A stretch of DNA of 36,790 nt, taken from positions 1-36,790 of the forward strand of contig JAATFW010000348.1 in the NCBI GenBank assembly GCA_015654985.1, read 5' to 3'. The notes under the pieces are model-generated. The model had not been told where the DNA came from. It searched no databases and saw nothing but the letters and a program-made list of their open reading frames with translations. A program made the position numbers and the translations under genes. This DNA is from Sphingobacteriales bacterium. Its GTDB lineage: Bacteria > Bacteroidota > Bacteroidia > Sphingobacteriales > Sphingobacteriaceae. Below are positions 1 through 36,790 of this stretch, piece by piece (the first letter of the stretch is position 1; every line of letters begins with the position of its first letter).

Positions 1-1
1 C

Positions 2-2176
2 TCAAAACCCAGCATGTCTAACGGGAATACTTACCCGGCAATTGCAGTTCCCTGGGGTATGAATTTCTGGACTCCGCAAACCGGTGATATGGGGAATGGC
101 TGGGCATATACTTATGATGCAGATAAGATCAAAGGATTTAAACAAACTCATCAGCCCTCTCCATGGATGAATGATTACGGACAGTTTTCTATCATGCCTG
201 TTACCGGTAAACTTAAATTTACAGAGAACGACCGGGCAAGCTGGTTTTCGCATAAGGCTGAGGTTTCAAAACCATATTATTACAGCGTTTATCTTGCTGA
301 CGCAGATGTAACTACCGAATTGACGCCCACCGAGCGCGCCGCACAATTCAGATTTACATTCCCAAAATCCGACAGCTCTTTTATTGTTATAGATGCTTTT
401 GATAAAGGATCCTATATTAAAATAATTCCTTCAGAAAAAAAGATCGTTGGGTATTCTACCCGTTATAGCCGGGGACCGTTGCCTAACTTTAAAAACTACT
501 TCGTTATTTACATTGATAAGCCTTTCAGCGTTAACAAGACCTGGGATGATAAAGCCCTCAAAACAGAGCTTGAACTTCAGGCTGATCATGCCGGAGCCAT
601 TATCGGCTTTAAGACTGCTAAAGGTGAAAAAGTAAATCTAAGAGTTGCATCTTCTTTTATCAGCATAGAACAGGCAGATCTTAATCTTAAAAGAGAACTG
701 GCAAGCGATAGTTTTGATGCTACCATGCAGAAAGCGAAAGCTTTATGGAATAAGCGGTTAGGTGCAATAAAGGTGGAAGGAGGATCTGTGGATCAGGTGC
801 GTACATTCTATTCAAGTATGTATCGTACGTTATTCTTCCCCCATAAAATGTATGAACTTGACGGCAGTAATAAGATTGTTCATTACAGTCCTTATAACGG
901 CAAAACATTGCCGGGATATATGTTTGCCGGAACAGGTTTCTGGGATACTTTCAGGGCATTATATCCCTTTCTGAACCTGATGTATCCTTCCATTAATAAG
1001 GAGATGCAGGAAGGTTTGGCCAATGATTATAAAGAAGGCGGATGGTTGCCCGAGTGGTCGAGCCCCGGTTATGCTGATATTATGATAGGGAATAACTCTG
1101 CATCTGTAGTTGCCGATGCTTATATTAAGGGGTTAAGAGGTTACGATATTAATACGCTATATGAAGCTCTCATCCACGGAGCCAATAATGAGGGCCCCAT
1201 GACTGCAGTTGGCCGTAAGGGGGTTCAGTATTATAACGATCTTGGCTATGTGCCTTATGACGTTAATATTAATGAGAACGCCGCCCGCACTTTAGAATAT
1301 GCTTATGATGATTTCGCTATTTATAAACTCGGCAAAGCTTTGGGTAAGCCTGAGTCAGAGATCGGAATTTATGCTAAAAGAAGTCAGAATTACCGTAACC
1401 TCTTTGACCCTTCTACAGGATTAATGAGAGGAAAAAATAAAGACGGAAAATTCCAGTCTCCTTTTAATCCATTTAAATGGGGTGACGCGTTTACAGAGGG
1501 AAATAGCTGGCATTATTCATGGTCGGTATTCCACGATGTTCAGGGCCTGGTTAATTTAATGGGCGGCAGCAGTAAGTTTGTAACCAAGCTTGATTCTGTA
1601 TTCTCACTTCCCCCTGTTTTTGATGATAGCTATTACAGGGGTGTTATTCATGAGATCCGCGAAATGCAGGTTGCCGGTATGGGGCAGTATGCTCATGGAA
1701 ATCAGCCGATTCAGCATATGATCTACTTATATAACTACGCCGGCGCCCCATGGAAAACCCAATACTGGGCCCGCGAAGCTATGAACAGGCTATACCGTGC
1801 CACTCCCGACGGGTATTGCGGAGATGAAGATAATGGCCAGACTTCTGCCTGGTATGTTTTTTCAGCCCTTGGATTTTATCCTGTTACGCCGGCTGTAGAT
1901 CAGTATGTGCTGGGAGCACCTTTATTTAAAAAGGTTATTATTCAGCTTGAAAATGGGAAGCAGGTAATAATTAATGCGGCTAACAACAGCGATACAAACC
2001 GCTATGTGAACAATTTGACCTACGATGGTAAATCTTACAGCAAAAATTGGCTGAGCCATTCAGAACTGCAGAAAGGAGCGGTCCTTAATTTTAATATGTC
2101 GGCCACACCCAATACTCAAAGAGGGGTAAATAAAGCTGACTATCCATATTCTTTTTCAAATGAAAAAGACAAGTAG
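2..2176 (+). CDS. GH92 family alpha-mannosidase (5' end outside window)
   Basis: This is an exo-acting, calcium-dependent alpha-mannosidase of glycoside hydrolase family 92, probably periplasmic or surface-exposed. The reading frame is open at the left edge; the first Met (position 14) lies inside the conserved N-terminal GH92 segment (SNGNTYPAIAVPWG), so the true start and signal peptide are upstream. Counting from that Met, the family's catalytic acid is present as Glu495 in TEGNSWHY, and the paired base aspartates are Asp604 and Asp606 in GDEDNGQ. The acid-to-base spacing (109 and 111 residues) equals that recalled for the characterised enzyme Bt3990 (E533, D642, D644). The usual GNEP motif reads GNQP (Glu to Gln), an unusual change near the metal site. 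Linkage specificity (alpha-1,2, -1,3 or -1,6) cannot be read from sequence. The next gene begins 17 bases before this stop codon. Confidence 0.93.
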   Translation, partial: SKPSMSNGNTYPAIAVPWGMNFWTPQTGDMGNGWAYTYDADKIKGFKQTHQPSPWMNDYGQFSIMPVTGKLKFTENDRASWFSHKAEVSKPYYYSVYLADADVTTELTPTERAAQFRFTFPKSDSSFIVIDAFDKGSYIKIIPSEKKIVGYSTRYSRGPLPNFKNYFVIYIDKPFSVNKTWDDKALKTELELQADHAGAIIGFKTAKGEKVNLRVASSFISIEQADLNLKRELASDSFDATMQKAKALWNKRLGAIKVEGGSVDQVRTFYSSMYRTLFFPHKMYELDGSNKIVHYSPYNGKTLPGYMFAGTGFWDTFRALYPFLNLMYPSINKEMQEGLANDYKEGGWLPEWSSPGYADIMIGNNSASVVADAYIKGLRGYDINTLYEALIHGANNEGPMTAVGRKGVQYYNDLGYVPYDVNINENAARTLEYAYDDFAIYKLGKALGKPESEIGIYAKRSQNYRNLFDPSTGLMRGKNKDGKFQSPFNPFKWGDAFTEGNSWHYSWSVFHDVQGLVNLMGGSSKFVTKLDSVFSLPPVFDDSYYRGVIHEIREMQVAGMGQYAHGNQPIQHMIYLYNYAGAPWKTQYWAREAMNRLYRATPDGYCGDEDNGQTSAWYVFSALGFYPVTPAVDQYVLGAPLFKKVIIQLENGKQVIINAANNSDTNRYVNNLTYDGKSYSKNWLSHSELQKGAVLNFNMSATPNTQRGVNKADYPYSFSNEKDK

Positions 2177-4256
2177 AAACAGTTCAGGCATAGCATTTTA
2201 TAAAATGCTATGCCTGCTCATTTTTGTCCCGGGTACCTATCTTTCCGGGCAAACAATTGATAATCAGCAGGGAGTTGCAAGTCTTGTAAATGTTTTTCTT
2301 GGAACGTCGGCCGATCATGGGCAGATGTCTCCGGCTGCATCTTATCCTTTCAGTATGCTGAGCATCGGACCTCAGACTTACCCCAATACTCATACCGGTT
2401 ACGAGTACAATGCCAAACAGTTTCTGGGCTTTACCCATAACCGTTTTGAAGGGGTCGGTTGTACAGGGAGCGGTGGAATCATTTTAATTAAGCCTTTTCT
2501 GGGTTCCGATCCCCGGTCTGAGCTTATAAAAAACGGGCAGGACGGTACCCCAGGCACTTACAGGGTATCTTTTACGAATAAAATAAAGGCTGAACTTTCT
2601 GTATATAAAAACTCGGGTATACATAAATACCAGCTTCCTGAAGGAGAAAAAGGCTTTTTTATAGATCTGAGTCATAGTCTGTCGAACAGTTTTGTGGCTG
2701 AAGAACATACAATTGCGGGCCATACCCTAAGCGGCTGGGTTGATTCCAGAACCACCTGTCATGCCGGAAAGTACAGATCTTATTATTATATCGAATTTGA
2801 TAAGGATGTACGTTTGCAGGATATTTCTGTACATAAGCTTGTCGCAAAGCTTTCTTCCGGTAACAGGGAAGCAGAAATAAGGATCGCATTATCATCCGTG
2901 AATACCAGCTATGCAAAAGCAGCGTTATTCGCCGATTCTTTTGACCAGCTTAAGCAGCATAGTACTAACGACTGGAATAAACTCTTAAGTTCAATTAAGG
3001 TAAAAGGTGATCCTGAACGGGAAAAACTGTTCTATTCCATGTTATACCGTACCGTTCAGTCTCCCTATGTTATTTCTGAAAAGGATGGAACATACCGGGG
3101 AACAAACGGGGTCGAACAGCATTCTTCAGAAGTAATGTATAACGGTTGGGCGGTCTGGGATAATTACCGCACCCAGCTTCCTTTTTTATCTCTGGCATGG
3201 CCCGAAAGGTATCAGGGTATGGTAACGTCGCTTGCCAATCTATACCGCTACGGGAAAAAAGATTATGCTACTCAGAATGAGCCTTCAAATACAGTAAGAA
3301 CAGAGCATGCTATTGTTGTATTGCTGGATGCTTACCGAAAGGGGTATAAAGTAGAATTTGCCGGAATTATGGACTCCTTAATCAGGGAGACAGATCAGCT
3401 TGATTTCTCACATCCTGATAAGGCGCTTGAATCAAGCTACGATACCTGGGCGTTGTCGGAAATCCTCGCAATCCTGAAGAAAAAGGAACTCAGTGAAAAG
3501 TACAGGCAAAAGGCTCTGCGTTACAAAGATTACTGGAATAAAGACTTTAAAGACATCAGCAAACCTGATGTCGACAGGATGCAGGCAAGAGGGCTGTATC
3601 AGGGCACTATCTGGCAGTACCGGTGGTTTGTTCCTTTTGATGTTAAGGGACTGATTGATCTAACGGGAGGAAGCAGTAATTATACTGTTCAGCTTGATGA
3701 GTTCTTTTCCAATGATTATTATAATCACGCCAACGAACCCGATCTGCAGGTTCCCCTGATGTATAATGCTTCTCCGGAGCCATGGAAATCACAGGCACTG
3801 ATGCATAAGCTTGCTGCTGATACCGTTGTTCAGTACTACTTTAACGATAATAGCCGGGGCATAGATCCATTTGTAGACCGTATTTATAAGAACCAGCCAC
3901 AGGCCTATATCCGTACAATGGATGATGACGCCGGTGCGATGTCTGCGTGGTACATTTTTGCAGCCTGCGGTTTTTCTCCCGCATGCGTGGGATGGCCTGT
4001 ATATTACCTCAATGTACCTCTTTTTGAATCGGTGGAATTTACATGGCCGGGAAGGAAACCCTTCACCATCCAGGTTGAAAATTATTCTGCGACTAACAGG
4101 TATATTAAGAAAGTAATATTAAACGGAAAAGAACTTGACCGCAACTATATCACCCATCAGGAAATTATTTCCGGCGGGCGGATGCAAATTGTCGCTTCCG
4201 GCGAGCCGGATGTTAACCGGGGAATTAAAGACCAGTGGATCTCTCATATTAAGTAA
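2160..4256 (+). CDS. GH92 family glycosidase with Gln at the catalytic-acid position
   Basis: This is a second GH92 enzyme of 698 residues with an export signal (hydrophobic MLCLLIFVPGTYLSGQ, residues 16-31). The N-terminal VNVFLGTSADHGQMSPAASY segment and the (alpha/alpha)6 catalytic half are intact. Residue 481, aligned to the catalytic acid Glu, is Gln (LYQGTIWQYRWFVPFD). The base aspartates are kept (Asp588 and Asp590 in MDDDAGAMSAW), as is ANEP. Glu-to-Gln at this site is reported for a GH92 that hydrolyses mannose-1-phospho-6-mannose, where the phosphate leaving group needs no acid. That activity is therefore a reasonable prediction here, but unproven. The start at 2160 overlaps the upstream gene by 17 bases; Met16 at 2205 is an alternative, and it lies inside a perfect palindrome. 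An inactive or otherwise specialised GH92 is the alternative reading. Confidence 0.92.
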   Translation: MKKTSRNSSGIAFYKMLCLLIFVPGTYLSGQTIDNQQGVASLVNVFLGTSADHGQMSPAASYPFSMLSIGPQTYPNTHTGYEYNAKQFLGFTHNRFEGVGCTGSGGIILIKPFLGSDPRSELIKNGQDGTPGTYRVSFTNKIKAELSVYKNSGIHKYQLPEGEKGFFIDLSHSLSNSFVAEEHTIAGHTLSGWVDSRTTCHAGKYRSYYYIEFDKDVRLQDISVHKLVAKLSSGNREAEIRIALSSVNTSYAKAALFADSFDQLKQHSTNDWNKLLSSIKVKGDPEREKLFYSMLYRTVQSPYVISEKDGTYRGTNGVEQHSSEVMYNGWAVWDNYRTQLPFLSLAWPERYQGMVTSLANLYRYGKKDYATQNEPSNTVRTEHAIVVLLDAYRKGYKVEFAGIMDSLIRETDQLDFSHPDKALESSYDTWALSEILAILKKKELSEKYRQKALRYKDYWNKDFKDISKPDVDRMQARGLYQGTIWQYRWFVPFDVKGLIDLTGGSSNYTVQLDEFFSNDYYNHANEPDLQVPLMYNASPEPWKSQALMHKLAADTVVQYYFNDNSRGIDPFVDRIYKNQPQAYIRTMDDDAGAMSAWYIFAACGFSPACVGWPVYYLNVPLFESVEFTWPGRKPFTIQVENYSATNRYIKKVILNGKELDRNYITHQEIISGGRMQIVASGEPDVNRGIKDQWISHIK
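2185..2216 (+). terminator. 32-bp perfect palindrome, terminator- or attenuator-like
   Basis: Each 16-base half-site begins CAGGCATAGCATTTTA and is followed directly by its exact reverse complement. It starts 9 bases after the stop of the first GH92 gene and is followed by CTCATTTTTG, so in RNA it could form a hairpin with a short U-rich tail. It also lies inside the signal-peptide coding region of the second GH92 gene if that gene starts at 2160. It may terminate or attenuate transcription between the two genes, or it may bind a dimeric regulator. Confidence 0.6.
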
Positions 4257-4357
4257 TGAAAGCATTATGAGCTTTTGCAGAAGATTATAAACCGGCATGA
4301 ACTTAGCTAAGCGCTCTTTTGAACACCTTTAAAAAGCAACAATACAGTGCTCATGAT

Positions 4358-4481
4358 AGCTTCATTGCCTTTAAAACAGATTATTCTAATGAAACCTCGA
4401 TAAGCTGCCGCTTACAAACAGAAATGAATAAGAGCTTATCGAAGCTTCATTGCCATTAAAAAACAAATTATTCTAATGAAA
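4358..4481 (+). repeat. Imperfect direct repeat pair with internal inverted repeat
   Basis: Copy 1 (4358-4394) and copy 2 (4443-4481) share AGCTTCATTGCC, then TTAAAA, then ATTATTCTAATGAAA, with a few substitutions and a 2-base length difference. Between them, CGATAAGCT (4398-4406) and AGCTTATCG (4433-4441) form a 9-bp inverted repeat. Copy 2 supplies the start codon of the following phosphatase-fold gene. Copy 1 has the same ATGAAA context, but its frame does not lead into a gene. This looks like a local duplication of a leader region or a regulatory pair of sites. Confidence 0.6.
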
Positions 4482-5411
4482 ATACAACTTACGAATATGA
4501 TAAACAGAAGAGCTTTTCTCTTTATTCTATTGCTGTTACCGGTAATACATCTTGCCGCACAGACTTTAAATGCCGGGACTTATAATATCAGATATGATAA
4601 TCCGGGGGATTCCCTCGATTCATGGAAATACCGAAAACAGGTAGTTACAGAACTGATCACTTTTCATGAATATGATGTTTTTGGTATCCAGGAGGGACTT
4701 ATTAACCAGCTAAATGATCTGTCGGCCGGTTTACCGGGTTATGGATATACAGGCGTGGGAAGGGATGACGGAAAATCGGGTGGCGAATTCTCTGCTATCT
4801 TTTATAAAAAAAGCCGGTTAAACCTGTTGCACAGCGGTACCTTCTGGCTTTCAGGTACCGATATTCATAAACCCAATAGGGGCTGGGATGCGGTACTTCC
4901 AAGGATCTGTACCTGGGCAGAATTTGAAGACAAAGTTACCCATCGTAAATTCTTTCATTTTAACACTCATTTTGACCATGTTGGGGTAGTTGCCCGGAGA
5001 GAGAGTGCCGCTCTTATACTCCGGATGATCACCGAAATAGCAGGACGCTCGAACGTGATTTTAACCGGCGATTTCAATACCGATCAGACCAGCGAGGCTT
5101 ATGCAGTAATTAACAATTCAGGTAAACTGAAAGATTCATACGAAACAGCCGCTTTCAGATATGCTTTCAATGGTACTTTTAATGCTTTCAATATTAATAC
5201 CAAAACCGGCAGCCGGATAGATCATGTATTCCTGTCGCCGGGATTTAAGGTGCTTAAATATGGAATTCTTACAGATAATTATCCGGGAGTATCGTCCGAT
5301 GAGCAGAAAAAGGCCGGTTCAGACAACTTTCCCAAAGAGGTTTCATTAAAACATTATACAGCCCGGTTGCCATCCGATCATTTTCCGGTATTTGTAAAAG
5401 TGAGTTATTGA
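4476..5411 (+). CDS. Exported endonuclease/exonuclease/phosphatase-fold hydrolase
   Basis: This is a DNase I-like (EEP) fold metal-dependent phosphoesterase of 311 residues with a signal peptide (AFLFILLLLPVIHLAAQ, residues 13-29), so it acts outside the cytoplasm. The metal and catalytic motifs are in order: TYNIRYDN (Asn37), IQEG (Glu73), HFNTHFDH (His165, His168), TGDFNTD (Asp199, Asn201), RIDHVF (Asp249, His250) and PSDHFPV (Asp301, His302). EEP enzymes cleave phosphodiesters or phosphomonoesters on nucleic acids, lipids, inositols or sugars. Its position behind two GH92 mannosidases and before a sugar kinase favours a sugar-phosphate substrate. From memory, EEP-family mannoside phosphatases occur in Bacteroides yeast-mannan loci. 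The start at 4476 is uncertain; Met8 at 4497 is also possible. A nuclease role cannot be excluded. Confidence 0.87.
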   Translation: MKIQLTNMINRRAFLFILLLLPVIHLAAQTLNAGTYNIRYDNPGDSLDSWKYRKQVVTELITFHEYDVFGIQEGLINQLNDLSAGLPGYGYTGVGRDDGKSGGEFSAIFYKKSRLNLLHSGTFWLSGTDIHKPNRGWDAVLPRICTWAEFEDKVTHRKFFHFNTHFDHVGVVARRESAALILRMITEIAGRSNVILTGDFNTDQTSEAYAVINNSGKLKDSYETAAFRYAFNGTFNAFNINTKTGSRIDHVFLSPGFKVLKYGILTDNYPGVSSDEQKKAGSDNFPKEVSLKHYTARLPSDHFPVFVKVSY

Positions 5412-5424
5412 TTTTTTTTATCAC

Positions 5425-5444
5425 CCATCATGAAATTATGATGG
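5425..5444 (+). terminator. Hairpin after the phosphatase-fold gene
   Basis: CCATCAT (5425-5431) and ATGATGG (5438-5444) form a 7-bp stem with a 6-base loop, 13 bases after the stop codon. A T-run (ATTTTTTTTA) precedes the stem and GTTTTTTATTTGG follows a little further on. It is a weak candidate for a transcription end before the kinase gene, which has its own promoter-like sequence. Confidence 0.4.
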
Positions 5445-5463
5445 TGGAACACATGTTTTTTAT

Positions 5464-5501
5464 TTGGTGTCAATAGTAAAATAAATTTGCTAAAACGTTT
5501 T
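5464..5501 (+). promoter_or_regulatory. Candidate promoter with LacI-type operator core
   Basis: TAAATTTG at 5482-5489 matches the Bacteroidota -7 element TAnnTTTG, with TTTG at 5463-5466 as a short-spaced upstream element (15 bases). Directly downstream, AAAACGTTTT (5492-5501) is a 10-bp palindrome with a central CG, the usual core of LacI/GalR-family operators. A repressor bound there would cover the transcription start. The kinase ATG follows at 5553. Confidence 0.4.
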
Positions 5502-5552
5502 GTTTGTCTTAATTATGCGAAATAATAAAGACGAACTTTTTAAACCTACATA

Positions 5553-6449
5553 ATGGACAATTCTTTGGTATTAGGGATAGATATAGGTGGCTCTCATATT
5601 ACCTCTGCTCTTATTGATATTTCCTCAGGGCAAATGGCTCGCGAAACATATGTGCGGAAATTTGTAGATTCTCATCAGACAGCCGGAAAAATTATTACAG
5701 CCTGGTCTGAAGCTATTAACGGGTCTTTTAGCTTAGGTAATATTCCTGTTAACAGGATTGGGATAGCGATGCCGGGGCCTTTGGATTACGAACTGGGTGT
5801 TTGCTGGATTAAAGATCAGGACAAATATGAAAACCTGTACGGATTAAATATCAAAGAATTACTTGCCCGCGAGCTAAAAATAGGGCCCGGCAATATCAGG
5901 ATCATGAATGATGCCTGCTGTTTCCTTCAGGGAGAAGTTCTTGGTACCCTCGATAGTAAATATAAAATAGTAATGGGCTTTACCCTGGGAACAGGCCTGG
6001 GATCAGCAATATATAATGACGGAACAGTTACTGATGCAGATCTGTGGCGTCTTCCGTTTCAGGATGGAATTGCCGAAGATTATCTTTCTACAAGATGGTT
6101 TATCAGGCGATATACGGAATTAACCGGTAAGACAGTAAATGATGTAAAGCACTTACTGGAAGGCGTAGATAACGATCCTGCAGTGCGTGCAATATTCAAG
6201 GAGTTTGGAAGAACGCTTGGCGGATTTTTAAATCATTGTATTGGTACTTATGCGCCTGAAGCAATAGTGCTTGGTGGCAATATTGCTAAATCGCCGGAGT
6301 TATATTTAGAACACCTGGAAAATGTTTTAGCAGAATCCGGCAACCTGATTCCAGTAAGTCTGGCAAGGCTTGGGGAAGAAGCGGCGCTTATAGGTGCAGC
6401 AGGTATCTGGAAAAAGACTCTTCTTTCGGAAAACCAAATTGCAGGTTGA
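5553..6449 (+). CDS. ROK family sugar kinase
   Basis: This is a ROK-family (glucokinase/fructokinase-like) kinase of 298 residues, probably phosphorylating the hexose released by the upstream glycosidases. The N-terminal phosphate-binding motif is GIDIGGSHI (residues 8-16). The catalytic base is Asp120 in MNDACCF, followed by the second glycine-rich motif LGTGLGSA (145-152) and LGGNIAKS near the C-terminus. The CxCGxxGC zinc site of many ROK kinases is not seen; that stretch reads PFQDGIAEDY. Sugar specificity is not clear from sequence; mannose or another hexose would suit the context. The permease gene follows after 52 bases on the same strand, consistent with one transcript. Confidence 0.88.
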   Translation: MDNSLVLGIDIGGSHITSALIDISSGQMARETYVRKFVDSHQTAGKIITAWSEAINGSFSLGNIPVNRIGIAMPGPLDYELGVCWIKDQDKYENLYGLNIKELLARELKIGPGNIRIMNDACCFLQGEVLGTLDSKYKIVMGFTLGTGLGSAIYNDGTVTDADLWRLPFQDGIAEDYLSTRWFIRRYTELTGKTVNDVKHLLEGVDNDPAVRAIFKEFGRTLGGFLNHCIGTYAPEAIVLGGNIAKSPELYLEHLENVLAESGNLIPVSLARLGEEAALIGAAGIWKKTLLSENQIAG

Positions 6450-6501
6450 TAAAATATTGAGCTTAAGCTAACGGCTCATTAAATAGTAAAACTTAAATGA
6501 T

Positions 6502-7899
6502 ATGAAACAAGATAAAACAAACAACATTCCTCTTTATGCACTCACCCTGCTGTTTTTTATGTGGGGATTTATTACCTGCATGAACGACGTTCTGATCCCT
6601 CATTTAAAAGAGCTTTTCAACTTAACATATGTGCGGGCGATGCTTGTGCAGTTTTGTTTCTTTGGCGCCTATTTTCTCGGGTCTTTAGCGTACTTTTTAA
6701 TCTCGCACTTTAAAGGCGACCCCATTAATAAAATAGGCTACAAGAACGGAATTCTGATCGGCCTGGTAGTTTCAGCCGTGGGTTGCTGTCTTTTCTATCC
6801 CGCAGCAGCTTTGTCTGTCTATGGTTTATTCCTGGGTGCGTTTTTTATACTGGGCCTGGGCTTTACATTACTTCAGATAACGGCAAACCCATATGTGTCT
6901 CTTCTTGGCCCGGAGGATACAGCATCCAGCCGCTTAAACCTGGTACAGGCGTTTAACTCTTTCGGTACCACCATTGCACCGATTATAGGGGGGTACCTCG
7001 TATTTCAGTTCTTTGCACAAAACGGAGAGCTTTCTGCGGGTGCCACAAAACTTCCTTACCTTATTTTTGGAGCGATCTTTTTTATTGTTGCCATTTTTAT
7101 GAATAAGATAAAGCTGCCGGTATTTAAGGCGGATGAAACCGGCATGCAGGGTATAGGTGCACTTAAATTTCCACAGTTAAAGATGGGCATTGGCGGGATC
7201 TTCTGTTATGTAGGTGCAGAGGTAGCTATTGGCAGCTTTATGATCAGTTTTATTTCTCATGACGATATCGGTGGTTTTTCACAGGCTGCGGCTAAGAACT
7301 ATCTTTCTTTATATTGGGGAGGTGCTATGATCGGAAGATTCCTTGGTTCAATTTCGCTGAATAATAATCTGGCGTTGTCTAAAAAGGTAATTTACATGAT
7401 CGCTACATCAGTTGCCATCTTTGTTCTTATTTTCAGCATTGTAGATCTGTCATTTGCACAGATCAGTGTATTTCTGCTGTTTATTGTGTTAAACCTTGTT
7501 GCTTTCTTTATAGGTAAATCAGCTCCTGCACGCACACTTTCCATATTTGCTGCTGTTAATATTATTCTTTTAATTGTTACTATATTCAGCAAGGGGAGTA
7601 TTGCAATGTGGTCGATTGTAAGTATCGGACTGTTTAACTCAATTATGTGGTCGAATATCTTTACCCTTTCGATTGCGGGATTAGGCCCTTATACAAGTCA
7701 GGGTTCTTCTCTCCTGGTAATGGCTATTCTGGGTGGTGCGCTGGTGCCTCTCTTGCAGGGAAGTATCGCGGATACCGTTGGCGTTCAATATTCATTTTTT
7801 CTGCCGGTGTTATGCTATTGCTATATTCTTTATTTTGGATTCTTCTGTTCCAAAAGAGTGGCGGCTGGCGAGGCAATTATTTCGGCGGCAAGGCATTAA
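6502..7899 (+). CDS. FucP/GluP-type sugar:proton symporter (MFS)
   Basis: This is an inner-membrane major facilitator superfamily transporter of 465 residues from the fucose:H+ symporter (FHS) family, with about 12 hydrophobic segments. Diagnostic stretches are FFMWGFITCMNDVLIPHLK near the N-terminus, and ANPYVSLLGPEDTASSRLNL followed by QAFNSFGTTIAPIIGGYL in the first half. These match Bacteroidota glucose/galactose/mannose permeases. It probably imports the free hexose for phosphorylation by the ROK kinase encoded 52 bases upstream. The exact sugar is not evident. A strong terminator follows about 320 bases downstream, after one small open frame. Confidence 0.9.
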   Translation: MKQDKTNNIPLYALTLLFFMWGFITCMNDVLIPHLKELFNLTYVRAMLVQFCFFGAYFLGSLAYFLISHFKGDPINKIGYKNGILIGLVVSAVGCCLFYPAAALSVYGLFLGAFFILGLGFTLLQITANPYVSLLGPEDTASSRLNLVQAFNSFGTTIAPIIGGYLVFQFFAQNGELSAGATKLPYLIFGAIFFIVAIFMNKIKLPVFKADETGMQGIGALKFPQLKMGIGGIFCYVGAEVAIGSFMISFISHDDIGGFSQAAAKNYLSLYWGGAMIGRFLGSISLNNNLALSKKVIYMIATSVAIFVLIFSIVDLSFAQISVFLLFIVLNLVAFFIGKSAPARTLSIFAAVNIILLIVTIFSKGSIAMWSIVSIGLFNSIMWSNIFTLSIAGLGPYTSQGSSLLVMAILGGALVPLLQGSIADTVGVQYSFFLPVLCYCYILYFGFFCSKRVAAGEAIISAARH

Positions 7900-7987
7900 G
7901 AGAACAGATTTCCTCTATAAAAAGTTCTAAAGGCAGAGCCGGGAACAAAAGGAATGTGGTTGCTTACAGCAAACGGTAGCTTACCGC

Positions 7988-8191
7988 ATGGAACTGGAAA
8001 TGATGCACCGCAGGTATGAAAGGACATTGGCTGACTTGTCGGCATTGATTGCCGATTATGAAACATTATTCAGCGAAGTCAAAGTACAGTACCTGGGCAA
8101 AAAGCTGAAAGAACTGAAAAAAGAAATCCCGGCTGAAAAGCCAGCTTTCGTGATGCTGGTAGAAAACATCCGGTTAGCTTATGGCACTTAG
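7988..8191 (+). CDS. Hypothetical 67-residue charged protein
   Basis: This is a small open frame rich in Leu, Glu and Lys, with a predicted helical character (RTLADLSALIADYETLFSEV, then KKLKELKKEI). No family was recognised. The frame is open back to about 7931, so the ATG at 7988 is the first usable start but the ORF could be the tail of something older. It ends 30 bases before a strong intrinsic terminator, which supports transcription through it, either as the last gene of the sugar operon or as read-through. A gene remnant is the alternative. Confidence 0.4.
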   Translation: MELEMMHRRYERTLADLSALIADYETLFSEVKVQYLGKKLKELKKEIPAEKPAFVMLVENIRLAYGT

Positions 8192-8221
8192 TGTGACAAA
8201 TTAAACCACACATCAATTACC

Positions 8222-8249
8222 GGGCAGGTTTTCAAACCTGCCCTTTTTT
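8222..8249 (+). terminator. Strong intrinsic terminator of the mannoside module
   Basis: GGGCAGGTTT (8222-8231) pairs with AAACCTGCCC (8234-8243), giving about 9 bp of GC-rich stem with a tetraloop. Six T residues follow at once (8244-8249). This is a textbook rho-independent terminator for + strand transcription and marks the end of the catabolic operon. Confidence 0.9.
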
Positions 8250-8667
8250 AACCATCTTGAAATTCACCTTTGCATTCAATATCCAACAAATTTATTTTCA
8301 TGTTACCAATTTGATAACAAACTGGCATCTTTGTAAAGATGAGTGATAGCTATAAAGGCATTAAAGGTATGGGTAAGCCTCTCACGAAATAAACCTTGAG
8401 CTTCTCACGAAAATGAGTTTGTGTTTTAATGCCCACCTTTGCAGTATCGACTTTTAGAATAAGAAAAATGAAAAAGGAGCTTTCATTAGACGTAGCATAG
8501 CTCTTAATAAAAAGCAGGCAGCGCTTTCATTAAACCGCATATTTGCTCACTCCAAAGTATCATTAGGTTCCATAAAACAGTATCATCGGGTTCTGTTTTT
8601 GACAACACATCTCATCTTTTAATTTTTTTTCAGAAAGCATTGGCAGTACCGGCTGCTTTTGTGCGTC
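8250..8667. other. Gene-free stretch with promoter-like motifs and decayed frames
   Basis: No intact gene is visible here. CATCTTTG (8330-8337) and CACCTTTG (about 8436-8443) resemble -7 elements and precede very short frames: a 17-codon frame from 8339 and a frame from 8468 that stops after 10 codons (MKKELSLDVA). The near-repeat CCTCTCACGAAAT / CTTCTCACGAAAA lies between them. The pattern suggests leftover 5' ends of genes whose bodies are gone. Confidence 0.4.
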
Positions 8668-8814
8668 ATGCTTAATGAACGGGCAAAGAATGGAACAACC
8701 GGTACCAAAAGAACTGATAAAGAAATTCATCGACATTGTGCAAACCGGTTGCTTAAGGAAGTCCTGAGGAGAGAGAAACAAATGAGTTTACTGGAAGCTC
8801 ATGAGCGGGGGTAA
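8668..8814 (+). CDS. Possible 48-residue basic protein
   Basis: The open frame is ATG at 8668 to TAA at 8812. It encodes a highly basic, helical-looking peptide (MLNERAKNGTTGTKRTDKEI, then ANRLLKEVLRREKQMSLLEA). No family was recognised. The composition looks coding, and the frame continues upstream to a stop before a run of eight T residues, so it may be the tail of an eroded gene. It overlaps the end of the convergent pseudogene by 16 bases. Confidence 0.3.
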   Translation: MLNERAKNGTTGTKRTDKEIHRHCANRLLKEVLRREKQMSLLEAHERG

Positions 8815-9528
8815 TAGCCTCCGGTCTTAGGAGCGCCTCTGAATTCGATCTTTTCTCTTCCCCTTAGTATTTTTAACCACCGTTCTATTGTTTTTTCCGG
8901 CATACTTAGCTGGTGCCGGAAGAATGGTATTCTATGACCAGGGTTAGAGATTATTAGTCTGAGAAGGCTCATTTACTCCCTCATTGTCTTGCGATAAACT
9001 TGTTTTCTGCGTAAAATAGTTTAATGAGACTAAGAATCCATTTGGTATTTCATCAAAAAACAATGACATCGAGGGGTACGATTTAATCTCATTGCGTATC
9101 CTTAAAAAGCCGCTTCCATATTTCTCGATGTCCCCCGTTAGATAAAAGGCTTCGGCAATCAGCTTATTACGGGCAAAGGCCTGATAATTATCTTTTTTGA
9201 GGTCTTCAACTGTAAGGTCGCCATATAGTTTACCGGGATTGAAAAATGCAATTTTATTGTCGAATATTTTTATTTGAACATCAATCGGACTTAAGTAGTC
9301 TCTGTGTATTAGTGAGTTCAATGCCAGCTCCCTTAATGCAGGAAGCGGGTATTCGAATATTTCCGTTCGTTGCGTAGGCATGCCTTTAATTTCGAAGGCA
9401 ACTTTAATCTGTGATACAATATACCCGGCCACGGTAAACCGTATTTTAGCTAAAACTAAAATTAATCCATTTTGTGCTTTCACTGCTGTGGGAAAGTGTT
9501 TCTTTTGTGAAATATCTTCGCTTGTTTT
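8799..9528 (-). pseudogene. Truncated, frameshifted COG2865-type ATP-binding regulator
   Basis: The minus frame from 9528 down to 8944 encodes the second half of an AlbA_2/HATPase_c_4 protein (COG2865). Visible are FEYPLPALRELALNSLIHRD (N-box), FFNPGKLYG and IEKYGSGFLRI. The N-terminal half is absent and a stop lies in frame at 9529-9531. At the 3' end the frame stops after EGVNEPSQTNNL, but another frame continues with a C-terminal winged-helix segment (PEKTIERWLKILRGREKIEF, then GAPKTGGYYP) ending at 8799. A single-base frameshift near 8965-8980 explains this. The gene is therefore broken at both ends. A GTG at 9483 could start a shortened product, but it would lack the DNA-binding parts. 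Confidence 0.85.
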
Positions 9529-9552
9529 TTAGTACAAATACGTATCTTTGTA
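9522..9552 (+). promoter_or_regulatory. Promoter and operator-like repeat of the toxin-antitoxin operon
   Basis: TTG (9522-9524), an 18-base spacer and TATCTTTG (9543-9550) fit the Bacteroidota promoter consensus well. The inverted repeat TACAAA (9533-9538) / TTTGTA (9547-9552) overlaps the -7 element, and a TACGTA palindrome sits between the arms. This is the expected place for autorepression by an antitoxin. The antitoxin ATG lies 15 bases after the repeat. Confidence 0.65.
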
Positions 9553-9567
9553 AAAAAGGCACGTGCT

Positions 9568-9813
9568 ATGATAACCAAATTGACACTTACAGTTGAAGAA
9601 AGCGTTATAAAAAAGGCCAAGGTTTACGCTAAACATACCGGCAGAAGTTTATCTGAGCTGATTGAGAATTACCTTGATACACTTACCGACGAACACAAGG
9701 ATACACAAGAGATTTCTCCCAGGCTGAAAAAAATAGCAGGCTCGGTTAAGCTACCACATGATTTTGATGAAAAAGCAGAGTTAAATGCTTACTTTGAAAA
9801 CAAGTATTTATAA
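9568..9813 (+). CDS. DUF6364-like ribbon-helix-helix antitoxin
   Basis: This is an 81-residue protein whose N-terminal 40 residues look like a ribbon-helix-helix DNA-binding domain (KLTLTVEESVIKKAKVYAKH, then GRSLSELIENYL). An acidic, flexible C-terminus follows (DFDEKAELNAYFENKYL), which would bind the toxin. The layout matches Bacteroidota DUF6364/VapB-type antitoxins. It neutralises the PIN ribonuclease encoded directly downstream (4 bases between its stop and the ATG) and probably represses the shared promoter. The start is supported by the promoter 18 bases upstream. Confidence 0.82.
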   Translation: MITKLTLTVEESVIKKAKVYAKHTGRSLSELIENYLDTLTDEHKDTQEISPRLKKIAGSVKLPHDFDEKAELNAYFENKYL

Positions 9814-9816
9814 TTG

Positions 9817-10236
9817 ATGCGCATAAAACAAGTATTTGTCGATACAAATATCCTGATAGATCTTCTTGCAAACAGGCCACCTTTTAGTAAATTTGCTATA
9901 GCGCTTTTCGATCTTGCCGAAAGAAACAAGGTTAATTTGTTTACATCCTCGCATTCTTTTGCAACCAGTCATTACTTACTTAAAAAATATATCGGAGAGA
10001 AAGAGTTAAGGGCTCTGTTACATTCCTTATTAGATTATATTGATCTTGTCCCCATAGATTTGCCCATCATTAAAAAAAGCCTTTTGTCGAACCATAAAGA
10101 CTTTGAAGATGCAATTCAAATATTTGCTGCAGATTCGATAGAGAATCTGGACTTTATTGTCACCAGAAACTTAAAGGATTTTAAAGATGCAGGAGTTAAT
10201 GTTTTGCCGCCGGATGAGTTACTTCTCCATTTGTAA
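9817..10236 (+). CDS. PIN-domain ribonuclease toxin (VapC-like)
   Basis: This is a 139-residue PIN-fold protein, a predicted metal-dependent RNase toxin. Visible acidic residues are Asp9 in FVDTNILIDLL, the DFEDAIQIFAA cluster (Asp95, Glu97, Asp98), and Asp121 in TRNLKDF. The second acidic position of classical VapC is occupied by the TSSHSFATSHYLL stretch, as I recall for this Bacteroidota PIN subfamily. The ATG at 9817 gives MRIKQVFVDTN; a TTG one codon earlier directly abuts the antitoxin stop. The pair forms a compact two-gene operon and appears intact, unlike its decayed neighbours. Confidence 0.85.
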   Translation: MRIKQVFVDTNILIDLLANRPPFSKFAIALFDLAERNKVNLFTSSHSFATSHYLLKKYIGEKELRALLHSLLDYIDLVPIDLPIIKKSLLSNHKDFEDAIQIFAADSIENLDFIVTRNLKDFKDAGVNVLPPDELLLHL

Positions 10237-10462
10237 CGAACTCTTAGCTTTAGTATATAGCTATTCTTCTACAGAACCCGGGAAGCAGGCAATACTTCAT
10301 CCCAGCAGGCTACTTTACTGAAAGTGATGCCGGGCAATTTCTGGCAAATCCGGTTTCACTATTAAGTTTTACAGATACCACTTTCCTCTATAAAGAGCGG
10401 TTAGAGTAGAAGACTCCATCATTTTGGCCTGTTAACTCCTGTTTCTTTTTTCTTTCAGCCGT
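10237..10462. other. Gene-poor stretch after the toxin gene
   Basis: No gene is assigned. One + frame is open without an ATG from about 10254 to 10409 (QYFIPAGYFTESDAGQFLAN within it). It reads like a protein fragment but was not recognised. On the minus strand this is where the missing 3' part of the sigma-factor remnant would lie, but only scattered similarity could be seen. Confidence 0.3.
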
Positions 10463-10678
10463 TCAATTTCTTTGGTAGCACATTAAAGCAAGCAACGCAT
10501 TGGCCTGGGTTACGTTAGTCAGTTGATTTTCAGTCAGGACAAGTGTTAGCCTGGCCGCTTCAGAACAAAGATCTTTTCGTATTAAATGATTGTTCGTTTT
10601 TGAAAAATACCCCTCGTTAAACAGCAGGTATAAAGTTCTTAAAACCGTGCCAAGGCGTGATTGTATTTCAATCTCATT
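10463..10678 (-). pseudogene. Fragment of a COG4941-type RNA polymerase sigma factor
   Basis: A 71-codon minus frame between stops encodes the middle of a DUF6596/COG4941 ECF-like sigma factor: VLRTLYLLFNEGYFSK, then KDLCSEAARLTLVLTENQ and ANALLALMCYQRN. The LYLLFNEGY and NALLALMC motifs are typical of this family. The sigma-2 and sigma-4 domains upstream and the tetratricopeptide-like end downstream are absent; the frame is closed at 10681-10679 and 10465-10463. The intact family is about 400 residues, so this is a decayed remnant. It lies 30 bases from the end of the DUF6266 gene. Confidence 0.8.
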
Positions 10679-10708
10679 CTAAACAAAACCTTGGTCGTTC
10701 TGCCAACC

Positions 10709-11341
10709 CTAACACGCCACATAGGCGCTATCCGAAGTGTACCGGCCGTTGCGGCTTGCGAACAACAAATAAGCATGCAGCTTGCCGGCTTCGTAAACGG
10801 CCGGAAGATCTGCAGCAATACGCCCGTCGCTTCTTACAGCCTTCTCGCGGAAACTGATTGAAAGACCCTTACTTTCGTTACAGATCACCAACACGGCCTT
10901 ATCTTCAGGCAGCGCTTCCTGACCTGACGTTGGTACCCCGGCCCAGGTTATCTCAATGTGGCTGCCCTCCCGCAAAGCCATCAGGCCGTCCGGTTTGATT
11001 AACGCTCCCCTGCAGAGCACTACCTCCGGGTATATGATCTCTTCTTCAGCATACCCGCCCCTGAAGGCGTGTTTCATCAGGTGGCTGAAAGCCGACCCGT
11101 AAGCCGTTTTACGTGTATACCGGTCTTTCTGCCACATCTCTTCGATCAGCGGCCTGAGCGGACTCAGAAACAGGTTGGCCATTTTCACCTTATTCTGGGT
11201 AGATAACTGTTTCTCAGTGCGTGCTGTCGTCTTTTTCGGCAAAGCCCTCGTATAGCTGCCGCGTACAGGACCGTTACAGAGTACGAGATTTCCTACCTTC
11301 CCTGAAAGAGCAATATTCATTAAATTGGTTACCCTGGCCAT
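10709..11341 (-). CDS. DUF6266 family protein, copy 2
   Basis: This 210-residue protein is of unknown function and belongs to the Bacteroidota-specific DUF6266 family. The N-terminus carries the family pattern (NIALSGKVGNLVLCNGPVRG, cf. GxxSGKVGxxxG). A long region follows with aromatic and Gly-rich segments, ending SDSAYVAC. It is the second of two tandem paralogues, starting after a 1-base gap from the upstream gene, so both are almost certainly co-transcribed and translationally coupled. GC content looks higher than in the surrounding genes. No signal peptide, membrane segment or catalytic motif is evident. Confidence 0.78.
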   Translation of the reverse strand: MARVTNLMNIALSGKVGNLVLCNGPVRGSYTRALPKKTTARTEKQLSTQNKVKMANLFLSPLRPLIEEMWQKDRYTRKTAYGSAFSHLMKHAFRGGYAEEEIIYPEVVLCRGALIKPDGLMALREGSHIEITWAGVPTSGQEALPEDKAVLVICNESKGLSISFREKAVRSDGRIAADLPAVYEAGKLHAYLLFASRNGRYTSDSAYVAC

Positions 11342-11342
11342 A

Positions 11343-12008
11343 TCATTTTTCAGTATTAACGTTGTTCCCTTCGCCTGCCGGCACTATAAAAACCCCGAGG
11401 TAAATCCCCGGAGAATTCTTTGTACCTGCTGCGTTCGTGAAATAAATATACCCGTGCAGATGATCGCCCGCGGACGATCCGGGAATGAGTATCCCGGCCT
11501 TCAGATCTCCCCTGCGCACTTCTCCGGTACTGATTACCGGCACGTCCTGATCACTGTTGTAAAACAGGATGCTTGCCCGGTCTGAGGGAGCCTGGTTATA
11601 CGAGTCGCCCAGGTCAGCCCAGCTTACCACCAGGCAATCCGGTGATTCAAACGAGATTCCCGGTCCGATAGCGCCCGTCAGGCTTCCCGTGCTGAGCACA
11701 ACGGAAGCAAAATCAAGATCGGTGCTATCGCCTTTAAAGGCCCGCATGTTGGCTTTCATGGCAAGATTAAACGCCGAGGCGCGCCCGGTATTCTGATGCT
11801 TAAAGCCGTCTTCCGCCAGCGGCGATACTGCACTAAGAAAATCATAAATCTTAGCAAGGCGTATACAATTGATGTTATTGCCGGTGTCCTGCTTTTTCTT
11901 TGCAGAAGGGAGGCCTTTCAGGTAATAAATATCCCGCCATTTAGCCCCGATCACCGTGCCCACCTTGCCGGAAACGGAGCCGATTACCCCGGGTACTAAC
12001 TCTGCCAT
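11343..12008 (-). CDS. DUF6266 family protein, copy 1
   Basis: This 221-residue DUF6266 protein starts MAELVPGVIGSVSGKVGTVI and continues GAKWRDIYYLKG, the clearest match to the family N-terminal motif. The body (residues 30-215) has beta-rich stretches such as DCLVVSWADLGDSYNQAPSD and HLHGYIYFTNAAG. Function is unknown; I recall members often occurring in tandem arrays in Sphingobacteriaceae, as here. Divergence from copy 2 is large, with only the N-terminal motif and overall layout shared, so the duplication is old or the pair was acquired together. Confidence 0.8.
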   Translation of the reverse strand: MAELVPGVIGSVSGKVGTVIGAKWRDIYYLKGLPSAKKKQDTGNNINCIRLAKIYDFLSAVSPLAEDGFKHQNTGRASAFNLAMKANMRAFKGDSTDLDFASVVLSTGSLTGAIGPGISFESPDCLVVSWADLGDSYNQAPSDRASILFYNSDQDVPVISTGEVRRGDLKAGILIPGSSAGDHLHGYIYFTNAAGTKNSPGIYLGVFIVPAGEGNNVNTEK

Positions 12009-12132
12009 TTGATCTGATGTAAACGTTCAACCATACTATTCTGAATTATTACAGAACAGCATCTGTCCTGTTTACTATAAAACAGGAAATCAGTGCTTAA
12101 TGTTTAAGAAATATCAGGTAATGGCGGTACCG

Positions 12133-12275
12133 AACGCCTGACGAGGCGCTTACCTGAGCCTCATATAATCAGGATAATCTCAGGATAATGTCAGGATCAT
12201 GTTAGACTTTTGTCTAACATTATCCTGACATTATCCTGACGAGATGCTAATGAGATCCTGAGATTATCAGGCGTT
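12133..12275. repeat. 143-bp nested palindrome built of a TCAGGATAAT motif
   Basis: The core is an 18-bp inverted repeat, GTCAGGATCATGTTAGAC (12190-12207) and GTCTAACATTATCCTGAC (12212-12229), with one mismatch and a TTTT loop. Pairing continues outward through repeated AGGATAAT/ATTATCCT units with small bulges. It closes with the outer arms AACGCCTGA (12133-12141) and TCAGGCGTT (12267-12275). The motif TCAGGAT(A/C)AT occurs three times on the left and CATTATCCTGAC twice on the right. It lies between divergent genes (DUF6266 on -, EamA on +). It could be a cruciform, a REP-like element or an array of dimeric regulator sites. Confidence 0.75.
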
Positions 12276-12470
12276 GGTAAGGCACTCATCAGGGAATCGG
12301 CAGGAGGATATGCTACCGGGAAGTTCATTTATCGTGATTGCATACTGGCTGATGGATCAGAGCATTTGGATCTGGAAGAAGTTTATTACGGCAAATCAGC
12401 CAAAATACAGCTACCCAATAAAAAAAGGCCACTTTAAGACAGCCCCTTTTTTGTATACTTGCTGCAAAAT
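12276..12470. other. Gene-poor stretch with an unassigned + frame
   Basis: A + frame without an ATG is open from 12240 to 12437 and contains a protein-like string (AGGYATGKFIYRDCILADGS, then EHLDLEEVYYGKSAKI). It was not recognised and starts inside the palindrome arm, so it may be a remnant. AAAAAAGG (about 12421-12428) and CCTTTTTT (about 12445-12452) flank a 16-base loop and resemble a bidirectional terminator. Confidence 0.3.
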
Positions 12471-12475
12471 GTCAT

Positions 12476-12483
12476 TACCTTTG
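12476..12483 (+). promoter_or_regulatory. -7 element upstream of the EamA gene
   Basis: TACCTTTG matches TAnnTTTG and sits 45 bases before the ATG at 12528. A TTG at 12451-12453 is 22 bases upstream, a little long. Its position inside the longest possible open frame argues for the downstream start codon. Confidence 0.45.
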
Positions 12484-12527
12484 GACTGTGCCGGGTAAGA
12501 ATATTAAAGTATAGTATAAATTCATTT

Positions 12528-13391
12528 ATGATCTTTGTCGTCTTAAGTGTTTGCTGCAGCGTGATCGTTTCCGTTTTTTTAAAGCTGGCTAAGCGGTATG
12601 AGATAGATGTGCCCCAGGCTGTAGTATGGAATTATCCTGTTGCCGCACTATTAACAGTACTGTTTTACAGACCCCGGCTGTCTGACATTGATATCTCAGG
12701 CGCTCCGGTATCGACCTATCTTCTGCTTGCAATTTTATTACCCTCTTTGTTTGTAATATTAGGGATGTCTGTACGGGCTACAGGGATTGTCCGCACTGAT
12801 CTGGCTCAGCGTTTGTCGCTGTTTATTCCTGTTGTTATGGCTTTTTTGCTTTTCCGGGAATCTGTATCAGAGATGAAATTAGCAGGCATCATTATAGGTT
12901 TTGTGGCAATCGTCTGCACTATTCCATGGCAGAAAGCAACCGGAAAAACGGCAAAATCTGCATCCTGGCTGTTCCCGCTGGCCGTATTTGCCGGGATGGG
13001 TATCATCGATGTATTATTTAAGCAGATCGCCTTATATAAAGCGCTGCCGTATACTACTTCTCTTTTTATTATATTCTTTTTGGCCTTTGTATTTTCGCTT
13101 GTTGTTTTTATCCTTGGCATCAGCGCAGGTAAAACAAAGTTTAACTGGGTTAACCTGTTCTGTGGTTTGATTCTGGGGTTTTTTAACTTTGGTAACATTC
13201 TTTTTTATCTGAGAGCCCACCGCGCACTGCCTGATAATCCTTCCATCGTTTTTTCGGCTATGAATATAGGTGTGATCATACTGGGAGCGATAACGGGCGT
13301 ATTTCTGTTTAAAGAACGATTGAGCCTTCTTAACAAAATAGGGATTGTTCTTGCTGTTGTTGCTATTTTGGTGATATCCCATGCGGGATAG
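12528..13391 (+). CDS. EamA/DMT superfamily permease
   Basis: This is an inner-membrane transporter of about 287 residues with roughly ten hydrophobic segments in two EamA-like halves. The end of the first half carries a typical sequence (DLAQRLSLFIPVVMAFLLFR, then ESVSEMKLAGIIIGFVAIV), and the C-terminal half ends VFLFKERLSLLNKIGIVLAV. Such proteins export or import small metabolites; the substrate cannot be told. The frame could begin at 12459, but the -7 element at 12476 and the hydrophobic N-terminus MIFVVLSVCCSVIVSVFLKL favour 12528. The gene is convergent with the efflux permease gene, with 18 bases between their ends. Confidence 0.85.
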   Translation: MIFVVLSVCCSVIVSVFLKLAKRYEIDVPQAVVWNYPVAALLTVLFYRPRLSDIDISGAPVSTYLLLAILLPSLFVILGMSVRATGIVRTDLAQRLSLFIPVVMAFLLFRESVSEMKLAGIIIGFVAIVCTIPWQKATGKTAKSASWLFPLAVFAGMGIIDVLFKQIALYKALPYTTSLFIIFFLAFVFSLVVFILGISAGKTKFNWVNLFCGLILGFFNFGNILFYLRAHRALPDNPSIVFSAMNIGVIILGAITGVFLFKERLSLLNKIGIVLAVVAILVISHAG

Positions 13392-13409
13392 CACTGCCTT
13401 CGCGTACGG

Positions 13410-14627
13410 TTATTCATATCTCAATGCATCTATCGGATCAAGTCTGGATGCTTTCTGTGCAGGATAATATCCAAAGAAAATGCCTGTAAAGGCACAAACT
13501 ACAAAAGATATTATAATTGAAGATTCTGAAATAATGGTAGGCCAGTTCAGTGCCGAGGAAATAACAAGCGAAGCAGAGATGCCAAGGAATACACCAATCA
13601 ATCCTCCTGTAACACTGATCAGTATTGCTTCTATAAGAAATTGGAGCAGAATATCAATTCCGCGGGCGCCAATAGACATTCGCAATCCAATTTCACGTGT
13701 ACGCTCCGTAACAGAGACATACATAATATTCATAATACCGATGCCGCCTATGACCAGGGAAATACTGGCAACAGCAGTAAGAAGGGCTGTCAGCATGCTG
13801 CTTGTTGAACCAAGGGTTTTGATCAGTTCCGCCTGTGTCCTTACACTAAAGTCATCCTCTTCTTCAGCTCTTAGCCGGTGTGTTACCCGGAGGATGCTGT
13901 TCACTTCTTCTGTTGCAGCGTCAGAGGCTGCCTCACTGACAGCAGAGGCATAGATGCTCTGCAAATAGGTGGTAGCAAGGACACGCTTCATTACTGTTGT
14001 ATAAGGTGCAAGGATAATATCATCCTGGTCCTGTCCAAAGTTACTTTGTCCTTTTTCGGTAAGGATCCCTATTACCTGAAACGGGATTTTGTTAAACCGG
14101 ATGATCTGTCCGATAGGGCTTTCGCCGCTTGAAAAAAGATTCTTAACGACAGTCTGACCAAGAAGGCAAACTTTAGCGGACGACCTGACATCATCATCAG
14201 AGAAAGCAATTCCATCTTTGACAGAAAGTTTTCTGATATCAAGGAATTCGGGACTTACACCCTGTATTGAAGTAGACCAGTTCAAAGCCCCCTTGATAGC
14301 CTGCCCGCTTGAGGATACCTGTGGTGAAATAGCTGAAATGTGTTCAGCATCTTTCCTGATAGCTGTGATGTCATTCAGTGTGAGTGTCTGCATGCTGCTC
14401 CCGGCCATACGGACGCCCGGAGTGTTACTGGATGGCATGATCGTGATCATGTTAGAACCCATACTGGATAGTGAGCTTTGTATACTTTGTTTTGAACCTT
14501 CTCCAATAGACATCATGGTAATTACTGCCGCTACACCGATAATTATACCAAGCATCGTTAAGAAAGCCCTTAATTTATTTCTTTGTAAAGCTCTCAGAGC
14601 TATTTTTATCAGGTTTACCGGATTCAT
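13410..14627 (-). CDS. MacB-type ABC transporter permease
   Basis: This 405-residue permease belongs to the MacB/FtsX superfamily. An N-terminal membrane anchor with the usual signature (ALRALQRNKLRAFLTMLGII, then IGVAAVITM) is followed by a large periplasmic MacB_PCD domain (about 50-260). Three C-terminal membrane segments follow, with GGIGIMNIMYVSVTERTREI, GLRMSIGARG and a terminal GYYPAQKASRLDPIDALRYE. It works as a dimer with the ATPase encoded upstream, the MacA-like adaptor and the TolC-like channel to expel compounds across the outer membrane. In E. coli MacB the ATPase and permease are one chain; here they are separate genes 13 bases apart. It is the last gene of a four-gene operon. 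Confidence 0.92.
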   Translation of the reverse strand: MNPVNLIKIALRALQRNKLRAFLTMLGIIIGVAAVITMMSIGEGSKQSIQSSLSSMGSNMITIMPSSNTPGVRMAGSSMQTLTLNDITAIRKDAEHISAISPQVSSSGQAIKGALNWSTSIQGVSPEFLDIRKLSVKDGIAFSDDDVRSSAKVCLLGQTVVKNLFSSGESPIGQIIRFNKIPFQVIGILTEKGQSNFGQDQDDIILAPYTTVMKRVLATTYLQSIYASAVSEAASDAATEEVNSILRVTHRLRAEEEDDFSVRTQAELIKTLGSTSSMLTALLTAVASISLVIGGIGIMNIMYVSVTERTREIGLRMSIGARGIDILLQFLIEAILISVTGGLIGVFLGISASLVISSALNWPTIISESSIIISFVVCAFTGIFFGYYPAQKASRLDPIDALRYE

Positions 14628-14640
14628 AATCTTAAATTAG

Positions 14641-15390
14641 TTAATAATCATCTGTAACCGGAAGCAATTCCAAAGCTTCTTTAGCTGATTTCTGATTTTC
14701 ATTTTTGCTGTCTTTTTGCAGTTTTCCATCTCTCAGCATAATTGTTCTGCTGCTAAAGGCAGCTATATCGGGCTCGTGGGTTACAAAAACAATGGTTTTG
14801 TTCTGCTGCTGGTTTAATTCCTGCATGAGGGCCATGATTTCATAAGAAGTCCTGGTGTCAAGGTTTCCGGTGGCTTCATCGGCCAGGATCATTACGGGCT
14901 CGTTTACAAGTGCGCGTGCAATCGCTACGCGTTGCTGCTGACCACCGGAAAGCTGATTTGGGGTATGATCCAGCCTGTCTGCGAGTTTTACAGATTCAAG
15001 TGCATGAATGGCCCTGTCCCTGCGCTCTTTAGAGCTAATAGCCGGATTATAAAGAAGTGGCAGCTCGACATTCTCAAGGGCCGATGTCCGGGGCAGCAGA
15101 TTATATGACTGGAAGACAAAACCAATCTTTGTATTTCTGAAACGTGCCAGCTCATTACGGCTTAGTTCTTTTATATCTACTCCATCCAGGTGATAAGTTC
15201 CGTCGGTTGGCTTATCCAGGCAACCCAGGATATTTAACATTGTGGTTTTTCCGGAACCGCTGCTGCCCATAATGGTAACAAATTCGCCTGCATTAACGTC
15301 AAATGAAACGCCTTTTAATGCTCTTACAATCTCCGAACCCACAACAAATTCGCGCCTCAGGTTTTGTATGTCTAAAATTTTCGTGCTCAT
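14641..15390 (-). CDS. MacB-type ABC transporter ATPase
   Basis: This 249-residue nucleotide-binding subunit of the LolD/MacB group energises the permease encoded next. The motifs are all intact: Walker A GSSGSGKTT, Q-loop FVFQSYNLLPR, signature LSGGQQQRVAIARALV, Walker B MILADEATGNLD with the catalytic Glu, and switch His in VFVTHEPD. Its start overlaps the end of the adaptor gene by 4 bases, indicating translational coupling. The short C-terminal extension (SKNENQKSAKEALELLPVTD) is not part of the core fold. Macrolide or peptide export is typical for the family, but the actual substrate is unknown. Confidence 0.94.
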   Translation of the reverse strand: MSTKILDIQNLRREFVVGSEIVRALKGVSFDVNAGEFVTIMGSSGSGKTTMLNILGCLDKPTDGTYHLDGVDIKELSRNELARFRNTKIGFVFQSYNLLPRTSALENVELPLLYNPAISSKERRDRAIHALESVKLADRLDHTPNQLSGGQQQRVAIARALVNEPVMILADEATGNLDTRTSYEIMALMQELNQQQNKTIVFVTHEPDIAAFSSRTIMLRDGKLQKDSKNENQKSAKEALELLPVTDDY

Positions 15391-16622
15391 TTCTTTTTTC
15401 CCGATCCCGGGCGTTTAGGCATAAAAGGACTGGATGCTGCTTCGGTACTTGCTGCTGCTGAAGCACTTTGTGTTCCGGTAGCTAAAATATCATTAGCAGA
15501 CAGTCCGTCCAGTACCTCTACCTGCGCATTATTATTTAATCCCGTTTTGATCTTCTTCTGTATAAGCTTGTTTGCCTCAACTATCCATACATAGGATTCC
15601 TGGGTGTTTGCCTGTGTTGCTCCGGAAGCAGAACCCGTAGTACCCTGCCGTGACGAGCCAGAATTATTTCCCTTAAGAGGAACGATCTCATACTGTTTAC
15701 CCAGTGACGAATCAGGCTCAAACTTTAAAGCTTTGGCAGGAATGAGCAGCGCATTATTAATTTCTTTTGTATAGATGGTAATATTGGCAGTCATTCCTGG
15801 TTTCAATTTTTTGTTTTCATTGGGCGCATTAACAATTGTTGTATAAGTAACAACATTTGATGACACTACAGGCCTTAAGCGTATTTCTTCTACGGTACCC
15901 TTAAAAATGTCATTAAGATAAGCATCAACGGTAAATGTAGCACGCTGTCCTTTAATAACATTGCCAATATCCGCTTCATCTACTGCTGCCTGTACCTGCA
16001 TTTTTGTAATATCCCGTGCTATACTAAACAGGGTAGGGGTATTAAAACTCGCTGCCACTGTTTGCCCTACACTTACTGTCCGGTTTAACACAACACCATC
16101 TACAGGTGAATATATTTTTGTAAATGATAGATTTCGCTGAGCCGAGTAAAGCTGGGCCGCAATGCTTCTTAAATTGGCTTTGGCATTGTTATAGCTGTTT
16201 AGTGCAATTTCATATTCTGCCCGGCTTACAGAACCCGTCTGAAATAATTGCTTTTGGCGATTGAAATTACTTTCCTGGTAAGTAAGATTGCTCTTTGCTT
16301 CCGAAAGATTGGCTGTAAACTGGTCTACAGTAGCCTGCATCAATGAAGGGTCCAGAACAGCCAGTAGCTGTCCTTTCTTTACATTCGAGTTGTAATCGGC
16401 ATACAGTTCTTCAATAGTTCCGGATACCCGGCTACCGACGGTTGTGGTATCTACCGGCTGAATAGTACCCGTTGCCGTTACACTTTCTGCAATATAACCT
16501 CTTTCGGGGCTTTCCGTTGTTAATGCGGCCTGCTGCTCTTTTTTGCGAAAAAACAACAACCATACAATCAGTATCAGAACAATTGCTGCAATAAACAGGA
16601 GTATTATTTTCTTTCGTTTCAT
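15387..16622 (-). CDS. MacA-like periplasmic adaptor of the efflux pump
   Basis: This is a HlyD/MacA-family membrane fusion protein of 411 residues. One N-terminal transmembrane anchor (IILLFIAAIVLILIVWLLFF) is followed by a biotinyl-lipoyl half-motif (GSRVSGTIEELYADYNSNVK), a long alpha-helical hairpin (about 100-185), the second lipoyl half (IYSPVDGVVLNRTVSVGQTV), a beta-barrel domain and a C-terminal membrane-proximal domain. It bridges the inner-membrane MacB-type complex and the TolC-like channel. A Gly/Ser/Thr-rich insert near residues 315-340 and a Ser/Ala-rich tail ending in GSGKKK look like flexible linkers. It lies 7 bases downstream of the TolC-like gene and overlaps the ATPase gene by 4. 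Confidence 0.92.
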   Translation of the reverse strand: MKRKKIILLFIAAIVLILIVWLLFFRKKEQQAALTTESPERGYIAESVTATGTIQPVDTTTVGSRVSGTIEELYADYNSNVKKGQLLAVLDPSLMQATVDQFTANLSEAKSNLTYQESNFNRQKQLFQTGSVSRAEYEIALNSYNNAKANLRSIAAQLYSAQRNLSFTKIYSPVDGVVLNRTVSVGQTVAASFNTPTLFSIARDITKMQVQAAVDEADIGNVIKGQRATFTVDAYLNDIFKGTVEEIRLRPVVSSNVVTYTTIVNAPNENKKLKPGMTANITIYTKEINNALLIPAKALKFEPDSSLGKQYEIVPLKGNNSGSSRQGTTGSASGATQANTQESYVWIVEANKLIQKKIKTGLNNNAQVEVLDGLSANDILATGTQSASAAASTEAASSPFMPKRPGSGKKK

Positions 16623-16629
16623 GTTTGTA

Positions 16630-17949
16630 TTAAAGTTTTACAGGAATCCCTGAATAAAAGTCGTAAATGCTTACAGAAAGGGCGGCATTATATTTAGCCT
16701 GAATATATAATTGCAAAGCCTGTACATAAGAATTACGCTGCTGATAGAACTCGTAAATATTGGCGGCGCCCAATCGTAATTCCTCGTTAGATATTCTGTA
16801 TACCTCACGGATGTACTGATACTGTTCTGCCGCTGCCTTATACTGGCTCTGTGCATTTAATGCATTAATATAAGCTTGCTCAACAGCCTGTGACAGCACA
16901 GTTTGAGTGTTCCTTAATGTGAGTTTAGCCTGATCGATGTTAATCTTCGCAAGATTTGTATTCGTTTTGTTGGTCCTTTTTGTGAAAACAGGAATAGAAA
17001 GGGTTAGCCCAAGCTGCTGATTAAAGTTATCACCAAACTGCCCTATCGAAGCACTATAAGCATCATTATCCGCATAACTGGTACCAATACTCCCCCCCGC
17101 TGTCAGAGTGGGTTTGTATCCTGCCTTTGCTTTGTCAAGGCCAAGCCGGGCGCTTTGTAAACTCAGTTCGCTGTTTTTTACTTCCGGCCTGTTCTGAAGG
17201 GCATATTGCCGTACCTGTTCGAGGGAAGGAATAACAACCTCCGTCATTACCGTATCCGGCTTTGCTATATCCATACTTGTTTCATGGGGCAATTGCAGCA
17301 GCTGTTTCAGTGTAAGGAGGTCCTGCCTTTGGGCATTTGTTGATGAAGTAAGAGTATACTGGTCATTAGCCAGCTGAGCTTCAAATTGTACCACATCCCT
17401 TCGTGCTATACTTCCTGCCTTAAAACGCTGCTGAGCCTGCTGAAGCTGCGCTGTTGATGTGGCAACCAGGTCCTGCGAATAGATGATACTTTCTTTATCA
17501 AGCAAAATATTAAGGTACGCCTGAGTAATCTCCAGGGTAAGACTGTTTTCCTGTTCCAGCACAGATAAATTTGCCGATTGAACGGCCAGGTCCTGTTGCT
17601 TAATAGCAGTACGGAGATATCCTCCATTGTACAGCGTCCAGGAAGAACTTAGCCCGTATGATCCGGATGTGTTAATGCCTGTATTTTGAACATGATTAAA
17701 AGCTTGATTGGCGGAGCCATACAAATCTGGTAATACAGCAGCTTTAGCTAACAACAGGTTTTGTTCACTGCTCTTTTCATTAAGCTTTAATGAGTTAAGC
17801 TGAATATTATTCTGTTTGGCATAGTCCAGGCATGCCCGAAGGTCCCATATTAGGGGAAGATTTGTCTTTACGGTATCCTGTGCCTGCGAAATCAGGCAGG
17901 AAAGACAAGCAAACATGAAAAAACCATTTTTTATGATCCTATATAACAT
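16630..17949 (-). CDS. TolC-like outer-membrane efflux protein
   Basis: This is an outer-membrane efflux channel of 439 residues, the first gene of the operon. It has a signal peptide (NGFFMFACLSCLISQAQ, residues 8-24) and two tandem OEP domains rich in Gln/Asn coiled-coil helices (about 35-220 and 245-435). Typical stretches are WDLRACLDYAKQNNIQLNSL near the start and ENRPEV-like NRPEVKNSELSLQSARLGLD at the beginning of the second domain. It forms a trimeric channel-tunnel that docks on the MacA-like adaptor. The gene is divergent from the LytS-type kinase gene, with 286 bases between the two starts. Confidence 0.92.
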   Translation of the reverse strand: MLYRIIKNGFFMFACLSCLISQAQDTVKTNLPLIWDLRACLDYAKQNNIQLNSLKLNEKSSEQNLLLAKAAVLPDLYGSANQAFNHVQNTGINTSGSYGLSSSWTLYNGGYLRTAIKQQDLAVQSANLSVLEQENSLTLEITQAYLNILLDKESIIYSQDLVATSTAQLQQAQQRFKAGSIARRDVVQFEAQLANDQYTLTSSTNAQRQDLLTLKQLLQLPHETSMDIAKPDTVMTEVVIPSLEQVRQYALQNRPEVKNSELSLQSARLGLDKAKAGYKPTLTAGGSIGTSYADNDAYSASIGQFGDNFNQQLGLTLSIPVFTKRTNKTNTNLAKINIDQAKLTLRNTQTVLSQAVEQAYINALNAQSQYKAAAEQYQYIREVYRISNEELRLGAANIYEFYQQRNSYVQALQLYIQAKYNAALSVSIYDFYSGIPVKL

Positions 17950-17985
17950 ATCATTATTTAATCATTTAATCAGAAGTCTCTATAG

Positions 17986-18012
17986 CAAATCTATCTGATT
18001 AACTCAAAGCAA
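17986..18012 (-). promoter_or_regulatory. Promoter of the tripartite efflux operon
   Basis: On the minus strand TTG (18012-18010), a 16-base spacer and TAGATTTG (17993-17986) match the Bacteroidota promoter pattern. The TolC-like start codon lies 37 bases downstream. Confidence 0.5.
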
Positions 18013-18150
18013 CTGATGTTGTTTAACAATGAAAAATAAAATAGACGGGGCGCAGCTAAATATAGACCGGGACGATATTCTGAAGGATGGATTATGATAT
18101 GTTACTATCCGGCCGCGAATAAGATTTTAACAGAGAAATATACTTCTTCT

Positions 18151-18169
18151 GCAGGTAAATAAAACCTGC
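18151..18169 (+). promoter_or_regulatory. Inverted repeat in the divergent regulatory region
   Basis: GCAGGT (18151-18156) and ACCTGC (18164-18169) form a 6-bp inverted repeat with an AT-rich 7-base centre, 66 bases before the kinase gene. It may be a regulator site or a leader hairpin. The remainder of the 17950-18235 interval shows no gene. Confidence 0.3.
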
Positions 18170-18235
18170 GCGACGATTTCCGTCATAAAGTAGAGGAATC
18201 TTAAGTATAATTGCTTTACTTAATTCAATCATGGA

Positions 18236-19306
18236 ATGAAGGTGTCGGATAGGAATAAGATTATTACAATTATTGTACAGGTACTAATATGGTTACTGTT
18301 TGGCGTACTTCTGCTTCTCTATCTTCCCTCAACATGGGGGATAGAACTACCTGCCGAATTTTGGGTAAAGCAGGGAGCCGTCTTTTTGCTGCTTGTTGGC
18401 ACATATTATTTTAATTCACTTTTTCTTGTCCCCCGGCTTTTACTGGAGAACCGTATTTACAGTTTTATATTAATTGTGCTGATCCTTGCTGTACTTATTA
18501 CCTGGATCATCCAGTCAACTGAGGAGGTACTCCATTTACACGAGCTTATGGACAAGGCTTTAAAGCGGGGGGGAGCAAAAAGGCAGGGACCGGGTGCTCC
18601 GGCAATAGATATGTTTATGCTGCTGATGTCGCTGCTTGTTCTGGGTATCAGCACCAGTGTAACTGCAATACAAAAATGGCAGCATGATGCCAGAGTTAGG
18701 CAGATGCTGGAACAGCAAAAAATAACCTCTGAACTTTCTTATTTAAAGGCACAGATCAATCCGCATTTCTTTTTCAATACTCTCAATAATATTTATGCCC
18801 TCACATATATAGAGGTTGACAGTTCCAGGCAGGCCCTTCATAAACTTTCGCGTATGATGCGTTATCTGTTATATGAAACACAGGGCAGTACGGTCTTATT
18901 AAGCAAGGAGGTATCATTTATTGTCGATTATATTGAACTGATGAAACTTCGTATTACAGATAACGTAACCGTTGATTTTGAACCTCCTGAACTGAATGAT
19001 AATCCGGAGATTGCACCTATGTTGTTTCTTCCATTCATAGAAAACGCATTTAAACATGGAATTAGTTCTTTGCAGGCCGGATATATAAAGGTAAATTTAA
19101 AATTAGAAGGAAGGATGCTGGAAATGAAGATAATAAATACGCTGTATGAGAAAAAAAGATCGATATTGGATGATAGCAGTGGAATCGGCATGAATAATAC
19201 CAGGAGAAGGCTTGATCTGCTATATCACAAAAAATATACTTTAGATGTCAGCGAAGATTTGATAAAAAAAGAATACAGAATATATTTAACACTGGATTTG
19301 TCATGA
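18236..19306 (+). CDS. LytS/YehU-type sensor histidine kinase
   Basis: This is a membrane sensor kinase of 356 residues. Four hydrophobic segments cover about residues 8-150, with no large extracellular domain. The His_kinase domain follows with phospho-acceptor His177 in KAQINPHFFFNTLNNIYALT, then an HATPase with the N-box FIENAFKHG and the G-box SGIGMNNTRRRL. It would phosphorylate the LytTR regulator encoded immediately downstream; the two genes overlap by 4 bases (ATGA). Its divergence from the efflux operon suggests this pair controls that pump in response to a membrane or drug signal. This link is inference from layout only. Confidence 0.92.
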   Translation: MKVSDRNKIITIIVQVLIWLLFGVLLLLYLPSTWGIELPAEFWVKQGAVFLLLVGTYYFNSLFLVPRLLLENRIYSFILIVLILAVLITWIIQSTEEVLHLHELMDKALKRGGAKRQGPGAPAIDMFMLLMSLLVLGISTSVTAIQKWQHDARVRQMLEQQKITSELSYLKAQINPHFFFNTLNNIYALTYIEVDSSRQALHKLSRMMRYLLYETQGSTVLLSKEVSFIVDYIELMKLRITDNVTVDFEPPELNDNPEIAPMLFLPFIENAFKHGISSLQAGYIKVNLKLEGRMLEMKIINTLYEKKRSILDDSSGIGMNNTRRRLDLLYHKKYTLDVSEDLIKKEYRIYLTLDLS

Positions 19307-20037
19307 TTTTAAATTGCATTGCCATTGATGATGAGCCTTTGGCACTCGGACTGATATGTAGTTTCATAGCGCAAACGCCTTTTTTACAACTAACCGGGCG
19401 CTATAGCAGTGGAGTGGATGCGTTGCAGGAATTGCACGCAGGGAAAACCGACCTGATCTTTCTCGATATCCAAATGCCGGACCTGAGCGGTATGGAACTT
19501 GCCCGTATTCTTGATAAAACTGCTGCGAATGGAATTCCAAGAATTGTCTTCACAACAGCCTTTAACCACTTTGCATTAGAAGGGTATAAGGTAGATGCTC
19601 TTGATTATCTCCTCAAACCTTTTAACTACGAAGAATTTTTAAGGGCAGCAAATAAAGCACTCGTCTGGAAGGAACTGGTTAACAAACCAGGCAATTTTAA
19701 AGATACAGAAGTCGGGGATGAATACCTTTTTTTAAAAGCCGAATATCAATTGGTTCGCATAGCATATAAAGATATCCTGTACATTGAAGGGCTGAAAGAC
19801 TATGTGAAAGTATGTTTTGATAGCGGAGAAAAGCCTCTTTTATCATTAATCAGCCTTAAATCGCTTGAACAAAAACTTCCAGGAAGCCGGTTTATGCGTG
19901 TGCACAGATCATATATTGTTTCATTAGACAAGATCAGGTCAGTTACCCGCAATACTGTTCAGATTGGCGAAATAAGTGTTGTTGTTGGCGAACAGTACAG
20001 GGAAGCATTTAGTCGGTTTCTAAGTCATTGGATTTAA
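19303..20037 (+). CDS. LytTR-family response regulator
   Basis: This 244-residue regulator has an N-terminal receiver domain (phospho-acceptor Asp55 in FLDIQMPD, acidic pocket AIDDEP, and KPF near residue 105). The C-terminal LytTR DNA-binding domain covers about 145-240 and includes YEYLFLKAE-like DEYLFLKAEYQLVRIAYKDI, YIEGLKDYVKV and FMRVHRSYIVSLDKI. It is the partner of the upstream kinase. LytTR proteins bind pairs of short direct repeats about two helical turns apart; a clear pair was not found in the divergent promoter region upstream. Confidence 0.93.
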   Translation: MILNCIAIDDEPLALGLICSFIAQTPFLQLTGRYSSGVDALQELHAGKTDLIFLDIQMPDLSGMELARILDKTAANGIPRIVFTTAFNHFALEGYKVDALDYLLKPFNYEEFLRAANKALVWKELVNKPGNFKDTEVGDEYLFLKAEYQLVRIAYKDILYIEGLKDYVKVCFDSGEKPLLSLISLKSLEQKLPGSRFMRVHRSYIVSLDKIRSVTRNTVQIGEISVVVGEQYREAFSRFLSHWI

Positions 20038-20065
20038 TTCAATAGTAAAAAAACATTGGCTTCGG

Positions 20066-20084
20066 GCAATGCAATCAGCATTGC
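20066..20084 (+). terminator. Weak hairpin after the LytTR regulator gene
   Basis: GCAATGC (20066-20072) and GCATTGC (20078-20084) form a 7-bp stem with a 5-base loop, followed by TTTCAATTTAT. It is a plausible but imperfect terminator. Confidence 0.45.
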
Positions 20085-20224
20085 TTTCAATTTATCGGGA
20101 CCTTCTGTTCAACGTTAACATCCTGGCAATTAAAAGATATACGTTCTGAGCAGATTATATCAATAAGGTTTATGGAAAACATTCTAAAGCCGGACGAGTT
20201 AAAACTTAATATAAAACACAGGAT

Positions 20225-20434
20225 ATGAAAACTTCCGGAAAAGAAAATCATAAAGCGCCTGGGAAAATACATCCAGCGGCAGACAAAGTGAACAAAGATA
20301 AAAATCTCGCCACTGAAGGCCCTTTGTCTGAGAAAGACGAAGTGAAGAATGCTGAAGAAAGGACCAAACAGGCCCAAAATGAGAACGATGTCAGGGAAGA
20401 ACTAAAAATACGTTCCTCAGATAAAAGAAAGTAA
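20225..20434 (+). CDS. Small hydrophilic Lys/Glu-rich protein
   Basis: This 69-residue protein is strongly hydrophilic (KEDE-rich, no aromatic core) and probably disordered. It starts MKTSGKENHKAPGKIHPAAD and ends ELKIRSSDKRK. No family was recognised. Short proteins of this composition are common in Bacteroidota genomes and are sometimes stress-induced, but nothing in the sequence shows that here. It is followed with no gap by a 21-bp perfect hairpin, which supports its being a separately transcribed gene. Confidence 0.55.
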   Translation: MKTSGKENHKAPGKIHPAADKVNKDKNLATEGPLSEKDEVKNAEERTKQAQNENDVREELKIRSSDKRK

Positions 20435-20489
20435 GATAACCATGTTTTATATGCAAGTTCACATAAGCTGCATATAAAACATGGTTATC
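20435..20489 (+). terminator. 21-bp perfect hairpin directly after a stop codon
   Basis: The left arm (20435-20455, beginning GATAACCATGTTTTATATGC) and the right arm (20469-20489) are exact reverse complements over 21 bases, with a 13-base loop. It begins on the base after the TAA of the small hydrophilic gene. There is no T-run after it, so it may be a stabilising 3' hairpin or a rho-independent-like end without a U-tract. Confidence 0.7.
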
Positions 20490-20701
20490 GGTCTCTCATC
20501 TTCCTTTGAAGAACAGTTTTACAGATGAAATACAACGACGGTAAAAGGAGAGCAGAGAAAATATCTACAGGCAGTGATCCTGATTCCATGGCAAACAGAG
20601 AAACCTAATCCGATGATACTGAAATACGAGTTAAAATAAAATATAGCGAATAACGCTGTTTTGCCGCTTTTTGCCTAAGTTTACTCCCTTTCAGTATAAA
20701 T

Positions 20702-22006
20702 ATGAGTTCATATTTTGATCTTAAAAGAAATGGGAGTTCCGTGCCGACGGAGATTATCGCGGGAATATCGTCATTTCTTGCAACATCGTATATTATAGTA
20801 GTAAATCCTTCTGTTCTGAGCCAGGCGGGGATGCCTTTTACTGGTGTCCTTACGGCAACTGTTATTGTATCGTTCTTCAGCAGCATGATGATGGGACTTT
20901 ATGCCCGTAATCCAATTCTTGTTGCCCCCGGAATGGGCCTTAACGCCTTTTTTACCTTTTCGGTTGTCCTTGGAATGAAGGTTCCCTGGGAAGTTGCCCT
21001 CGGGGCAGTCTTCTGGTCGGGAATTGTATTTTTTCTGCTTTCGGTGTTTAATATCCGGACCTATATTGTCAAAGCTATCCCCCGGCCGTTAAGATATGCG
21101 ATATCATCGGGTATTGGTCTCTTTATCACTATGATTGGCCTTTCTAACGCTAAGTTTATCGTTTCGAACCCGGCGACCCTGGTTTCTCTGGGTACTATTA
21201 CTCCCGGTCTGCTTACCTTTATTGCTGGCTTATTATTTACCGCGGTCCTGGTAATGAAGAATGTAAAGGGGGGAATACTGATAGGCATTTTATTCACCAC
21301 GCTTGCTGCTTACCCGATTGGGCGATGGTGGGGAATGGATAGTGTCGCTCTGGTTAGCTGGAAGGGGCTTTTTTCTTCGCCTGATTTCAGTCTGCTCTTT
21401 AAGCTCGACCTTGCCCATTCTCTTACCTGGGCTGTATTGCCCGTGATCTTTGCCTTTGTATTTACCGATATGTTCGATAGCCTTTCGACCTTTGTTGGTA
21501 TAGCTGAAGCTGCTAACTTGTTGGATGAACAGGGAGAACCCCGGAATATCAAACGTTCGCTTCTTACTGATGCGGTATCGACCACACTGGCTGGCCTGGT
21601 AGGATCAAGTCCCGGTACTGCTTATATAGAATCGGCAGTAGGAGTAGAGGCAGGCGGACGGACCGGCTTAACCGCGGTGGTAGCAGGTTTGCTGTTTCTG
21701 CCATTCCTTTTTCTTGCTCCTCTCTTATCCGTAGTTCCATCTATTGCAACTGCCCCTGCTTTGGTATTGGTAGGAGTTTTCATGATCCGCCCGATTGTGA
21801 GAATAAACTGGATGAAGATGGACGATGCCATTCCTGCTTTTTTAGCGATGGTTATCATTCCATTTACCTACTCGATAACCCACGGGATTACCTGGGGGTT
21901 CCTTAGCTGGACCGCGCTTAAATTTGCTGCAGGAAAGAAGGAGGAGATCAGTCCTGCCTTGCTTATTATCGATGTGTTTGTAATTATAGCGTTACTTATT
22001 GGTTGA
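20702..22006 (+). CDS. NCS2 family adenine/guanine/hypoxanthine permease (AzgA-like)
   Basis: This is an inner-membrane purine transporter of 434 residues with about 13-14 hydrophobic segments. Family markers are VVNPSVLSQAGMPFTGVLTA near the N-terminus, APGMGLNAFFTF, FTDMFDSLSTFVG and GSSPGTAYIESAVGVEAGGR in the second half. These place it in the AzgA/PbuG branch of NCS2 rather than the uracil or xanthine branches. The 212 bases between the preceding hairpin and the start contain no recognisable purine riboswitch. Its 3' end overlaps the convergent hydrolase gene by 15 bases. Confidence 0.92.
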   Translation: MSSYFDLKRNGSSVPTEIIAGISSFLATSYIIVVNPSVLSQAGMPFTGVLTATVIVSFFSSMMMGLYARNPILVAPGMGLNAFFTFSVVLGMKVPWEVALGAVFWSGIVFFLLSVFNIRTYIVKAIPRPLRYAISSGIGLFITMIGLSNAKFIVSNPATLVSLGTITPGLLTFIAGLLFTAVLVMKNVKGGILIGILFTTLAAYPIGRWWGMDSVALVSWKGLFSSPDFSLLFKLDLAHSLTWAVLPVIFAFVFTDMFDSLSTFVGIAEAANLLDEQGEPRNIKRSLLTDAVSTTLAGLVGSSPGTAYIESAVGVEAGGRTGLTAVVAGLLFLPFLFLAPLLSVVPSIATAPALVLVGVFMIRPIVRINWMKMDDAIPAFLAMVIIPFTYSITHGITWGFLSWTALKFAAGKKEEISPALLIIDVFVIIALLIG

Positions 22007-23044
22007 TTTTACGAACGGTATATCCCACCAGGGCTTGTCCGGAAATTTCTCATCAAGAATTACAGGCTCTCCAATCATAGGCGTAGTAACGGCTTTTTTT
22101 AATTCATTGGCTGTTTTGAGTAATCTCTTTACCGGTTCATTCCATCCATGAAGCGCCAATGAAAATTTACCCCAGTGTACCGGTAATATTACTTTTGCGT
22201 TCAGATCAATTGCTGCCTGTACCGTTTCTTCAGGCATCATATGTATTTGAGGCCATGTCGTATTATACTGCCCTGTTTCCAGTATTGCCAGATCAAAAGG
22301 GCCATATTTTTCGCCGATTAGTTTAAAGTGCGAATCATAGCCGCCATCGCCGCCAATAAATAACGTATAGCGGGGAGTTTTCAGCACAAAAGACGACCAT
22401 AGCGTTTTCCCTCTTGTAAATGATCTGCCTGAAAAATGCCTGGCCGGAGTAGCAATCAACTCTATGCCGGGAAGAATTTCATACTTATCCCACCAGTCGA
22501 ACTCAATGATCCTGCTTTCTTCAAAACCCCAGTAAATAAGGTGCGATGCTACGCCAAGAGATGTGCAAACCATCCTAGTTTTATCCTTGAGCTGCACAAC
22601 TGTTTTGTAATCAAGATGATCGTAATGATCGTGGGTAAGAATGAGCACATCGATCAGGGGCATATCATCTGCACTGTATATATCACTGCCTTCAAAGCTT
22701 TTTACAGCAAAGGTAAAAGGAGAGGCGTTTCCACTGAATACCGGGTCTACCAGAATATTTTTACCGTTTGCCTGAATGAGATATGAAGAATGGCCAAACC
22801 ATGTAACGAATGTTTTTTCGGGAAGGGTTTCTTTTAAGTCTGTTTTCACCGACGGGATTCTTCCCGGAGGTGCATTGTCTTTAGGCTTATTTATGAATTT
22901 TGCAAAAGCCTTGAAAAAAGAAGAGTCTTCTGCCATTACCCGTGTTTCAGAAAGATTCTGAAATGCACCATTTCTGTAATTTGCCGATTTCGTGACTTTT
23001 TCCAGTTCCTTTCCTGAAGGATTTTTTCCAAATATTTTTAACAT
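21992..23044 (-). CDS. Metallo-beta-lactamase-fold hydrolase (NAPE-PLD/UlaG-like)
   Basis: This 350-residue MBL-fold protein resembles the N-acyl-phosphatidylethanolamine phospholipase D-like and UlaG-like groups. Metal ligands are visible in THDHYDHLD, ARHFSGRSF, FIGGDGGYDSHF and the late His in LPVHWGKFSLALHGW. The core begins FVTWFGHSSYLIQ at about residue 80, after a polar N-terminal region with no signal peptide. Substrate is not evident; phosphodiester or lactone hydrolysis is typical. TATCTTTA, a near-match to the -7 element, occurs just upstream of the start. It is divergent from the oxidoreductase remnant and overlaps the purine permease gene tail-to-tail. Confidence 0.88.
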   Translation of the reverse strand: MLKIFGKNPSGKELEKVTKSANYRNGAFQNLSETRVMAEDSSFFKAFAKFINKPKDNAPPGRIPSVKTDLKETLPEKTFVTWFGHSSYLIQANGKNILVDPVFSGNASPFTFAVKSFEGSDIYSADDMPLIDVLILTHDHYDHLDYKTVVQLKDKTRMVCTSLGVASHLIYWGFEESRIIEFDWWDKYEILPGIELIATPARHFSGRSFTRGKTLWSSFVLKTPRYTLFIGGDGGYDSHFKLIGEKYGPFDLAILETGQYNTTWPQIHMMPEETVQAAIDLNAKVILPVHWGKFSLALHGWNEPVKRLLKTANELKKAVTTPMIGEPVILDEKFPDKPWWDIPFVKSTNK

Positions 23045-23104
23045 CGCCGTAAAGATAAAAGAAAGAAATATACCAGATATTGTTTATTAGAAGATTACAT
23101 TTAA

Positions 23105-23509
23105 CTGCAGAAACAAGATCCGATAGGCCTGGGCTCATATGGAATGGATTGCCACCGGGTACAGGGATATGCGGATGAAAAAGGAATCTTAAAATATGAA
23201 GGAGGTTTGCCCCGCACAGAAGAAGTGAGGATGAAACATATACCTTACCAGATTCCCTACCGCGTTATCGTACCAAAACGTGCCGAAATGTCTAATTTAT
23301 TAGTGACGGTTTGTATCTCGTCCAGTCATATTGCTTATGCAACTATCAGAATGGAGCCGCAGTACATGATTATGGGGCAGGCAGCCGGAGTAGCGGCTGC
23401 GATGGCCATTAAGACAAATGCAAAAGTTCAGGATGTAAATACAACAGAACTGGCAAATAAACTTCGTTCCCAGGGCGCTGTGTTAGATTCAAAATGGAGC
23501 CTGGAGTAA
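23105..23509 (+). pseudogene. C-terminal remnant of an FAD-dependent oxidoreductase
   Basis: The frame encodes the last 134 residues of an FAD_oxidored (PF12831-like) protein. [35 protein letters not shown] and [20 protein letters not shown], then [10 protein letters not shown] are recognisable C-terminal motifs of these enzymes. The roughly 400-residue N-terminal part with the FAD-binding GxGxxG is missing; the frame is closed by a stop at 23102-23104 and the sequence upstream is the promoter region of the divergent hydrolase gene. An internal ATG at 23144 could start a 121-residue peptide, but it would lack any cofactor site. The intact family is often found in polysaccharide-utilisation loci. 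Confidence 0.85.
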
Positions 23510-23526
23510 TCATTGTTGATAGCTAT

Positions 23527-23685
23527 ATGATAGTGAAACCAACTGTTGTGAAGGTATTATCATGTTTATTGATCTTATTGGCACCGATGAAATATTCGGA
23601 GGCCGCCAACCGGAATGATACCGGTTGGCGGCCTCATGATCTGTGTGACTGCAGGGCGTTTACTGAAACGGCTAAACTATTTTAG
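23527..23685 (+). CDS. Possible 52-residue secreted peptide or 5' remnant
   Basis: From the ATG at 23527 the product starts with a convincing signal peptide (MIVKPTVVKVLSCLLILLAP, then MKYSEA), followed by only about 26 residues (ANRNDTGWRPHDLCDCRAFT). It may be the 5' end of a lost exported protein. A GC-rich perfect hairpin lies inside the frame, just after the signal sequence. No family was recognised. Confidence 0.3.
   Translation: MIVKPTVVKVLSCLLILLAPMKYSEAANRNDTGWRPHDLCDCRAFTETAKLF
23599..23635 (+). terminator. 15-bp GC-rich perfect hairpin
   Basis: GAGGCCGCCAACCGG (23599-23613) and CCGGTTGGCGGCCTC (23621-23635) are exact reverse complements with a 7-base loop. No T-run follows on either strand. 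It lies between the oxidoreductase remnant and the convergent ABC exporter gene and may end transcription from one or both sides. Confidence 0.55.
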
Positions 23686-23723
23686 GGAGCAACATACTAG
23701 GGATAATCAGCGTCCGGCACAAG

Positions 23724-25490
23724 TCAGCTTGCTCTTTTTCCCTGCATAAGCATATTCACCGCATCATCAAGAGAACCTGCCCGGATTATATTTCCAGAAT
23801 TCACAAAAAATATTTCATCCGCTTTTTCAATAGTATTAAGCCGGTGTGCAATAATAACGCGGGTAGTAGTTTCGGGTAATTGGTCTAATATTTCACTCAA
23901 AAGCTGCTCTGTAACAGTGTCAATATTTGCTGAAGCTTCATCGAGTATGAGAATTTCAGGATCGCGTAATACTGCACGCATAAAAGCAATGAGTTGCTTT
24001 TGCCCCAGGCTCAGACTATCGCCGGATGAGCTAACCGGAGTGTCAAGTCCCCGTTCGAATATGGAAAGCAATTTTTCCATATGTGCGTTCTTTACTTCCG
24101 CCTCCAGCTCTTCGTTCGTAGATTTTAATAATTGTTCATTTCCGTAAAGAAGGTTATCACGTACGGTTCCGGTAAACAGAAAGGGCTCCTGTAATATAAA
24201 ACCGATTTTCTTCGTTCGTTCATCCGCATTATAAGTACGGATATCGCGGCCGTTTAAAAGAACTGTTCCTTCGGTAGGATCATACAGCCGCGCAATCAGC
24301 GAGGCTGTAGTTGTTTTACCTCCTCCAGTAGGACCTACCAGTGCATATGTTTTTCCTGCTTCAAGATCTAAATTAATATGATGAAGTATTTCGTGACCAT
24401 TTGGATAAGCAAAGCAGACATCCCTGAAAGATAATACAGTAGCTGAACGTGAAGTTAGATTTGCATTTTCGTGTAAATCAGTGAGGTTAGATTCCATAGA
24501 TAATATCTGAGAAATCCTGTCCCATCCGGCCATGGCTACCTGAAAGTTGCTCCATAAAGTAGCAAGCTGCCTTAATGGATTATAAAAATTAGTGGTGTAG
24601 GCCAGGTAACTTACCAGCAAACCTATGCTGAACTCACCGCTGGCAATTAGATAGATGCCAAAAGAGAGAACAACTAACTGGGCCGCGCTGTAAAATAAGC
24701 TGTAAACGGGTAAAAATATATTGTTGGCAATGGAAGCGCCAATAGCAGTCTGGTAGTTATCATTGTTTGCCTGTGTAAACCTTTTTCTGAAATAGTCGCG
24801 GCGGTTAAAGGCAACAATTACCCTGAAATTATTCAGGCTCTCCTGGATTTCGGCACTCATCCCACCCACTGTTTTTAAATTGCGGGCATTCTTTCGTTTT
24901 ACCCATGGCGAGAGGGCAAGGGTAAATATTAAAATAAGCAGGGCGGGGGCAAGGGCTGCCGATCCAAGTTTTATATTAATGATCAGCAAAAAGACACCTG
25001 CTCCAATCATTGTAACAAGGTTTCCCATGAACTGGATCAGCGACTGCGAAAAAAACTGGCTGATCTTATCTGTATCATTATTGAGCCTTGAGATCAGGTC
25101 GCCGGCTTTATTTTCATTAAAAAAAGCTATTGGTAATAGCTGTAACTTGTTAAACAATGCATTACGCAGGATAAATAAAGTCCTTTGGCCTACCCCTCCC
25201 ATTAGTTTCGTTTGTGCATAACCTGTGATCAGGGCCAGCAGATACATGCATAATAAAATGGCCGAAACAGACAGTAATCCATGATAGTTGCCTTTACTTA
25301 TATAGGCATCAACAGCATGTCCGATCAGCAGCGGACTCAGTAGCAACAGAATAGAATTTACAATAATCGCAGTAAATGCAAGTATGATATTTCGCTTTTC
25401 GGTGGTTATAAGAACAAAAAGCTTTTTAACGGAGGCGTAAGCCGACGTTTTTTGCTGCTGTGCAGAAAGTTCGTTAAGATTATAATTCAT
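23724..25490 (-). CDS. ABC exporter half-transporter, catalytic-site subunit
   Basis: This 588-residue type IV ABC exporter half has six transmembrane segments (about 35-320) followed by an ATPase domain (about 350-580). Walker A is GPTGGGKTTT, Walker B is ILILDEASANID with the catalytic Glu, and the switch region is IIAHRL with its His, so its own ATP site is complete. Its signature motif is altered to LSLGQ instead of LSGGQ. Its gene start overlaps the upstream exporter gene by 11 bases. The motif pattern is complementary to that of the partner, which predicts an obligate heterodimer of the TM287/288, BmrCD or LmrCD type. The substrate is unknown; drugs or lipids are usual. Confidence 0.93.
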   Translation of the reverse strand: MNYNLNELSAQQQKTSAYASVKKLFVLITTEKRNIILAFTAIIVNSILLLLSPLLIGHAVDAYISKGNYHGLLSVSAILLCMYLLALITGYAQTKLMGGVGQRTLFILRNALFNKLQLLPIAFFNENKAGDLISRLNNDTDKISQFFSQSLIQFMGNLVTMIGAGVFLLIINIKLGSAALAPALLILIFTLALSPWVKRKNARNLKTVGGMSAEIQESLNNFRVIVAFNRRDYFRKRFTQANNDNYQTAIGASIANNIFLPVYSLFYSAAQLVVLSFGIYLIASGEFSIGLLVSYLAYTTNFYNPLRQLATLWSNFQVAMAGWDRISQILSMESNLTDLHENANLTSRSATVLSFRDVCFAYPNGHEILHHINLDLEAGKTYALVGPTGGGKTTTASLIARLYDPTEGTVLLNGRDIRTYNADERTKKIGFILQEPFLFTGTVRDNLLYGNEQLLKSTNEELEAEVKNAHMEKLLSIFERGLDTPVSSSGDSLSLGQKQLIAFMRAVLRDPEILILDEASANIDTVTEQLLSEILDQLPETTTRVIIAHRLNTIEKADEIFFVNSGNIIRAGSLDDAVNMLMQGKRAS

Positions 25491-27225
25491 AATTGGTTGT
25501 GCTTCTTTGTGAATTAAAAATCTGTATATAGTCTGTACTTGTCTTCATCAGCTCATCGTGTTTACCGGTAGCCACAATTTCGCCATCTGTTAAAAGGACG
25601 ATCTGATCATATTGTTCTACGGCTGATATTTTTTGAGTAACCGAGATCAGGGTAAGGCCGGGATAATTATTTTGAACATTCTTAAGTATTTTTCTCTCTG
25701 TGTTCTGATCGATCCTTGCTGTAAAGTCGTCGAGCAAGAGGATTTGCGGATTTACCGCCAATGCCCTTGCAAGCATAATACGTTGTTTTTGCCCTCCTGA
25801 TAAGCTGGAACCCCGTTCTGAAACTATGGTATTTAATCCGTCGGGAAGGTTGTCAATGAAATCCTTTAATTCTGCCGTTTCAATTGCTTTTTTAAGCGAG
25901 TTGTCTGTGGCGGTTTCACTGAACCCGATATTTTCCCGGATGCTCATGTTAAATACAATACTATCCTGAAAAACAAAGCCTATCTGGCTGTAAAAGCTCT
26001 CCTGATCATATACATCAATCGCGTACCCGTCAAATTTAATACTCCCCGAAGCAGGCTTGACCAGACCGGTAAGTAAATAGAGCAGTTGTGTTTTGCCTGC
26101 GGTAGTAGGACCGATGATGGCAATCCGCGATCCTGAATGAATATCCAGGCTGATGTTTTTCAAAACAGGTTTCTGACCATATTTCAAAGTAACATCGGTT
26201 AATCTCACATTACCTTTCAGCTGAGCTTCAATCGTTCCTGTTGAAGCAGCATCAGGAGCATTTAACACGTCGTTTATCCGCTCATAGGAAGCAGTTGACT
26301 GTGCGATGATATTACTCATAAAGCCAATTACCAGTATTGGAAAAATCAGCATGGCCAAATAGCTGTTGAATGCCGAGAAGTTGCCAAGTGACATAGAGCC
26401 CACGATCACATAATGCCCTCCCAGCACGAGGATAGTTAATGCCGCCATATTAGCTGTAAAAACAATGACCGGAATAAGTCCCGCGAAAAGACGAAGAATT
26501 GAAAATCCGAAACTTTTAGCCCGTGTATTCGCGTCAAGGAATTTGCCGTATTCCAATTGCTGTGCATTGACCACCCTGATAAGCGAAGCCCCAAGGATAC
26601 TTTCATTAATGACTTTATTAAGCCAGTCTATCACTTCACGGCTTCTTTTAAATAAGGTCCTCACTTTTTTGATGATTATGAAGAATGCGATTCCAATAAC
26701 CGGAATAATCGCCATCACACATAACGCTAGCTTCCAGTTAATATTAAGCATCAGGATGCTTGCCCCAATAATGACAAATACAGACGATGAAATGGAAACT
26801 ACAGCCTGTGAGACAAAAAGCTTGATAGAATCTACATCAGCGGTAAGGTAAGTTAGCAGCTTTGACGGATTAGCCCTCTCCAGGTCCGAATAGTTGAAGT
26901 AAGATATTTTTTCTGTTAACCTCGTCCGGATATCTCTTGCTGCCCGTTCAGAGGTATAAGTTTGAATGAGGGTTTGCAGGTAAGTAAAAACAAATACCAG
27001 CAAAGCGGCAATGGAAAATTCCGCAATAATTGGTTTATAGTTAAAGTGCCCCTGAGTATAAGCATCAATCCCGTCAGCGATTATTTTGGGCAGCAATAAA
27101 TTAAGTCCGTTACTCAAAAGAGCAAGAAATACAAGCAATATTATCAGATACCTGTATGATTTTAGAATAGTAAAAATGCCCGGTGATTTTTTCTCAATCT
27201 TTATATCCTGTGGTGATTTACTCAT
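25480..27225 (-). CDS. ABC exporter half-transporter, degenerate-site subunit
   Basis: This is a type IV ABC exporter half of about 581 residues. The start at 27225 (MSKSPQDIKIEKKSPG) is chosen because a good promoter (-7 element TATCTTTG) lies 9 bases upstream; the frame itself is open further, to 27438. Six membrane segments precede the ATPase domain. Its ATP site is degenerate: Walker A is GPTTAGKTQ, Walker B is ILLLDDFTARID (Asp in place of the catalytic Glu) and the switch His is Gln (SVTQKIS). Its signature is canonical LSGGQKQR. Together with the downstream partner this gives one canonical and one degenerate site per heterodimer. Confidence 0.92.
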   Translation of the reverse strand: MSKSPQDIKIEKKSPGIFTILKSYRYLIILLVFLALLSNGLNLLLPKIIADGIDAYTQGHFNYKPIIAEFSIAALLVFVFTYLQTLIQTYTSERAARDIRTRLTEKISYFNYSDLERANPSKLLTYLTADVDSIKLFVSQAVVSISSSVFVIIGASILMLNINWKLALCVMAIIPVIGIAFFIIIKKVRTLFKRSREVIDWLNKVINESILGASLIRVVNAQQLEYGKFLDANTRAKSFGFSILRLFAGLIPVIVFTANMAALTILVLGGHYVIVGSMSLGNFSAFNSYLAMLIFPILVIGFMSNIIAQSTASYERINDVLNAPDAASTGTIEAQLKGNVRLTDVTLKYGQKPVLKNISLDIHSGSRIAIIGPTTAGKTQLLYLLTGLVKPASGSIKFDGYAIDVYDQESFYSQIGFVFQDSIVFNMSIRENIGFSETATDNSLKKAIETAELKDFIDNLPDGLNTIVSERGSSLSGGQKQRIMLARALAVNPQILLLDDFTARIDQNTERKILKNVQNNYPGLTLISVTQKISAVEQYDQIVLLTDGEIVATGKHDELMKTSTDYIQIFNSQRSTTNYEL

Positions 27226-27233
27226 AGGTATAA

Positions 27234-27263
27234 CAAAGATATTTTTAAAATGGCAATTTGCAA
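27234..27263 (-). promoter_or_regulatory. Promoter of the heterodimeric ABC exporter operon
   Basis: On the minus strand TTG (27263-27261), a 19-base spacer and TATCTTTG (27241-27234) fit the Bacteroidota consensus exactly. The ATG lies at 27225-27223, giving a very short leader. The promoter sits inside the 3' end of the small upstream gene. Confidence 0.7.
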
Positions 27264-27457
27264 TAGTCAAACGCATTTCCTTTTGCATACCTGTCATTTT
27301 TATGCTGTTCAATAAAAGTGCATAAATCAGGTATATAAATCGCAAATCTACCGGGATCTTCGAATTCAAGAGGTCTTTTGGCCATATACCAGAGAAATTC
27401 TTCATCGCTGAGACTTCCTTCTGATAGATGCAGAACATAAGAATGCATCCTGTGCAT
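27245..27457 (-). CDS. Hypothetical 70-residue protein
   Basis: This small minus-strand frame encodes a balanced, protein-like sequence (LSDEEFLWYMAKRPLEFEDP, then RFAIYIPDLCTFIEQHKNDR) with no membrane segment or known motif. The start could be 27457 or Met4 at 27448 (MHSYVLHLSEG). It ends just before the exporter start, and the exporter promoter lies within its last codons. No family was recognised; codon and residue use look genuine. Confidence 0.45.
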   Translation of the reverse strand: MHRMHSYVLHLSEGSLSDEEFLWYMAKRPLEFEDPGRFAIYIPDLCTFIEQHKNDRYAKGNAFDYCKLPF

Positions 27458-27513
27458 GAAAAAAAGTTTTAGGTTAAAAAATATGTAAAGTATAAAAAAA
27501 ACTTTTTATGTGC
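27455..27513. repeat. AT-rich inverted repeat
   Basis: AAAAAAAGTTTT (about 27459-27470) and AAAACTTTTT (about 27499-27507) can pair, flanked by GTGCATG and ATGTGC, with a 28-base AT-rich loop. It lies between two small minus-strand genes and could act as a terminator for the upstream one. Confidence 0.35.
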
Positions 27514-27557
27514 AAAAAGTGAGAATACAATTTATTTAACATTTATGAACACGGTAA

Positions 27558-27728
27558 TTAGTCGTTCTTTTTGACAAGTATTATTAAATATAACGCTATT
27601 ACTGCGAAGACAATGCGGGCAATGATTATGTACCAGATCTGGAATTTTCTGTATTCATGAATATTACCCAATAAACAGATAACAATAAAAAGAAGCGAGC
27701 TACATAATATGATGGATGATGGTTTCAT
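27558..27728 (-). CDS. Small two-helix membrane protein
   Basis: This 56-residue protein from Met at 27728 has two hydrophobic segments: IILCSSLLFIVICLLG and WYIIIARIVFAVIALYLIIL. They are joined by a short charged loop (NIHEYRKFQI), with a basic C-terminus (VKKND). The frame extends upstream to 27788 (MQIGYTRIRH...), but the Met at 27728 gives a clean membrane-protein N-terminus. Function is unknown. It stands alone between the hybrid kinase and the exporter operon. Confidence 0.5.
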   Translation of the reverse strand: MKPSSIILCSSLLFIVICLLGNIHEYRKFQIWYIIIARIVFAVIALYLIILVKKND

Positions 27729-27926
27729 GAAAAATATTCTTGCCGACCGGGCGGCAAGGTGACGTATACGTGTGTAACCAATCTGCATTATATTGTTTAT
27801 AATACTATTTATGCCTTAATTGTTCTGATTCTTATACCAAAAAATACTCTCAATTTTAATACCGTTTAACAGAGCCAGGCATAATCTGGCGTAAAATGGG
27901 GGGATGCGGGATTGTTTATGAGTATT

Positions 27927-27957
27927 TATTCCCCGGTTCGTACTAAACCGGGGAATA
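27927..27957. terminator. 12-bp hairpin between hybrid kinase and small membrane gene
   Basis: TATTCCCCGGTT (27927-27938) and AACCGGGGAATA (27946-27957) are exact reverse complements with a 7-base loop. It lies 39 bases beyond the stop of the minus-strand hybrid kinase gene and is its likely transcription end, although there is no clear T-run. The rest of 27729-27995 shows no gene. Confidence 0.55.
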
Positions 27958-27995
27958 AAAGCCCGGATGAATATTGCCTGTGAAATATTGGCCCT

Positions 27996-30386
27996 CTAAG
28001 AAATTTCAGTGTTTTTTTTGTTTTTAAAGAGATGATGCAGAACTTTTCTGTACAGTTCGTCGGGTAAGAATGGTTTTACCAGAATATCGTCCATGCCGGT
28101 TTGGTTTACCTGCTCTTCAATTTCTTTTGCTACATTGGCTGTGAGTGCGATAATTGGCAAAGTAACATTATTTGCTCTCATTCTCCTGCAGGCCTCGTAA
28201 CCATCCATTACAGGCATATGTATATCTATTAATACTAATTGGTGTTTAGTGGTATCAAGCTTGTTTAATGCTTCAAGTCCGTTAGAGGCAACATCGACAT
28301 CAGCGCCCCAGCGTTGTAAAAATGTTTTTGCAACAATTACATTCATTGGATTATCCTCCACGAGCAAAATAGATATTCCCGTAAATGGCTTTCCTTCTTC
28401 TGACGGTAACTTATTATCCAGTCTTTTATGCTCAGATATTTTTACGCCTTTTTCAAAGGTTTGAATAAAATAAAACACAGAACCCCGGCCCTCATCACTT
28501 ATTAACTGCAATGATGAATTTTGTAATTCCAGGATCCTTTTACAAATAGACAAGCCGAGGCCTGTACCTCCAAATCCCCGGGAGGTAGAAGAATCAGCCT
28601 GCGTGAACCGTTCGAAAATTAATTTTTGCTTATCTTTTGCGATGCCGATTCCGGTGTCTTTAACCTGGATTTTAAGAGTGATGGTTTTTTCTGTCTGCTC
28701 TTTTACTTCGATACTCAGCTCTACAGATCCCGTTTCTGTAAATTTAATGGCATTTTGTACCAGGTTAGTTATTACCTGGGATGTTCTGGTAGGGTCGCCC
28801 GAAAGCTTATTTTGCAAAACAGGATCGATGTTTAGTTTTAAGGTAATGCCCTTGTCTTCAGCAAGCCCCTGCATTCCCTGAGCAATATTCCGTGCTATGG
28901 AAATAATATCCATTTCAATATATTCAAAGGCTATTTTGCCTGCCTCGATCTTACTGTAATCTAAAATATCGTTTACAATAGCCAGCAAATTATTTGCTGA
29001 AAAGAGCATTACTTCAATGTGTCCGGTCTGATCTTTCCTGGGATTGTTTTTTAACAGCAAATGACTCATGCCAATTACGGAATTTAGCGGGGTTCTGATC
29101 TCATGGCTCATGGTGCTCAAAAATTCGCTCCTGGCTAACAATCCTTGTTCTGCTTCTTCACGAGCTTTTTTTAATACAAAAGATACCCTGTGAGACAGCA
29201 CCAGCGACTGAAGAAAGAAAAAGCTTATATACCCTGCAAAACTTAACAATCGAAATGGAGGAATAAATTCCCAATAGTGCAGCAATGAAATTGCAAATAC
29301 AGGCATTAAAGCGAAGGAGCTTAAAACTGAATACTTTGCACCCGGCCTCCGGTTTTTATATGCTGATACATAAACATAAGGCAAGTACACAAGGCAAAAA
29401 ATCATAAGAACTAAAAATGGGTTTATTAGCCTTGTAAAATATACAGGCGGCAAACATAATGACGCCAGAGAAAAGGCAAAGCAAACCATAGTAATACCAT
29501 TTATAATGGAATTATTTACATCTTTAGGATATAAGCATCGCGTAAATAAGGCGAATAATCCTATGCCTGTAAATAAGCTCAGATATTCTAATCGTAGGGT
29601 GATATACCAGCTTATGTTTGGCAAAATAGTGTGTAATACATAATTATCTGTACCAATGATCCTGTAGCTGTAAACAATCGAGTAGATAGAAAAAAGCAAA
29701 ATGGCTTTATCTCTGTTTCCCAACAGGAATAGACCCAGAAAGAAGATCCCTCCCATAAACAAACAGCCCGTTAAAAGCAGGTCAATGGCGTTAGAACGCT
29801 GTGTGTGCAGATCAATGATCTCTTTAGTCCCTATTACTATTGGATTGGCAATCCCTCCCTTGCTATGCGAAAAATTTGCAATTTGTAATATAAGATTAAG
29901 TGTATCAGGGCCCGGAAGTATGTCAATGGTCCTGTTCTGCCAATAGGGAACAAATTCTTTTTCATCGGTACTCACTTTTCCGTTTGAAGCTACCTGTTCA
30001 CCGTTTATAAAGAGTTTGTAAGCAGAATATACATCAGGCATCGCAATGCACAAAGGTGTATTTATTACAGGCAGCAAAATAGTCAGTTTATATGTGGCAT
30101 AGCCAAAAGCTGGTAATTTCTCTCCGTTTAACACAAAACCATCCCATTTGAAAGGAAAATTTACCAGAGTTCCTTTGTTCTCAATTGTGTCTTTCGGATT
30201 TAATAATTGATGCCAGTAAAAAGCCCACTCACCATTAAGAGCAATTCTTTCCGACAATGACTGCTGCCGTAAATCTATTGTACCCCTTGCAGCAATTGGT
30301 TTCACTGAGCCCCAGGCTGCAAAACTAATGGTTAAACAACAAAAAAGCTGCAAAAGAAATATATAAAGAGGGTTTTTAACTCCCAT
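27996..30386 (-). CDS. 7TMR-DISM hybrid sensor histidine kinase/response regulator
   Basis: This is a membrane sensor of 796 residues. Domains in order are a signal peptide (about 1-24), a periplasmic 7TMR-DISM extracellular jelly-roll domain resembling carbohydrate-binding folds (about 35-190, with [15 protein letters not shown] and [14 protein letters not shown]), a seven-helix membrane region (about 200-400), HisKA with phospho-acceptor His428 in [16 protein letters not shown], an HATPase (N-box [14 protein letters not shown]-boxes DTGIGI and GGTGLGLSI), and a receiver domain with Asp721 in [14 protein letters not shown]. The kinase would pass phosphate to its own receiver. With no DNA-binding output it needs a further partner, not seen nearby. 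The periplasmic domain suggests a sugar or other small extracellular ligand. Confidence 0.93.
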
Positions 30387-30737
30387 AAATAATTGAAACT
30401 ATAAAAACGTAGTATCTGTAATCTAAGTATGGAGAATGATCGGGGTGTATTTCATCAATCAAAGATAATGGAATAAAAAAGACATTTGAAATGCCTGTCA
30501 GAAATTAGATGTTGTTCTGTATCTGTTTCGATCACGTACATTGAGCCATATTTTGGCAATCATTTGTCAAAAATTGTGCCTGCAGTCTGTTTATTAAATC
30601 AAGCGGAGCGTCTGTAATAAACTTACACATATAGAAGGTAAGATTGAAACAATCAGCCTGTAAAAGGGATGCCGTATAAACTAATTTAGCGGAGAATTTA
30701 TACGATAATTCATTATGAAAGGCACCCGGTTTGTTTT
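30387..30737. other. Gene-free stretch upstream of the hybrid kinase
   Basis: No supported gene is seen. A minus-strand TATCTTTG (30467-30460) matches the -7 element and lies 74 bases upstream of the hybrid kinase start; a TTG at the right distance is lacking, so the promoter call is moderate. Confidence 0.4.
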
Positions 30738-30932
30738 TGGGGTAGCAACAAAATCTTCTATCCCGCCAAAGCAACGATTAAAGGGGGGCAGGTAATTGTG
30801 CAAAGTGATAAAGTAGATGCTTCTGTAGCAGTACGTTATGCATTTAAAGAATTTGTGGTCGCTGAATTATATAATAATGATGGCCTGCCTGCGTCATCTT
30901 TCAGGACAGATAACCGGGAATACGTGAGATAG
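30738..30932 (+). pseudogene. C-terminal remnant of a sialate O-acetylesterase
   Basis: The frame from about 30738 to the TAG at 30930 reads FYPAKATIKGGQVIVQSDKV, then DASVAVRYAFKEFVVAELYN and NDGLPASSFRTDN. This is the characteristic C-terminus of Bacteroidota sialate O-acetylesterases (SGNH-type, usual pattern ...VAVRYxxxxxPxxNLYNxxGLPASPFRTD). Only about 60 of the usual 450-650 residues remain. There is no start codon in frame and nothing catalytic is left. It is a relic of a glycan-degradation gene, like the FAD oxidoreductase stump at 23105. Confidence 0.8.
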
Positions 30933-31142
30933 TGAATTTAAGTAAAACTGCCCGTGCCCGGCTGATCCAACCGGCAACGCCTGGTTTAAGGATGGTACAA
31001 CGGATAGCGGAGATTATAGGGACAACTGAAGTAAAGACCGGAAATTGCCGGATGAAGGGATCCTTATGATTCTTAAGATCGTTGATAAAACTTAATTGTT
31101 ATCTTTAAAACCAATTAAGGTTCTTTTTAACAGCTTGTTCAA

Positions 31143-32897
31143 ATGCGATATTTCTATTTGGTTTTACAGATTTTATGGGTAGGTTTAATGATAACCGGTG
31201 CAGGTGTTTCAGCACAGACATCCTCTCAGGAGAAGAAAGCTGATACTGTTGTCCGCAGGGCCTTATATTACATGAATGCCGGGATGCCCGATAGCGTTTA
31301 TTCGTTAGCCGGAGAGCAATTTAAAAAACAGCTTAGTGCTCCTTTGTGGAACTCTGTATTCAGGAATAATTTCACGGGGATATTGCCTATAACAGATATA
31401 CTGTTTATCAATAGTAAGGATGGCGTGAATAAATATAAATTACAGGGGAAGGTTCCGCTCTCTTTTTATGCCAGCCTCGACGACCAGGGTAAGCTAAAGG
31501 ACTTTTTATTTCAGCCATATAAAGAAGAAGCAAACCAACCTGCAATGGGCCCGGAGGAAAGAAAAACCGACTCCCTTGCCTTAAAGATTCTGAGCTTCAT
31601 CAATCAAAAACAAACAGATAGCATCTATGCCTATGCCGGAGAGTCTTTCAGACAGCAACTGGATAAAACAGCCTTTAAAAATATTGCGGAGAACAGCGTG
31701 TACCCTCTGACGCCGTTCCCTTCAGCCTCTTTTATAAGCAGCAGGAATGGCGTAAATAAATATAAAATAAACCAGTTCCAGTTTCTCTTTAGCCTGGATG
31801 ATAAGGGGAAATTCAGTACCCTGCTTTTACAGCCATACCGGGAGGATGCGGTAAAAAATGAAAAAGCACTTTCTGATAATCCCTTAAAAACATCCCTTGA
31901 CAGCATCGTTGACAAGGTTTTATCCGAATATATTCAAACTAAAGGGAATGCCGGCTTAAGCGCCGGAATTTATTATAAGGGTAAAGACTATTTTTATAAC
32001 TACGGAGAAACTGTAATGGGAAATAAACAGTTACCCGGCAATCACACTTTATATGAGATTGGCTCCATTACAAAAACATTTACAGCGACTTTGCTGGCCC
32101 TTGCGGTGAATCAGGGTAAGGTAACCCTTGAAACTTCTGTAACCAGGTTCCTTCCCGACTCTGTTGCCTCTAATCCTGCGCTGAAAGGTATTACCTTAAA
32201 AAGCCTTGCCAATCACACATCGGGGCTGCCCCGGCTTCCGCCGAATATGAGTGAAACGGTAACAGATATTAACCAGCCTTACGAACATTATGATGAAAGC
32301 AGGATGTTCTCTTTCTTAAAGGGTTTTAAGGCCATACGGCAACCAGGCGCATCATATGAATACAGCAATTTAGCCGTGGGCCTGCTTGGTGTAATTCTGG
32401 AAAAGGTTTATGGCCGTCCTTACGAAGAACTGGTATCCACCTATATTACCAAACCTTCAGGGATGAAGGAAACAAAGATAACGCCGGATGCCGCCGGTAT
32501 GAAACTGATAGCCCAGGGATACAATGAGCAAAACCAGCCTGTGCCTGTCTGGAAGTTTCAGGCTGTAAAAGCAGCAGGAGCATTAAAATCGTCTTCTAAC
32601 GATTTGCTTCATTACGGTAAACTCCAGATAGGTATTTCTGATAAAACTTTGGAAAAGGCTCTTAAACTAACCCACAGGATCACATTTAAGAATAGTTCTA
32701 ATATTATAGGCCTTGGCTGGCATTATTTACCGGATGATGAGAATATATTACAGCATAGCGGTGGGACGGGGGGATACCGTGCATTTTCAGGCGTTGATCT
32801 TCGCAGAAACATTGTAGTTGCTGTCCTGACAAATAATGCTTCGACCGGTGACGCCCTGGGAGTTCGGCTGATTAAAGCATTTCAGGGAATGAGATAA
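31143..32897 (+). CDS. Exported serine hydrolase (beta-lactamase/PBP4* type) with two DUF3887-like domains
   Basis: This 584-residue protein has a signal peptide (residues 1-25). Two tandem copies of a DUF3887-like domain follow (about 33-130 and 142-236), each with a VYSLAGEQFKKQL / IYAYAGESFRQQL start and a GVNKYK centre. The C-terminal beta-lactamase-fold domain (about 255-580) has nucleophile Ser308 and Lys311 in GSITKTF, Tyr407 in YEYSN and the HSGGTGGY triad (His538) in place of KTG. These features are typical of class C-like esterases/D-aminopeptidases, which act on D-amino acid peptides or esters in the periplasm. True beta-lactamase activity cannot be concluded. The gene stands alone with a weak promoter region (TTATCTTTAAAA) upstream. 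Confidence 0.9.
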   Translation: MRYFYLVLQILWVGLMITGAGVSAQTSSQEKKADTVVRRALYYMNAGMPDSVYSLAGEQFKKQLSAPLWNSVFRNNFTGILPITDILFINSKDGVNKYKLQGKVPLSFYASLDDQGKLKDFLFQPYKEEANQPAMGPEERKTDSLALKILSFINQKQTDSIYAYAGESFRQQLDKTAFKNIAENSVYPLTPFPSASFISSRNGVNKYKINQFQFLFSLDDKGKFSTLLLQPYREDAVKNEKALSDNPLKTSLDSIVDKVLSEYIQTKGNAGLSAGIYYKGKDYFYNYGETVMGNKQLPGNHTLYEIGSITKTFTATLLALAVNQGKVTLETSVTRFLPDSVASNPALKGITLKSLANHTSGLPRLPPNMSETVTDINQPYEHYDESRMFSFLKGFKAIRQPGASYEYSNLAVGLLGVILEKVYGRPYEELVSTYITKPSGMKETKITPDAAGMKLIAQGYNEQNQPVPVWKFQAVKAAGALKSSSNDLLHYGKLQIGISDKTLEKALKLTHRITFKNSSNIIGLGWHYLPDDENILQHSGGTGGYRAFSGVDLRRNIVVAVLTNNASTGDALGVRLIKAFQGMR

Positions 32898-32925
32898 TAA
32901 CATCCTTACCGCTTAATTTTAAAAT

Positions 32926-32957
32926 TCCGTCACATTTTTCAGGTCATCCGTCACATT
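32926..32957 (+). promoter_or_regulatory. Exact 11-bp direct repeats with 21-bp period, possible LytTR site
   Basis: TCCGTCACATT occurs at 32926-32936 and again at 32947-32957, exactly two helical turns apart on the same face of DNA. This spacing is the known geometry of LytTR regulator sites (two short direct repeats with a 12-13 base gap between 9-base elements). It lies 59 bases before the small exported-protein gene that precedes the second LytS/LytTR pair, so autoregulation by that regulator is a natural guess. Confidence 0.5.
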
Positions 32958-33015
32958 AATTGGATCAGCCTGGTTCGCCTGATTATCATTGCCTGTCATT
33001 TAATAAATAACAGAC

Positions 33016-33405
33016 ATGACTATGATAATAAATTACAAAAATCTTATATGGTTAATATTAACGGCCTTCTTTTTATCTGCTCTTAATGAAATCTCTTCAT
33101 TTTCTGTCGGCTGTGAATTTACGAAGAGCGGCAGTTTTAATCTTAGATATAGCTTAACTATTCAACGACCGGGAATGAACCCTTTTGCCGGTCATTTTAA
33201 TCCGGGTTTTGAATCTTCAAACAATGCAGGCAGGTACTCCGCATCTGCCGACATGTTCCGGTTCAATTATGGCAATTTTAAGAAAGATCCGCTTAATCCG
33301 GGATTGATGATCGGGTTTTTCCACGACCTTATAATGCCTGCATCAGTTTTTGATGAAAAAGTAAGCAGGAACAGAAAGCTGGTTTTTGAGCCGGGAAATA
33401 AATGA
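33016..33405 (+). CDS. Hypothetical exported protein
   Basis: This 129-residue protein has an N-terminal hydrophobic signal (NLIWLILTAFFLSALN), so it is probably exported. The mature part is rich in Phe, Gly, Asn and Ser (RPGMNPFAGHFNPGFESSNN) with no recognised domain. The start could be 33016 or Met3 at 33022. It lies 24 bases upstream of the LytS-type kinase gene on the same strand, so the three genes may form one operon; a role as a ligand-binding or regulated partner of the kinase is conceivable but unsupported. Confidence 0.55.
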   Translation: MTMIINYKNLIWLILTAFFLSALNEISSFSVGCEFTKSGSFNLRYSLTIQRPGMNPFAGHFNPGFESSNNAGRYSASADMFRFNYGNFKKDPLNPGLMIGFFHDLIMPASVFDEKVSRNRKLVFEPGNK

Positions 33406-33429
33406 TATTTGTGTATAATTGATTGAGTA

Positions 33430-34986
33430 ATGAAAGATTCTATTGGTAAATCTATTAATATAAGTAAGGTCGAGTTTTGGGCAGCAACCTCTATCTCTGT
33501 TTTTGCCCTGTTTTTCCTTACCGCCACAGCAGTTAAAAGTGAAAGTTATGAAATATGGACCAGCAGCAGATACCTTTTTGAACAGGCACACGTTAAATTT
33601 AACTATAATCAGTTTTATTTTTTCCCGCAGATTGTACGGTATATTTCGTTCTATCTGATCTTTCTGCTGTTAAATTTCAGGGTAGTCCCCGACATTCTTA
33701 AAAAGCAAAAGCTGGTTCAGAACATTCTTCTTCTGGTGGTTACTTATCTCTTTGTCGGGCTGGTACTGGGTGTAACGGATACATACCTGAAGAATTATCT
33801 GTTTTCGAAATTTGATTCGGATAACGATACCTACAATTACTTCTTTCAGAACAGCTATGTGCTTGCCGCATGGATCATGCTGCTGTATGGCCTTTATACG
33901 GCTATAAAGTATGCAGCGGTTTATCTTATAGCTAATTCGGAAACTATTCAGTCTAAATACCAGATGGTGACTACCGATGGGATTATCGCTCTTGTTCTGT
34001 GGATGATCAGCGTATTCCTGATGGTAATTATCGGTGTTGATAAAGTATTCATTTCATGCTGGGTGGTAATGATTCCCTTTGCAATTGGTTTATACTGGTT
34101 TTCGTTTTATACCTATATCCCGCAGTCGCTTAAAAAGAAGAAGCCATTCGCAGATTACCTGCTGAAAGTTTTCTGGATAGTAGCTATTTCGGTGCTGCCA
34201 TTGGTGTTGCTTGGAGTGCTGATATTGGGTAACGAGGGTATGATTGCCCCTGTCATTGTATTTAATTCCGTCTTCCAGTTGGTAATTACCGCCCCGGTAA
34301 CCTGGTATCTTTATAAGCGCAGACAGCAGGGCACCGACGAAGTTCAGCATTTAAAGACCGCACTGGGGCAATCTGCAGCGAATCTCGACTTTCTGCGTTC
34401 GCAGATAAACCCTCATTTTCTGTTCAATTCACTGAATACCATTTATGGCACCGCCCTTCAGGAAGATGCGCAGCGTACCAGCGAAGGAGTGGAGCGGCTC
34501 GGAGATATGATGCGCTTTATGCTGCAGGAAAATATACAGGAAAAGATTTCACTTAATCGTGAGATCGATTACCTGAATAATTATATCAGTTTGCAAAAAC
34601 TCCGGACGGATACAAGTCCCGATGTGAAAATTGAAACCGATATTGACCAGGCAGTTAATACTCTTCAAATCTCTCCAATGCTGTTGATCCCCTTTGTTGA
34701 AAATGCCTTTAAACATGGCATCAGTCTGAGAGAACCCTCGCACATAAGGATCAGTTTGCAGATAAAAGGGAACACGATCTATTTGGATATCAATAATAGT
34801 ATCCACCTGAAGCCGGATACCGATCCTGAGAAGAATAAGAGTGGGATCGGACTAAATAATGTAAGACAACGTTTGAAACTCCTTTATCCCGGAAAACATG
34901 AACTCATCATCAGGGAAACGGCCAGAGAGTTTTATGTACATTTAACGATGGAACTTGAAGCTTTTAGTTCAACTTTAAACTCTTAA
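33430..34986 (+). CDS. LytS/YehU-type sensor histidine kinase with extended membrane domain
   Basis: This 518-residue kinase has about eight hydrophobic segments (residues 15-300), more than the four of the first LytS-type kinase in this window. The His_kinase domain follows with phospho-acceptor His329 in RSQINPHFLFNSLNTIYGTA. The N-box is FVENAFKHG and the G-box is SGIGLNNVRQRL. It pairs with the LytTR regulator downstream. The last residues (AFSSTLNS) are encoded by the beginning of a 14-bp tandem repeat that also supplies the stop codon, so the C-terminus may differ between strains. Confidence 0.92.
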   Translation: MKDSIGKSINISKVEFWAATSISVFALFFLTATAVKSESYEIWTSSRYLFEQAHVKFNYNQFYFFPQIVRYISFYLIFLLLNFRVVPDILKKQKLVQNILLLVVTYLFVGLVLGVTDTYLKNYLFSKFDSDNDTYNYFFQNSYVLAAWIMLLYGLYTAIKYAAVYLIANSETIQSKYQMVTTDGIIALVLWMISVFLMVIIGVDKVFISCWVVMIPFAIGLYWFSFYTYIPQSLKKKKPFADYLLKVFWIVAISVLPLVLLGVLILGNEGMIAPVIVFNSVFQLVITAPVTWYLYKRRQQGTDEVQHLKTALGQSAANLDFLRSQINPHFLFNSLNTIYGTALQEDAQRTSEGVERLGDMMRFMLQENIQEKISLNREIDYLNNYISLQKLRTDTSPDVKIETDIDQAVNTLQISPMLLIPFVENAFKHGISLREPSHIRISLQIKGNTIYLDINNSIHLKPDTDPEKNKSGIGLNNVRQRLKLLYPGKHELIIRETAREFYVHLTMELEAFSSTLNS

Positions 34987-35032
34987 CTTTAACCTCTTAA
35001 CTTTAAACTCTTAACTCTCAACTTTAAACTCA
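34971..35032 (+). repeat. 14-bp tandem repeat spanning kinase stop and regulator leader
   Basis: The units are AACTTTAAACTCTT (34971-34984), AACTTTAACCTCTT (34985-34998), AACTTTAAACTCTT (34999-35012), a half unit AACTCTC (35013-35019) and AACTTTAAACTCA (35020-35032). The kinase stop codon is TAA at 34984-34986 and the regulator ATG is at 35036. Unit gain or loss would change the gap between the two genes. Confidence 0.85.
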
Positions 35033-35035
35033 AGA

Positions 35036-35719
35036 ATGAAGGCTATCGCTATAGATGATGAACCAATTGCCCTGGATATTATCCGGTCACACGCATCTAA
35101 AGTTCCGTTCCTCGACTTAAAAGCTACATTTACGGATGCTTTTAAGGCCCTCGACTATTTGCAGAAGGAACCGGTGGATCTTATCTTTCTGGATATTAAG
35201 ATGCCTGATATTTCGGGAATTGATTTCTTTAATTCTTTGACCAAAAAGCCTTTGGTAGTGTTCACTACGGCTTATTCAGAACATGCCGTTACCAGTTTTG
35301 AATTGGATGCCGTCGATTATCTGCTCAAGCCCTTTTCTCTTGCCAGGTTTATTAAAGGGTGCAATAAAGCTTTTGAGCTGTACAACTTCAGAAATACCGG
35401 TGAGGAAAGCGATCATATTTTTCTAAAAACAGGCTTTGAACAGGTAAAGGTACTTTTTGAGGAGATCCTTTATATTGAAGCTTCCGGTAATTATGTAACT
35501 TTTGTCCTTAAAGACAAAAACGTCCTTTCAAGAAGTACTTTTAATGAGGCGGCTGCTTTGCTGCCTCCGCAGAAGTTTATACGTGTACATCGTTCGTATA
35601 TGATAGCAGCATCTAAGGTTGACAAGGTAGAAAGGCACCAGGTTACTCTTGGAGAAATTAAAATACCGGTCAGTGAAATTTATAGTCAGAATCTTTCTGC
35701 TTTATGGAATAGAAATTAA
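35036..35719 (+). CDS. LytTR-family response regulator
   Basis: This 227-residue regulator has a receiver domain with phospho-acceptor Asp53 in IFLDIKMPDISG, acidic pocket AIDDEP and the conserved KPF near residue 100. A LytTR DNA-binding domain covers about 130-225 (HIFLKTGFEQVKVLFEEILY, IEASGNYVTF, FIRVHRSYMIAASKV). It is the partner of the kinase encoded 49 bases upstream. It resembles the first LytTR regulator of the window in layout but is clearly diverged. The next gene on the strand encodes an outer-membrane DUF5686 protein and may be a target. Confidence 0.93.
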   Translation: MKAIAIDDEPIALDIIRSHASKVPFLDLKATFTDAFKALDYLQKEPVDLIFLDIKMPDISGIDFFNSLTKKPLVVFTTAYSEHAVTSFELDAVDYLLKPFSLARFIKGCNKAFELYNFRNTGEESDHIFLKTGFEQVKVLFEEILYIEASGNYVTFVLKDKNVLSRSTFNEAAALLPPQKFIRVHRSYMIAASKVDKVERHQVTLGEIKIPVSEIYSQNLSALWNRN

Positions 35720-35814
35720 TAAACAGGAATTAGCTACGCAGATAAAAAGTGCCTATTGGTCGGTTTTAACTGTTTTTAACACTGTTCCTGGTTTCCTTAT
35801 GACTATATTCGTAT

Positions 35815-36790
35815 ATGGTCTTCCGCTTTTTCTGCAAAGTTTCCCTTCCTGTGCTGTTTATTCTGTTTAGTTCCTTTTATGGAATTTCGCAGACTACTGT
35901 AGTAAGAGGAAGGGTTACCGACAACTTAAATAAGCCTCTTCCTTTTGTAAGTGTAGAGGCAATTGGAAGTAACCGGGGGATTAACACAAATAACGATGGG
36001 GTATATTCATTGGAAATACAAGGTAATTACTCGCAGATCAGGTTTACTTATGTTGGATATAAATCTGTAATCAAGTCGGTTATACCGGGAAAAGAGCAGG
36101 TGATCAATGTCAGGATGGACGAAGACAATAACTTACTCCAGGAAGTGAAGGTCAAAGGGAAAAAACATCGTCGTTATACCAATCGCGACAATCCTGCTGT
36201 AGAACTGATCCGTCAGGTGATTGATCATAAGAAAGGTAACCAGCCCGATCATTATAATTTTATACAGTATAATGAGTACGAACGTTTGCAGTTTTCTCTG
36301 AGTAACCTGCCGCCCGGCCTTGCAGATAAAAAGGTGCTTGCTCCTTACCGCTTTCTTTTTGAGAATAAAGATACTACAAAGCTTAAGGGTAAAGCGGTGG
36401 TTCCTGTTTTTATGGAGGAGAAGCTTTCCGATCATTATTTCAGGAAGGAACCTGAGAAGACGGTTAATATAGTAAAGGCCGATAGGTCGGTTGATTTTGG
36501 TAAGTATCTTGATCAAAAAGGCCTTACCGTTTATCTTAACAGGATGTATAACGTGGTCGACATCTATTCTTCAAATATTTTCATCGTTACCAACCAGTTC
36601 CTGAGCCCTCTGGCGGATGTGGCCCCCGCTTTTTACAAGTATTTTATCCAGGATACGGTTGTTGATAAAGATAATATCAAGCTTATTGAGCTGGCTTTCG
36701 GCCCCAGGAATAACACCGATATGCTTTTTAAAGGGAAGTTATGGATCACCATGGATGGCAACTTTGCAGTGAAAAGGGTGGAACTGGGAA
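35815..36790 (+). CDS. DUF5686 protein with carboxypeptidase-like regulatory domain (3' end outside window)
   Basis: The frame starts at the ATG at 35815 with a signal peptide (VSLPVLFILFSSFYGISQ) and is open to the window edge (325 codons seen). The mature protein begins with a CarboxypepD_reg-like domain (VVRGRVTDNLNKPLPFVSVE, then GINTNNDGVYSLEI, about residues 28-110). The DUF5686 region follows (NPAVELIRQVIDHKKGNQPD, YNEYERLQFSL, LKGKLWITMDGNFAVKRVEL). Full-length members are about 800 residues and end in an outer-membrane beta-barrel. The function is not established. The gene lies 95 bases after the LytTR regulator gene. Two ACTGTT motifs (35769, 35781) lie in that gap. Confidence 0.85.
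   Translation, partial: MVFRFFCKVSLPVLFILFSSFYGISQTTVVRGRVTDNLNKPLPFVSVEAIGSNRGINTNNDGVYSLEIQGNYSQIRFTYVGYKSVIKSVIPGKEQVINVRMDEDNNLLQEVKVKGKKHRRYTNRDNPAVELIRQVIDHKKGNQPDHYNFIQYNEYERLQFSLSNLPPGLADKKVLAPYRFLFENKDTTKLKGKAVVPVFMEEKLSDHYFRKEPEKTVNIVKADRSVDFGKYLDQKGLTVYLNRMYNVVDIYSSNIFIVTNQFLSPLADVAPAFYKYFIQDTVVDKDNIKLIELAFGPRNNTDMLFKGKLWITMDGNFAVKRVELG

Follow-up and report, generated by a model that had tools for sequence, protein, structure and literature searches.

Organization of the locus

The stretch of DNA analysed here (the window) is a whole contig of 36,790 nucleotides from a Sphingobacteriales bacterium (JAATFW010000348.1). It carries two overlapping genes for GH92 proteins, P0001 and P0002, followed by genes for a phosphatase, a kinase and a carrier. 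The features of interest, all on the forward (+) strand, are:

14..2176, +: P0001, a Bt3990-like GH92 protein with a Glu acid (TEGNSWHYSW); frame open from base 2
2160..4256, +: P0002, a Gln-type GH92 protein of 698 aa, predicted alpha-mannosyl-phosphodiester hydrolase (Pfam, phmmer, tree, Foldseek)
3297..3299, +: Arg380 codon of P0002, candidate phosphate ligand (Arg in 86/86 Gln-types and 0/48 Glu-types)
3600..3602, +: Gln481 codon (CAG), catalytic acid column (alignments)
3732..3734, +: Asn525 codon, invariant in both GH92 groups (invariant alignment columns)
3921..3929, +: Asp588 to Asp590 codons, with D590 on the general base (alignments; base according to the available portions of PMC12858847 and PMC5930347)
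4476..5411, +: EEP-family phosphatase, a relative of 4c1r (phmmer 1.9e-86; Pfam PF03372)
5553..6449, +: ROK-family sugar kinase (Pfam PF00480)
6502..7899, +: MFS hexose transporter of the GluP/FucP type (TIGR01272, 280.7 bits; cut-off 202.55)
8222..8243, +: terminator-like hairpin and T run, a possible transcript end (pattern match only)

The contig start cuts off the 5' end of P0001 and truncates the locus on that side; no GH76 gene is present among the window genes examined. P0001 is a close relative of BT3990 (phmmer 1125 bits to 2wvx; Pfam PF07971 and PF17678), and its gene overlaps that of P0002 by 17 bases. The N-terminus of P0002 resembles, by eye, a signal peptide. Terminator-like sites number 11 in the window compared to 6.6 ± 3.0 in shuffled sequences. 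The organism's own genome holds three GH76 matches above cut-off and one GH125.

Glutamine at the catalytic acid column

P0002 is a GH92 protein by its Pfam matches (PF07971, 293.4 bits; PF17678, 121.5 bits; both above cut-off), but it lacks the catalytic acid Glu of ordinary GH92 O-mannosidases. Positions 3600-3602 read CAG and encode residue 481 of the open reading frame 2160-4256, inside GLYQGTIWQYRW; because Gln481 replaces the acid Glu, we do not class P0002 among the ordinary members of the family. When P0002 was compared with PDB sequences using phmmer, BT3130 (6f8z) ranked first, followed by CcMan5 (2xsg, 4aq0). The Gln481 column falls on TEGNxW in 6f8z, 7zgm and 2wzs (BT3990); CcMan5 is likewise devoid of the acid Glu, its GLYQGTLWQYHW pairing with GLYQGTIWQYRW of P0002 and placing its Gln, number 536 in the listed 2xsg chain, opposite Gln481.

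The remainder of the catalytic apparatus is retained. D588 and D590 fall on the D.D of GDEDNG, the motif of the Bt3990 type; the first of these columns is N instead of D in most Glu-types (GNED). D590, which occupies the general base column (Asp644 of BT3990), is invariant in both larger alignments, as are N525 and the W-D pair of the -1 site (W333 and D334). The assignment of the base Asp in GH92 is taken from PMC12858847 and PMC5930347, in the portions of those papers that were available. Two other accounts of the substitution were considered and excluded: misalignment, given that G482, N525 and D590 are in register across several alignments, and a chance change in a single genome, given the conservation of Gln across relatives. 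Three Gln-types (L163, L165 and L166) have Arg in the neighboring W485 column. Thus three elements of the sequence-only reading hold. It had placed Gln481 on the catalytic acid, and the CAG codon does align with the TEGNxW Glu of GH92 structures; it had both base aspartates kept, as they are; and it had named a Cellulosimicrobium precedent, which is CcMan5, an enzyme with Gln at the aligned position that the available text of PMC5930347 describes as targeting Man-PO4-Man linkages.

The extent of the Gln-type was assessed by aligning 136 distinct GH92 sequences drawn from the window, the organism's own genome, sampled Bacteroidota genomes, 80 genome loci and 7 plasmid loci (fragments with fewer than 450 aligned residues were excluded, which removed L011, L012 and L016 of the own genome). 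The acid column is Gln in 86 and Glu in 50. Arg occupies the R380 column in 86/86 Gln-types and in 0/48 Glu-types, the latter being the 50 minus a Catenovulum sequence (L128), which has the Arg, and a fragment (L013). In comparisons covering columns up to M587, all 82 core Gln-types share D52, H78, G105, W330, V379, E382, Y480, D528 and M587 in addition to R380; these ten signature residues are present also in the Streptomyces, Catenovulum, Novosphingobium and Persicobacter rows, and each occurs in only 0 to 2 of the 48 Glu-types. The 80 genome loci (of 329 motif-bearing relatives) were found with two short motifs and, because one of these contains the Gln, the search favored that residue in part, though not R380. 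A whole-protein search with P0002 matched 72 of 251 family genomes at E <= 1e-150, and 12 of 12 loci examined from those 72 genomes have both Gln and Arg (three, L159, L160 and L162, lie on contigs equal in length to ones already among the motif-found 80).

Trees place P0002 with the CcMan5 type, which is represented in them by a Streptomyces protein sharing 72.6% identity with a piece of CcMan5. In a quick tree of 76 rows selected by hand (27 of the 86 Gln and 49 of the 50 Glu sequences), a branch with 99% support has all 27 Gln rows, together with Catenovulum, to one side. A more careful, unrooted tree of 46 of those rows, from which four motif regions were removed, splits 24 of 25 Glu rows from all others at 100/99, with P0002 on the CcMan5-like side; the Streptomyces row joins beside the root as drawn, still among the Gln rows, and its branch – like those of the Persicobacter and Novosphingobium rows – is long. 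Common ancestry with the CcMan5-type clade therefore holds apart from the motifs, by the 100/99 split and with a long-branched stand-in, and P0002 fits this Gln clade also by its acid column and the surrounding signature. Catenovulum groups with Novosphingobium in the careful tree; a switch between Gln and Glu therefore took place within the clade, in a direction that an unrooted tree does not give. Among viral contigs scanned, 32 stretches fit a pattern and none is a relative. No paper on Bacteroidota Gln-type GH92 proteins was found among the titles and abstract openings of the matches listed in the open-licence literature, which omits most subscription journals.

Comparison with described enzymes sharpens the picture. 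CcMan5 (also CcGH92_5, from Cellulosimicrobium cellulans, an actinobacterium) has Gln in the acid column and shares with P0002 the motifs YQGTxWQYxW, TVRxE, ANExDLQxP and TMDxDAGxMS, but the two are only 24-28% identical and P0002, unlike CcMan5, lies beside a phosphatase, a kinase and a carrier in a Bacteroidota-type mannan context. Alpha-1,2-mannosidases of the BT3990 type have the fold, the base Asp and the -1 W-D pair in common with P0002; they differ in having the Glu acid, in lacking R380, and in reading HGNQPIQH and GDED where P0002 reads HANEPDLQ and MDDD. The Catenovulum adriaticum protein (L128) carries the motifs and Arg of the Gln clade yet has Glu in the acid column, the sole such row among 136.

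Predicted fold and chemistry

An AlphaFold2 model of P0002, for which 24 own or fetched sequences were aligned, has a mean pLDDT of 82.8 and a pTM of 0.86, with low confidence for the loop adjoining the base (561-587). The best Foldseek match of the model in the PDB is 2xsg (E 1.2e-47, TMq 0.84, 24% identity), with a small lead over BT3130 (5.8e-46). Aligning the sequences and applying the available text of PMC5930347 identifies D334 as the Asp that binds O3/O4, kept in P0002, matches T378/V379 with Cys399/Met400 of BT3130, and puts R380 next, on the loop where the -1 and +1 subsites meet. We infer that R380 is a candidate phosphate ligand.

What the loss of the acid means depends on the leaving group. 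In AnGH92A, an ordinary GH92 enzyme, the mutation E598Q abolishes activity (PMC12858847, in the portion available), and the PDB has an entry, titled as a complex, for the E494Q mutant of a GH92 protein from Enterococcus. Since the change from Glu to Gln is fatal in an ordinary GH92 enzyme, long conservation of the Gln suggests another leaving group: a conserved Gln together with a conserved base is the combination that would be expected for a leaving group that does not have to be protonated. The Gln is nevertheless insufficient as sole evidence for phosphate, because the substitution alone inactivates (same portion of PMC12858847). The sequence-only reading had moved from the Glu-to-Gln change, with its Cellulosimicrobium precedent, to a phosphate substrate; loss of Glu taken alone would predict a dead O-glycosidase, and it is the clade signature as a whole that argues for phosphate.

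The same two mutants might be taken to mean that P0002 is a pseudo-enzyme, or a mannose-binding protein without turnover. Invariance of D590, N525, W333 and D334 speaks against this, as does the presence of the same Gln in CcMan5, which is described as active, and we regard it as very unlikely. Alternatively, P0002 could be an ordinary alpha-mannosidase in which some other acid, such as E382, takes the place of the Glu. E382 is present in the 82 core Gln-types and absent from the 48 Glu-types, and its loop lies at the -1/+1 boundary (sequence alignment with the available text of PMC5930347). However, the loop is the same (TVRWE) in CcMan5, a described phosphodiester hydrolase, and Catenovulum carries E382 and the acid Glu together; E382 is therefore no simple stand-in for Glu, and a replacement acid seems unlikely.

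According to our hypothesis, P0002 would be a periplasmic, exo-acting GH92 enzyme of the CcMan5 (Gln) clade, Ca2+-dependent and inverting as expected from the family. The conserved -1 site would hold the mannose while D590 activates the water. Because a phosphate monoester leaves without protonation, it would depart as such, and Gln481 would only hold the leaving oxygen; the phosphate itself may be held by R380 and possibly by H78.

Gene neighborhoods and the likely substrate

The gene following P0002 offers a clue as to the substrate on which the sequence-only reading had not drawn. Residues 31-309 of the 311 encoded by the EEP gene align with residues 2-282 of the 4c1r chain, the C-terminal stretch included (phmmer, 1.9e-86). 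4c1r, which we take to be the B. theta enzyme BT3783, was deposited as a mannosyl-6-phosphatase, and the nearly full-length match makes the window protein a relative, with the same activity predicted. Proteins of this long (4c1r-like) type were compared with short-type relatives from the same bacterial family, using 20 loci of each that were picked by score and are not independent: a GH92 gene adjoins the EEP gene in 9/20 long-type and 0/20 short-type loci (Fisher p 0.0012), and is present anywhere in the stretch examined around it in 10/20 vs 0/20 (Fisher p 0.0004). In each of the nine the adjoining GH92 protein is clearly similar to P0001. Searches with two kinds of GH76 seed found no GH76 near the EEP gene in either set of 20 loci.

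Association of EEP with the Gln-type gene itself is a different matter. EEP lies within 10 kb of the Gln-type gene at only 3 (L053, L054 and L078) of the 80 genome loci, some of these 80 being incomplete, and the only directly adjacent one, at L078, is 279 aa and not of the long type; the idea of such adjacency as a general rule was accordingly dropped. The joint presence in genomes of a Gln-type GH92 and a long-type EEP (15/24 vs 57/227 genomes, among the matches listed) was also set aside, being confounded by kinship.

Close relatives of P0002 reside in mannan-type loci. Only two of five sampled genomes of the same genus, other than its own, carry the Gln-type gene at E <= 1e-150. At L157 and L158 the order is Bt3990-like GH92, Gln-type, third GH92, ROK, with an MFS carrier in one of the two and BSP or SusCD nearby; the gene directly after the Gln-type gene is thus the third GH92 and not EEP, and the best EEP match in both genomes, among the matches listed, is of the short type. 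L165 reads SusC, SusD, BSP, GH92, Gln-type, GH92, GH92, GH76, and two Rufibacter loci (L064 and L066) read, with other genes interspersed, SusD, GH92, ROK, BSP, Gln-type, GH92, GH76. Bt3990-like and further GH92 genes therefore flank the Gln-type gene at all five loci, and GH76, whose enzymes act on the alpha-mannan backbone (PMC10154615, available part), is present at three. The combination that marks a fungal alpha-mannan PUL is found as SusCD, GH76 and GH92 at L165 and as SusD, GH92 and GH76 at L064 and L066. A mannan or high-mannose context for the sub-branch to which P0002 belongs is well supported.

Taken together, the clade, the fold match, the signature, the 4c1r-like neighbor and the mannan loci indirectly support the prediction, already made in the sequence-only reading, that P0002 hydrolyses an alpha-mannosyl phosphodiester. 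We consider it probable that the enzyme uncaps fungal phosphomannan ahead of dephosphorylation, with the other products of the locus completing the pathway. The likeliest substrate here would be Man-alpha1-P-6-Man caps, on fungal phosphomannan or on mannosyl-phosphorylated high-mannose N-glycans. The EEP enzyme (4476-5411) would then dephosphorylate the exposed mannose-6-phosphate, GH92 mannosidases such as P0001 would trim the chain, and mannose would be imported by the MFS carrier and phosphorylated by the ROK kinase.

An order of uncapping, dephosphorylation and trimming has a precedent: B. theta takes phosphate-linked mannose by means of a broad-acting GH38 enzyme and phosphatases (PMC10154615, in the part available). 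There, in contrast to what is proposed for P0002, GH38 and not GH92 is reported to remove the phosphate-linked mannose. The Bacteroidota route to phosphorylated yeast N-glycans suggested earlier would thus not be the first; since the GH38 route is already described, that of P0002 would be a second, GH92-based entry to phosphorylated fungal wall mannan. The own genome has a partial GH38N match above cut-off (38.4 bits), so a GH38 could perform the uncapping step here also.

P0002 is a further member of the CcMan5 kind, and it is the breadth of the clade, with its phosphodiesterase partners, that merits follow-up. When the outer mannose is taken off Man-1-P-6-Man, therapeutic lysosomal enzymes made in yeast are left with exposed mannose-6-phosphate, and a recombinant Cellulosimicrobium cellulans mannosidase has been used to make M6P glycans (PMC9246025, available part). 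If the prediction is correct, the Bacteroidota clade would supply many more candidate uncapping enzymes, and Catenovulum a natural Glu-bearing relative with which to probe how the acid is dispensed with.

Beyond the close relatives of P0002 the neighborhoods differ. Another GH92 or a GH76 gene lies near the Gln-type gene in only 9 of 97 Gln loci scanned, and yeast mannan may therefore not be the usual substrate. Neighbors were counted at 94 loci (the 80 motif-found, L131, L020 and 12 others, some genomes being repeated), with genes no more than two places from the Gln-type gene scored as near (362), those four or more positions away as far (674), and position 3 excluded. GDPD is the best label of 18/362 near vs 2/674 far genes (2 of the 18 repeating counted genomes), SusD of 27 vs 12 and SusC of 25 vs 13; EEP gives 3 vs 0 and PI-PLC 1 vs 0, with two further PI-PLC genes at position 3. 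PI-PLC is found near the Gln-type gene at L131, L124 and L126. Recurrent arrangements include DUF218, x, SusC, SusD, Gln-type, GDPD at many Mucilaginibacter loci, DUF218 with PI-PLC at two Hymenobacter loci and a Persicobacter locus, and PIG-L, SSF symporter, DUF2911, Gln-type at 28 loci, mostly of Pedobacter. These partner genes point to phosphate-bearing substrates, and not to yeast mannan specifically.

It is accordingly quite possible, if short of probable, that enzymes of the Gln clade generally cleave alpha-mannosyl phosphodiesters or mannosides that bear phosphate, that their usual substrate is a glycerophospho- or inositol-phospho glycan or glycolipid rather than yeast mannan, and that the window copy was recruited into a mannan locus. 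The enrichment of GDPD and SusD, the PI-PLC genes and the EEP genes at L053, L054 and L078 all favor this. The counts, however, were taken across related genera and lack independence: DUF2911 (29 vs 0) and the SSF symporter (16 vs 1), neither of which has a phosphodiester link, are equally enriched near the gene, as is NUDIX (15 vs 1), because many loci are from close relatives with shared gene order, while DUF218 is not enriched (11 near vs 15 far). The mannan-type context of the window and of its closest relatives also weighs against such a general role. This account overlaps with uncapping of phosphomannan, our preferred reading. Were the substrate an inositol-phospho glycan or glycolipid, its own phosphate could serve as the acid.

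Only tentatively would we go further, and picture the Gln-type GH92 proteins as alpha-mannosyl-phosphodiester hydrolases that make up a large clade in Bacteroidota (one genome scan gave 329 relatives with the motifs, 80 of them examined). They would reside in small SusCD phosphodiester-utilisation loci with swappable GDPD, PI-PLC, EEP or DUF218 partners and take mannose-phosphate glycoconjugates beyond yeast mannan as their targets; the window copy would be one that a mannan locus has captured, with a mannosyl-6-phosphatase as its partner. The recurrence of GDPD, PI-PLC and EEP as partners gives a testable lead to phosphate-bearing substrates.

The 5' end of the locus

The window is contig C246 in its entirety, and the gene of the Bt3990-like GH92 mannosidase, P0001, is truncated by its 5' end (positions 1-2). 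Because P0001 extends past this end of the contig, the start of the locus is absent from the window. Directly past the overlap of P0001 with the Gln-type GH92 gene, within the first codons of the latter, lies a perfect palindrome of 32 bases (2185-2216; a stem of 14 pairs and a loop of 4 bases), which may affect translation coupling or may be a chance occurrence.

Gln-clade genes in other genomes

The order PIG-L, sodium:solute symporter, DUF2911, Gln-type GH92 is kept in 28 loci (L072 and 27 others), for the most part from Pedobacter, and NUDIX is frequently present too. A small locus met repeatedly in Mucilaginibacter (L050, L052, L055, L057, L059 and similar loci) reads DUF218 - x - SusC - SusD - Gln-type GH92 - GDPD; in the L050 variant the GDPD gene precedes the GH92 gene. 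In SusCD loci of two Hymenobacter and one Persicobacter (L124, L126, L131), a PI-PLC-C1 gene and DUF218 accompany the Gln-type GH92.

One Gln-clade GH92, on a plasmid of Catenovulum adriaticum (L128:11872-14040), holds Glu in the acid column, either a natural reversal or a retained Glu; a GH28 gene adjoins it and an inositol oxygenase gene is nearby.

Other genes of the window

Three further features were recorded:

9814-10236, PIN-domain protein
10709-12008, minus strand, two DUF6266 genes in tandem
31143-32897, protein of 584 aa with a PF00144 beta-lactamase-family domain

The PIN-domain protein is possibly the toxin half of a toxin-antitoxin pair. The PF00144 family includes peptidases and esterases as well.
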